From NCBI GenBank assembly GCA_001592805.2, contig CP051139.1, positions 1 through 64,000 on the forward strand: DNA of 64,000 nucleotides, written 5' to 3'. Every line of letters starts with the position of its first letter. The stretch's first letter is position 1. Positions 1-64,000 of this stretch are shown one piece after another. The notes beneath the pieces are model-generated. The model did not search any database. It was not told the origin of the DNA and saw only the letters and a program-made list of their open reading frames with translations. This stretch comes from Peltaster fructicola. Lineage: Eukaryota; Ascomycota; Dothideomycetes. Made by a program: the position numbers and the translations under genes.

Positions 1-80
1 ACCCTACCCTACCCTACCCTACCCTACCCTACCCTACCCTACCCTACCCTACCCTACCCTACCCTACCCTACCCTACCCT
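1..80 (-). repeat. Telomere repeat tract, 16 perfect copies of ACCCT
   Basis: The first 80 bases are sixteen uninterrupted copies of the five-base unit ACCCT. Read toward the chromosome end on the complementary strand this is TAGGG repeated. The C-rich strand at the left edge is the orientation expected for a left chromosome end. The usual filamentous-fungal repeat is the six-base TTAGGG, so the five-base unit is unusual. It should be checked against raw reads, because loss of one A from each AA would produce the same string. The tract stops abruptly at base 80. Confidence 0.93.
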
Positions 81-500
81 CCCACCACCACCAGCAACAC
101 ACACACACACCGCTTTCTCGACACACACGACTCTGCTCATTCACTTCCACTCCTTACTACTGACTCATCTTGCTTCCTCATCACACAACACTCCCATGTC
201 TTCACCAATCTACCACCCACTCTCCCTGCACGACCACTCACCCTTTTCGTCTGATTCCTCTTCTCCAGTCTCCTCCTGGCTCTCCTCTATCAATCGGCTT
301 ACTCAGAATGTCTCTCACTGCCTTGCGCATCATTCTACATGGCCTCTCAGTTCGTGTCTTACATCGTCTTGTTACTCCATGACCCATTGACCAATCACAT
401 CCATTTCCATATATATTCACTCTTCTCACTGCTCTCATTCATTCTATCCGCTTACTAACTCGTCATCTGGTCTCAGTCGGGACTTACAACAGCTGTGCAC
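81..500. other. Telomere-adjacent G-poor flank
   Basis: This stretch directly inside the telomere is almost free of G on the plus strand and made mostly of C, T and A. It includes a short CA run at about 96-110. Short open frames here follow from the skewed composition and show no protein character. A C-rich plus strand means that a transcript running toward the telomere would be G-rich, as for TERRA-type RNA. That is inference; no promoter is visible. Confidence 0.6.
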
Positions 501-3420
501 TTCATCTGGACTCATTTTGGTGTCTTCCTCATACAAACTTGTCTCAGGTCTATGCTTCTTTGCTGCTGCAGCTACAGAAGTCCGATTGACTTGATTCTTC
601 TTTCTATGAGCTCTTCTCGCTCTTCTCTACGAGTCTATCCGCTTACTTATTGTCTACTCACCTCGCGCATGAGTCTACATGGTCATATGTGGTGCACACC
701 TGTGTGGAGTAAATTTGTTAGTGAAATTCATACTAATATCCTCTGCTCACATGTCACTCTGCACACTCACCAATAATCGTGCTATCGAGCTGATTCTTCT
801 TTCTATGCGACGGCCACACTCTGCGCTCTCCACTGACATTGGATTGAGGTGTATGGCGTCAATACTGGTGATTCTAGAAGGTAGAGAAGTGCTTGGTGTG
901 TTTTGATAACAAATTTCCTCCTTGGACCCTGAAATTCGAAAGTCTTGGCGTGCGAAAATCACCACTTTCTTCTTTTTCAATTTTCGTATTTTATGCTGTT
1001 TCTGAGCTTTTCCAGGAGCTACTCGGCGAGCTGATTCCATATATACAGTCAGATTCGCGATAGGTGGCCTATAGCACATTCTACAGGGTGGAGAACTGCT
1101 TGGTGTGATTCTCATACAAATTTCCTCCATTCTGAGATATACATACCCCACAGCATTTCTCATACTTGCCTGCAACACCCCATTCAGCTTGTCAGTCTCT
1201 GAGTGAATCGTCCTATACTTGGTGAGAGAGTGATAGCTCTGAGTCTAGGCTGTTGATTGAGCCATAAATCATGTCTATATGAGCTCTGTAGCTCACTCTA
1301 GGAGGTAGAGAACTCGCTGGTGTGAATGCCATACAAAGTTCCTCTTAGACCCTTGATGCCTTACTGCCTGATTTTGAGCTTTCTGAGATTTCGTCTCCTA
1401 CGCTCAAAACAGTGATTTCTAGGAGCTCCTCGACTGTCTCATCTCAGATCAGATGTCAGAAAGGTGATAGGAGCTTCGTAGCTGCAGTGAATCGATGGAG
1501 AAGTGGTTGGTGTGTTTTGCTAACAAATTTCCTCCATTCTGAAAAGTGCACCCCACTATGTATTTCTCATACCTGCCTGCATCAGGCCATTCAGCTGGTC
1601 CATTTCTGAGTAAATCGTCTTATACTTGGTGAGTGACCTCTAGCTCTGAGTGAGAGCTGTCGATTAAGCCATATATCAGCTTTCGATGTGGTCTATAGCT
1701 CATTCTAGGTGGTGGAGAAGTGATAGGTGAGTTCCTCATAGTAAATTCCTCTAAGACCCTTTCTGCCTTGGTGCCTGATTTTGAGCTTTCTGAGTTTTCG
1801 CACAGGAGCTTCGAAACAGTGATTTCTAGGAGCTCCTCGACCGTCTCATCTCAGATCAGCTGTCAGAAAGTGTGTAGGAGCTTCGTAGCTGCGAGAAAGT
1901 GATGGAGAACTGCTTGGTGTGTTTCTCATACAAATTTCCTCCATGCTCAGATATACACAGTCGTGCGTATATCTCATACCCGCCTGTATCCCCCTTCAAC
2001 TCTCTCAATATAGCTCTGATTGAGATGACTTCTATGAGCGACTTCTAGCTCTCATTCTGAACTCTCAATCCATCCATATATCAGCTTCGTAGCTAGCCTG
2101 TAACTCATTCTATCAGGTGGAGAAGTGGTGGGTGTGTTTCTCATATAAAGCTTCTCTGGACCCTGATTTTCATCTCATCTTCACTTCATCCCATCTTCAG
2201 CCCTCTCAATATAGGTCCTATGGCTTCGCCTTGTATGAGCGACTTCTAGCGCCGAGTGCGAGCTCTCAATCTAGCCATATATCAGCTTCGTAGCTGTCCT
2301 GTAGCTGCTTGTGTGAGGCAGAGAAGTGGTTGGTGTGTTTTACTAACAAATCTCCTCCATCCCCACATGTACACAGTGCTGTGTATTTCTCATACCTGCC
2401 TGTATCCCCCTACAACTCTCTCAATATAGCTCTGATGGACTCACACTCTATGAGAGAGTTGTAGCTGCGACTCAGAGCTCTCAATCCATCCATATATCAC
2501 TGTGATAGCTCACCTGTAGCTGTTTGCGCAAAGTGAAGTGGTTCACACACTCAGATGGAGGAAATTTTGGTGGGGATTGCTAACAAAACTCCTCTACCTT
2601 GATGCTACAGTCAACTCCTTCAATATCACTCCTATGGCTTCACTCTGTGTGAGTGAATTGCTCTCCTCGCTCTGAACTGTCCCCCTATGTGCGTGGTTTC
2701 CTTCTTTGACGTCTTGGTGGCAAGGAATATGACTCCCTGACCCACTGACATCAGTTTAGAGGAAATTTCTTAGTGTTTCTCATACAAACTTTCTCCATCT
2801 TTGTGTCAGTGAGCTGGGGAGTCATTTCTGATGCTAGGGGACTGTGAAAGTAAGGTTTCTCACGCGCTCGACAAGCTCTACAGCCTAAAGCTTCCCCCAG
2901 GCTGATAGCTGCTCTGTAGCTGTGTGTAGGTGGTAGAGAAGTGCCTGGTGTGATTCTCATACAAAATTCCTCCATTCCCACATATACACAGTGCTGTGTA
3001 TATCTCATACCTGCCTGTATCCCCCCTCAACTCTCTCAATATAGGTCCTATGGCTTCACTCTATATGAACGACTCAGAGCTGCGACTCAGAGCTGTCGAT
3101 TGAGCCATATATCACTGTGATAGCTTGCTTGTAGCTGTCTATAGCAGGGAGAGAACTGCTTGGTGTGATCCTCATACAAATTTCCTCTGGACCCTGATTT
3201 TCATCTCATCTTCACTTCATCCCATCTCCAACTTCACCAATATGGCTCTGATCGATTCACTCTGTATGAGCGACTTCTAGAGCTCACTCCTGGCTCTCAA
3301 ATAAGCCATATATTAGCTTCCTCACACGCCTATAGCTCTGTCTGCAAGGGAGAGAAGTTCTGCATGTGTGTGGAGGAAATTTGTTAGGGTTTCTCACCCA
3401 ACTCTACTCTACTTCTATGA
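500..3420. repeat. Subtelomeric tandem repeat, about 205-bp unit with a 407-bp dimeric period
   Basis: A diverged box beginning GAGAA(G/C)TGSTTGGTGTG and ending CAAATTTCCTCC recurs at 884, 1091, 1308, 1498, 1715, 1905, 2120, 2321, 2936, 3151 and 3352; two blurred copies fill the gap near 2540 and 2755. Spacing alternates between about 190-207 and 215-217 bases. Two versions alternate. One is followed by an AGACCCT/GGACCCTGA-type stretch, the other by an ATTCTGAGATATACA-type stretch. The true period is therefore a dimer near 407 bp. Between the boxes, AGCTCT- and CCATATATCAGCT-like words also recur. Less clear copies begin near 520. No coding capacity is seen. Confidence 0.85.
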
Positions 3421-3899
3421 TCCTTCGCCCTGAGCTCAATTCTCACTCTACAGACTCCTAACCATATAGATTCTCATCAGAATGAAGAGCTCTACACACC
3501 TATACGTCTATCTACGCTCTACGAGCTCTGAGTGTTGAGATCATTTTTGATTACTGCCCTAATGTAATCATTAATTCAGGTGGTCTGTGCGCAGCTGTAG
3601 GTGGCCTGTGCGCTCAGATTGGCGACAGCGACAGTGAGCTCTAGGAAGGATATATAGATATATAGACCTCATAGGCGTGCTCAGTGGCTCTGTAGCTACA
3701 CATTGATATAGGTATGGACTCTATAGGACCATTTTCAAGCACCCTACTTCCCACCAATTTTCACCTATGTGACTATGTGAGACGGGGACACTCTCGTTGT
3801 TGCCAGCGTACTGCAAGGACCTTGACCAACACAACGTCTGAACACGCCGTGATTGTATCAACATGATCTCCTCTCTTGTGGACTGGGTAGCGACATCAG
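3421..3899. other. Gene-free junction between the two repeat arrays
   Basis: Unique-looking sequence lies between the 205-bp array and the 156-bp satellite. I see no gene, RNA or clear repeat in it. A short TATA-rich stretch (TATATAGATATATAG) lies near 3650. Confidence 0.4.
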
Positions 3900-6800
3900 C
3901 GAGTCCTCCATGTGCTCTGTGTGTTGAAAACTGAGCAATTGAATCGCCAACGCCCACGATCTGGACGCAAGGCAACGGGCTGCTGTCTACGAGACCACTG
4001 GCCTGCACAGGCTGTCCTTATCCCAGCTGCATCTCCGCCTCTTGCGCTTCACTCTGCAACATGAGCAAGCCTGTCAAGCGTGCTGTGTGTTGAGCAGTGA
4101 GCCGTTGAAGTCAACGCCCGAGTCGCGCTCGTCGCACTCTACAACCCACCAACAGCACTGCCCCGAACCTCGTCCACATCCCAGCTGTATCTCCTGCTCT
4201 TGCACTCCCCTCTGCGATATGAGCGAGCTTCACAAAGGCACTCTGCGTCGTACAAGGAGCCATCAAAGCCACCGATGTGCAGCACCTGACACTTCCTTAT
4301 GCTCCTGAAGCATTTGCTGCTCGCGTATCCAGTTCATCCTCATGCCCTTACTCTTGACACTGGTGTAGATGTAACCTTCGGCGCGTTCGGTGGTGTATGT
4401 CGAGCTCGATGGATGTGGTGATGCGTTGGCTGTGGTGGTGGGTTCGTGGCTCGATCGTGCAATGTTCGTGGGCTCGAAGCGTCGTGCAAGATCTCTGAGC
4501 AAGTAGCACTCACTCGTGTCTACCTGCTGATGCAACAACAAAGTCTCGGCGATGGTCGCTCGGGATGTGGTGCTTGGAGATGTGCTGGGAGTAGCGTTGA
4601 TGTCTCGGCGGTAGAAGACTGATTGCGAGCTCTAAATGCAGTCAGTACCCATCAGCATGTAGCGCTCGCTCGCATCTCGCTCTCAATGTACTGGCAGAGT
4701 CCCATTGTGCTCTGCTTGTGACGTTGTGCTTGGAGATGTGCTGGGAGTGGCTCTGACGTCCAAGGCTCATGGAGACCGATTGCGACGTCTAGAAGCAGTC
4801 GGTACCCGTCGGGGCCTTGCGCTCGCTCGTGGGTGACGTGCAGTGCGATTAGAGACGCTCGGCGACACCTCGTGATGCGGTGGTGCGAGATGTGAGAGGT
4901 GGTTGATGTAACCTCCCAGCTTCACTCAGAATGATTGCGACACTTGGTCGGCCTCTGGAACCAGTCATCACGTAGTGCTCACTCGTAGTTCTCTTTCAAT
5001 GTACCAGCAGAGTCTCCACGACGTCTGCTCGCAGAAGTATCGCCGGAGGCGTGCATGACATGGCTCTGTCGTCTCAGCGCTGTATAGAACGAGTTCAACG
5101 CTTAGACGCGATCCGATATCCGTCAGAGGGAAGCCCCCGCTCGTAGCTGTCTTCCTATGTGCCAGTGGGCTGTTATCAACACTTGATGGTGGAGGAATTG
5201 CTCCAGACGTGCATGGTGATGGTTCTGCAGTGTAGGCGGTAAAGGCAGCAACACCAGCGACTGCACGCCTTCCAGTATCCACCGAAGCGTAGCGCCTTCT
5301 ATTAGCTCTCGCCTGATATGACTGCCAGCTCCTAGCGACGTCGGGTCGTGGCGTTATGGTCCAAGTTGCGCGTGGTAGCAGCGTTGCTGTCGTCGTCGCT
5401 ATCGGACTATTGCGAGTCCGTCAGACCACCAGAGCCTCTGCAGACTCATTCACTAGAAGCGCGTGCTCTCCGCTGTGCACAGCAGGATGAATCACGGCGA
5501 CAGCTGCTCTGTGTGCTGAGGATTCACTCCTCGAAGTCCACGGATCTGCTCGGCGTTGTCCAGCATCACTAGCTCCTGCACATCTCTCTCGCTTCAAAAC
5601 TGGTATCCACGGCTGCTCCTACTCTTGCACTCGACTCCCTGGACAAGCAAACTCCTAGAATGCTCTGTTTGTCGCAAGGGCAGTGTCGAACACACACTCT
5701 TCCTGCCCAGCGCCATTGCACTCCTCATTTCCCAACGATATCAATGTCTTCTCATGCTCTTACACTGTTCGTAGCAGCTGAAATGGGCTCTGACCCTCGG
5801 CGGCGCTCGTGGTGGCTTACGCTCGCATGGTCGCAGGTGAAAATCGGATTAGTGATAGTGAGGTCGCTATGGGGTGATGGAAGACCTTGTCGACCTTCGC
5901 GAGTGATAGCGCAAGTCTTCAGCTCCCCATTGATGTGATTATCTTCGCTGCAATTGCTGTGTGTGGTTCGTGGCGGCTCTGAGAAGGTGCAAGGTCGTAG
6001 GTGTGACCCGGGCTGTGGTCAGCGAGATCTTTGCGCAGTGATTGTAGACACTCTCCGTCCTCGTCAGTAATAGCGCACTTCATCAGCTCTCCACTAATGT
6101 GTTAGACGTCACTTCAACTGCTCTGTGTGGTTCGTGGTGGCTGTCAGAAAGTGTGAAGTCGTTGGTGAAGTCCCGGCACGGCGACCATGACATTCGCATA
6201 CGCTACTCGTGGACACTGTTCGTCTTCGTGGTTAATAGCGCACATCCCCAGCGCTTCGATAGTGTGGTTGCCGTTGCCTCAAGTGATCGGTGAGGTTGGT
6301 GAAGGCTCTGAGAAGATGGAAGTCTTGTTGAAATCCGGGCTTGGCAAGAGTGATATGTCGTGTGACAATCGTGGATACCAGCCGTCCTTATGAGCGATAG
6401 TGCATGCGTTCAGCTCCTCGTCAATGTATTCGTTGTCACTGTAGCTGTTGTGTGGCGCGAAGGACATCTGTTACAAGATCAGTGAAGTCAGCTCTTGTTG
6501 CTCACTCAGAACACCACCACTTCCCGCGACGGCCTTGACTACTCCTGTGGTGATACTTGAGGCTCTGAGCTGTGCAATGCTGCAAGAAGAACGATTGCAT
6601 CTTGTCAGTAGCACTTTGTATACAACAAAGCGTGTCGGAGTGCTCTGCTCAATCGGCAGTAACACCAAGCTCTGCGTCCGTCCTGTGAGCCCACAGAGTC
6701 GTCAGCTGATAGCACAAGCTTCTAGCTCTCTTGAATGACACTTGTCGTCTGGCTGAGATGTGTGTCTGCTGCGCAATGGCCGGTCGAAGTCCACTCACGT

Positions 6801-9800
6801 AGTACCGTGATCAGCCTCGAAACTGCACTGGTGGCTCCACGCACTCATGAGCAGGTAGAGCAAGCTCCTATCTCTCTCCCAGTATCGCTGTTGTCTCGCT
6901 GCATTGTGTGTGTGCCATACGATTGGATCCCAAAGTCCACTCACGAGCGCGCACGAGCAGCGTGACCATTCTTCAAACTGTACTGATAGGTCCACGCACT
7001 CGGCAGCGTATAGTCCAGACTCGTAGCTCTCTCCCAGTATAGCTATCGTCTCGCTGCGATGTGCCTGTGGTGCACAACAACTCCCGGAAGTTCACCTGCT
7101 GACGCCGATCTGAAGCATGACCACTCTTCGAAATGCTCGGAGGGCATTAGACTCGTCGTAGGCAGTATGTGCAGCGCCATGGCTCTCTAACAGCACAGTC
7201 ATCGTGGCGCTACGATGTGTGGTCATCGTGCACCTCGTCTTCAAGGTTGGCTCACATGCGTCGACCTGCTGTGTCATCACTCTTCAGACTGCCGCAGCAG
7301 CTCCACGTACCTGTCAGGGTGTAGCAGACAGTCAATGCTCTGTCTCAGTGCAGCGGGCAGCTCGCTACGATGTATGCTCGTCTCACAATGCGTCTTCGAA
7401 CTTGGCTCACATGCGTCGAGTTGCAGTATGACCATTCGCCACACTACCGTAGCAGCTCTACGCACTTGTGCGACGGTAGTGCTGGCTTGCATCTCTCGCC
7501 TGGTATGGTAATCAGCTGGGCACGATGTGTGTTCGCTGCACAATGGCTGTTCGAAGTTGACTGTCCTGCGCTGACCTGCAGTATGACCACTCTTCAGATT
7601 GGTCTGCCATTCAAACGCTCTTGTCCTGGTGCTTTGTGACTCTTAGCTGTCTCTGATGATCTATAGTTGAGCTCCGCAACAGCACCATAGCGTTCTGTGT
7701 TAGGCGATCCGTTCGAGTCGCTCTAAGTGAAGGCCGGCGACGAGATGGTCGAAGTCGTTCTGCAGCTTATACGGTCTCTGTTAGAGGCAGCTTCCACTTA
7801 GGGCTACTGACTGATGCCCTCGTTGCGGCCGCAGCAGGTATGTAGCGTGCGATAGAGCAATGTCTCCTCTGGGTCGCTATGTATGAGGGCCAGCGACGAG
7901 ATCTTCAAACCTAGTCCGGAACTCAGACGGTCTCTGTTAGTGATGGCCTATACTCGTAGCTGTCGATTGGTATGCTTGTCAGAGCTCCAGCATGTCCGTG
8001 GGACTAGATATAGTAGAATCCTGTCTGCATCGCTCTGCTTCATAGCCAGTGACGAGATGCCCAGATGTGACCTGTGTTCCTCCCGATCTCTACCAGTGAT
8101 GAAGTCCAGTCGTGGCTCTCGAATGCTATGCTCGTCGCTGCTGCTACATAGCTGTAGCGCTCTGGAGAGGACGTTCTGCTCCGCATCGATCTGCTTGGGC
8201 CTCAACGACGATATGCCCAAAGCTCTTCTGCAGTCGTTACGGCCTCCACAGCTGATAGTATACACACACGTGTATCGATTGGTATGCTCGCCGATGTTAC
8301 AGCATACGTGGTCGTGACATAATCGGCAGTTGAATTCCAGGTATGGTCAGCGTCTTGCCAGCATCGCAGAACTCCCTGTGCATCTGGGGACACGGCGCGC
8401 CTCACTGACGGTAGCGCTAGCTCAGAGCTATTCTTGAGTGTAGTCGTGATGGCCGCAGCATGTATGGTGCTGCGACAGTCGAAGGCTGAAGTTGAGACTG
8501 ACACCACTTCTTCCCAGCATCTCCAATGTTCGCAGTGCTCTGGTGCTCCTGCGCTCTCCACTGGTGATAGCTTACACTCAGGTCTGCTCATCTGTGTAGT
8601 CAGCATCGCCGCATCATGCCTAATCCTGACACAATTGCAGGCTGAAGTTGAGGCTGGTCCCATTTCTTCGGACCGTCACCAGTCTCAACAGTACTCTGGA
8701 GATCCTGCGCTCTCCACTAGTGATAGAGAACGATTCATCCTACTCGTCGGTATAGTCGGCATTGCTCCAGCATGCTTCGTCGTGGCTCAGTGGCTGGTTG
8801 AAGTTGAAGTGGAATTCACTTTTCGCCAGCAACATCAGCCTCAACACATCCCTGGGTGTCCTGCGATCTCTCCTGCTCTTTCTGGACGCTCTCAGTTGTG
8901 TATAACCGCATGGGTGGGCTCGCTGTCGTACGTATAACATTCGATGGTGGTGGTGCTCGGCGGTATGGTCTGGCTATCGGCGGCGATTGTTCGACGTTCG
9001 ATCGTCTTACGCACGCTCTGAAAGGCTGAACCGGCACTGCTAACTCTCAGCTCCATGCCAATAGGTGAATCACAAGGCTAGAGCCTGTGGTCGACTTGGA
9101 AGAAATGTTCGCCCCTGGTGGTACTCACCTTGCAGACTCGGTAGGCCAACTCTTGTGGACTCACTGCAGCAGCGATACTGCATGCTCTATGCATAGCAAA
9201 GTGCCCATGCTCTACGGGGCTGGAAGCATTAGCTCGCTGTGATGTATGACCATCAAGATATCGCTGTTGTCGTCTTGGTGATCTTCAACGTCGACGGCGA
9301 GGTCATTTGCTCGGGCTTGTGTTTTGTACTCCACCGTCCTCGGGAACAGCGATAGACGTCCACAGCTCTCATCTCTTGCAAGGAGCCTCCTCTAGCTATC
9401 GTCGTTGTGGCGCTATGACTGTTGAAAGTTGAAGCTGAATGTCACTCGCGAGGCCATCGACGACAGGACCAGGTCAGTTCGGGCTCCACGAACTCGACAG
9501 GATGTAGGCCAGTCCTACAGCAATCGTCAGCAAGCTTGACGAGCTCTCCAGCACAAATACTGAATGTGCAAGTGTTGAGCTTGGCGCTGGCTCTCCAAGG
9601 TGATAACCTCATCTGTGACGCCAATTCTCATCGCAGACATAAGCCACACCCAGTATACGCTGTCCTGCTCTTAGCCAGTCACCTGCATCGTTGACAAGGC
9701 CACAGCTGCTCTGGTTGAGAATGTCACCTTCGAGGTCACCCTGCTCTTCAAGTCCATATCGACCATATAACACTCCTGCTCTGGTATGCTCCTCGCTCTT

Positions 9801-11500
9801 ACTTCAGCCGACACTGCGGCGTCTGTTTGATATGTGAGGACGGTGTCTGTGGCTAGAGGCAGTCGTGGAGGGTATGGTGGTGGAATCGGGGATAGGCTGC
9901 TTCTGAATGACTGTGGTATGCATCGTCTTCATAGGCTTTAGACATTGCATCTGGCTATGGCGGTGTGCTTTGAAAGTCCATGGTGCTATGGCGGCGTGTG
10001 CGGACAGCGTAGTGGCCTCTGAGGACATTGCGGCTGTTCTGCTTGTATTAGCTCTTTCCACACCATTAGCAACACAGATTCGTCTCTGCGCCTCCTCTTA
10101 TTGTATTGCATGCTCAACGCTATCTGCTACAACAAGGACGAGCTCTGTAGCATGCGTTTGAGATGTGTCGTGCCGTTCTGACGTCGAAACGCTGGTCGAA
10201 GCTCACCGACGATTGTATGTGGTGCACGACTTCCAATACTCGGGTGCCGCCATTGATAGTGGAGCGTGTCTTCCAGGCTCTTGAGAGCGTGTTCGATGAA
10301 CTCTGCAACGTGCGTTTTGGCTGAGATATCGCTGTTGTGCTGCATTCGTGCCCATGTCAACAACGACTATTTCCTGACGTCCAGCTCTCATATACACTCT
10401 AAGACCACACCCAGCTCCTTGCATCAAGTCGTGCGGTGCTTTAGAGGTATCGTTCGTGCTCTGCTGCATGCAGAAAGACTGCAAGATCTCTGTTGTGCTG
10501 TGCTGATCTCTATGCCGGTTGTCGTTGTTCCTCGACGTCCATAGCTCATATCCACAGCCAGACCATTCTCGCCTCTTTCTACCGAGTCGTACGGTTCGAT
10601 GCATATGTTGTTCGTGTTTTGGCGGTGATTGTACGGTGTGGTCGTCATGTCTCGCCATGGCGATGTGATCGCTCTTGTCGAACTATGAGAGAACTTGGAC
10701 ACTCATGGCGGCGACGATTGATCCTTCAAATGGTTACGAGCACTCTGCGGTCGCTTTTGGGCATTTTGAGAGCCTTGTGACCTGGATCACCGTCATGCCG
10801 TCGTTGTCTCAAGCTCAAAGCTTACTCACCACGACTGTCGATTCTCCGCAGCTGCAAGACCCCCGAATGGCATCCCAGGTGGTAGTGTATGTGTCGAAGT
10901 ATCGATGGTGATAAGAACGGGCTTCCATGATGTGTCTTCGCTGCTGTGATCGACATTGTGTGGATGAGTGCGTATGATTACTTCGTCATCTCCGAAGCTT
11001 TCAGGACCTTAAAGACTCCCGAAACGCATCGAAGCCGATAGCAAATACTCGTACGACTCGGTTGAAGACTCTTTCAGCTTCTCACGAAGTGTCGTAGTCA
11101 TGATAATGCTGCTGGAGCTGCTGTGGTGCAGCTTACTCTTTCACCTTGTGCCAACGCTACGCAATTGGCAGAGGACCAAAGTATATCGCCGCTGATACCG
11201 CACAGTCGAGGCTCTCTTCTGAGCCATTGTTGAGCTTGCTGTGATCCGTCTTCGCACTCAAATCCCTGTCGGCGCTCTGGTGATATACACCACTTTTTCT
11301 GACTTGCGCCGTGGCTATACAGCTTCGATCGTATCGAAACGCAGGATAGCTGATACCGCGCAGTCTTAGCTCTCTTCTGAGCCATTCTTGAACTCTCCAT
11401 GATGTGTCCTTAGTGCGATATCGCTGTCGACTTACTCAAAGTGTGTATGACTCTTTCTGATATGCGCCAACGCTGTGCAGCTGCAAATGTATCGGAAGAG
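3900..11500. repeat. Diverged subtelomeric satellite, period about 156 bp
   Basis: Related words return at a constant spacing throughout. TGCTTGGAGATGTGCTGGGA stands at 4571 and 4727 (156). A GGCC(A/G)GCGACGAG-like word stands at 7732, 7888, 8044 and 8198 (156, 156, 154). TAGTC(G/A)G-type words stand at 8441, 8597 and 8753 (156, 156). GACGTCCA...AGCTC stands at 10376 and 10533 (157). GCTGATACCGC stands at 11191 and 11349 (158). Between 6730 and 7500 a CTCTC...GCTGYGATGTG word recurs about every 153 bases, and near 5919-6411 the step is about 164. Neighbouring copies are strongly diverged, so the array is old. Open frames within it come from the repeat phase, not from genes. Confidence 0.82.
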
Positions 11501-14500
11501 GCCACGAATGATGGTGACCAGTCGTAGCTCACTAACGAAGGATTTGTTGGCCCATCTCGATGCGTCGTCGTGGTGCTATCGTTGTCACTGCTGGTGTGGT
11601 GGGCTTTACTGTTCGTGATCATGGCGGGATGTCTGGAGATGCAGGAGTCTAATGGCAAAGCTCTGATGAATCCAGCATCATCTTACTCTCGAAAGACGCC
11701 GCTCTCAAGTGCTCGCGATATGTAGCTGGTGGTGTAGACGAGGTTGACGTTCTTGTTGTGAGGATGGACGCGTGTCGAGCATCGACTGCGCGCCACGCCG
11801 TGAGGTTTTCGCACCTGCTACACAACCGTCGGACGACTATGTGTTTCCTCAGCTATCGATAGCAGCATGATACAGCTAGCTGCGAGGTGTTGTGGTCGTG
11901 GTAAGGTCGCTGTGTTGAGCGACACTCGATTGTCATGCACGAATTGCAACACTCGGCAAAGTTTCTGCTTTCTGCAAGATGATCTCGAGCACCACCTCTC
12001 CTTGCGCACCACAACGCCTTTCTGAAACACGTGTAGCTGTTTTCAATAGCTCTATCAGACTCGATAGAGACTCGAACGGGCTCGTCGCGATGTGTGGATG
12101 CTGAGATAGAGATAGCAATGGACGTCTCAGCCGCCGTAGCAAAATTCTCCTTCCACGACTGCACCGCCACACCGACCAAGTATATCACGCTGAGCGCACT
12201 CAATGTGGCATTGACATTCCCGAAACACATCGCAAGCGACTATAGAGGTGACGAACTATCTCTGGATATCCTCATCGCCGCAGTTTCGGGCTTACTCGTC
12301 AAGATATGGTGCCTTGCGCATCCTGCATGTATTTGCTCAAGCATTATAACTTCACACCACTGATGAACACGTAGACAATGTCGCGACCACACATATCCTT
12401 TCAAGGTGCAGCAAAGACCACTAGGGATCCACCTAGCCAATACCGATACTTTGTCGCTCCATCGACGATAACGCAATGCTCTACATGCTGTCTAGACACC
12501 ATCGGGGACACGACGCTCTCGTGGCACTGCAGTGTCGATGCACACTGCCTGACAACCTCTGCTGATGCTAGCTACGACGGCGAGAGATCAAAGATGGACT
12601 GTCGGCCTACTGGCCACCTCCCTGCTTAGCCTATGACCACGGCGGTGACATTGTCCAGGACAACGACACAAGGCCCATACGCTTTCCTACACTGCTCGAA
12701 CGCTCCTCGACGATGCTGCACGGCTTTTAACCACACGGGTGGCACGCATTAAGCTGCCGAAGTAATGGCATAACCCTATGACTATCCCGATAGCTGCCAC
12801 TGCTGACGACAATGGTGGAACACCCGAGCTCGACGTCCTCCTGCTGAAAACAACAACGGAAGAGTCTGATCAGAGCATCAACCAAGCGCCCAAGGTCTAT
12901 CGACTGCTCTCTAGCTCCTGATGACGATGCTAGGATTGTCGCCGGCGGTAGCAACAGTGCAGTGCAGCTCAGGAAGTATCGACGCTGTCGTTCGATGTGC
13001 ATACATCCCTGGCACGTGTTGTCTCTTCTTTCGGACCTGACTCGACAGCCGATCGCCTCGCTCGTAGTCATACACTGGACTTCAGGCACGCCTAGGCAAG
13101 ACCATCTGCGATAATACATGACGAGAGCTGATGCGGCTCGCTCCTCGTCCATACCCTCGATGACAACAGGGAGTCTCTGTCAGGCTCATGATGTTGCTTG
13201 GCACCATCGTGGACAACAGGGTACCTCTGACACTTTGATGGCCTCCAACAGCCACTGAACATTCGGCACGATCGACAACATTAACATCATCGACAGCTTG
13301 TTCCTGTCCACGAGCCCTGGCAGTAGCAGCAGTTTGATCGAGCTGAGGATGTTGATCCAATGCTGAGGTCAATACTGAGAGTCCATGACACTCTTCTGCT
13401 TTCTGAGCACTCGGCAAATGGCAGCCGTGGCTCCATGTCGAGCTCGCGATGCGGTCTTGCTTGTGAACCCGATACAAAGACTCCATACTGCTCTGCTACT
13501 CTCGAAATGGTCGGCGAAGGACGATGACAAATCAACGCTGTAGCCTGGCGGGTAGGCGACCCGCGATGCGCTTCTGCTGTTCTCTGCTGGACAACTTGAT
13601 GACTCGAAGATGCTGCAATGCCTTCGAAGCTAGATCGCCATCAAGCAACGCCCTCGATGCGACATTGCACTGCTGAGGATGCCCTCGATGGTGACATTGT
13701 ACTGCAAACGGAAGCCGAACCATGAGACGGGCGACCTGTACTGCGAATGTATCCTCTGGGCATCATCCACTCTCTGGCCTGAGTCTGCCACTCGGAACGA
13801 CCACTGCTCTGAACAAGACAGTCACACTCCTTGCCTCGCCACAGAGACTTGGTCTTCTTGTTGCGCTCTGCCTGACGACAACGATGGACGGCAACTTCGT
13901 CCTCTCTAGGTCTGTGTGGTTGAAGTCTGCTGCTGTATGTGTAGTTCGTTGATCCTTGGTCGATAATTTACAGCTGACGACAACGCAGTGGCCTACCGCA
14001 CGCGACGATCATGACGCTGTACTGTCCTGATCCACAAGAGAGCTCCAAACCCTCTATCGTCGAGAACGAGGCTGCGCTGTTGTCTTGGGCAGATCTATGC
14101 TGTTGCAAGGCACACCGCTTTGCGGCTGACATGGCCAGCACTGTACTGTCGGAAGAACATTGCCACTGCAGCTGATGTAGGTAACGGAGTATCGGCACAA
14201 CATCTGTGTCGCTCTATAGGTGACTCTGCTGCCGTCAGTCCGTTCTATGACGAGCGTTGGACGCCTTCCAGCGACAACGACACCAGTATGTCTATGCGAT
14301 AGCACTCCACTGGCTCCACTGATCAGTTCCTGGTCCGACGTTACTTCGCTGCTGTCGGTGATGTCTTCGTACTCAGCTGTTGCCTTGGCAGAGAAGACGA
14401 TGCTGCTGTAGTCTATGATTACGGCAGGCCAGTGGACGACAGTGTTGCTATGCTAGCGATGGCCTGACTCTCTTGCTCTGTAGCTGCTGTATATCAAAGC

Positions 14501-15979
14501 TCGACAGTGTTCCCACGTCAGCGACAACCTGATGGGCTTGCTCTGAGATTGTCCTAGGGCGAGGACGATAGCGATACCATACTGGCGATGACCTAGCCAT
14601 CTTGCTCTACAAGTCCGCTGCATCCACGTCCTGCACTGTTCACTGCGCTGTCGCAGACGACGTACATGTGTCACGGTCTATCGCTGACCGGACATTGAGC
14701 ACAACTTCAAGACAACGCCACGGCATAGCGCTGCTTCCTTGATCCTGACAGCAACGACAGAGAGATGCTCTGCTAGTGATGCTGTTGTTGTACTGAGTTA
14801 TCTCTATCTCGGTGACATGGGGAGCAGTGTAGCATCCTTCATCGTACTGTGCCGCATGGCAGCATCAAAAGCTCAGCAATGAGGTCGATGTGGCTGCATA
14901 GATGCACAGCGGCGCTCAAGGCGACTCTCTGCTGCTGCGATACTTCTGGCGAGATTAATGTCCATCGTGCGGTTGTCCTGTTGGACAATGAATGTCCAGA
15001 GAAGCTTGTGGACGTTGCTATGTGCGTGATGGTGACAAATGGTTGAGCAAGTCGAGCGCCGCGATGTTGTTGACGACAGGATGTCGACCTTGCTGCCTTT
15101 CATACGATCGCGAGGATGTTGCGTGTAGGACTAAGAGCACAGTCCAGTGAGAAGGCGACGTCGAAATGCAAAGCTTCATCAACTCTTCCAGTCGTACTCT
15201 CATCTCCAGACGGCCCTAGTGTTGTGACGCTGACAAGCTGCCAGTGAGGCCACGAGTGCTGTCAGAGTGCTTCCATGCAACCTTGGTGAGGCTGCGCTGT
15301 TGATCGGCTGCCGCAGAAGCGCTCGTTCGATGGCTAGTATGGTGAATCACCATACTTGCGTCAATGTATGCAAACCTCTCGCAGGCACAATGTCTTGCAG
15401 TCGAGAGCGTTGATGCAAGCGTTCTCCTCGTTCTGCTGTGGGTGATGAAGCAGGCAGAGCGAGGTCTGATGACAAGTGTGTGCCCATGTCGATGGCATGA
15501 GTGCGCGCTGTCAGATTGTACTTGTCGGGAGTCCTCGAGTCTAGTACTGGACGATGAGCAGAGCCTCGCCGGAGCAATCGGAAGCAAGCCGATACAAGAA
15601 TGACACATCTCAACTCGATCGTGGTGCTCGCCCCGTTGGTCGAGCAGCACACGCTGTGACGAGAGTGCCAGACGTGCTCCACCTTAAGAAGAGACAGACT
15701 GGTAGAGAAGCTGATCTGAACGATGACAAGGTCAGTTGAGGAACTGGAGGGACAGAATCGAGAGGATAAGCACTCTCAGGCAAGTGTCCAAGGGCTTGAG
15801 AGAAGGACGATTGAAATATCCGACAGATAGAAGCGCCAAATGAGATGAGCACGCAACAAAGGAGAGGGCTTTCACACTTCACCTTGTGAAGGCTGCATTG
15901 CCCATCCACCAGCTCAGCACTGTCTTCCCAGCGTCCATCACTTGCAATACCTTCCTACACCAACGACGTCCCACCGCCC
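11501..15979. other. Gene-free subtelomeric DNA with blurred short repeats
   Basis: I see no supported gene here. Repeat traces continue but are weaker and of mixed length. A CTCGATG...GACAACAGGG word recurs about 50 bases apart near 13153 and 13203. CCCTCGATG...GACATTG is doubled near 13650-13700. A block starting GCGATGRCCT and reaching an ACTGTT word recurs about 123 bases apart near 14457 and 14580. Open frames on both strands look random in composition. Confidence 0.5.
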
Positions 15980-16729
15980 TCACCCAGCAAGATTGAGCAA
16001 CTCTTCCTCACTTGCTGTAAAGTGATACTGAACTTCTTCCACCACACTCAACAACTCCTTCAAACTCTTTGTGGTATACCTCAAGGCCACCCCAGTCTCA
16101 TACTCCTCGATGTGAAACTCCAGATCACTCTCATTACCATCGTAGATGGTCTGAATATGCTGGTCGACAGCAGAGAACACCTCCCTCAACCCACTCCTGT
16201 TCAGAACAATGCCTAGTAGATCATGGTTGACAATCTGCGCCTGATACTCCAGGATACACACAATGGGACCAATCTCCCTAGCAAGAACATCGAAGTATAG
16301 CCTATCCCATGTGACAGGCTCAGCTGTTGGTTCTGGCCAGACGACAGTACCAGCGCGAAGTTGTTGCAGGAAGATGCGCAGTCTATCAAGTGCAGTAACG
16401 CTCACAAGACGGCGTACTGCTCGCAGGACATCGGTGAGTTGTTGATGTATGTCGTTGAAGACTGCTTCGAAGACTGCGACTGTGGTCCGATCGTCGAAGC
16501 GTTGTATCGTAAGCTGTAGATGTCAGCGAGGATCGTGATGCTCAGGACATACGTTATCAGCAACGACAAGACGACCAAGCTTGACACCCATGGGCACGAA
16601 ACCTTTCTCGTCCATTTCGTAGGGCAGAGCTTCATCTTCGTCTTTCCAGAGAAAGTCCATCTTGTATGGCACAGGACCATCGTCGCCCATTTTCCACATG
16701 ATGTTCATGTCGTGAGGTGGCTCACTCAT
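15980..16729 (-). CDS. Orphan two-exon protein, unknown function
   Basis: I do not recognise this protein. Exon 1 is 16729-16553 and exon 2 is 16513-15980. They are separated by a 39-bp phase-0 intron (GTATGT donor, CTGAC branch site, ACAG acceptor), and together encode 236 residues. The product looks like a soluble, mostly helical protein, acidic toward the C terminus. The N-terminal part is rich in Met, Asp and Trp. There is no signal peptide, membrane segment or known motif. I chose the Met at 16729 because the frame upstream (to 16894) runs through about 40-bp tandem repeats. An upstream start at 16894 would give 291 residues. The clean splice and protein-like composition argue that it is real. 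It stands alone in repeat-derived DNA. Confidence 0.62.
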
Positions 16730-19700
16730 CTGAGGCGGCTGGTGTCGTAGTGAGATATCAGAGTATGCGAGTATCTCGTAGTGAAGACGTAGCACCGTCA
16801 GATAATCTCGTTGTGAAGTCGTTTGATCGTCAGCGCCTTGTGGCAGAGGTGTACAGTGGTCAGCGTCTTGTGGTGAAGTTAACCGATCGTCCACGGCTTG
16901 TACTGAGGTCGTTCGAGCACCAAGGCATCCGATCGTGATTGCGACATGTCCTTACCGACAACCCCTGTAGGAAGCAATGCTTGTCTGAAGACTTTGATAA
17001 TCGATCCAGATCGTTGTCGGAGCTCGAGGCCAGAGGGCGATACTATGCTCCCTTTCCGACGATCTGTCTGTAACCCGCAAGGACGAATCTAGGCGAGGTG
17101 TAGACTGACCACTACAGATCCTGTGTTGTTTGCAATAAGATTGATCTAATGCGATGCATTCTCGTCCGAATATGCAAAATCGACTTCGTGGGATGACGGA
17201 GACGCCAAGATCGAAGTTTATCTGTCGCTGATGAGTTCTCAGTAAGCAGTGTAGCAAACAGTGTGTACGATAATCTCTGATGGCGAGCGCACTCACAGAT
17301 AGTCACCCTTAGTACCCAAGCTAGATGAAGATGCGATATCTGTGAGCCGTCAAGACGCTGCCTCCTATACCAGTGATCACAAGGGCAGTCTAGAGAGACA
17401 CGTCATGCCGTGAACGGCTGCGTGTCCGGATCGTGCATTCGCAAGGTCAGTGTAGTCGTTGCATGATGTATATCACAGACCACAAAGCTGTATAGTCTGC
17501 GCAATGCTATTCTCCATCGAGAACCCGGGCTGAGCAGCATGGATGGTGAATCGTGTGCTCCTGCAGAACCAGCTCAGCGATGTACAGCGCTGGTGATCTA
17601 GCATGATCAGACTTCGATCGACTATGCGCAAGATGATCTGCTATGGCCAACATCAGGCCGCAGTCGAGTATAATGAAGGTATTGTGCTACTGCAAGCGTC
17701 GCACTTCATCTCGTACACTGGATGTGTCTTCCCAGCGCAATGCTGCAACCTTTGATGTTAAGGAAGACTCGAAGAAAGATCTTGAAGTAGTTGTGGTGCA
17801 GTGACCGCTCCGCATCTGATCAGGATTGAAGCGCAAAGCCATTGTGATATCAAGAGCGCTGCTGATCGTTGAGGAGAGGGTGTCAGGGTGTACGGCTGAA
17901 GCTGGGAGAATGTCTTCCTTGCTTGAATCCATACAGGTGGTATTGACAGGGATGGGGCGTAGACACTGCGCTCGGTCGTCCTCGGAGTGAAGACGATGGT
18001 CAGATGTACTGGGCTGACTGATGAGTAGAAGAAGGGTAATGAAGGAATAGTGAACGCAACGAACCTACACTGCACGTGGTGTAGCGAATGCGGCTGGTGG
18101 TCTTGCTACAGCTCGTGCGCCTTGTCGCCGTCAGAACAACGAGATCATTGAGCTCGTAGACTTGTCCCTCGTGGAGACATCGAGTATTGCGAGAGTTGAT
18201 AGACGAATGACGAGAAGGAATCGCTTAGTACGGTGTGAGCATGCACTGCTGACCTGTATGTCAAATCTGTCACGATGCGTGCGGACGATCTTGCTGCAGC
18301 GTACTGGCGACGATGATCTGGATCTTGATTGCTGGCGAGAAGCCTTTGAGACGCCGTGCAGGATGCGATGAATGCATGTATGTCTGGCGTCCATCTCAGG
18401 GGGGCCTTGCCTTGTGCGCGAATGTCCTTCTCCTCCAGCATAGTGTCGACCACGGTCTGCAGCTGAGGTGCTGGCAGTGAGTCTGGTGATGAGTCTCTCG
18501 GCACATTGTACGGTACCTGATATAGATCAGCTTGCGACGAACGCTTCAATACTCACGGGATTATCATCCCAGGTGTATCACTGCGTTCAGGGCGGATGAA
18601 ATTCTCATTGCGGTGCGCTGGCGACGATCGATTGTAGTTTGGTTGCCGGTGACGACCCTTTCCGCGCTGTGTCAGTACTCGGAGCAGATGAGCTTGCGAC
18701 GACAAGTTATATGCAGAGCAGGTCAGCTTGCGACGAACACTTGTATGCCTAGAGCAGATCAATTTAGGACGAATGCTTGTACGCTCGTATCAGACGTTCA
18801 TCTCTGATCTGTTCTTGCGTTATGAGCAGATGACTTTGTCCTCGCAGCGCACTGGTGACGGCAACATGCGGTTGACCTTATGATTATAATGTATTGGCGA
18901 CGACGATGTGCGAGTGACGTTCTGCATGTAGCATACGGGCGACGATGATGCGCAGCTCGAGTGGTGGTGAACAGCCTGTCTGATGCTGTGCGGTACTCGG
19001 AGCACGTCAGAATCTTATGGCGAATGCCTGTGTGCTCGGAGCGGTATCCAAAGTCGACAGCGAGGAAGCACTGAGACTTGTGTATGATTCTGTTGTCATT
19101 CATCGCCTTGAGCCTCTCATCGTCATATCGCAGCGCCACGAGTCTTCCTCCATCGAGGTCGTCCTCTCGGGCACCGAGCAGACGCTGCTTGTATGCTCGA
19201 TGCGCCGTGCGATGGTCAACATCAAGAGTCCACTCAGTCTTAAACCACTGGAGGACATCCTGTACACTGGTGGACATCCTGTAGTACCATCTAACCTGCT
19301 TCCGATTGCAGGAGATCGCCCAATCTCATGCTACTGTTGATACCGCTCTTCGCTCAGCGACAAAGCCCAGAAACTTGCAGACTGACTACCAACCGTCCTT
19401 GCTCGTCGTGTAGACACAAGGAGATAGCCTGACTGCATACCACAGTCCATGAGCTGACACTGAGTCCATGTGCTGTCGAGAACGGCGGATCCTGAAGGTC
19501 ATCCGGGGCTCGTTGTGGTGTTTGCAGTATGGAGATCCCCTTCAATGTTTTACTGGTATCGAGTTCTCTGTTAGACAATGATACTATCAACGACAGCATT
19601 CCATACCAATTGTTGTAGGCTGTGGGAGTAAAGCACCTATACTGCGTTGATGGAAGGGCGACGAGGAAGCTGACAGCTGGCAGTAGCAGTATTCGTATGC

Positions 19701-21980
19701 TTGACCACCGAGCGGCAGCTGACATGAAGCAGTATTCGTATGCTTGGCCATGCTCGGTGTCCTTGGTCACTAAGATGACAGCTGAGATGGAACAGCATGG
19801 ATCCTTGTGTGGCTGATTGATGTATCTGAGCACCAGTGATTACACCTGACAAGCACTGTCTGTGCTGGCTTCATGGATTTCGACGTCAGAGGCGACAGCT
19901 GACATGAAGCATTAGCGTGCTCATGCGGTGTACTCGATGGTCTGAGCGGCGGCAAGATCTTCGTCAGATCGTGTCGTCACATGGATCGATGCGTGCCTGC
20001 TGGGTAGCGACCATACAAGAGATCTGCTGGGCTCATGGCGTTGCACCCTGCTAGTTGCTGCTGATGTCGCCGGCAGTGTCGTCAATGGCTGCTGACATTG
20101 CTGATATTGCCAATGGCTGCTGGTGCTGATGACGGTGCTGCCAACGGCTGCTCGTGTGGTTGACAGTAGCGATGTACTGGTCATGCACCGTATTGAGGAG
20201 TGTCTTCGTCGGTGGGACGATGGTGTCACGCATGTGGATATCCTCAACACTGCTGTCCAGTGTATTGTGCGTTGTCACTTCGTTCTTCTGCTGATGCTCT
20301 TGATGCGCTTTCAAAGCATGTTGCAAGCATGTACGGCAGCATGGAGCGGTGATGCGTGCAGACTGCGAGAAGCCAGTACATTTGTATGCCATCTCTTGCC
20401 ATCTTCCATGTCACGATTGTAGCAGCAGCAGCTTGTGCCTTCGTATGGCCCAGCTCTTGCTTCGAACAGCGAAGAGCCAGTAGTCCAGACTCCACGGCTT
20501 GCCGTTATGCATGCCATATCGAAGCACCAGCTTATACCCTCTATCATCAACTCTTGCATCACACAGGCCCCTTCATATATCGCCCATCTCTTACTATGCG
20601 ATCGCTGTTGAGCTAGAGAGTCGCTTGAGGAGAGGAGGTAGGAGGATCACTTCGAATCGCTGTCGCATAGTTAGAATACTGCTGGGATCGTGAAGGGTGC
20701 GGTTCAAGTCGACTGTGTCTATGGCCGGCATGGATTTCTACAGCAGTTAGCATTACACCAGTATCATCGCAGTAATTCTTAAGGCCGTCCAGTATGGCTG
20801 TTGAGGCTCAGTTGCAAGATTCGCCGTTACTGAGCATCGTGAACGTCCAGAAATTGCTTTACTCATGCCTGTGACTGACGTGGAGCTGTCTGAGAGCGTC
20901 CCTGAAGCGGCCATAAGTGAGAGACCAATCTCCTGTATTGTTGCAGTATTGCATAAGATAGTGGCAGCCATCGACTACATCATCGCCGAAGCTCGCATTG
21001 GCTGCCACCGAGACCATGAGACACCTCTGTTGAAGCGGTGTCATCGATTCAACGCCATACAAGCATGCGGTAAGGTTGTCTCCATCGCAGCTGCACGACT
21101 CGACTCACGAGCACCTGTGGTGGGTGTACACCTGTGTCGTAGGTGTTCGTGGTAGGAGAGCAATTATCTATCTCGTAGGAGGTAATCGAACTCTTCTAGT
21201 TGAGCAATAGGTACCGAAGCATCTGGTACACGCTCGCGGAGCCTCAGATCGATGGATTTCGTCGATGCAATGATGGACGTACCGCGGTGGTTGATGTAAA
21301 AAGAAGAAACTCGTCAAAGTCAAAGCGGAAGTTTGTACTGCGGGACATCACACGACAAACATCACCACTGGATCGCTAGACCTCACGGGATCGACTCACT
21401 CCTCCTCGCAAGCGGTTACAGTATTGCATACATGATCGCACTGAACTTGCAGATTGGATATTGATGCGAACCTTGCTCTGGTAAGCCACTGTCAGCTTCC
21501 TGAGCATTGTATGAGACTGCCTTGCTGAGAACTTCTTACAAGACCGCACTCTCACTCAAGCACTCAACGTCCGCAATGTCACCACACTATGCGACAATCG
21601 ATGGCGTTGCTTGACTGACAACATCTTTCGGCGACGCCCTCTAGCTGCAAAGTCCTGTGTGCGACACTCGTTCAAGACTGCCATCATCTTGCACGCAGTC
21701 TCCAAGTTCGTGACTTTCAACACCACTTGCAGCACAGGCACGCACTGATACTGCCACGCCTACCAACACAGTCGTTCTCAACGAGCTTCTCCTCCACGCC
21801 TCGTCAGCTCTGCTAGACTGTGTTACCTTCCCAAGATCTTCCTTCCTTCCTGCAAGAGGGATTCAACGCTCCTCGGTGGGATCAGGCTCGTAGCACTCCT
21901 CTGTGGCTCAGTCTCGCAACACCCTCTGCAAAGTCAGACTCTCAACACACCTCTGCAATAGCCGGCTCACAACACTGACC
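16730..21980. other. Gene-free subtelomeric DNA with patches of short tandem repeats
   Basis: No supported gene. Degenerate repeats are visible in several patches. At 16790-16930 a GTCAGCGYCTTGTGG word recurs about every 40 bases. At 18525-19030 CAGATSAGCTTGCGACGAA-like words recur about every 32-45 bases, mixed with a CTGGCGACGAT word. At 19685-19760 AGCAGTATTCGTATGCTTG is doubled about 47 bases apart. At 20060-20160 a GCCAATGGCTGCTG word is repeated. Confidence 0.5.
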
Positions 21981-23115
21981 TCATGACGCTTGATCATCAC
22001 AATCTCCTGAGGGTAAGTCTACAGGCTCCATCAGCTCTGCCAGACTGAGTTTCGTCTTGGAGAGCTCATCAGATGTCATCTTGCTGAACCTATAACTCCC
22101 ATTGAAGACTGCTCCTTCACGAAGGTACGACATTACTTCGTCGCCAAGAGGTTCCAAGATACCATGCATGTCAACGATCCGATGCAGAAACGACAACGTT
22201 TTGCGGAGAATCCGTGCATCGATCTTCATGAAACTATTATGGTCAGCGTGGTCGTCGAGATGCCTTACTTACTCACTGCTTCTTCCACTGCTCAGAGAGG
22301 AACAGGAAGCCACCATCTCCAAGAAATCTGTCGACGTTTCGAAGGTTTGCGGACATCATCGTAAAGTTTCTAGGGTTGAGCTGTCGAAAGCGATTTTGAA
22401 GATGCTGTTGTGATGCTGGTGGTATGTAGGTCCTTCCACAAACCATCAACGCCATCATGGCATCTGATGCTGTGCCAAGGGTTCCGAATAGACGCTTGTG
22501 GCATTCGTAGCCTGCAATCAGAGCTATAGTACGAGGATACTCCTCTGCCGTGTACGACTCGTACATCTCCACGACACACTTATTGCTTGCCACTTCTCTC
22601 AGCGATACAGGCTCATCGAGAGATCGACCCTCATATTGGAGTGGTCCACCAAGCAGTTTGTTCCAGCAACATTCGATCGACAGTCTGTCATCTGGAGGCG
22701 GTTGTGTCCATCGAGGCATTGTCTTGAGTAGATCGATGAGTCTCTTCTTGTGGAAAAGACTTTCTATGAAGGACATGATCAGTTCGTCGTCGTAGACATG
22801 CAGCTCAGTGATCAAGAAGCTCTGGACTCTCTCGAGAATGCTGTAGACAGATGTGCCTGGACGAACATCATTGAAGCAGGCGGACAAGTTCCAGGAGTGC
22901 TGTGGTAGTCCCGCTAACACCTGTGGCAGCGGTGGTGGTAGTTTAGGTCCTGTGTAGGCGTCTCTCGTCAAGATCGGATCTCGAAGTCCTCCCACGATGT
23001 CGTACATTCGCCATTGCTGTGTATGTTGTTGTGCTCTCTCGATGGTATGCGGACTGTCAACAGAGTCGAAAGAGTGCCGCCGTGTTGGTACAGTGCGTTC
23101 AGTCGATGACTCCAT
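21981..23115 (-). CDS. Orphan two-exon protein, unknown function
   Basis: Exon 1 is 23115-22277 and exon 2 is 22233-21981. They are joined across a 43-bp phase-2 intron (GTGAGT donor, CTGACC branch site, ATAG acceptor), giving 363 residues. I do not recognise the family. The protein is soluble and probably helical. It has a Ser/Arg-rich N terminus, then a Pro-rich stretch near residue 70 (LPPPLPQVL), and no membrane segment. The frame is open 55 codons further upstream, but that extension is Cys/Ser-rich and unconvincing, so I start at the Met at 23115. The splice restores a continuous frame with protein-like composition on both sides, which is good evidence for a real gene. It sits isolated, with about 5 kb of gene-free DNA on each side. 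Confidence 0.65.
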
Positions 23116-26100
23116 GGTGAGGATGAATGTATGGCTGAGACTTGCTGAACGAGCTTGGCATATAAGTGCGAAGTGTCGTTTGCCAAAGTGTCGAGAATGA
23201 GCGTTGCTGCAGCTCAACAAAGATCTGTAGACATAGGGACAAAGGCATAACGCTTTTGACGAGCAAGCAGAGACCAGCAAAGGGACATCAGCCTACCAGG
23301 ACTGAGACACACCATGGCCGACGCTTGCCTCGTACAGCTTTGTTGAGCTGAGTTGCGAGGAGACTCATTCTTTGCTGTCGCTAGCAAATGCGAGAACAAG
23401 CTACCGTTCAGCGAGCACCCGAAGTCGGTGCGACTGCAGTGCGGTTGTGTGAACACTCGAGAAATGTAGCTTGATCACACGCTCTCCTGAATGATCTAGC
23501 GTGTATGTTGAGAGCAGATAGGAAGTAGATGCCACTCATCGCGGCGTAGGCACGCCTATAAGACAGTCGTGATGTGCAGAAGATCCTATGATCGAACCAT
23601 CCATTGCTTGAATCGCGACTGCAAGCTCTTTGCTCGACTCCAAGGAGGTCGCCTACGTTGGAGCCTTCAAGCTCAGGGCAATCCAGTACTGAAGTAGACG
23701 AATGGCTGACATCCAACCTCGATGAGAATGCTCATAGACATCAGTCTACCGAGTTGGCCGTCTGTTGCAGTCTCCTGCGCATCGCTGGTGTACACTCAGG
23801 ACAGTAGCAGTTGACCAAGTGAATGTCCAACAGCTCGAAGGACTGGAGTGTGCTGGTAGCTGACAAGACGTTCATGGCTACCATGAGAGTGCGACCGGTG
23901 CTGAGTAGAATCGCTTGTTGTATGATGCAGCCTCAAAGATCAGCTTGCTGCCATGAGAAGGCCTGATGCGAGCTGCTGAACAGTCAGTCGTCCTGCTGTG
24001 TTATCTAGGCTGGTCAGTGCCGATACGACCACTGCAGGCAAGCATACGATCTAGTGCCCTCATCGACAACTCTTGCACTGATGTGCTCGCTGCATTTCAG
24101 CTCAGCTACACAGCAGCCAACGCATGGGGTGACTAGCCCCTTTACGCTCTGTAGTGCAGACCACCAGCTCTCGATCCTTCATCGTCTGTCGAGTTCTGCC
24201 ATGTAGAGAGTACAGGATGTGACTGTGATGCTGGAGTGCTATTGTGGACAAACCACTACGAAGCACATAGTGCTGCTCCTGTTGAGCTTCGATTCGAGCA
24301 TGAAAGGCCGTCGCACCCAGTACCATGTTGCGCGGTTTATGCGGTGATCGGCTTGACAGGAGCAGCAGTCCTTGGCACATAACGTCCGTTTTGCGTACCG
24401 CAAGGACTGTTCGAATGCTTCTCTCACAGGCGGCTTGCATAAGGTGATATCGACAAGTGATGTCTTGCAGACGGCTGCAGACCTAGCAGCAGCAGGTAAG
24501 CATGCCCTTGAAGACGAGCACCTTATGCACAGATGAGTACAATTCAGTGACGAGGCTGTGGCTACTAGCCAGCAGGGTGGTAGTGTCCTTGTTGACTGAT
24601 TGGTATCGGAAGAGCAGGTCTCGCTTCTCTCACTCGTGCTTGACTTCTCTCAAGATAGTACAGCAGCTATACTCACCCGTCAGGGTCGATCGGATCCGTT
24701 CGAGCGTGGATGTCATCCTTCTGGCCATGTACGGATGCTAACTGTGCTGTTCAGCCATAGAGAATCAGTACTACCGTTGGCCGGCATCTGATCGAAGCAA
24801 AATGGAACCCAGCTCCCCGATACCTGTTCTGCTCTGCCTGGACGCTCATAAGTCTTCCGGATGTTATCGATGTCGTGGTGATCGGTAAGGTCCCAAAGCT
24901 TGACGAGGAGACGAGGATTGCCGAGCTCGAAATCAGGCACAGATTGCAGTGTCGTACTGAGAGGAACCACAGACAGCATGCTGAGGGCACTATTGAGTAC
25001 CTACGGTATCGCTGATGTCCTTAGGTTGGTGCTGTAGACTGTTGACTTGGCTGTACACGATAGGAGCTGTTGAGAAGGGCCTGAGCATACGACAGGCCCA
25101 CCGCATTGCTGTGGGACCACTGCAATATATGCAATACAACACCACCTTTTCGCCGTCTGATCTTGGCTTCTGGTCCTTCATGCTCAGCAAAGGCTCAAGA
25201 TTCATGAAAGGCGCTCGTCGAAGAACCCATTGTAGAGTACAAATGATGTGACTATCAACCACGACAATCGCTGCCATCAGGTCGACGTTGATGGTGTCCG
25301 AGATGCGTGCTACCGAGTGGCTATCACTCAGCATGAAGGGCTTCACTGTGCTGTTGAAGACCTAGAGGGCAAGCGAGACGACGAGGTGTGCTCGCAAGTC
25401 GATGCAGAATGTCCGCCATATGCTCGGCGATCGACTTATGGCTTGAAAACAAGCAGCCGAAGCAAGCTTGAGGCGAATAGCTCCTAGAGTGTTGCATTCC
25501 TGCGTGACCGAGCTACGTTGGTAGATGCAGCAGACGTTGAAGTGCCTGTAATCGGTCGTTGGTACCCTCTGAGGATGAATCTGCTGTACCAACCTCTGCT
25601 ACTGACACTGTCAACGAAGTATCGAGCGCCTAACGTGCCACCAACACGCCATGGAGGCTCAGCTGGACGCTTGCTGTGATCATACGACGTCAACACCGGC
25701 TCGCAATGTATACTGTGTCTCGTTATGAGTGAATGAACACACTAGATCCGCATGATCGTGAGGCTGCATGTTCGACCATAAGTCCATGATCCTTGAAGAC
25801 GAGTTGATTCGAGATAGGTCCAGCAAAGACTCCTGATGGAAAGGCCCCGACGTTGACAAGCGATTGACAGCATCGATCTTGTGGAGTGCTCTCCATATAA
25901 TTGGAGAGCAGAGGTGAACGTCTAGTCCAGTAGCTGGCTGTAATGCATGCGGAGTGCAGACGCTCGTCGATAATGAGACTACGACAGCCTGTCTTCAGGT
26001 GTGAGCAGCAGGAAGCCGATGAGCCGGCATCGGACAGGGTAGTTCGGTACGTTAACCCGACCGGTAGTAGAAAGTCGGTGCTCAATTCGATAGCTGGGCA

Positions 26101-27971
26101 GCGAGAGATAGGTGACGATGGATTGAATTGAGCTGGGCTCCGTCATGCACAGCTACGTTGACCGCTGAATCGGTTACTTCTTCATGTGTCCAGAGTCGAG
26201 AGGATCTGTACATACAATTGCGAATGACTCGAACGTTTCTGTCTGACCGCTGCAACGAGCAGAACAATCATCGGAATCTGGCACGATCACATCAGAGGAC
26301 ACTGACGATAGCGACCTGCCCATGAGGTAACACAGGACACCAACAGATCGTCCCAGTGTCCTGTCTGTGTCTAGAAGATGGCGAGCCAAGTCGAAGCTCG
26401 GTTCTGTAGAAGGGTTGAGCAAGAGCAGTGCCGAAAGCATACTGCTACTGCTGCAGGACTTTGTCAAGGCTTCGTAGTCTGTTTTTAGTCCAGCCTCTAC
26501 CACAGTCTCACCTTCTTTCCGGTTATCGCTGGTTGACTGTACAGTCTCAGGCCGAGAAAGACCTTGATGAAATCTTGTACTTGTTCCGGCGACTATGAAG
26601 ACTCTGGAACGACTCGACGATATGTCAGAACACGCTCTTGAGTACAGACCGATCAGCTGCGTACGCCACCCAGAACTGACGGTTGGTGCGGTCGTTTCCC
26701 TAGGATGGTTTGCGCAAGAGGCGAGGGTTGGAGCTCGTGACAACCATTGCCGATAGTGTATGCATTGCTCTGCTGTCAACAGTGAGCACAGTAGTGCAAA
26801 GGCCGTGTGAGCTGCTGTGACAGTGCGCAAGACGAACATGCTAGCAGTAGCGAGAGACAATGACCTGGACGTCGCTGAGCCAGTCCCACCGCGCACCAGC
26901 AGGACTTCTAGATGCTGAGACACAGCTCAATCGCATGCCCTGTGTCGTGCCTACATGTGATGTGGATTCCAGTTGTCGCGGGTGATTACAAAACCGAGAG
27001 ATGACTCCATCCTGGCAGTCTGATAGGCCGAGCATATGCCACAGGTCGGCAGCTTGACAATCGTGCCTGTGGTCATCTGCACTGCAAAGGCCCCGATCGC
27101 GCAGATGACTCTAAACGAGCGTCACATCCAAGTCGCAGCGCCATTTTACAGCATCGTTCCAGCCATGCACAGCTATAGCAAGCCTAAGACTAGCTAGCTC
27201 TGATAATTTGACGCGCAGAAGCACAAGTCGAAGTATATGCGGCAGATGTCTGGCATCTAATGTCGGCAACCTTCGAGGACAACGTAGTGGCGTTGTGAGC
27301 TTGACACTGAGTGCTCAGACCCGGGGGCATCGTGCTGCGGAAGCGAGGCATGCTCTCCAGCATTGTGGCGAGGGAGTTGAGACGTTGAAAGACCCGGAAT
27401 GATCAACAACCGTAGGATATCTGTTCAGACAGACGGAACTCTCCAGCCTTGAGAGAGAGACGACACTGATACCAGCAGCTTAGAAAGCGGCGGCGTCAGA
27501 CTTCAGATCGTAGCAAGAGGTGCCGATTTTGATATCTGTCCCAGTGCTGTTGGTCCAGCCGTCGTGCATACGGAGAGCCTGTGCGAGGTCGTCCCAGAGG
27601 AGGCTGCGCCTGGTCGATACTGTGATGGCTGATTGTGCGCCGGATTGGGACACTCGTCTGTAGAGAGCTAGCAAGCATTGAACCGACTTGTTGATGATGG
27701 CTCCGAGGCTCAGAATATATCTCTCGCGACAGCGAGTACTGAAGTCCATCGACATGCTCATGCGCATCTGCCAAAGTTTGGGGTCACCTCTTCGTCTAGC
27801 CTCTGTCCAGAACGCTTTGTCGCTGCACCAAGGTCTGTGTGTGCCGAATACTGCGCAAGCGAGGCCGCTACTGCTTTCGTGCAGGACACAACTGCTTCAA
27901 TCGAACGAGGTCGAGCCAGATTGGATCTGACAACTGTCAGACCTCAACATGTAGTCAGCCATGACTATGCT
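23116..27971. other. Gene-free stretch
   Basis: No gene, RNA or clear repeat array can be supported here. The longest open frame (minus strand, 26923-26174, 249 codons) lacks any recognisable motif and is Ser/Thr/Leu-rich in the way read-through of non-coding sequence often is. Composition is balanced rather than AT-rich. Confidence 0.4.
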
Positions 27972-28355
27972 TCATCCTCCAAGCACCGCAGTGTAGAAGT
28001 CATCTAGCTGAGAGCTTTCCAGATCATTTGTATCGTGTCGAGGGCAACGAGTAGCTCGATGTGTGCTTCCACTTCCTTCATGCGTACTTTCAACGGCAGA
28101 GGACCATGAAAGCAACACTTCGCTATACTCTGAGTTGTCGAGATCGTATGTTACTCGATCTTCGTCCTCGCTGTTCTCCATCTCTTCCTCGTCATAAGCA
28201 GCCTCCAAATGTATAGCATGGTCGTCCTTCTCTTGCATGTTTTGTATGTTGCTTGCATCTGTGGTTGTATCAATTGACGACCACGATGAGGCACGAGGGC
28301 GTGATCGAAATAGGCTGGTGATGCGATGCGCAAAGCGCGAAAGCACGGCGCCCAT
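27972..28355 (-). CDS. Small acidic protein with N-myristoylation-like N terminus
   Basis: This is a single-exon frame of 127 residues. It begins MGAVLSRF, which fits the N-myristoylation consensus (Gly2, small residue at 6). A short basic, amphipathic segment follows (RITSLFRSRPR), then a Ser/Thr-rich linker and a strongly acidic middle (DEEEMENSEDEDR). The start sits in a good context (CAACATGG). Such a layout would suit a peripheral protein held on a membrane by a lipid plus basic residues; that is inference from the N terminus alone. The frame stays open 29 codons upstream of this Met. There are no introns and no recognised family. It could be a chance frame; the biased, ordered composition is the main argument for it. 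Confidence 0.4.
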   Translation of the reverse strand: MGAVLSRFAHRITSLFRSRPRASSWSSIDTTTDASNIQNMQEKDDHAIHLEAAYDEEEMENSEDEDRVTYDLDNSEYSEVLLSWSSAVESTHEGSGSTHRATRCPRHDTNDLESSQLDDFYTAVLGG

Positions 28356-31300
28356 GTTGTGTATTGTGTGGAAGATCTGAGGTCGTAGTCGGATGTTGAT
28401 CGAACAGTGAGATCGACGTGGCAGAGCTGTGCGATACAACAAAGGCTAGCTGTGATAGTTGCGTGCAGTGGATGCTGTAGTCTTGGTGTGCGGAATGCTG
28501 AGAGGTTGCTTTTGAGGCGAGGTGGGAAGGTGTGCGCTGACGCTGACGAGTATGCACTGGACGAGCAGTCACTCGTGCGTATGGATGATGTTGGATTCTG
28601 TGAGCTTGTTGTCAATAGTGAGGTAGTGTTGAGTGGACGAAGCTTGATGATAGTGGAATGTTGGACAATGCCAAATCTCAGCTTCTTTCGCGAGGTTGCA
28701 ATGTCCAGACACAACTACTCCCTGGAGATGACCCTAGAACAAGTTCATTGTGTCATTGCCTTGGAACAGCTGCTGTGGTCCTTGATCTTCGGTTGATGAT
28801 ATGTTCTCTGCCGAGTCTCTCACTCAACATCATGAGCATTCCCGTCACACGCTTTCGAGACGTATGATCGCACTACTCTGATGTGTAGACGGTCTCTTCC
28901 CATCGTATAACCATGCTGCTGTGTACCCCAAGGATGCTGATAGGACCACAGGCTCGCATCTATCGGCAGGAAGAGGCAATCAAGCTGCCATCGTAGTCGT
29001 ATGAGGGTGGATCGCAACCGCTAGGACGATACATGCTGCGGCTAGGTCGGTGAGCTGATTCGAGGGAGCTAAACATGGCTGGACGTGCTTAAGTGTTCAC
29101 TGCGCTGCTGTGATCAATGGCGTTATCGAGGGACAGCGGAGGCTCCGTATGCTAGATCTGTTGAAGGTCTGATACATGGTCGAGCTGCTGTGCAAAGAAA
29201 GGTGGAGCTTGAATATGGTCGCCAGTGCTACTGTGTGTAAGTGATGGAGCATCCATGCATACTGCCTCAGCCTTCGGGCGTGATCACGCTTCACCATGGT
29301 CTGGATCCAGGTTTCCAGACAGCGTCTTACATCCGCCGAGTTGTAGGTACTCACCGCAATGCTGAGGTCGTGATGAAGATCGGAATGAACACATCATTGT
29401 GGACTGACGAGATCGTGCATCTGCACAGCATAAATATATCGAACACCACATGCGCTTTGAGGCGCGCGCATGGGATCAGGCTCATCGGAAAGGCTCATTG
29501 AGTGGGAGAAAGGACCATGTCGTGGTGCTCAACCACTGTTGCGCTTATGTCTAGCTCTTTCATCGTGTGCACCATACACAGATCGTGCTCGATGCCAATC
29601 TATCCAAATCTGCATTGCGGTAATCGAGACAGAATGGTGTATCGCTTGCGCACATGTCGATCGATCGTCAAGGAAGCATGAGGATTAATAGATCGATGGC
29701 AAAGATATTGTATCGATGGAAGGTTGTTGTAAGAATGACAGCGCACTCGACAAGCTTATGTCGGAAGAGACGACGCCAAGACTGCTTCATTGTGCCAACG
29801 GACCTCTGTTCACCACATATTCTTGTTTCCTGCATGATGCAGCCATTAACACGAGTATGTTGCGTATGGTGGTAGCTCTGGTGCTCTGCCAGTCGTACTG
29901 ATTGTCCACATCGTCTCTAACGATGTGTTCGCCATTCGAGCGTAAGCACCAATCCGTACGTTGAGCAGAACCAAGGGAAGATCATAGCCTTAGTGCTGTC
30001 GCACAGGGCTCTTCGCAGCGGCCGCACAGTATCGCTGCCTCCAACAAGAGCATTGAGACTCGCAGCATGCTGTACAGAAGCTTCCCTCGACTGTCTTCTG
30101 CCTTCGTCTTCCACAGACCTGCTGCAATTCCGTTCCATACCTAACACAAAGCTCGCTGGAGACAGCTCCTTCCTGCCAGTCCATCGCCTGACTCTGTGTG
30201 TCGCTGTGCAGCATGAGGACAAGGTTAATCCGAGAACCTGACCTGTTCGGAAGCACGAAGGACGCATGGCAATGATAATGGCAGCTCCAAAGCTCCCTAC
30301 GTCGCCTTGCGAGCAACCCTCAACGGAAGCAGGCTTCATCCATACATGCAAAGGCTCCTGTTCGCTTGCGATCCTGACTTATGTTCATCGACGCTGATCA
30401 CGAGCCTGCTCGATGGCAACCGATCTCGTCCAGCACCACTGCCGGCAGTCCACTACAAGCTGTCCCAAGTAGTCGAAACCAGTGCACGGCGTGTGCCGAG
30501 ATCAGCCAGACTCGGCCGAGAGTCGAGGTTGCAATCACAGCTGCCCGAGTTCGTGGCTGTGGCTCTAGTCCTTCGCAGGACGACAAGCATTGCCAGCTCT
30601 GCTCTGGCGTATGTCCTGGCGTCATGCTGGCCGACAAGGCCGGCAGCTGCGAGACGATCAGTGTGCGGATCTCCACGACTGGAGGTACTCACAGAAGACG
30701 ACTCGCTCATGCACAGAGCGGCATTGGCAGATAAGGTCTGCTACAACAACCATGCTGCGACTTCGTTGAGGGAGCTGCTGTACAATCTGCAGCTTCGTCT
30801 CACAGGTCAGCTGAAGCTAGGCACTGTCCCAGACCGCCTACTACTTCGACCAAAGCTTCGAGACGACGAGGTGAAGCCTAAAGAGGTTATTCGCACGACC
30901 AGGCCTCGAGATGATACCATTTGGCGGTCCACGATGATGATAGCTGGCGAGGACGTCTGGCGTCTGTCATGCCGGATATATAGCAGTCAGTGGGACACTG
31001 CGCTGCAGCACTCTCTTGTTATAGTGCTTGCTTCACACTCTTGTACCTCGTTACAGCCTGAAAAGCGAGCTCTTCGTCACCTCACATCCGAAAGAACGAT
31101 CAGATCCTATCAGAATGTGCTACGCAGAACGAAGCCCAACAACAGACAACATCGACAGGCAATGTTGCTGCTTCGACTGCGATTGAGACCACGAAGTTGA
31201 CAAGCCAATCAGCGTCGACCTTTATTGCTAGACACCTCCGAGGGCTAGTGAAGCATAGTAGAGCATGCTATCACAGTTAGGACGACGAACACGGATGCTT

Positions 31301-33310
31301 CGCGCATCTGTTCTGTTCGTCAGCGAATCCAGCACAGATGCGCTGTATGAGCATCGTTGAGCCAACGCCCTGCGCATTTCATGCTACGTCTTGTGATGCT
31401 GTTCGCTCACGAAGGCATGGAGCAATGGCGTGAGTCGTGCATGCTGCTTCATTGTCACCGTAGCAGCATTGTCGTTCCATGCATACGGACAGTGTCACCA
31501 GCTTTGCTCTCAGTCAAGCGAGGTAAGCGCGAGCAGCAATGTCAGCTGGCATCAGCCCGAGGGTTTGAGCCATCGATCGTCTGCGGTCTGTCCACTCGTT
31601 GCAGCGGTGAAGACTGACCAGTAGACACTCAACTTCAATTCACAGAAAGCCCATTGTCAACACCAAGCATGTCCACAACGCCGTGTCAAATTGCAATGAG
31701 ACTGTCTCGTCTGATGACCAGGCCCCATGCCATCATGCAACAGTGCAGCAACAATCAATGAAAGACAACCGATACAGGAAGGCTGGAGGTCCAATTAGCT
31801 CACCAGTGTGTAAGCTGCAACGATGCCAATAACAAAGCGACGCGGCGACCGAAAGGAATCGAGTAAAGACGATCAGCACAGAGACCTTTGCTGCAAGGCA
31901 CACGTCTCTATGCAGAGCTCAAGGACGATGGGCGTCCGCGATCTGCTTAAAGGCCAGTGTAGATCATCAATGCGCTCAAGGCGATCAAGACTGTGATCGA
32001 AGAGGTGTCGTAAAGCACAGTTGATGTGCCTTAGAACTGCAGTATCGTCATCTGTCTGGCACAGGCCCTCATAGCATTGAACAACATCAGTCCGATCGGA
32101 TGACAAAGTGTAGCTACAGACTGCTGGTGACCCGCAGCATGCCAGGAGCGGGTAGCTGTCACTCGTACAGTCCTGGCGTATCCATGAGGAACCAGTCGAC
32201 AGCATACTAGCCGAGTCATCCAGCGCATTACACCGTCTGCAATGCTCAGAGTGTATGTCGGTGACCTGCGCGCATTGACTAACTGAGTCCTCGTCCAGGA
32301 GTAGGCAATGGCACTCGTGTCGCAGTGAAGAGGCTTACCTTCGTCCTACTCCTGGTCAGAAGCGCAGTCCGGCCTCAACACATCATCGCATGAGGACCTG
32401 ATCAGCCAGGAATGCGTCCTTGTCCGTTGCATATGTGGCGTCCGCCTCTGTGCTCTGCCGCCCAGCTATTCGCGCAGACTCTTACGACAACTCGAGGTTC
32501 AGAGGCCATCATCGCTACTGGCCAAGGGAGCGTTGTTTCTAGTACCCATGAGTACAAGGACTGCAGAGCGCAGAGTGGAAGTCATCGAATCGTGCCGGGA
32601 ACCACCGTGTACCATATCTTGCTCTTCGCGATCAAACGGCACCTCCACTCTGAACCAGTGAAGAGCATTGGAGCATCTAGACCGTCCACTGGCGGTTGTG
32701 ATCGTGTAGGTAGTAGGAGGTTTCCGGAGCATCATAGGACATCGTAAAGCGTCGTAAGCGCTTGCGTAGGTAGGACGGGTATCTTGACAACGGCGCTATC
32801 GCTTGAGCAGATCTCGAACAGTCGGCATTCGGTGTAGCGATGAATTCAGCAGTCAGCTGATGAAGGAAAGACTTGACGTTCGTTGTTGTATGCGGGAGTG
32901 TGCTCCTCCAGAAATTGAACTTCAAGAATGAAGCTGCGCTTGAAGATCACCTTCATATGCCGATGATAGGCTCAACAACAGGCATTGCACTACGAACCAC
33001 TTTCAAGGCAACGAGATGCTTCATTGCTATGTATACACCTAGATTATCTAGATTACCTGCTTCATATCGAAGCGTTCCTCAACACAACCACGCAGTGTTG
33101 CTGCTGGTTTTCGACGTCCTATTTTCCCAGTGTGATGCTTCCTGACTATACTGTCCCGTACGCCTTCGCTAATGCTGTCAAAGATCTCGACAATCGTCTG
33201 CTATGTGGCTGTGTAGCCAATTCGCTGCACAATGCATGCTGAAAGAGTGTGCTGTTGAGTGTCCTTCATGAATCACTCGGTCGCTGTGCTTTTGGTTTCT
33301 CTAGCTTTCC
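28356..33310. other. Gene-free stretch
   Basis: No supported gene. One plus-strand frame is open from 30307 to 31200 (297 codons) but has no early ATG and no recognisable domain. Its Arg/Leu/Ser-rich composition looks like unselected sequence. No repeat array is visible by eye. Confidence 0.4.
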
Positions 33311-34531
33311 TCACGAAGCATCCACCTTGACATGCTTCTCATCCTTTGCGTGGGCCTGGTGGTGAGCAAACACCCTCGCAAGACTGTTCAGGATGCCGAA
33401 AGCCACATCACCCTTCGTCGACGCCTTCGCCGAGGTGAAATGCCTCAAGAACGTCCCATCGCAGTCCATATTCTGTCCAGGGAACCCATTAGCATCCGCA
33501 CAAGGGATCGTCTTCAGATCGGTCGTCTTGTTGTAGGCATATCGAATGTAATTGGCAAAAGCACCTTGCTCAGCAGGCCAGCCATGGCGCAGTGCTGAAC
33601 ATCCAGGAAACCTAGGATCATCAGGACATCCTACCCATGCCTCGACGATCTCCTTGGTTCGTGGTAAGCTGTGTGCCACTACAACACCAGCATTGATGCT
33701 CAGCTGACCCTGAGGATCCAGAGTCCAAGGAATTGGCTTCTTCTTCCCGTTGTTGTTGGTGTAGTACTTCACATCCCATGGCATGGCAAGTGAAGTCTCC
33801 TGTGAGATGTTCCAGCGGTTCATCAGCCACTCGAACGGTATCTCAAGATGCTGGAACACCACATCGGCGTCAATGACAGCCACAATGCGGCACTCATCCA
33901 GCATTCGTCGAAGATATGGAATCCTCGACCACACTCCATCTCGATCGTTATGCGGCCATGGCTCACTCTGCACCAGCCGATAGCTGTAGCCATGTATCGA
34001 AGCTAGACAAGTCAGCGACGCTTACAAACACCCATCACACTCACCATAGATGAAGTGATTCAGCATACCAGCCGACAGGGAGTCAGCTTCTTCCCAGTTG
34101 AAGTCACCACTTAGGATCTGCCCCTGATGGTCGTACAACCTCGTATCGATGTCTGCGATACACAGGTCTTTACCGAGCGCTTCCCAGACTGGTTCTGATG
34201 TGGCATGGGTCTTTCCAGTCTCTGGATCGAGAAAGTCATGCGTCGAGATCGGCATCACAATCGGCTTGTAGAGTGCTGCAATCTCCTCTCCAAGCGCACT
34301 GAGATCACCGAGCTGATCGCCATGGGTGCAGTTCTTACATCCAGCACGCGTACGGTTCAGGAACTCGGACGTTCGCCACGTTTGTCGCTGTAACGTCACC
34401 GCCGAAACATGGTGATATGTCGAGAAGAGAATGCCAGTAGTGAGGATTAGTCCGACAGCCAGGGAGATGACCGTCTTCTTTGAAGTCTTCCTGTACAGAT
34501 CCAGGGAGCGCAACGAGTCCAGAGAGCTCAT
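33311..34531 (-). CDS. Type II membrane glycosyltransferase (DXD type)
   Basis: Probably a Golgi sugar transferase that uses a nucleotide sugar. Exon 1 is 34531-34045 and exon 2 is 34002-33311, split by a 42-bp phase-1 intron (GTGAGT donor, CTGAC branch site, CTAG acceptor), for 392 residues. A short cytosolic tail (MSSLDSLRSLDLYRKTSKK) is followed by one hydrophobic anchor at about residues 20-38, which fits type II topology. The catalytic region contains a DXD metal/nucleotide-binding motif (VIDADVVF). It also has LSINAGVVVA and a WPAEQGAFANYIR segment, typical of a large fungal family of nucleotide-diphospho-sugar transferases related to the GMA12/MNN10 group. Several N-glycosylation sequons are present (NRT, NCT, NIS, NKT). 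The frame is open further upstream to 34669, but the anchor placement favours the Met at 34531. Donor, acceptor sugar and linkage cannot be told from sequence. Confidence 0.85.
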
Positions 34532-37463
34532 CGCGAGAGTTGATGGACGCGAAGTTGTAAGCAGTGAGCATGAACAAAAGGACTGTGGTGGCCTGAGCTG
34601 AAAGAGGCCCAATTGTGGCACGCTCTTGCAAGATTGGCAACGAATCCTACCACGCGTAAACAGGGTCACTCTTCTGCATCACAGGAGAGTTTTAGATCCT
34701 TTGTCGTGAAGCTAATGTGCGGGAGACCCGAATAAATTACACTGCCGCCGATCTCTGAAACGTCCCGCGAGGCTGAGATTCGCGTCGTTTCCGCCCCTTC
34801 GAGACCGCGTCAATTTCGGACAGTGATCGAGGTCTTACCTGCCAAGGAAAGGAGTACTTGATGAGCAGCTTGCCCTCGTGATGTGCGTTACAGGTATTCA
34901 CTCCAGATCGTCAAGAACCATTTCATCAGTGCTCGTATTCGAAGGATCCCGAAGAGAACGCATGCACGACCTAGGATTGAAGGTTTTCTTGTCGATCTGC
35001 TGCGGTCGGCGTCGTCGTCATACTCGAAAAACACCAGATGCCTGCGTAAGGCGCCAGGTACCGCAGATGTGGGCATTGCTCCTCATGCTCAGCTCGTCAC
35101 GCGCTGTTCGATTAGCGCATGAAAGCTGTCATCGCTTTGTAGCCACCTCATCATGCATGCGATGCTGTTGTGTCACTGTTCAGGTGCGCACGAACACGGC
35201 CGGACGTTCTCTGCGACAAGGAACGATGTGCCATTGTCTGTGATATGCTCCACGTCGGCCGGTTGGCCCAGGACCTGTCGTTCCACTACGATCCTCAAGC
35301 TACTCGAGCCCGACGCCTGTGATAACCTCTCCGAGGTCGAGACATGCTGGTGGGGCGCATTCATGGTGATCATCTTCGCATCGACCGCGCCTCTTTGCGG
35401 AGAACGAATAGACTCGTGTGATCCATCGTCTTGCTGCACAGCTTATTGAGCTATTCTGAGCTGTCGATCGTGCATTGGCCTCGTCTAGTGTCGACAAGCG
35501 CTGAAGGGATCGTTGGCGGGACACTATAACGTGCGGCGGTCAATCAAGTCGACATTGTAGACAAGAACGAGCTCTATCAAAAGCGAGTCAAGAAATAGAC
35601 AAAGATTGTGCATTCTAGAGATAACAATGACGTGGTGAAGGTACCTGTGCCGCTAGAATCCGGTGGCCGTCCTGAATAAGCATGGGAAGAAGATGACAAA
35701 AGAATAAGCATATCGCAGATGATTCTGTGAGGTGAATGAAGCTTTCAGACTTGTCTATATTGCTGATGTGGTCATCCCAAACCATGACGGTCGATGAAGA
35801 GAGTGGCCTCGTTGACGGCGTTGACCTACCATGCAGGACTCGTCTGCAGAGTACGACGTTCCGTTGCGCTGATGCGAGTAATGATCTGTTCGTGCTGATA
35901 GAGGGCTTGCTGGAAGCTCACGAGCAGCAAGAGCCGTGAATCAGGCGGTACGCCATAGACCGTAGCTGAGCACAGCACAAGTAACCTCGAGCAGGCGTGT
36001 CCTGTAAGCACCTCAAGGTCGTGGTCAACAGCGTTTCTCGCTCCTCATCGTCTTTAAACTCCAAACATGATCTCATCTTATCCATGCTCTTTCTCGGCAG
36101 GCCTCAAGGGTATGAAGAGGCTGATTGAGGCTGCTCCAAGCTGAGAGCGATCGAGAAAGTCATGGAGTGACAGGATGACGCTTTCGAAGAACATCCTGGT
36201 GCGTTGACGGGACCGTTTCGAGCTAAATGTGTGTATGTGAGTCGTTCATGAAGCTCCAGAGGCTCGGATGAGAAGCTACAGGGTTGAACTGTGCATATGG
36301 CTTGCGCCGGAAGTGTCTCGTGGTCATTAGATGTGATGAAGTCAGAGGTCGTGAGAGTCGTGGAAGATGCGTGTGGTGGTGGGTTTCATACGCTGCTCTT
36401 GAAGGAATGATCGATGGTGTGTTACGCGGCTGTGTGTCTTCATCATCGTTTGCAGGCCATGCAGCGCTGCTGGCATTGGTGGAGAGGCATTGTGATCAAG
36501 CAGGTCAATTGCTCTTGTAGTATACGTGTGGTCGAATTTGAGCGCCATCAAGCAGACGAGTGCAGCGACTTGAGTGTTTGAGCACGTCTATCCGCGCTCT
36601 CTTCGCGTGCTGTTGTCGCTGTCGTGTGTCCTGGTATACCCTGCAGAACAATGTCAATGTAGCCCTTCGTGAGCACTTATCAACAACTGTTATGCACGCC
36701 AGCCTCAGACATAGAGCTCCAAAGCACGCCAGACTGCGCTGCTCCAACGAGCTATCCTGTCTTCGTCGTCTGAAGCTCTTGACTACCTTCGTGTCACTAC
36801 TCTTTCAGTTTTCTGTGATCTCGTCTGACAGACGTCGTGGCTCATTCGAATGCTCCTGCGATGCTGATCATGCTATCGATCACCGATCGACGTGTTGAAC
36901 GCGTGGCTCTATCGCAGCTGTCTCGTGCCTTGATGAAAGGCTTCCAGCATAGGAGGCGGTTATGTCGCAATCATACCGTCGGCGTGTGACAGCTCGATCT
37001 GGATCGTGAACAGACGGCGAGTGACATTGTACTACTCCGCACGAGTAGAGATGCGCAAGCTCTCGTAGGCAGCGATAGAATACTAGGGATTGTGGTATTG
37101 AGAGATGTCGTTGAGTTGATGATGGACAACAAACGACACAGTAGTCGACGACACTCCCGCGGAGAATTTGACCTCACACTTCCGACTGTCGACAACAACC
37201 ACTCACCATCAATACACGCTGTGCATACACACACGCACTCAGGCCATCGCACGACGAGGGCATGCTTGTCCCGACGTCTACCAGGTCACTATCAAAGCTC
37301 ACAGCCAAGATCGGCTTGGAATCAGGCTACGGTATCATGTTGCTCAATCATCACAGCCTTGCAAGCAAGGTTCATGATGCACAGCCACCATAGCCTTGCA
37401 GGCCTACTGTATCTTAAGACCGTCAGTCCCTACTGACGCTCTTAGCAGCACATCACGACAGTC
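34532..37463. other. Gene-free stretch at the edge of the gene-dense region
   Basis: No supported gene, RNA or repeat array in about 2.9 kb. The 340 bases upstream of the glycosyltransferase probably hold its promoter, but no specific site is recognisable. Composition is balanced. Confidence 0.4.
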
Positions 37464-38735
37464 ATGGCTCTCGTCCTTCTGTCCTGCTTCCCGCTGCTTG
37501 TTTCTGGTCTGAACGTCTTTCACAGCAACTGCACCATACCTGACAGCAATGTGCACTTTGCTTCTGCGCCGAACACACGCGGCACACTCGAGATTGTATG
37601 GACTTCTCTGGCAACAATCATAGCTTGTGTCTTCACAGTACTACATCTCAACGTACCAGAACAACGACAAGGTAGAGATCCAGGATGGAAGGGAGATCTG
37701 TACTGGACCATGAAGAACCTGCGGACCAGCCTGTCGTACTCCCTGCTAACGATCTCCATCCCTGAGCTAATGCTTGGAAAGTCGATCACAGATCGACGCG
37801 CGGCGCAGTATTATCTGAAGGAGCTGCACGAGTCTATGCCAGAGACCAAAACTACCTGGACACTGCAGCACATGCTTTATGCTGGCATGGGCGGTTTTGT
37901 AGCAGTATATGGCGCTGAGGTACCACCAATGCCCTTACTGGCTGCTACTGAAGAAGGACGTTCAGGGTACACTCAGGCTAGCAATGAGGCTGCTTCACAA
38001 CCCGGAGTCTCATACTCAAACGACCAGACGATGAGTACTACTCGAGATCTAGAAAGCAACATGCGACTCGGACATGGTGATGCTCGCCAGTCGGCTCAAC
38101 CATCTAGACTATGGCACTTCACATGTGGAAGTCTAGTCTACGCAATCAAGAAAGGCCTCGTATCCAACGTACCTCCACTCACATCAGCAGAGGTCATGGA
38201 CAAGTCTAAAGCGGATCTCGTCAGCAAGATAGTCGCCATCTTCCAGATCTGCTACTTCGTTATCGTTGTCATCGCTCGAGCCGGTCAACGTCTTCCAGTC
38301 TCGCAGCTAGAACTCGGAGCCTGCGCCTTCGTGCCATACGCTATAGCCATCTACCTCTTCTCACACGACAAGGTGAAATCAGCACGAGTTGTAGCCGAAG
38401 TCGGTAGGATCTCGGCTCAGTCTGCAACAGAATTGAGTCGGAGTGGACATTACCTCTACAGCGTGTTTCTCTATGGCTATAAGGAAGTAGACGGATCCTG
38501 CGTCTCTAATTCTGACTATGAGGATTCTGATAACACCTCCTATGGATTCGGCCTTTACATACCCGTACTGGCCAGCATACCGTTTGGGTCCATCCACATA
38601 GCAGCCTGGAACTTCGATTTCTCATCGCAGGTTGATGCACAATCGTGGCGGATAGCATCGATCGTCATTACTCTCGCTCTACCCTACTTGGTCATGACAA
38701 CAGTAGTGGTGGCTGCCCTTCCATGGGACTCATAG
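37464..38735 (+). CDS. Polytopic fungal membrane protein, conserved tail cut off by an in-frame stop
   Basis: This is a member of an uncharacterised multi-spanning membrane protein family common in filamentous ascomycetes. A cleavable-looking signal (MALVLLSCFPLLVSG) is followed by the family's RGT-x-x-I-x-W stretch with a membrane segment, then HLNVPE. Further on come a long polar loop and K-A-D-x-x-S-K-x-V-x-x-x-Q before another membrane segment. A final hydrophobic stretch ends at ALPWDS, giving 423 residues. The TAG at 38733-38735 is followed, in the same frame and without another stop, by 56 codons (to TAA at 38904-38906). These encode the family's usual C terminus: a membrane segment, ARLVIVVEMFRTLAYLP and a WTSNMPHIG end. 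So either the gene is truncated, the stop is read through, or the base is wrong. A 33-bp in-phase GT..TAG segment ends exactly at the stop, but it is shorter than every other intron here. Confidence 0.82.
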   Translation: MALVLLSCFPLLVSGLNVFHSNCTIPDSNVHFASAPNTRGTLEIVWTSLATIIACVFTVLHLNVPEQRQGRDPGWKGDLYWTMKNLRTSLSYSLLTISIPELMLGKSITDRRAAQYYLKELHESMPETKTTWTLQHMLYAGMGGFVAVYGAEVPPMPLLAATEEGRSGYTQASNEAASQPGVSYSNDQTMSTTRDLESNMRLGHGDARQSAQPSRLWHFTCGSLVYAIKKGLVSNVPPLTSAEVMDKSKADLVSKIVAIFQICYFVIVVIARAGQRLPVSQLELGACAFVPYAIAIYLFSHDKVKSARVVAEVGRISAQSATELSRSGHYLYSVFLYGYKEVDGSCVSNSDYEDSDNTSYGFGLYIPVLASIPFGSIHIAAWNFDFSSQVDAQSWRIASIVITLALPYLVMTTVVVAALPWDS

Positions 38736-38906
38736 GATTCATGGAGTCCAGCGGATTCATGGGGTTTATGGATTTTGATTTCGTTCGTGTCGATATTCAT
38801 GCTTGCACGCCTGGTCATCGTCGTGGAGATGTTTCGAACGCTGGCATACCTCCCAGCTGGCAGCTATGTTGCAACATGGACGAGCAATATGCCGCACATC
38901 GGATAA
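38736..38906 (+). pseudogene. In-frame continuation encoding the missing C terminus of the membrane protein
   Basis: These 57 codons (including TAA) continue the preceding frame past its TAG. They encode a hydrophobic segment followed by ARLVIVVEMFRTLAYLP and WTSNMPHIG, matching the conserved end of the polytopic family. The first bases carry an 18-bp imperfect tandem duplication (GGATTCATGG at 38736 and 38754), so the stop lies next to a small repeat. The preserved frame and residues mean that the stop is either recent or bypassed. Confidence 0.6.
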
Positions 38907-39266
38907 GCGAACGAGGTCCTGCGTCCGTAGCAGCACGTGCCTGATGAGATTATTCGTGTAGACAACTGAGTGAATAACCTTTCACACTACATCAGGTCCA
39001 CATCGTTCGAACACGCCATGAACACGTTCTGTGTTGAGTGATCCGGCGTGAACTACAGCGTTGCTGCATCGTTCCGTGACGACGAACTGTGCTCATGGTA
39101 TGACATTTGATGGAAAGGCGCAAGACTCCGAAAACTCCCTCACCTTTGCCCATGCAATCCTTCGATGGATGTGCTTGCAACATCCACTATGTCGACATCC
39201 AGTATACTTCGACCACAAGACCATCTCGTAACACTGTAGACATCAGAAATTACGACCGCTCTCACC
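38907..39266. other. Intergenic, upstream of the Zn2Cys6 gene
   Basis: About 360 bases between two co-directional genes, with no gene of their own. This stretch should hold the promoter of the transcription factor gene. I see no specific site. Confidence 0.4.
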
Positions 39267-41104
39267 ATGCTCGATCGCAATACAGACACCTCCAAAGTCT
39301 TCGCCTGCACAAGCTGCACACGTCGCAAAGTACGCTGCGACAAAGCACAACCGACATGCGCGAGCTGTACACGCCTCAAACTCGATTGCCAGTACGAGGA
39401 ACCTGTCGCGAAGAAGCGCAAACGTGAACCCGACACTGATAAGCTCGAACAATACGAACAGCTCCTTCGAGAGCACAATCTCCTTGACGAAGCTGCTTCC
39501 AAAGCAGCACCTCGTGCAACAGGCAGACTCATATCAACGTCTGGTAACCACCGCTATGTCGAAAGCACATTATGGCGCTCCTTCGCCCGACCTGAAGAGC
39601 TTGCTGAAGACCCCGAAGAGCCTTCGACGTTCTTCTCGAGTGCTCTCCTAGGCGTTCCACAAGCTCAAAGAGACCTCACAGAACACCATCCTTCTCAAGC
39701 AGACACCGCCGTACTATGGCATCTCTACAAGGACAGAGTAGATGCTGTAGTCAAGCTGCTTCACATTCCGACAGCAGAGCTGCTCATGGCGAAGACCTTC
39801 TTCACCAAGACTGAGGAATGTCTCATCTTTGCAATCTATTCCTTCGCTGTATCCTCTCTCACAGAGGCAGAGTGTATGCAGGTGCTCCACCAGGATCGCA
39901 ATCATCTAGTAACACTCTACCGAGAATGCCTCAATCAAGCGCTTCTCAACGCAGACTTCCTACGAACGACGAACCTACAGGTCGCGCAAGCTCTCATGCT
40001 CCTGCTTACGATGTCGCGAGGACGCACAGATGCTCAGCTCTTCTGGATACTAGTAGGAGTGGTGATCAGGATCGCACAGCGTATGGGTTTGCACAGAGAC
40101 GGCAGTCTTACAGGCCTCAATCCATTCGACACTGAAATGCACAGACGTTTGTTCTGGCAACTACCAGCACTCGAAGGCTTTGCTGCTCAGTTCGCAGGCA
40201 TCGGTGCAAGTTCACTCGACACCCTCTTCTGGGACACCAAGAAGCCTCTCAACATCAACGATGCCGACATCTGGCCAGGCATGACAGAAGTACCAATAGA
40301 AAGGAAAGGCGCCACAGAGATGATCTTCCTCCTAGTTCGATCGTGCTTCAGCAGCTTCTACAAGACCTTTTCAGCAGATCTACGCACACTTGAATCATCA
40401 CAAGACGAAGAACACTACAAGCAAGTCAGCGCTCGAATTGATGGTATTGAGGACCTTCTGGAGTCGCAGTACCTCAGATACTGTGATCCCATGGAGCCGT
40501 TACACTTCTGCGTCTCACTGATGGCGAGAGTGGCATTGCAGGCTTCTCGCTTTCGCCTGCGTATGCCATGGGCCAAGCTTGGCTTACTATCAGCAGGAGA
40601 GAAGGAGGAGTACTATAAGACCGGCATCGAAGTACTGGATCGAGCTATTGTCACGCAGACCAATCCTCAAGTGAGCAAATACCATGTTCATACCAATTCG
40701 TTTGTGCTATGGGACATACTCATCTACTGCGTCACCCAAGCACAGCATAACAAGAGCGCAGATGATCCGTTGTGGTCAAGATTGGCTGTGCTGTACAAAT
40801 GGTAAGGCTTTAATGCTCTGTAGCCACGCTGACATGTTGTAGTCAAGCACATCTGCTTGCTTTGAAGCTGCCAATAGCTATAGCTCTCTCCAAGCATGTT
40901 CTGCGTGCTTGGGATGCTCACAAGAGTGACATACCAGAACCTGAGTACATTGCCAAGATACGTGCGAGTCTTGGAGAGACGACATCCTTTCAGGAGTTGC
41001 CTGTTGATCCGCAGATCACCATGGAGGATGTCCAGGACTTTGATTGGAAGTTCTGGGAACAGTTGATCAGAGATCCAGACTCCCTAGCTGTGGGTTCCCT
41101 GTAG
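39267..41104 (+). CDS. Zn(II)2Cys6 fungal-specific transcription factor
   Basis: A nuclear DNA-binding regulator; its targets are unknown. Exon 1 is 39267-40801 and exon 2 is 40843-41104, with a 41-bp phase-2 intron (GTAAGG donor, CTGAC branch site, GTAG acceptor), for 598 residues. The binuclear zinc cluster lies at residues 14-40 with spacing C-x2-C-x6-C-x5-C-x2-C-x6-C. It is followed by a basic patch (KKRKRE) that can serve as nuclear signal and linker, and by a short Leu/Glu coiled coil (LEQYEQLLREHNLL). The middle homology region (fungal_trans) is recognisable from RTDAQLFWILVGVVIRIAQR and GLHRDGS, ending in EMHRRLFWQL. It is not adjacent to an obvious biosynthetic cluster, so no pathway can be proposed. 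Confidence 0.93.
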
Positions 41105-43301
41105 TTGGTTATAAGGCTGAACCAAGGTACTGCTTCAGCTCGATATGTTCTCCAGTCGATTGTCGTGCTCGCAGCAGCTTGTGATCCGCTGCATACACGG
41201 GTAGAGAGGACCAGCAATATGATTGTGTACGGTATCGCAATCTCTTGCCTTCGAGAGTGTTGCAGTAATGTGCGGTGCCCGTTCAATGCTGATATCGAAG
41301 CCTAGGACGCATGCGCGCTCTGGCATTTGTCGCAGCTCAGATGATCGCTATGATCAGATGAACGCAGGCCTGTTGAGTTATGAGCAGACGCGACGCCCTT
41401 CGTCCGACTCTTAGCTCTTGACATGGCGTTCCTACGTCTTAGTGCTGTCCTGTCGAACTGAGGATAGGTAGCAATGGTCTGCCTGATGCATATAGCTAGC
41501 ATGAGCTCGATGATTTGTTGGATAACAGCGGGTGCGTTGCTGGCAAGTATTGGCGAGCCGAAGGCCTTCTCATGTGCTAGGACGTTCACTTGACCAGTAT
41601 GCACCTAGGCGGCACGCAAGGTGCTGAGGTCCATAGACCTGTGCGAGTAGCTTGATGTTGCAGTATGTCTCTCGTTCTGTGATACTGTGACGACCCTGCT
41701 GCTAGGTAGGTGACATATCGAGTGGTGTCTCTATTCAGGACTGCAATATGACCAAGCCTTTCTATAAGCCGAGCGAGAATAGTCAGAGCTTGACAACGAG
41801 CATGCTCTGACAAGCTGTAGAGATGCTGAAGACACAAGACAAAGGCGGGCAGAGATGTAGTAGAAGAATACACCACCTTGTATCGAACGCAGCTCAGGGC
41901 AGAGCATTGGAAAACTGCAGCTGTCAACACATGTCCCAAGCGAAGATTGAGCATTACAATCGCAACCATGGGCGTCCACATTGAAAGGCTTACCTCACCA
42001 GGCCTTGTATCAGTGTGCCAGGCTGAACAAGATGTCTGACATGGCCCATCGTAACTGACGAACAGACCTGATGGTCGTCCAGCATGCTGCGTGCGCCAAG
42101 CGCTCAAGTCGTTCTCTCGTGGAGAGACGATTCAATTTCTCCAGCCGAACGACGGTAGCTGCAGTCTATTGTGTGACCTGATACTGCTTGTGCAGACACA
42201 TGACTGACCACAGCCAAGGACACCTTGATATAGGGCGAGCATAGCCTTTGTATCCGGGCCACCGAGTGCCTCTAGTGCATCGAATAGACAGTCCCTGAGC
42301 CCTAGCGTATGGGTTGCAGGTCTCGCAAAGGAGAGCTGACGCTCCTCGCTCGTCGCTCAGCAACTGCTGTCTGCTGGCGTTCTCCCTTCGATTCGGTTGT
42401 AGTCAGGAGTGTACACTTATCCTCGATCGACGCGATGCCTTGTCGCAAGCCCGAGAGAGTCATAGAGTCGCCACCGATCGGTCTACTTGCGACTAATGTC
42501 CGCAGTCAGCCACAACGAGCTGCTTGCACTGAGCTCGACGATCTCGAGAGCGTGACACGACTCAACCTGCATGGCGCAGAGGTATCCAATCACTGAACTA
42601 ACAGTCTTCTCTTACATCGAGTACTTCCAGAGTGACCGGAGCACAGCCTTGGTACATCATGCGCGGAGTGCCGTGGCCCAATTGCTCGCAGATCAGCCAA
42701 AGTAGCAAATCCCATGGATCCCAGCATCGTCAAGCCTGTCCAGACAGATCGCATCTAGCTTGAGTGGCTTCGAGAGTGTCGCATCTGACGGCGGATCAGC
42801 GATTGAGACGATGGCATCGCTCTGCTTGCAAAGGCAGTACGTACTCCCTATAACGATCAACTGCTCATACGGCTGAGCTGCGGTCGTCGACGATCTTAAC
42901 ATGCTCGCTCTGGTCTCTGGCGACCTTGATGTGTTGATGGTCCACAGCTGGCAATGGATAGCGCTGTGTAGCTGACATGCTTCGGCAGGACGCTTCTGAC
43001 AATGATAAAGCTGCTTGTAGTGCTCTGCTCATCCCAAGTGTTGAAGTCGCTTGGCTGACGGTCGTAGCATTGTACAACCTTCGCCTTCCTCACCACCTCG
43101 TTCTCATTACTCACCTTGATCTACTTCCTCCGCTCGTCCTGATGCATACAACACAATTGTGATGAGGATGATGTTGAAGAAAGGAGGATCAGCAATCCGT
43201 TGCAGCTCTCCATTCAACCTCCACCCCCGCGACAACCCGGATAGCACATATGATGCACGTCACTCCAAAATGTCCACCGACAATCTACAACAACCATCTC
43301 G
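41105..43301. other. Intergenic, no gene seen
   Basis: About 2.2 kb between the zinc-cluster gene and CUL4. The longest frame (minus strand, 42107-41586) has no recognisable features. No repeat or RNA gene is visible. The last few hundred bases should contain the CUL4 promoter. Confidence 0.45.
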
Positions 43302-45842
43302 ATGCCATCAGCTCATAATCTGACGGCCACACATTCCAACAAGTCTCCTGGCGATCGAAAGCGCAAACGGAACATCTCCCAAACCACACCAGGCCGACCA
43401 AGACCTACACAGCCTTCACACATGGAGGCGATGTACTCGTTTGCCGCTAGGACGCCTTCACAGCTCAGCAATGGTCACACAACAGCTCGCCGGACGAGTC
43501 TACAGAAGAGCCCAGGCTTCAATGCACACACAGGTGCGAAAAAGCTGGTTGTGAAGAACATCAAGGCACAATCGCAGTGGGACAGCAAGGCATACCTTGA
43601 TAAGATATGGACTCAACTTGACGCAGCCTTGGACATCATCCTCAAGAACACAAGACAGCTTTACAGTAACGAGGACTTGTACCGCGGCGTCGAGAATGTC
43701 TGCAGACAAGGAGGCGCATCTACGCTGTACACCAAGCTCGAACATCGATGCCGAACACACGTCGAGTCTGACATTCATCATCCACTCGCAATCAGCCTTG
43801 ATGGTTCGAATGTTGAGGTCCTCGATAAGGTCATCCACGCATGGACGACCTGGAAAGAGCAGATGAGCATCATACACTCGATCTTCTATTTCCTCGACCG
43901 GTCGTATCTCCTCTCCTCGAGCAAGCCAACCATAGCAGAACTCACCCCAAAGCTCTTCCGGGAGATCGTCCTCGACGATGCAATCAAGGGAAGGACAATA
44001 CAGGGCGCCTGCGACCTCGTGACTGAAGATCGACAAGCACATTCACTCCCGCCGCTGTTCGCCAGCTCGGTCAGCATGTTCAACGACCTCTCAGTGTATA
44101 ACACAACCTTCGAACCACACTTCCTAGATAAGAGCAAGGAGTTCACAAGCACTTGGGCAGGGACACAATCACAAACGAGTGACGTTCCGACATATGTTGG
44201 CGCCACCGAGAAGCTGATCGAAAAAGAGCTGGAAAGATGCACAATTCTTGCAACAACCACACGCAGGGACCTCCTAGCGACTCTAGAGAATGATCTCGTT
44301 GTCGATAAGGTAGACTATCTCACGGCCGCACCACCTCTTGCAGCTCTGCTTGACAAGAACGACACTCAAGCCCTGACAGCTCTCTACAACCTGCTAGCAA
44401 GACGAAAGCTCGGCAGCAGGCTGAGAACATCATTCGAGAAGTGGGTGAATGACACGGGTACTGCTATCGTTTTCGCCGACAAGTCCGACGACATGGTCAC
44501 ACGGCTGCTCAACCTTCAACGACAGCTTGATATCATCTGGCGCAACTCATTCCAATCAGACGAGAGTCTCGGCCATGGTCTGCGCGAGAGCTTCGAGATC
44601 TTCATGAACAAAACGAAGAAGGGAGACGCTACATGGGGAACTGACAACACCAAGGTTGGCGAGATGATCGCCAAGTACGTTGATTTACTGCTTCGCGGTG
44701 GTGTCAAAGCACTCCCTGAGCTCAACGCACGTCGTACATCCATAGTCGAGGAGGACGACGAAGAGCTCGATGAGGACGCAGAGATGAGTAGCCAGCTTGA
44801 CCAGGCACTCGACCTCTTCAGATTTGTTCACGGCAAAGCAGTCTTCGAAGCATTCTACAAGAAGGATCTCGCGCGACGACTACTCATGGCTCGTTCAGCC
44901 TCAGCAGACGCAGAGCGTAGTATGCTCACAAGGTTGAAGACTGAGTGTGGTAGCGGCTTCACACAGAACCTCGAACAGATGTTCAAGGATGTCGAGCTTG
45001 CAAGAGAAGAGATGCAGTCCTACAAGCAACGTCTCGAGGACAGACTCAGCTACGACAAGGGCAAGGATCTCGACCTGAGCGTCAACATACTCTCTGCTGC
45101 AGCCTGGCCAACGTACCCTGATATACCTGTTATCATTCCTGCCAACATCAAGAAGGCTATCGACGACTTCGAGCTACACTACAAGAATAAGCATACTGGC
45201 AGGAAGCTCGACTGGAAGCATTCACTGGCACATTGTCAAATGCGCGCTGTGTTCCCAAAGGGTAGCAAGGAACTCGTTGTATCTAGCTTTCAGGCTATTG
45301 TCCTCCTGTTGTTCAATGGTCTCGCTGATGGCGACACATTGACCTACACCCACATCCTGTCCGAGTCAGGCCTGCGTAAGTCAATCCATCCTATCTACAA
45401 TCATCACTGACACACTCCAGCTGAAGCAGAAGTCAAGCGCACACTACAATCCCTAGCATGCGCGAAGCTCCAACCACTAAGCAAGCGACCCAAGGGCAAG
45501 GAGATCAACGACACAGACGTCTTCAGTATCAACGACAACTTCTCGCACCCCAAGTATAGAGTCAAGATCAATCAAGTCCAACTCAAGGAAACTAAGCAAG
45601 AAAACAAGGAGACCCATATGCGTGTTGCTGAGGACCGCAACTTCGAATGTCAAGCTGCCATCGTGCGCATCATGAAGTCTCGAAAGACAATCGGCCACAG
45701 CGAGCTTGTATCGGAAGTCATCAAGGCGACAGTCAGCAGAGGTGTTCTGGCAGTCGCAGATATCAAGAAGAACATCGATAGACTGATTGAGAAGGACTAC
45801 ATGGAGCGAGAGGACAATGGTGGCTACGCCTATGTTGCATAG
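43302..45842 (+). CDS. cul4: Cullin-4, scaffold of CRL4 ubiquitin ligases
   Basis: Scaffold that holds a DDB1-type adaptor at its N terminus and an RBX1 RING protein at its C terminus. CRL4 enzymes act in DNA repair, replication control and, in fungi, heterochromatin formation. Exon 1 is 43302-45375 and exon 2 is 45421-45842 (45-bp phase-1 intron, GTAAGT donor, CTGAC branch site, CCAG acceptor), for 831 residues. A basic, disordered N terminus (about 80 residues, with KRKR) precedes the helical cullin repeats. The cullin homology segment includes FRFVHGKAVFEAFYKKDLAR and LLMARSASADAERSM. The last 80 residues form the neddylation winged helix: in IVRIMKSRKTIGH the first lysine (of IMKSRK) is the expected NEDD8 acceptor, and the protein ends YVA as CUL4 proteins do. 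It converges on ELP2 with no intergenic base. Confidence 0.95.
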
Positions 45843-48062
45843 TCATATCTTATACAATCGTACAGAGGTATCCTCACTTGCTACTGCAACAAGCTCTTCC
45901 TGAGCCGGTCTCCAGGCGATCGACGTGATCGCTGCTGATGGTGACAGCTGCTTCTCGAGTGTCTTTTGTTCCACCGTCCTCCATTCATCACTACTAGATG
46001 CGACGACAAGATCACCATCCTCGGTACCATACAGCAATCGTGTCCCTGATGTCGAGAAAGCAACTGCAGTGACAGCAGCTTGCGCGATGATGCTCGTCAA
46101 CTGCTCAATACTACCATTGCTGATCTGCCAGATCTTCACCACCTTATCTCGCCCAGCTGTAGCAAAGGTGTCACTAGACGCCCATGAGCAGTCCAGGATC
46201 ATGCGGCTATGACCTTTGAGGTTTGCAGTACATGGCTCGTATGTGGTGTCTGCCTTCTGGAACAATGCCCACTGCCTGTCGCGACCAACACTCAACAGGT
46301 ATGCATCGTCTCTTGAGAAGGCCAGACTCGTGACTGTGAGTGTATGTGCTGACAGAGCCGGCTTCACTTCCCGCCATTCTTTCGTCTCGTATAGTCGTAT
46401 CACTGCATGGTTAAGCGTGCTGGCCTTGCAAGCTGTGGCGATGAGAGACCCAGAACAGTTGACTGCAACAGCTGAAATCTCATAGCCATGACCATAGAGC
46501 TTCTCATGTTCTGGCCAGAGCGTATGCCGTGCTAGAGTGTCCTCGACTGGCGGTTTGTCCAGTGCTGGCGCTGGTGCAGCCTCCTCATTCTCATCTTGAA
46601 TGACAGCCTTGTTCGATAGTCCAAGCACTGGGATATTAGCAGATTCTGGCAACTCTTCATCATTCAATTCGAGGCCGGCAAGACTCGACAGTAGTTTCTC
46701 AGCACCTCGTGGCTTGTTGAACACTCTCAGTAGCTTCTCATCCGCTCCTGAGACGAACTGGTTTCTCGTCACGGTGGTAACGCAATTCAAATCGTAGCCA
46801 TGAATCTGTGGTCGAGCCATCTCATGCCAGGACGATAGCTCTGTCTTCCACTCTGCCCAGAGTCGAGTGGTTTGGTCTGAAGATGTGGACAACAGGTACG
46901 AGCCATCGTTCGCCCACGACACAGACTGTACCTCTCGGACATGCCCACTGACGCCAGTCTGCTGTTGCCAGGATGTTTCATGCAAAGACCACAATCTCCA
47001 GCTACCGGTGCGACTGAGACTTGCTACACTCTTTCCATCTGGACTCCACAAGCCTATCCAGAACCCTCCAGTACTTCCAGTAGCTGTTGTGGATCCCTTG
47101 AGTGAGCTGATCTCACCAAGACGAGTCTCGCAGATCCATAGACCAGATCCTTCTTCTCTGCGCCATATCGACAACGAGTTATCTGCCGAAGCTGACAGCA
47201 GTGTTGCTTCCTGTGCTGACGGTGCCCAACGTGCTGTATAGACCCAGTCTTCGTGCCCTACAAGTAGGGCATCGTAGGACATGACCCAGTGCCGGTCACC
47301 ACAAGCTAGACGATACAGCTTATTCGACAAGCTCTCCATGGTCGTCTGCGACTGTGAATTGCCACTGGACTCTTGCAGCTTCCAGAGACGTATATATCTG
47401 TCCTGACTGGTCGATGCGAGCATCACAATCCCGTTCTGGCTCTGGAAGTCAAGCGACCTTACCCAACCTTCGTGACCAGTCAGTGTAGCTTGCAGACTCA
47501 AGGCCGTCTCTAGCGAACCAGCATACACCTGAATCGAGGTCAGCGTTCCAGCGACAGCCAGCACTACAGCACCAGAGGCTAGCTCGACCAGAGCTGTTGC
47601 AAGAGGTATAAACTTGGGCTTGAGAGAGATGGACTGCAGCAGATCAACACCAGCCTGCGACAACCGCCATAGCTTGACCGTCCCATCTGCAGCACCACTG
47701 ACGAAGATGTCGGAACCTGAGATCGTCGAGATGGTGTTGACTGAGGCTGTATGATCACTCAGTACCTTCCATTCACCAAAATGACCTTTGCCATTCGATT
47801 GCCATACTCGAATAGAACTGTCATTTGATCCTGAGATGATACAGAGACCAATCGAGGGCGATTCGAGGATCTGAATAGCATTCACACTATTCGTGTGACC
47901 TCGTAGTATCGTGCTAACACCAGCATGTTGTCCGTCTGCTGGATTCCACAGCGCAATGTTGTTACCAGCTCCATAGGCAAGCAATTCATTCGACCAGTCC
48001 GCAGCTGAAGGGTGCCTGTTACCGCCGGTAGTGATGTATCGCAGCTGAGCATCGGTCATCAT
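45843..48062 (-). CDS. elp2: Elongator complex subunit 2 (WD40)
   Basis: WD40 scaffold of the Elp1-Elp2-Elp3 half of Elongator, which starts the cm5/mcm5 modification of wobble uridine (U34) in tRNA. It is a single exon of 739 residues, close to the family's usual 780-800. About twelve to fourteen WD-type blades are visible, for example GHTNSVNAIQ...NDSSIRVW, GHEGWVRSLDF...SQDRYIRLW, GHEDWVYTARW...SADNSLSIW, GHVREVQSVSW...SSDQTTRLW and GHSRMILDCSW...GRDKVVKIW, consistent with the two seven-blade propellers of ELP2. Two Met codons open the frame and either could be used. Its stop codon directly abuts that of CUL4. It shares a 117-bp divergent promoter with URM1, which acts on the same nucleotide. 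Confidence 0.95.
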   Translation of the reverse strand: MMTDAQLRYITTGGNRHPSAADWSNELLAYGAGNNIALWNPADGQHAGVSTILRGHTNSVNAIQILESPSIGLCIISGSNDSSIRVWQSNGKGHFGEWKVLSDHTASVNTISTISGSDIFVSGAADGTVKLWRLSQAGVDLLQSISLKPKFIPLATALVELASGAVVLAVAGTLTSIQVYAGSLETALSLQATLTGHEGWVRSLDFQSQNGIVMLASTSQDRYIRLWKLQESSGNSQSQTTMESLSNKLYRLACGDRHWVMSYDALLVGHEDWVYTARWAPSAQEATLLSASADNSLSIWRREEGSGLWICETRLGEISSLKGSTTATGSTGGFWIGLWSPDGKSVASLSRTGSWRLWSLHETSWQQQTGVSGHVREVQSVSWANDGSYLLSTSSDQTTRLWAEWKTELSSWHEMARPQIHGYDLNCVTTVTRNQFVSGADEKLLRVFNKPRGAEKLLSSLAGLELNDEELPESANIPVLGLSNKAVIQDENEEAAPAPALDKPPVEDTLARHTLWPEHEKLYGHGYEISAVAVNCSGSLIATACKASTLNHAVIRLYETKEWREVKPALSAHTLTVTSLAFSRDDAYLLSVGRDRQWALFQKADTTYEPCTANLKGHSRMILDCSWASSDTFATAGRDKVVKIWQISNGSIEQLTSIIAQAAVTAVAFSTSGTRLLYGTEDGDLVVASSSDEWRTVEQKTLEKQLSPSAAITSIAWRPAQEELVAVASEDTSVRLYKI

Positions 48063-48179
48063 TCAGCTCAGCCGTTGACATCGTGCTGACAGTGGTGGTG
48101 AAGGTTCTCGAGAAATTTCAAGATTCAAAACACCTCAGCACAGACCAGTTAACATCTTTTTCGCAAACACACAATCAAC
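48063..48179. promoter_or_regulatory. Bidirectional ELP2/URM1 intergenic promoter
   Basis: Only 117 bases separate the divergent start codons of ELP2 (minus strand) and URM1 (plus strand). Both 5' leaders and promoters must fit here or overlap the genes. An A/C-rich, CAACA-type leader lies just before the URM1 ATG. I see no clear TATA box. Confidence 0.7.
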
Positions 48180-48587
48180 ATGTCTTTGGACATTCCTCTC
48201 ATCGTAGAGTTCACGTAGGAAGACATGCTATAGCTCCAAGACAGTGCTAACACGGATAGTGGCGGTCTTGAAATGTTGTTCTCGAACCAACGCAAGCATT
48301 CATTGTCAATCCCACCAAGCAATGCCAAAGGCGAGCCAGCAAACGTGTCCTTTCTGATCGAGTGGCTCTGCAACAACTGCATGACTGACAGTCGCAAGGA
48401 CGTCTTTGTTCTAGACGATACTGTGTAGGTCGCTGGCTGCCTCTTCCAGCATTGAACTCACGACAACAGACGACCTGGCATACTCGTCCTCATCAACAAT
48501 GCAGATTGGGAGCTTGAAGGACAGGAGAGCTACGAGCTTCAACCTCGAGACAATATCGTCTTTGTATCTACACTACATGGTGGCTGA
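48180..48587 (+). CDS. urm1: URM1, ubiquitin-related modifier and sulfur carrier
   Basis: Ubiquitin-fold protein that is thiocarboxylated at its C-terminal Gly by the Uba4 enzyme. It passes sulfur on for 2-thiolation of wobble U34, and can also be conjugated to proteins. Three exons: 48180-48214, 48260-48424 and 48470-48587. The two introns are both 45 bp and phase 2 (GTAGGA and GTAGGT donors; the first has a CTAAC branch site). The product is 105 residues, the normal family length. Diagnostic stretches are IVEFTGGLEMLF (joined across intron 1), [18 protein letters not shown] (joined across intron 2) and the C-terminal FVSTLHGG ending in Gly-Gly. Divergent from ELP2 over 117 bp and tail to tail with PUS9, 3 bp apart. 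The exons are short enough to be missed by simple gene finding. Confidence 0.95.
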
Positions 48588-48590
48588 TAG

Positions 48591-49855
48591 CTACGCCCTT
48601 TGACAATCCTCCTCTCGAGGCAGTGCCCAGTCTGGCATTGGACTCGAATAGTCCCATCCTCCTTCTTTGCAGGAGTACCTCTTCGCATGCAAATAGATAC
48701 CCAGCTCATGCGGACCAGGATCAGAATACAAGTCCGTACCACAGACCTCACACTTCTCACCCGTCAGTCTCTCAGCCTTCTTTCGATTGTACTCGGCGAC
48801 CATCTCATCCTCATAAGCCACTGCTTCAGCAACCTCTTCCTTGCCCATGCGTGCAAGTCGGGTCATGATATCCTCGTCGTGATCGCCGGAATCGTCAGCA
48901 CGACCCAGTTCAGCACCAAACACCTTTCGATTGCTGTAGATCGGATCGTTTGAGATAGGATGTCCTAGAAACTGCAGATGCACTCTTATCTGATGCGTCC
49001 TGCCTGTCAGTGGCAAGCAATGCACGACACTGTAGTTCCCTGTTGGATACCACGCGACTCTTCTGAACACAGTCCTTGCAGACTTGCCAGTAGCGCGCAC
49101 TCGATTGAGGCCAAGCTTCGGCGAGATCTGCAGTATAGGCTGTTCACAAACCACCTCTTCTTCTGGGAACTCTCCTCGAACACGAGCGATGTACTCCTTC
49201 TGCACTGAGCGGTCCGTGATCTGCACAGTGAGTTCTCCGGCAGCTCGTTTCGTCTTTGCAATGAACATAACACCGCTGGTCAGTCTGTCCAGTCTGTTGC
49301 ACGGCAGTGGATCGAAGTTGTAGCCTCGCTCTGCTCGCATGATCTCGATGAGCGAGTTGTATCTATAACGCCCAGCTGGATGTACTGGAACTCCAGCAGG
49401 CTTGTCGATCACGATCATATCCTCATCTTCATGGACAACACCAATTGGCTTCGCAGTGACAGGCGGTTCATGTCGATGTAGTGTGTGGCTCACCACGTCT
49501 CCATTCTTGACCAGTGTGTCGATAGACGGTACTGTTTTGCCGTTGATGTGTATCGCGCCGCTCTCTATGGCTCCTTTCTGGCGTCAGTCAGTATGTTCTC
49601 GCTCCAGTGCGTAGCCCATACATAGTATTCCACCGGTCTATCGCGAAACTCGTCCTCGAAGATCTCTAGTATCGGTCGCCCTCGCCATCGCTCTTTGCAG
49701 TATGTGTTATAAGTGAAGTGATAAGGCTTCACCTTGCGCAAGCCATCTTCAAGGTAGTATGGTCGTGGCCAAGGATCGCATGGCGTTATAGCGACGTCTG
49801 GTGGTGTCGCAATGGCTGATGTGGTCTTTATCGCATCGACGGCTGCCAGAGCCAT
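48591..49855 (-). CDS. pus9: RluA-family tRNA pseudouridine synthase, PUS9-like
   Basis: Expected to isomerise uridine 32 in the anticodon loop of tRNA. Exon 1 is 49855-49622 and exon 2 is 49577-48591, with a 44-bp phase-0 intron (GTATGG donor, CTGAC branch site, CCAG acceptor), for 406 residues. The N-terminal part carries the PUS8/PUS9/RIB2 signature RWRGRPILEIFEDEFRDRP. An S4-like start follows (IHINGKTVPS, GDVVSHTLHRHEPP), then the catalytic motif NRLDRLTSGVMF with its catalytic Asp and the HQIRVHLQFLGHPI motif. A Cys pair (CEVC) and later His/Cys lie near the C terminus. The riboflavin deaminase domain that follows the synthase in yeast RIB2 is absent, which favours PUS9 over RIB2. I see no clear mitochondrial presequence. 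Confidence 0.9.
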
Positions 49856-50111
49856 GCTATGACCATCTCTTGCGAGCGTCCGGACTGTACGGAGCGCTGC
49901 CAGTGTGCTGAAGAGATGCTTGTTGCTGCAAGAAATTCATCTGGCGAAAGCCTGCATGTGAGATCTTCAACACGACGTCACTTTCCTTGCGAACTTCATC
50001 CTTTTACGCATGCGCCCAACTACGTTCTTCTTTACCATGCTGCTCTCCAGCTGCGAGCTCTACTGCCTCATTTAGTGACAGTCACAATTGTACGGTTCGA
50101 TTCCCACAAAG
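49856..50111. promoter_or_regulatory. Divergent intergenic region between PUS9 and the RING gene
   Basis: 256 bases separate divergent start codons and should hold both promoters. It contains GGTTCGATTCC at about 50094, which resembles a tRNA B box. The flanking bases do not form a T stem, and no cloverleaf can be drawn. Confidence 0.5.
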
Positions 50112-50985
50112 ATGGCATCTGATTGGGACTTTGACCTTGGAGAGCTGCTTGGAAGCGAGCTTATTGACGAGGAGTTCTATCCCGACGCTCATCTTGGAGC
50201 CACCCTGTAGGTAGTCTGTCGCAGCTCATCGACCGTGGACTCAACAACACTTTCTATCGCGTTCTTCTCCTTTCCCGAAGCCAGCGATCTACCTCAGACG
50301 TGTCCAGTCCATTTAACTAACACGAAGACCAAGGCGAACAGAAGGACATGAAGCCTTCCTCGCTGAGCTTCTCGCCACGACACAAGCAGACAACCTTGCT
50401 GCAGACAGACGCCGAACACGACTTACCTCACCACGACCTGCCTCTTCTATGTCTGCTGCCGATATGTCTCGACAAAGACGTAACGCACGACATACTACAG
50501 AAGTGGTCGATCTGACTGCCGAAGCACCTGCAGCCATCACCGCACACTCTGCCACTTCGACGCAACGCCGTCCTAGTACGACCATCGTACCACACGGACG
50601 CAAGCGCAAGCGAGAAGAAGAGCCTGAAAAGCAACAGAGCGTCATAGAGGAGCCAACGCCGCCGCAGTGGCAAGAGCCGGGCGAAGGACAAACAAAGATT
50701 GGACAAATGACATGCATCATTTGCATGGAGGCGTTCACGAACGCATCTATGGGACAGTGTGGTGAGTATTGAGAGTGTACGCTTGTTAGACGCGAAGCTA
50801 ACATGCAGACAGGACATATCTTCTGCCACGAATGCCTTACACGAGCACTCATGGCATCAGAGCGCCATCAAGATCGAGGTGCTGGAACCTGTCCGACATG
50901 CCGGAAGCCCATATACAGGAAAAAGAAGGATCAAATCATCAAGCTCAACTTCATGAAGAAGTCGACTTTCAAGCAGAGAACATGA
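50112..50985 (+). CDS. RING E3 ligase with SUMO-interacting motif, Slx8/RNF4-like STUbL candidate
   Basis: Likely a SUMO-targeted ubiquitin ligase acting in the nucleus on SUMO-modified proteins in genome maintenance. Three exons: 50112-50206, 50328-50761 and 50813-50985, for 233 residues. Intron 1 is 121 bp (GTAGGT donor, TAACTAAC branch site, GAAG acceptor) and intron 2 is 51 bp (GTGAGT donor, CTAAC branch site). A SUMO-interacting motif, VVDLTAE, lies near residue 95 and is followed by a basic nuclear signal (GRKRKREEE). The C-terminal C3HC4 RING reads CIICMEAF, GHIFCHECL and CPTCRKPI, the first two parts joined across intron 2. The first exon is the least certain part: its intron is long for this genome and its acceptor is AAG. 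If it is wrong, translation could start at the Met at 50449. Family assignment rests on the SIM-NLS-RING order. Confidence 0.8.
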
Positions 50986-51311
50986 GGGATTGCTCGTCAA
51001 GGCAATACACTAGACTCGTGTGTATGGCTGACAGCAAGGCATACAATCAGCCATCCCTTTGAATGCTGGTCTGCCGATGTCGTCGTGCACGGCACATGAG
51101 CTGTATGACAGGGAGCGTCGAAGGATTGGGTCGGTATTGGCACAACCATGGACGTTGCGTCAACAGAACACTACCATCGACACAACTCCAAGAAGTAGAA
51201 GGCTCCAGCGTCGCCACGACTAGATGAGTACTGCGGAACGAGCTATACATGATCATCTGACACATTACTAACGAGACATGCTTAACGATTACCTTTCGCC
51301 GACCCTTCGTC
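50986..51311. other. Intergenic between convergent genes
   Basis: 326 bases between the RING gene and the oxidoreductase gene, which converge. They should hold both 3' ends. No gene or terminator structure can be pointed to. Confidence 0.4.
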
Positions 51312-52325
51312 TCAACCTCCTGCTACCTTCACCACGATCTTGCCTCTCGTCCTACCAGTCTTAAGCTTACGATAAGCCTCTGCAGCCTCATCGAGCTCAA
51401 ATTCCTGCTCAACAACCGCTTTGAGCTTGCCTTGCACGAACCACTCAGATATCTTATCACATTCCTCAGCGTTCGCACTACTCATCACAACCTTGAACGC
51501 TCGTTGGCCACCTCCCAGGAAACTTGGCTTAAAGCCTACTGCGCACATCTCTTTGACGAACTTCCAAGTAGGGCTTCCAGCAATCGTTGCAAACTTGCCT
51601 CCCTTCTTCAGGTAGTGGTGAGCCTGGAAGTACAGCGCGGTGTCTGGGAAGATGCAATCCAGGAGATAGTCGAATTGCGCTCGACCAGGTAGCTTCAGTT
51701 GCTCGACCAGAGGCTTCGACTTGTAGTCCAAGACTTCATCTGCTCCCAGACTCTTGCACAGCTCGACATTAGCTCCAGAACACACTGCTGTTACTGTACA
51801 GCCTAGGATCTTTGCTATCTGTATAGCGAATGTACCAACGCCGCCAGAACCTCCGTTGATGAGCACCTTGTCGCCAGCCTTGACGAATGGCACAAGGCTC
51901 TGGTACGCTGTCAAGGCAGCCACGCCAATAGTCGACGCATCTCGCAGAGATAAGGTGTCTGGACACTCGATCATGCGCTGCGCGCCTTCATTGACAATGT
52001 ATTCCGTCAATGCGCCGAAAGGAATCGTCTTTGTGACGCCGTATACTCGATCTCCAGCTTTGTACTTGGCACAATTGCTCTGAACGACATTTCCTGAGTA
52101 GTCAACGCCCATTGTGAGTGGTTTCGAGAAGAAATGTCCGACGAAGCTCTCGGGTACCTTCACATCGACAGGATTGAGTGACGAGTAGGACACCTTGATC
52201 AAGACGGTATCCTTGCCTTGCAGGCTCGGCACAGGTATGTTGGCGATACGTATGGCGTTCTCGATACCACCGGATGTCGTACTGGCTTGTGCCGCACGCA
52301 TCATCGAAGGGAGCTTGGTAGACAT
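51312..52325 (-). CDS. Zinc-independent MDR oxidoreductase, quinone-reductase-like
   Basis: Medium-chain dehydrogenase/reductase, probably an NADPH-dependent quinone or enone reductase. Single exon of 337 residues. The N-terminal GroES-like domain has the YSSLNPVDVKV stretch and GVDYSGNVV. The Rossmann domain begins at the nucleotide-binding motif NGGSGGVGTFAIQIAK, where the GGVG pattern fits NADPH use. A later segment has DYLLDCIF, then KKGGKFATIAG. The catalytic-zinc Cys/His ligands of alcohol dehydrogenases are not seen, which places it with the quinone oxidoreductase/RTN4IP1-like branch. The physiological substrate cannot be told. Confidence 0.9.
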   Translation of the reverse strand: MSTKLPSMMRAAQASTTSGGIENAIRIANIPVPSLQGKDTVLIKVSYSSLNPVDVKVPESFVGHFFSKPLTMGVDYSGNVVQSNCAKYKAGDRVYGVTKTIPFGALTEYIVNEGAQRMIECPDTLSLRDASTIGVAALTAYQSLVPFVKAGDKVLINGGSGGVGTFAIQIAKILGCTVTAVCSGANVELCKSLGADEVLDYKSKPLVEQLKLPGRAQFDYLLDCIFPDTALYFQAHHYLKKGGKFATIAGSPTWKFVKEMCAVGFKPSFLGGGQRAFKVVMSSANAEECDKISEWFVQGKLKAVVEQEFELDEAAEAYRKLKTGRTRGKIVVKVAGG

Positions 52326-52604
52326 GGTAGTAAGATAGTGGTGGTATTATGAATATGAGGATGCCAACGAACTCAAGAGATCAATCTTCTTATAGCATAC
52401 TTACAGCTCTTACCATCACCGCCGATAGAGACGTCAACCGGCATGTTGTCCGGGCTACCTCATACTCAGTCCTTGAGACAGCGTGCCCACGGGGAGATGT
52501 TTGTGAGAGCAGCGGAGATTGTGTGCAGCTGCTCCGGAGCACATCACCAGCAACTTTCCACCGTTGCGAACAATGCCTCTTGCGCAATGACGACAAGTCA
52601 CAGG
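52326..52604. other. Short intergenic stretch
   Basis: Lies upstream of the MDR gene and downstream of the small unknown frame. It should hold the MDR promoter. Nothing specific is seen. Confidence 0.35.
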
Positions 52605-52826
52605 CTATAGCTCGATCGTGCCGCCTTGACTGAAATCGTCGTATCCCATTGCCAGACAATACAGACGGTTGTTGTATGAGACAACAAAGACCAGCGGATT
52701 GCTTCGGGAAAGCAGGAACGGCGTCATTACAAAAAGTCGACCGTCTCTCCCGCTTGAGGAATCGCGCTCCTCCTTGACGACCTCGAGCTGTACACGACCA
52801 TCCGATGCAGCGATAGTAACACCCAT
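52605..52826 (-). CDS. Small unknown protein of 73 residues
   Basis: A single-exon frame of 73 residues, beginning MGVTIAASDGRVQLEVVKEE. It contains an ordered-looking stretch (RLFVMTPFLLSRSNPLVFVV followed by SYNNRLYCLAMGYDDF) with alternating hydrophobic strands, unlike the neighbouring chance frames. I do not recognise the family. The start codon lies only 35 bases from the divergent LAG1 start, so the leaders of the two genes would have to overlap. It could be a conserved small protein, or an antisense frame in the LAG1 upstream region. Confidence 0.42.
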   Translation of the reverse strand: MGVTIAASDGRVQLEVVKEERDSSSGRDGRLFVMTPFLLSRSNPLVFVVSYNNRLYCLAMGYDDFSQGGTIEL

Positions 52827-52861
52827 TGCGCTTCGGCACAGCAGTCAACATCGCCTCCAAC

Positions 52862-54243
52862 ATGGTCGACACGGTCACAGCCAGCGGCACGAGCAACGGC
52901 TCTCTTGCAGCACCAATTCGAGTTCGTCCTAAGAGAGCTGGCTCGAGCCTTGGAGCTGATCCACGAGGTGACACTGGTGTCGGCAGTCTGACGACGATCG
53001 GAAGCGTACAGAAGGTATCGCATGAGGTCAATACTGCTGTCGACAAGAACTGACAGCGACCAGGCGCAAAAGTCAAAAGGGAGTTCCTCCTTTTTCAAAT
53101 GGTCTCTCAAGAATACTTGGATCTACCCATTGATCATTCTCCTCACAATAGCGACAGCTTATATCATCGCTCCAGGCGAGGACAACCCTGTGCGACCTGC
53201 ACTCTTCCTCTCTTACGCCAATCCTCCATTATATCAGCGAACGAACACTCTCCCACCTGAGATCGGCGACGTAACACAGTATGGCAAGGGCAAGAAAGAC
53301 TTCGCGTTTGTGGCATTCTACACCGTCTTCTTCACGTTCACACGTGAGTTCCTCATGCAACGGGTCATCCTACCGATCGCTTTGTGGTACGGCATCAGGT
53401 CGCCGGCAAAACAAGCACGATTCATGGAGCAGTTCTATACAGCCATATACTTTGGTGTCTTTGGTCCTTACGGACTTTGGGTCATGTCGAGGACACCTGT
53501 GTGGTATTTCAACACCATAGGAATGTACGAAGGCTTCCCTCACCGAGCGCACGAGGTATACTTCAAAGCATACTACTTGTTGCAGGCCGCATACTGGGCG
53601 CAGCAGGCCATTGTGCTACTGCTCATGCTTGAGAAGCCTAGGAAAGACTTCAAAGAGCTGGTCCTACATCACATTGTGACGCTGTCGCTGATCTACTTGA
53701 GTTACGCCTTCCATTTCACGTACATGGGACTGGCTGTATACATCACCCACGACATCAGCGACTTCTTCCTGGCAGTAAGTGCTAACCTGATGACCACGAG
53801 ATCATACTGACACACTGCAGTCGGCGAAAGTCCTGAACTACATCGAATCACCCATCATAGCGCCGTACTTCGTCTTCTTCATCGGCGTCTGGGCATATCT
53901 ACGACACTACATCAATCTCACCATTCTCTGGTCAATGCGACCTGGCGGCGAGTTCGAAACAGTTGGAAGATACGACCTGAGCTGGCCTGAACACCAGTAC
54001 AAGTGCTACATCAGCCATCCGATCACGTTTGGTCTACTCGCTACACTTCAAGCAGTCAACCTGTTCTGGTTCTTCCTGATTTGCAGGATTCTGTTCAGGC
54101 TTGTTTTCGCCAGCGATCTGAAAGACGACCGTAGCGACGAGGAAGATCTTGATGAGGTGGAAGATGCCAGTAGTCCGAAGACACCGACTGCTGCTTCGAC
54201 AGGCATTGAGAAGAAGACGAAGACAACGAGACGGAAGGCCTGA
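52862..54243 (+). CDS. lag1: Ceramide synthase (Lag1/TLC family)
   Basis: Endoplasmic reticulum acyl-CoA-dependent ceramide synthase, which joins a fatty acyl group to a sphingoid base. Three exons: 52862-53014, 53064-53774 and 53821-54243. The two phase-0 introns are 49 and 46 bp, both with CTGAC branch sites. The product is 428 residues, near the fungal norm. A disordered N terminus of about 65 residues precedes the first membrane segment (WIYPLIILLTIATAYIIAP). The TLC domain holds the Lag1 motif with the essential His pair (LVLHHIVTLSLIYLSY) and acidic residues (ITHDISDFFLASAKVLNYI, joined across intron 2). Several membrane helices follow, then an acidic and basic cytosolic tail (DDRSDEEDLDEVED, KKTKTTRRKA). 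Which of the yeast LAG1/LAC1-type paralogues it matches cannot be decided. Confidence 0.95.
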
Positions 54244-54711
54244 GCCATTGCATAGGAGAGGTTGCTGCGTTCTAGCGATTGACATGGCACGCCGCCTTGG
54301 CAGTGTAAATAGTTCTAATCTACACCCTATTCTGTATTCAGGATTGCACCGATATGAGCCAGTCTTGGCGAACTTCCATCTCGTCTCCCACGGGTGGTCA
54401 CTGCTAGCTCAGGCCTCTAGGCCATACAGTCGGTTGCTTCTGCTGCTGACCAGACACTCGGAACAACCGAACACACCACACACGACAGTTCAGTGACAGT
54501 GATCCTCCCGACCGTTGCTAAGCGATTGCGCAAAATAGCACGCTAGTTCCTGACCCTGGCAGTCGTGTGGCTGTGGAACATTGGCGGAGAGAACCAACTA
54601 TTGTTCACCTTTGTCACCTCCTGTGTCCCCAACACCTATTCTCCTTGCTACATAAACTTCTCATGAGGCCTGCACCTGTCCAGCGCAAGGCCTGCGGCAC
54701 TTCGATATTGC
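54244..54711. other. Intergenic, no gene seen
   Basis: 468 bases between LAG1 and the Sec2-domain gene, both on the plus strand. The stretch should contain the LAG1 3' end and the SEC2 promoter. No specific site is identified. Confidence 0.4.
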
Positions 54712-55466
54712 ATGGCAACAACTGAGCCCGCTGGTGCAGCATGGTCGACCGGCATTGAGAGAACAAACGACAATGCGAAGCACGATGGCAGACACGTTCC
54801 TCACGACTCGGCGCTCAGTGTCGCAGGACTATCTGATCAAGACCATATCATACGAGAGCTTCAGGACGAAGTGCGACAACTGGCAGAGCGAGTGACATCT
54901 GATTGTACGATACACACTGCGCTATACTGTGCCTCACTAACACAACCGCAGCGCAACGATTTGCAGAATATGAGAACGAGATTCGAGTACTGACCGCCGA
55001 ACTGCGCTCAGAGAAGCGTAAACAGCTCTCTGATACCCAGGCAGATCCCATCACACCCATCGGTCGTCCTACACCGCCAGGCATATCACGCTTTGGTAGC
55101 TTTATAGGGAACCGCAAGCCTTCCACACCAACGTCACCGAACCGTGAACGAGAGCTCGAGGCTGCATTGGCGCAAGAGAGGATACAGCGACTGGCTGCAG
55201 AGAAGAAGGTCAACGAAGTCAACGGAGAGATCGAGGAATTGAGCACTACACTGTTCCAACAGGCAAACGAAATGGTCAGCACTGAGCGCAAGGAGAACGC
55301 AGCGCTTAGAGAGCGTATACGAGTGCTTGAGGAGCGTGATGCGAAGACTGCTGTTAGGCTGGCCGCCTTGGAACAGAGGGACAGTGATCGCAAGAGGCGT
55401 ATGGAGAAGCTCGAGAATGCTATCAAGAGGATCGAAAGAGCGAAGGCATTACTCGTACCGCGCTGA
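54712..55466 (+). CDS. sec2: Sec2-domain Rab guanine-nucleotide exchange factor
   Basis: Coiled-coil exchange factor for a Sec4/Rab8-type GTPase, acting on secretory vesicles before exocytosis. Exon 1 is 54712-54904 and exon 2 is 54952-55466 (47-bp phase-1 intron, GTACGA donor, CTAAC branch site, GCAG acceptor), for 235 residues. After a polar N terminus comes a first coil (IIRELQDEVRQLAERV continuing to QRFAEYENEIRVL). A Pro/Ser/Thr linker (PIGRPTPPGISRFGSF) follows, then the Sec2p domain: ELEAALAQERIQRLAAEKKV and IEELSTTLFQQANEMVSTER. The LFQQANEMV segment is the nucleotide-exchange hallmark. The long C-terminal region of yeast Sec2 is absent, as in many filamentous fungi. Confidence 0.88.
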
Positions 55467-56383
55467 AGATTGATGGTTGGCTGTTCCATACACACGACGC
55501 GCAGTACGAGGCAGCATATTCACAGCCAAACGAGAACTGCCATGCATCACCTCGACTAGAGCATATCCAGGATCAAAAGCAAGCCTAGAGGAGACTACCA
55601 CAGCCGAGATGCTGCAGCAATCGGTCCCTCGCAGGCTCGTGATCCATTGATAGGGAGCAACCGCTGGACTGGCGCATGGGCGCACTGAGACGAATCCCTA
55701 CTGCAACAACCGTGCTTCGTACAGTTGTCGCTCTCCTCGAACACAAACAATCACCTTTCGAAAGCTCGACCAGATTCAAACATCTGGCTGCTGGAAACAA
55801 CTATACCTGACACTAGGAGAGGGTCTGTATACTGCCGCCAAGCTGTCAACCTGAGACGAAGAGGCCACCATAGGGCCTGGCTTGCACCAAGGCCTCTCGC
55901 ACTCGTCCGCCTTCATCCTTTGCTGCCATAGAGTGTCTCAGAAAGGCACAGCGAGTCACTCCGATGCTCATGGTGGGCACAGTGATCCGCAGGAATCTAC
56001 TACCAAACGGCAAACACAGCACTGTGACCTACGTGTCTCAGCAGCAACGCCAGCCTCCTCGCTGAAGTCAGCCGCAGCATGCCCCTTCAAGTCCACGACA
56101 ATCATACAAGCTCCTACTCCTTCTCATTGGCAGCTGATATTGCCAGCATCATCAATGAACACAACAGGACACCTACTGTATGAGGATCCTTCGCCTTGAC
56201 GAGGCGATTCGACTACCTCGCTCCACGCTTACACAACATCATGAAGATCGATCGAGTCTTACAGCAGTACTACATAAGCTTTTGTATAACAAATCATCGA
56301 TCATCTCGTCCCATGACCATGAGTCTGTCAAGTCGTCAAGTTGGATGCACGAGCTTCCAGTATAATGCTAGCAACTACCACAT
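55467..56383. other. Intergenic, no gene seen
   Basis: About 0.9 kb between the convergent Sec2-domain gene and the secreted-protein gene. Frames here are short and lack protein character. It should hold both 3' ends. Confidence 0.4.
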
Positions 56384-57628
56384 CTAGGCTGGAGTTGGTG
56401 CTGGAGTGCTTGAGGTCTTTGGCGGTGATGCTGCGGCACTGGTAGTCGTCTTCAGAGTCACAGCCGATGTGACTTTCCCAGCAGGAGCAGTGGTACCAGT
56501 CAAGGCGACTGGGATCTCCTCAACACCGTGAACATCATGCCAGCACTCAGCCCAAGCAGGCTGGACGGACCTGTAGACACCATCTGGAATGATCAGGATT
56601 GGCCTATAAGGCTCCGTGGTAGAGCAAGTTCCATTGCAACGACCAGTTCGAAGGTTGATCTGCACGAGTTAGCAATGATTTGTCTCAGTCTGAAGCGCTT
56701 TACCTGGCAAGACGGTTGAGAACTGTAGATGGAGTATGGCACCGGCTCCTTCAGGTCGGCATAGGTAAATGGTGCGGTCAATGACTTGATGTCCGATGGC
56801 TGGACATTGCCGCATGGTAGGGCCAATCCATACATGCTGGAGAGTGTCGACTGAGGTGGAATAGCCAGAATGGTCTCACCGATATTCGTACCAACCTCAC
56901 TGCAAGCGTTGGAACCATGGAGACCTGGGTATGAGACGTAGACAGTTGGCGAGGTGAAGGTCGTTCCAAGAGTGACGGCAGTGACAAGAGGCTCAGCTCC
57001 ATCGTGGGTAGTCGTGTGAGTCGCCTCAGGCCAGTAGAGAAGCTTAGCAGTGCCAGTAGCAGTGACCTCACATCTTCCGCAGCCAAGAGTACATCCCCGG
57101 GCGACACCAAGAGTAGAGCTTGCCAACCAGGTGAACGCGTCGTCCGGGCCAACGTTCAAGCTGCCGTGGCTGGTGATCAGCCTGTAATGGTAGGTTTGGT
57201 ATGGGTCGAAGTTGAAGTTGATGTCCTTCTGCCAGTTGTCTCGTACGGATTGACACAGAGCACCAGTGATGGCAGCACCTGTGCATGATGGCTGTGTGAT
57301 CGAAGCGAGCTGAGCATCATAAGAGTCTGTTGCTGACTCGTATTTTGAGGCACATTCAGGATGAGTTCGTGTTGTATCGAATCGGCCCACACCCTGGTAG
57401 ACGTTGCAGTGCTGTGGAATGGTAGGAGAGGCTATAAGTTGGTTCTTGATGAAGCTCTCATACGATGTCTGGCAAGCCGGGTCGATCTTCGCTGGTGTCG
57501 TAGTCACAAGAGTGGTCGACTGTGCTACAGCATCACGTCAGCTCCAGCAAGGTTGACGGCTGTGTTGACATACCATTGGCACTGATGAGGCTTTGTAACA
57601 GCAAGCTGACGAGTGTTGTTCGCAACAT
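56384..57628 (-). CDS. Secreted Cys-containing protein of the YWP family, Ser/Thr-rich tail
   Basis: An extracellular protein of unknown role, from a family I know only as uncharacterised in filamentous ascomycetes. Three exons: 57628-57574, 57524-56704 and 56659-56384. The introns are 49 bp (phase 1, CTGAC branch site) and 44 bp (phase 0, CTAAC branch site). The product is 383 residues. A signal peptide (MLRTTLVSLLLQSLISANA) is completed across intron 1. The core has repeated Cys, then LLYWPE, TSPTVYVSY, and toward the end PAWAECWHDVHG. The C terminus is a Thr/Ser/Pro/Ala tail (TTTSAAASPPKTSSTPAPTP) with no hydrophobic GPI segment, so the protein is probably released or held in the wall. It is related to the next upstream gene, which shares the YWP, TSPxxY and PAWxxC segments. 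Confidence 0.82.
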
Positions 57629-58316
57629 GGTGAGTTTTTCGAGGATAACGGGAGCGGTGCAGAGTGAGAGAGAGCGAGAGGAGAACGCAACAAGACTATA
57701 AGAGAACACCAACATACTCGTCCATGTGAGCCGTCCATGTAACATCACCCATCTAGGCCATTGTCGATGCATCCTGCGGATGAAGATCTGCCTAATGCTT
57801 GGCAGTTGGTTGTTGTCCTCCAAATCGGCCGAAGCAACTCTACAGAGTGCTCAGTCGATCACATCCGAATGTAACCATACATTGGAGCGGCGTCTCGTAT
57901 TCAGGCAGGATAAAAGGATATAAGCACTTGCTACGTCCCTGAACCATGCTTGTGGCTGATCGCCGTACCACCTGTGATGCTTAAAGTGGCGATGTGTACG
58001 AGAATCTGTGCAGTCAGCCAGAAGATCGCTCCACGTGAGCTCGCCTATTGCTACCTTTGTCTGGAGGATGCAATGGATGTCAGAAGTGGCTTGCATTCTT
58101 GGCAAGTGTTGCCTTCGAACGTCAATGCTTGCTGACAGGCGTTATGACACGAAGCAAGGATCGCTGTGTGCATTGAGACAATGTCAGCCCAAAGCTATTT
58201 GCCATCTCGAAGCTTGTACGTCCTTCGGAGCTTTTGCCTGTTGGTACAAGGATTGTATTACGAGCATTATGAGAACGGGTTCGTCTATCATGAGATCATC
58301 AGCTTGACCATGGTGC
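57629..58316. other. Intergenic between the two related secreted-protein genes
   Basis: About 690 bases. They should hold the promoter of the smaller secreted-protein gene. No gene, RNA or clear repeat is seen. Confidence 0.4.
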
Positions 58317-61300
58317 TTATATGCAGAACAGCGCCAGGGTTGCAATCGCAAACGCACTCAATGCAGTCCACATCCGCACATCGAGGCTCTGTCCATGACC
58401 CTGATAGACTTGCGAGCTTTGACTGGCCATTGTCGGGGTCGTGGCAGTCGTGCGCGAGGAAATGGAGTACGTCACAGTGACTGTCCTTGTCGTTGGTTGA
58501 GCAAGAGTGGTTGTCTTGCCATTGACGACCAAATACGAATCCGACGGCCCAACAGTGTACGTGGTGCCGCTGACAACCACAGATGACCCTCCAGGCCTGA
58601 GGGTCTGCGATGCTATGACAAAGTCGCCATTTGAGGCTTCAGTGATGACACTGCCAGCCACAGTGATGCTGGGCCGGCTCACCTCGAGGATCGTTGTGGT
58701 GTGCGATCCTGCAGATGTGGCTTGTGCGAGAGCTGAAGACGGCACTGTCAGCTTCAGTGAACCAATATCCACTTCTGCCGACCCAGCGCTCAGTGGTACA
58801 ACGCCGACGCCTGCTTGGAACGTCGTGCTGGGCTCCTCCACGATGCCTTGCAGTGTAGGATTTGGCAATGCGATCGTGGAGCTGCCGACCACCACGAGAG
58901 ACGTGCCAGCTGAGACCACAGTACCGCTTATGGTCGTGACCTGGCCAGGCGAGAGTGTTGCGCCACCAACGATGACACCAGTCCCTGCAGGAGCTGGAGC
59001 AACTGTTTGACCGCCGACTGTCGCGATAACGCTTTGCGATGGAGTTGTGTTCAAATTGATGGTTGAGCTTCCCACGACAACCACTGATGTGCCAGCAGAG
59101 ACGATAGTTCCACTGATTGTGGTGACCTGCCCAGGCGAGAGGGTTGCACTACCAACAACAACACCCCCTGATGGTGCTGGTGCGACTGTCTGGCCGCCGA
59201 CTGTCGCAATAGCACTTGACGATGAAGCTGCAGCAAGAGTGATCGTTGACCCTCCTACCACAACGGCTGATGTTCCAGCGGACACAACAGTCCCACTGAT
59301 TGTCGTAACTTGGCCAGGAGTGAGAGTCGCGCTGCCAACCACGACGCCACCGGAAGGTGCCGCAGCGACTGTCTGGCCGCCGACCGTTGCAATGGCGGTC
59401 GGCGAAGGACTTGCGACTAGAGTGATGGTGGAGCTCCCTACCACAACCGCTGACGTTCCTGCAGACACAATGGTACCGCTGATGGTTGTAACTTGACCTG
59501 GCGTGAGAGTCGTGCTACCACCAACAACGATTCCACCACCCGAAGACGCCTGACTGATCGTCTGCCCTCCCACTGTTGCGACAGCGCTTTGTGTAGGTCC
59601 AGATAGACTCACAGTAGAGCCAGCGACAACCACTGCAGAAGAGCCAACTGACACAGTCGATCCACCAATGACAGTGATCTGGCCTGGTGTAAGAGTCGTG
59701 CTGCCGCCAACGACAACTCCTCCGTCTGAGACTGGTGCGATCGTCTGACCGCCTACTGTGACCACAGCAGGCTGAGATGATGCAGTAGTCACCACGAGTC
59801 CCGACTGCACATTCGAGATCACAACGCTTCCAATCGTGACAGCGCCACCAGGAGCGACGGTAGACCCACCGACCACAGCATTGCCAGAGACACTAGTGAT
59901 GGTGAGCACACTGCTGTCCGCTGTAATTACAGCTGCTGGCGAAGCACTAGGGTCCTGAGTCAACGCTTGCAGTGCATTGCTGGGTGATGGTTGTGTTGTG
60001 AAAGGTATCACTTGCGGGTCGTTCGCAGATGTGACAGCAGCAACTGATGCTTGACCACTTCCTGTTGTGGTTGTTGCAGGATCGTCTGCTCTGCTCGTTT
60101 GGGCAACGGCTGTCTCCACAGAGGCTTCGACATGTGCTGTCGATGGCACTTCAAGCGTCTCGACAGACGTTTCAACATGTGCTGTCGATGCCACTGCAAT
60201 GCTCGTCGAACCCGGATCGATCTGCGATAGAGCTTGTACAACCGTAGGTGACGCTTGGCTCGTCGCCGGGACTGTGAGGATTGTTGGCGGTTGAATAGGA
60301 CTCGCGGGCACGGTACTTGTTGGGTCGACTGATGTTGTCGCAACAGTTGGTACATCAGGTGCATTCGTCGCTGTCAGTGCTTGCGGTGGGTCATAGGCGC
60401 CTAAGAATTCGGGCAGGCAGGTTCTCCATGCTGGTTCCAGGTCGAGAAGAGGTGGTGGGAGAGCTTTGATACGTCAGTATATTCAATAACTTCGACGAAA
60501 CACTTACAGATACGAGCACGATAGATGTCGTCGTAGATGGTGTTACACTGCAGATGCGGTCCATCTGCATAGCAACCTGGCCTAAATGGTACAGTGCTTG
60601 GCTGGAAGAGATTGTCTGGAGCCAGGTAGTAAGCTCTTGGATTTGGCCGTGTGAGATCATCCACGTTGATTCTTGAGGCCAGCAAATTGAACGTGCCATC
60701 TCCGAAGATACTGAGAACCCAATCGCGATAGTCTGAAGCATTGGGAGATGCTAGTGCAGTGATAGCAGCGTCAGGGAAGGGCCTAGTTGTGGGGCCTAAG
60801 AAGTTTGCAGGGTCGGTGTAGTAGCCGTGTGCGAGTTCCAGAGTAGAGAGATCCTTTGGCGCCATCGATATCACTGCATTGGTGAGTGTAGTACCGACGG
60901 AAAACTGCGACTCTTGATTCCTTCCCCCTTGCGGACACGATACCATAGTGTAAGACGTTGCCCGTGCGGAAAGCTTGTCAAAAGCTAGATAAATACTTGG
61001 AGATGTCATAGTGAGGTTGCCGACAACCGCTGTCCGTGGTATGACAGTGCCATTTCTGCTCGGCGGTCTTGTGAAGGTCGAGTTCGTCGAGTTGTCTCGC
61101 GGCCAGTAGAAGAGCTGTACTGTGTTTGCGACAACTGTGCATGGTGCAGTCGAGATCGATACGACGCAGCTGGGATTCGGCACGGCGCATCGTGGTGAAT
61201 TGGTCGGAGGAGAGAACATGCGAGCTGCCGGTGTGGTGGAGAATCTCGAGATGTAGCTGCTGTAGAAGGCATCGTACATAGAGCTGCAATCTTGGTAGTT

Positions 61301-61882
61301 GAATGTGCATGTTGGAGAAGGAGGAAGCGTAGCATTGATGCGCGATGCGGGCGTTACAGTCTCTGTGAAGTTGTTGGTTTGATAACTGTACATCCGCCAA
61401 GGCAAAGTGACTGTGTATGTCATGTTGCCATGAGCATGGGCGAAGCCATCCACGGTAGTGTATACATCAGCAGTGCCATAGCTGAGGTCACTTGATATCT
61501 TGTAGGTCTCGATTGAAGTGATCGTGGTGAGGTACGGCTGTTTGATGCTTGTCGTGACTGCGGACCAGGAGACTAGAGAGGCTTGACACTGTTCTGCTCC
61601 TACGGTCGTGCCATTGCTCGTTGTCCCGGTGCTTAGTCCCGATCGTGGAGCCGACAAGGACACTCGAGAAGAGGTCAGCCGTTGTTGGGATGCTGACGCT
61701 GACGCTGATGCTGATGCTGATGCTGATGCTGATGCTGTTACGGAGCTCGACGTTCGTGGCGTTGACAAAGTGTTGCTTAGGACGATCGAGCTGACGCCGG
61801 CGGCCTGAACTGCAGGTACAACAACGACGAAGAATTGCAGCCACGCAGCTAAGCTAGTGACGGTCATCTTCACGTCAAGCAT
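58317..61882 (-). CDS. Large GPI-type cell-wall protein: YWP-family head plus tandem VGGQT repeats
   Basis: A cell-surface protein with 1173 residues in two exons, 61882-60508 and 60463-58317 (44-bp phase-1 intron, GTAAGT donor, CTGAC branch site, AAAG acceptor). A signal peptide (MTVTSLAAWLQFFVVVVPAV) is followed by a Ser-Ala dipeptide run. Next comes the YWP head with many N-glycosylation sequons: LFYWPRDNSTN, TSPSIYLAF and, across the intron, PAWRTCLPEFLGAYDPPQAL. A Ser/Thr/Ala stalk follows, then five repeats of about 58-60 residues built on ATVGGQT, GGVVVG, LTPGQVTTISGT and SAVVVGSSTI. The end is a hydrophobic tail (WTALSAFAIATLALFCI) typical of GPI attachment. Two Met codons 15 bases apart (61882, 61867) could start it. 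A likely role in wall architecture or adhesion is inferred from the layout. Confidence 0.85.
58860..59770 (-). repeat. Five coding tandem repeats of 174-180 bp in the cell-wall protein gene
   Basis: Each unit encodes a VGGQT motif, a GG(V/I)VVG motif, TLxPGQ(V/I)T and a VVVGSST-like strand. The inner three copies are the most alike and the outer two more diverged, as expected when unequal exchange acts mainly in the middle of an array. Copy number may differ between strains. Confidence 0.8.
61680..61740 (-). repeat. Coding microsatellite giving a Ser-Ala run
   Basis: A GCTGAY hexamer-like run (GCTGACGCTGATGCTGAT on the plus strand) encodes alternating Ser-Ala just after the signal peptide of the cell-wall protein. 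Slippage would change the length in whole dipeptides without breaking the frame. Confidence 0.8.
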
Positions 61883-62620
61883 TGCGGTTGATGCGCTACG
61901 GTACGTGATGAAGAGACAACGCGAAGACGGACTGAACAGAACAGAAAGACACAAACCTGGCAGGAATCCATCACAGCACATCAGGATCTAGGCGCCATGT
62001 TGCTGAGTGATGATCGACGTGCCGAAAACTTTGATATAGATGGAGCCTCAGTCAGACTCTGTAGCCATTATAGGCCAAAGCGTAACGGCGAAGGATTCTT
62101 GGGGGCCATTTCTCAGCTTCGTATCACACTGCTTGACCAAGCAGCGATGTGGGACTACTCGTCGTCATGCAGGGATCCTTCGATCCAACTCCTGCACTCA
62201 CCGACTCGCACTGTGTGTATTGTACGCTCCTCAGACCCTGATGTTCCTCGATATAGGTACAGCTGCATGTTTGCGCAGAGTTTATACTGCTGGATCGGCA
62301 TCTGGCAGGCTCGGTGCACCAATTGCGAGTAATCAGCTCGGTGAGGGAGACACGCTGGTGAGGCAAGCGACGAGAAGTACGGAGTGCAGTAGGCGTTTGT
62401 TTGGTGGCAGATGAAAGATGTGCGAAGGCGGACGAGCGACGTGGAAGGATGATGATTTATGGCCTCGGCCCTTGGTCTGTGCGGATCGTCAACAACATGT
62501 GTGGCACGGTTACTGTACATGAATCGTCAGCTACGGTCCTGGCTATTGCAAAGCTATATCACTTTGTCCCCGATTGCTGAACGCAGCCTGGACGCCATCC
62601 TTGTCATCTCTAGCATCATC
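61883..62620. other. Intergenic upstream of the cell-wall protein gene
   Basis: About 740 bases between two minus-strand genes. They should contain the cell-wall gene promoter and the HET gene 3' end. No gene or RNA is seen. Confidence 0.4.
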
Positions 62621-64000
62621 TCACTCAAGCTCGAAGGTATCGGCATCTTCCTCCCGCCAATCGACAACCTCGCCATGCATCATACCGTGTACGTAGCACG
62701 CACCAATCCATTGATACCTTTCTCGAGTCTTGCGAAGGACGGCAGGGGATCTCAAGCCATGAAGGATGCAAATGATATCGCCCTCAGCGGTGCCCGCGGG
62801 CACCATAGCTAGAGGGAAGGTCGGTGTGTCGAGCGCTGCCAGTGTCCGGCCGTGACACTTGCCCAGCATGCGGTAATCGTAAGACTTGGTGATGTTGGCT
62901 AAGAGCGCCGTGTATACATCGGTGTGAGTACAGCTGGCAGGTGTGTCTGACTTGATGTCCACCCCCATCACTTCTGAAAGAGTCCCACAGGCAAGGGTAG
63001 AGATTAGGAGTTTGAGCTGCCATGCCAGATCCTGGCCACCTTTTCCTTCTCGACCAGGGTCTAAGTGACGAGAGAGTTGCGGCATCTGGAAGCTCAATCG
63101 AAGGTACTCCTCCAACCATACAGCAAGTCCAAGTTGGACACGAGTTCTATACGAGCTCCTCATCCTATGCGTTGAGACTTTTGCGATTCTTGAGATTTTC
63201 TTGCCTCTTGTCAGTAATACGTTGTTTGTGTGCTGACGAGATGCGCGTTGATGTGGACCGCACGCTTCAAACCATGTTTTATGCGAGATATACTCACCCC
63301 GGCGAGGCCGCCGCCAGGTCGGAACCCATGATGGCAGATCGTCCGAGTCCATCGGTTCGCGACCCTCAAGAATCGACAAGGAGGTATTGTTAATGACGCA
63401 TAACGTGGTCTTTGTCAATAGAGCCTCAAGTGGCATGTTGTAGTCGACAGGAATGTCGCAGTGACCTGAAACTCGTACTGGAGGCTGCAAAGCAAGTACC
63501 GCATACACACGATCATGTGGCTCGGAGGTTTGATATGCATATCGGCTGAGGCTGTGCAATTGTTCATGCAAGAAATATCGTCTTCCATCGTGATACCGAG
63601 TGTACTGTCGCCAGATCATCTCCACAGGACACTTGACACGATAGCCTAGCTTCAAGTCCAGTAGCGTCACCAATGCTCTCAAATCTCGCAGTTGACAACG
63701 GTGGGCACCACAGCAGAAGAGATGTGCTCGAGAAACGACAATCTCTTGCAATGCCCAGAGACGTAAGAACCAAGGCTTTGCTAGTAGCGCTCGAGCTCCG
63801 TCCAGGCCAGCATGTAGTTGAGCATGTCCACCAGCAGTCAACTCAACCAAAAGGCCATGACTTTGCACTGAATCGATCATTGCCGTTCGACTGTCGGCCT
63901 CAAAACAAGACATGCGTCCAGTGAAGTGCACCTGGTCGATCATGGCGAAGGCAGCAGCGATATCGGGTTCACTGTCGCCGAGCCAGATGAGGACGCATTC
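62621..64000 (-). CDS. HET-domain protein, 5' end beyond the window
   Basis: A heterokaryon-incompatibility-type protein of the large family that triggers cell death after fusion of unlike fungal cells; many members have no known role. The frame is open from the right edge (64000) to 62621, giving 459 residues here. The edge begins inside the HET domain (ECVLIWLGDSEPDI), so the N-terminal part of the domain lies outside. Recognisable family segments are FLRLWALQEIVVSRAHLFCCG, where only the first part is strongly conserved, then SEPHDRVYAVLAL and DDLPSWVPTW. Near the end comes RERYQWIGACYVHGMMHGEVVDW, the usual C-terminal block. No stop or shift is seen in the visible part. Such genes often sit near chromosome ends and vary between strains. 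Confidence 0.88.
   Translation of the reverse strand, partial: ECVLIWLGDSEPDIAAAFAMIDQVHFTGRMSCFEADSRTAMIDSVQSHGLLVELTAGGHAQLHAGLDGARALLAKPWFLRLWALQEIVVSRAHLFCCGAHRCQLRDLRALVTLLDLKLGYRVKCPVEMIWRQYTRYHDGRRYFLHEQLHSLSRYAYQTSEPHDRVYAVLALQPPVRVSGHCDIPVDYNMPLEALLTKTTLCVINNTSLSILEGREPMDSDDLPSWVPTWRRPRRGEYISHKTWFEACGPHQRASRQHTNNVLLTRGKKISRIAKVSTHRMRSSYRTRVQLGLAVWLEEYLRLSFQMPQLSRHLDPGREGKGGQDLAWQLKLLISTLACGTLSEVMGVDIKSDTPASCTHTDVYTALLANITKSYDYRMLGKCHGRTLAALDTPTFPLAMVPAGTAEGDIICILHGLRSPAVLRKTRERYQWIGACYVHGMMHGEVVDWREEDADTFELE

Follow-up and report, generated by a model that had tools for sequence, protein, structure and literature searches.

TAGGG telomeres at all ten chromosome ends of Peltaster fructicola and the probable change of telomerase template behind them

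Introduction

TTAGGG is the telomere unit of most Pezizomycotina (PMC10100673). For Peltaster fructicola, a fungus of apple surfaces placed in Dothideomycetes incertae sedis, a shorter unit has been described. The genome report of 2020 presented 18.99 Mb in five telomere-to-telomere chromosomes, with nanopore and Illumina data used in assembly and polishing and with polishing done repeatedly, and gave TAGGG at all chromosome ends, stated as new for fungi (PMC7181583). TAGGG was also given for this species in the TelFinder study of 2023 (PMC10100673). The TAGGG telomere of P. fructicola is therefore already known, and in the repeat itself nothing differs between these accounts and ours. The genome report further called five bases the shortest unit known, with 6-26 bases for all other eukaryotes (PMC7181583). 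This remark needs qualifying, because the five-base unit TTAGG is known in arthropods (PMC7046594) and the four-base unit TAGG makes up 75.3% of the telomeres in the microsporidian Nosema muscidifuracis (PMC11592040).

The five-base unit TAGGG is also that of Giardia, likewise in an organism with a TERT (PMC10999387). However, Giardia telomeres additionally contain TAAGG and TAAGGG variants, extend over 500 bp to 2.5 kb and are accompanied by a TERT without the T motif (PMC10999387), whereas the ten tracts of Peltaster consist of TAGGG and one TGGG only. Since the two organisms are unrelated, their TAGGG units would have arisen independently. Nosema muscidifuracis, a fungus-group parasite, has likewise lost one T from its main unit, from TTAGG to TAGG, but retains the old unit at about 20%, together with 1.5% TAGGG (PMC11592040). 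Unlike this parasite, Peltaster has no tandem TTAGGG left. Most Pezizomycotina share with Peltaster short terminal tracts, a fungal TERT and a Tbf1-type telobox protein (PMC10100673), and the differences are the one T fewer per unit and the absence of TTAGGGTTAGGG from the Peltaster genome. To the published record we add the unit counts for each chromosome end, this absence of TTAGGGTTAGGG, an inventory of TERT, Tbf1 and Pot1-type domains, a test of the telobox and a shared subtelomeric repeat family. In the complete replacement of TTAGGG by TAGGG in a filamentous ascomycete, nature has in effect tested a one-base change in how the template is used, how repeats are phased and how telomere proteins bind.

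Results

The window, as we call the whole stretch of DNA analysed, comprises the first 64,000 bases of contig C1 (C1:1-64000); the whole assembly has 5 contigs totalling 18,987,130 bases. Positions 1-80 are thus the very end of C1. These positions hold 16 ACCCT units with 100% matches and 0 indels, and the G-rich strand, (TAGGG)n, is the minus strand, running outward to the contig end. The window has 14 copies of the word TAGGGTAGGG, every one within 1-80, where shuffled sequences lead one to expect 0.04. In contrast, TTAGGGTTAGGG occurs neither in the window nor anywhere in the assembly, so the canonical TTAGGG unit of filamentous ascomycetes is absent as a tandem repeat. Inspection of each end showed outward TAGGG at 10/10 ends of the five contigs, reading ACCCT at every left end and TAGGG at every right end, as is required of telomeres. 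Complete TAGGG units numbered 15 at the left end of C1 (16 when counted as ACCCT) and 16 at its right end, 17 and 18 for C2, 21 and 9 for C3, 19 and 24 for C4, and 18 and 20 for C5, the last with one additional TGGG; over the ten ends this makes 177 complete TAGGG units plus the one TGGG. This sole off-type unit lies in the tract at the right end of C5, two units in from the outer end of the tract. Four TAGGG units in tandem matched the assembly 145 times (70 + 75), the reversed control word not once. The junctions behind the tracts are ten different sequences. Thus, positions 1-80 are the left telomere of the largest P. fructicola chromosome, and the ends carry the tandem, G-rich and outward repeat of a telomerase-type (TxAyGz)n telomere. 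A sequence-only reading of the window had claimed that an ascomycete chromosome here ends in the five-base unit TAGGG, familiar from Giardia, and had named TTAGGG at other contig ends as what would speak against it. The claim is borne out by the 177 units, and no end carries TTAGGG. The TAGGG telomere is real and complete as a repeat switch.

P. fructicola encodes a telomerase reverse transcriptase. The frame is open over 902 residues and contains a telomerase RNA-binding domain (C4:518480-518878, E 1.7e-42) as well as a reverse transcriptase domain, and it matches solved telomerase reverse transcriptases with E 4.5e-71; the Pfam TERT_C domain scored 20.8 bits, under its cut-off of 27 bits. 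Two loci matched the POT1-type domain, one with E 2.0e-11 and the other with E 3.2e-6, which speaks for the presence of the domain.

A search for the telomerase RNA among candidate template places, of which 125 of 136 were read, was negative and gave no convincing locus. These 136 places are made up of 56 non-telomeric occurrences of CTACCCTAC, which has 222 places in the assembly with 166 of them inside telomere tracts, and 80 occurrences of TACCCTAA. To qualify, a candidate had to have a boundary helix 5' of the word, and the word itself had to lie clear of long reading frames. For CTACCCTAC, 50 of the 56 places were read, leaving out C1:344940 and five that are C-flanked on both sides; for TACCCTAA, 75 of the 80 were read, leaving out C4:2810911, C5:1514688, C5:1913813, C5:2240717 and C5:2491863. 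The predicted template word CTACCCTAA, whose 16 places are included in the 80, was read at all 16 and gave no good candidate. The hairpin test covered the TACCCTAA places read apart from two in L152 and the one at C1:1721678 (inside L078). Several candidates, among them L054, L064, L068, L098, L104, L105 and L115, sit in short frames. For five loci a wider context was fetched, again with no convincing result. In these, with names taken from the translations, L074 closely precedes a prenyltransferase-like frame, L075 contains a retrotransposon-like frame, L093, a weak candidate, precedes the first ATG of a glycosyltransferase-like frame by about 340 nt, and L134 is a weak candidate with the word about 20 nt past the stop of a Rag/Gtr-like frame that is followed by about 1 kb without a clear gene; the fifth was L135. 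An Rfam scan of 75 loci (E<=10), from which 56 short loci were left out (L094-L113, L115-L133, L136-L151 and L153), showed no telomerase RNA. Rfam RF02462 had no match over the genome in a search that scored 2 of 2,436 first-look candidates and recovered the control positive in 0 of 14 genomes, and so does not speak for absence of the RNA. The synteny with ZPR1 seen in Aspergilli was followed as well, and TACCCTA is absent from L052, L053 and L076. In the literature collection searched, no published telomerase RNA for P. fructicola came up. Among the places read, C5:285853 (L068), C2:424162 (L104) and C2:538377 (L105) share near-identical stretches of a sequence that is dispersed in the chromosome interior and abounds in ACCCT-like words.

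A TRF-domain protein of Tbf1 type is encoded at C3:2441812-2442396 (E 2.5e-38); among its named relatives, several go under TBF1 or TTAGGG repeat binding factor. The Peltaster protein carries the telobox of the canonical ascomycete duplex-binding protein, with a QVQLKDKARN core identical to that of the solved chains 8ynu, 6k5u and 8x6d. We aligned 20 proteins, selected among 120 matches listed of 896 found. The relatives in this comparison are taken to have TTAGGG telomeres, as is known for most Pezizomycotina. In the alignment the stretch from D513 to L528 of the Peltaster protein, including NQVQLKDKARNLKL, is invariant in 20 of 20 proteins. Private residues across the telobox stretch of 96 residues number 4 in Peltaster and 0 to 8 in the other 19 proteins, a range that omits 7 gap columns inflating the count of P0120. 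At the 61 telobox positions that are invariant in 11 matched relatives, Peltaster has 0 changes. Since the telobox is unchanged at its invariant positions, no retuned recognition is seen in the DNA-reading helix of Tbf1, as judged from these alignments. The earlier expectation that the sites of Taz1/Pot1-type binding proteins must have changed along with the repeat thus finds no support in the duplex-reading helix.

The remainder of Tbf1 behaves differently from the telobox. In comparisons with 11 relatives, the terminal branch of Peltaster is 4.09 times as long as the average of the other branches in Tbf1, 2.23 times in TERT and 1.75 times in the control Elp2. Using the genomic frame, Tbf1 has 29 private changes at 170 invariant positions (other species <=11 each), compared with 17 at 267 in Elp2 (other species <=10 each). 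All 29 fall at frame residues 1-184, of which the first may not all be exon, and the telobox begins only near residue 255. From these substitution counts, and with one control protein, we would tentatively regard Peltaster as a long branch generally, a level that the TRFH part of Tbf1 exceeds. A higher count of 41 private changes at 187 positions, obtained with the public model AMS68_004865, was rejected as inflated by apparent mis-splicing. Compared with the consensus of the relatives, this model misfits at about residues 230-260, where the genomic frame fits, and it looks mis-spliced there. For Elp2, the homologue P0242, located on a 4.3-kb contig, is 77% identical to the Peltaster protein, with the next matches at 57%.

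Discussion

The TAGGG tracts of P. fructicola are almost certainly the product of telomerase, and very probably the whole observation reflects a real TAGGG telomere made by a telomerase with an altered template. In Aspergillus, CCCUAA is present in all 13 telomerase RNAs studied, and several of these TTAGGG-making RNAs have a template of the form (C)UAACCCUAA(C) (PMC3603654). We modelled the consequence of losing a single base from such a template with a copying script. When one A was deleted in the 5' copy, a TTAGGG primer was extended into pure TAGGG; when one A was deleted in the 3' copy, the product was still TTAGGG. Ordinary telomerase would accordingly still maintain the ends, now writing TAGGG, after its template had been shortened by one A in the 5' copy, the one that does the templating; (C)UAACCCUAA might, for instance, have become (C)UACCCUAA. 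Pairing of the resulting end, ...GGGTAG, with the CUA on the template's 3' side would remain possible, and each cycle would add GGTAG, that is one TAGGG unit. A single base would suffice, and realignment would survive. As the exact route to TAGGG, this one-base deletion is in the model the probable one, and we favour it with moderate confidence. A changed telomerase RNA template had also been claimed from the window sequence alone. In our model the change follows from the action of telomerase; the RNA itself, by contrast, did not turn up among the 125 of 136 places read.

A template that is itself unchanged could also yield TAGGG if an early stop or slippage, brought about by a change in the boundary or in TERT, skipped one T per cycle. 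Slippage has a precedent in some Aspergilli, in which it adds an extra T (PMC3603654), and in the TERT of Peltaster 36 of the 228 positions that are invariant in 11 relatives carry private changes, where the other species have <=10 each. But such a mechanism should leave mixed units, while only one of 178 is off-type, and the branch leading to Peltaster is long in the control protein as well (1.75). We consider it very unlikely that one T is skipped in this way and retain the altered template as the preferred explanation.

Deletions in short runs are a typical nanopore error, and a true TTAGGG unit would read as TAGGG if the consensus had dropped one T of the pair. This base-calling or assembly artefact gains some footing from the history of the assembly, which started from nanopore reads and in which Canu missed one telomere until the hybrid step (PMC7181583). 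The Illumina reads of the earlier study, 2 x 100 (PMC7181583), are roughly as long as the telomere tracts. Against it stand the Illumina data that entered both assembly and polishing (PMC7181583), the intact GGG runs, and a series of 177 units with one off-type in which TTAGGGTTAGGG never occurs. A strand-dependent reading error is unlikely because the repeat at the left ends is the reverse complement of that at the right ends, at ten different junctions. An artefact is in our judgement highly improbable. It is scarcely credible that recombination, or some other route independent of telomerase, maintains the ends and that TAGGG is a frozen satellite. For this reading the repeat family shared by three ends and the failure of word searches and of the RF02462 search to find a telomerase RNA might be cited, but it has to contend with the open TERT frame and its RNA-binding and reverse transcriptase domains, with short and near-perfect tracts at ten different junctions, and with long shared repeats at only three of the ten ends.

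Tbf1 can probably go on binding the TAGGG ends, since it shares its recognition helix with the relatives. With a TAGGG period, neighbouring Tbf1 sites would lie one base closer and be turned on the helix, which could lead to faster change outside the telobox. It is a speculative idea, and in our estimate rather an unlikely one, that Tbf1 accommodated the step from 6 bp to 5 bp per repeat through its dimerisation or partner region rather than through DNA recognition, with the one-base template deletion as the trigger. If true, one small template mutation would have reset the whole telomere system.

The sequence adjoining the left telomere of C1 can be followed into the chromosome. A telomere-proximal junction stretch, starting with CCCACCACCACCAGC, occupies window positions 81-289 and is followed at about 290-3772 by a diverged subtelomeric repeat family, which includes a tandem stretch with a unit of about 407 bp at 1089-1998. 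BLASTN among the ten 10-kb ends showed that the left end of C1 and the right ends of C1 and C3 share this family in pieces of 1.0-2.4 kb with 72-89% identity; between C1 left and C3 right the identity is 84% across 2,371 bases. The genome report found subtelomeres of up to 25 kb to lack homology to one another (e-value 1e-3, coverage >10%; PMC7181583), a remark that, depending on how coverage was defined there, needs qualifying because three ends share a repeat family. Two further pairs of ends have only 48 and 137 bases in common. Window positions 1-37463 are without an ATG-started open frame of at least 330 residues, the first such frame starting at 37464 or later. Among such frames, family matches begin with a Zn2Cys6 regulator at 39267-40805, followed by a cullin at 43302-45410 and by Elp2 at 45843-48062. 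Further inward lie a 183-bp tandem repeat of 3.4 copies (58906-59528) and a GATGCT microsatellite of 8.2 copies (61689-61737).
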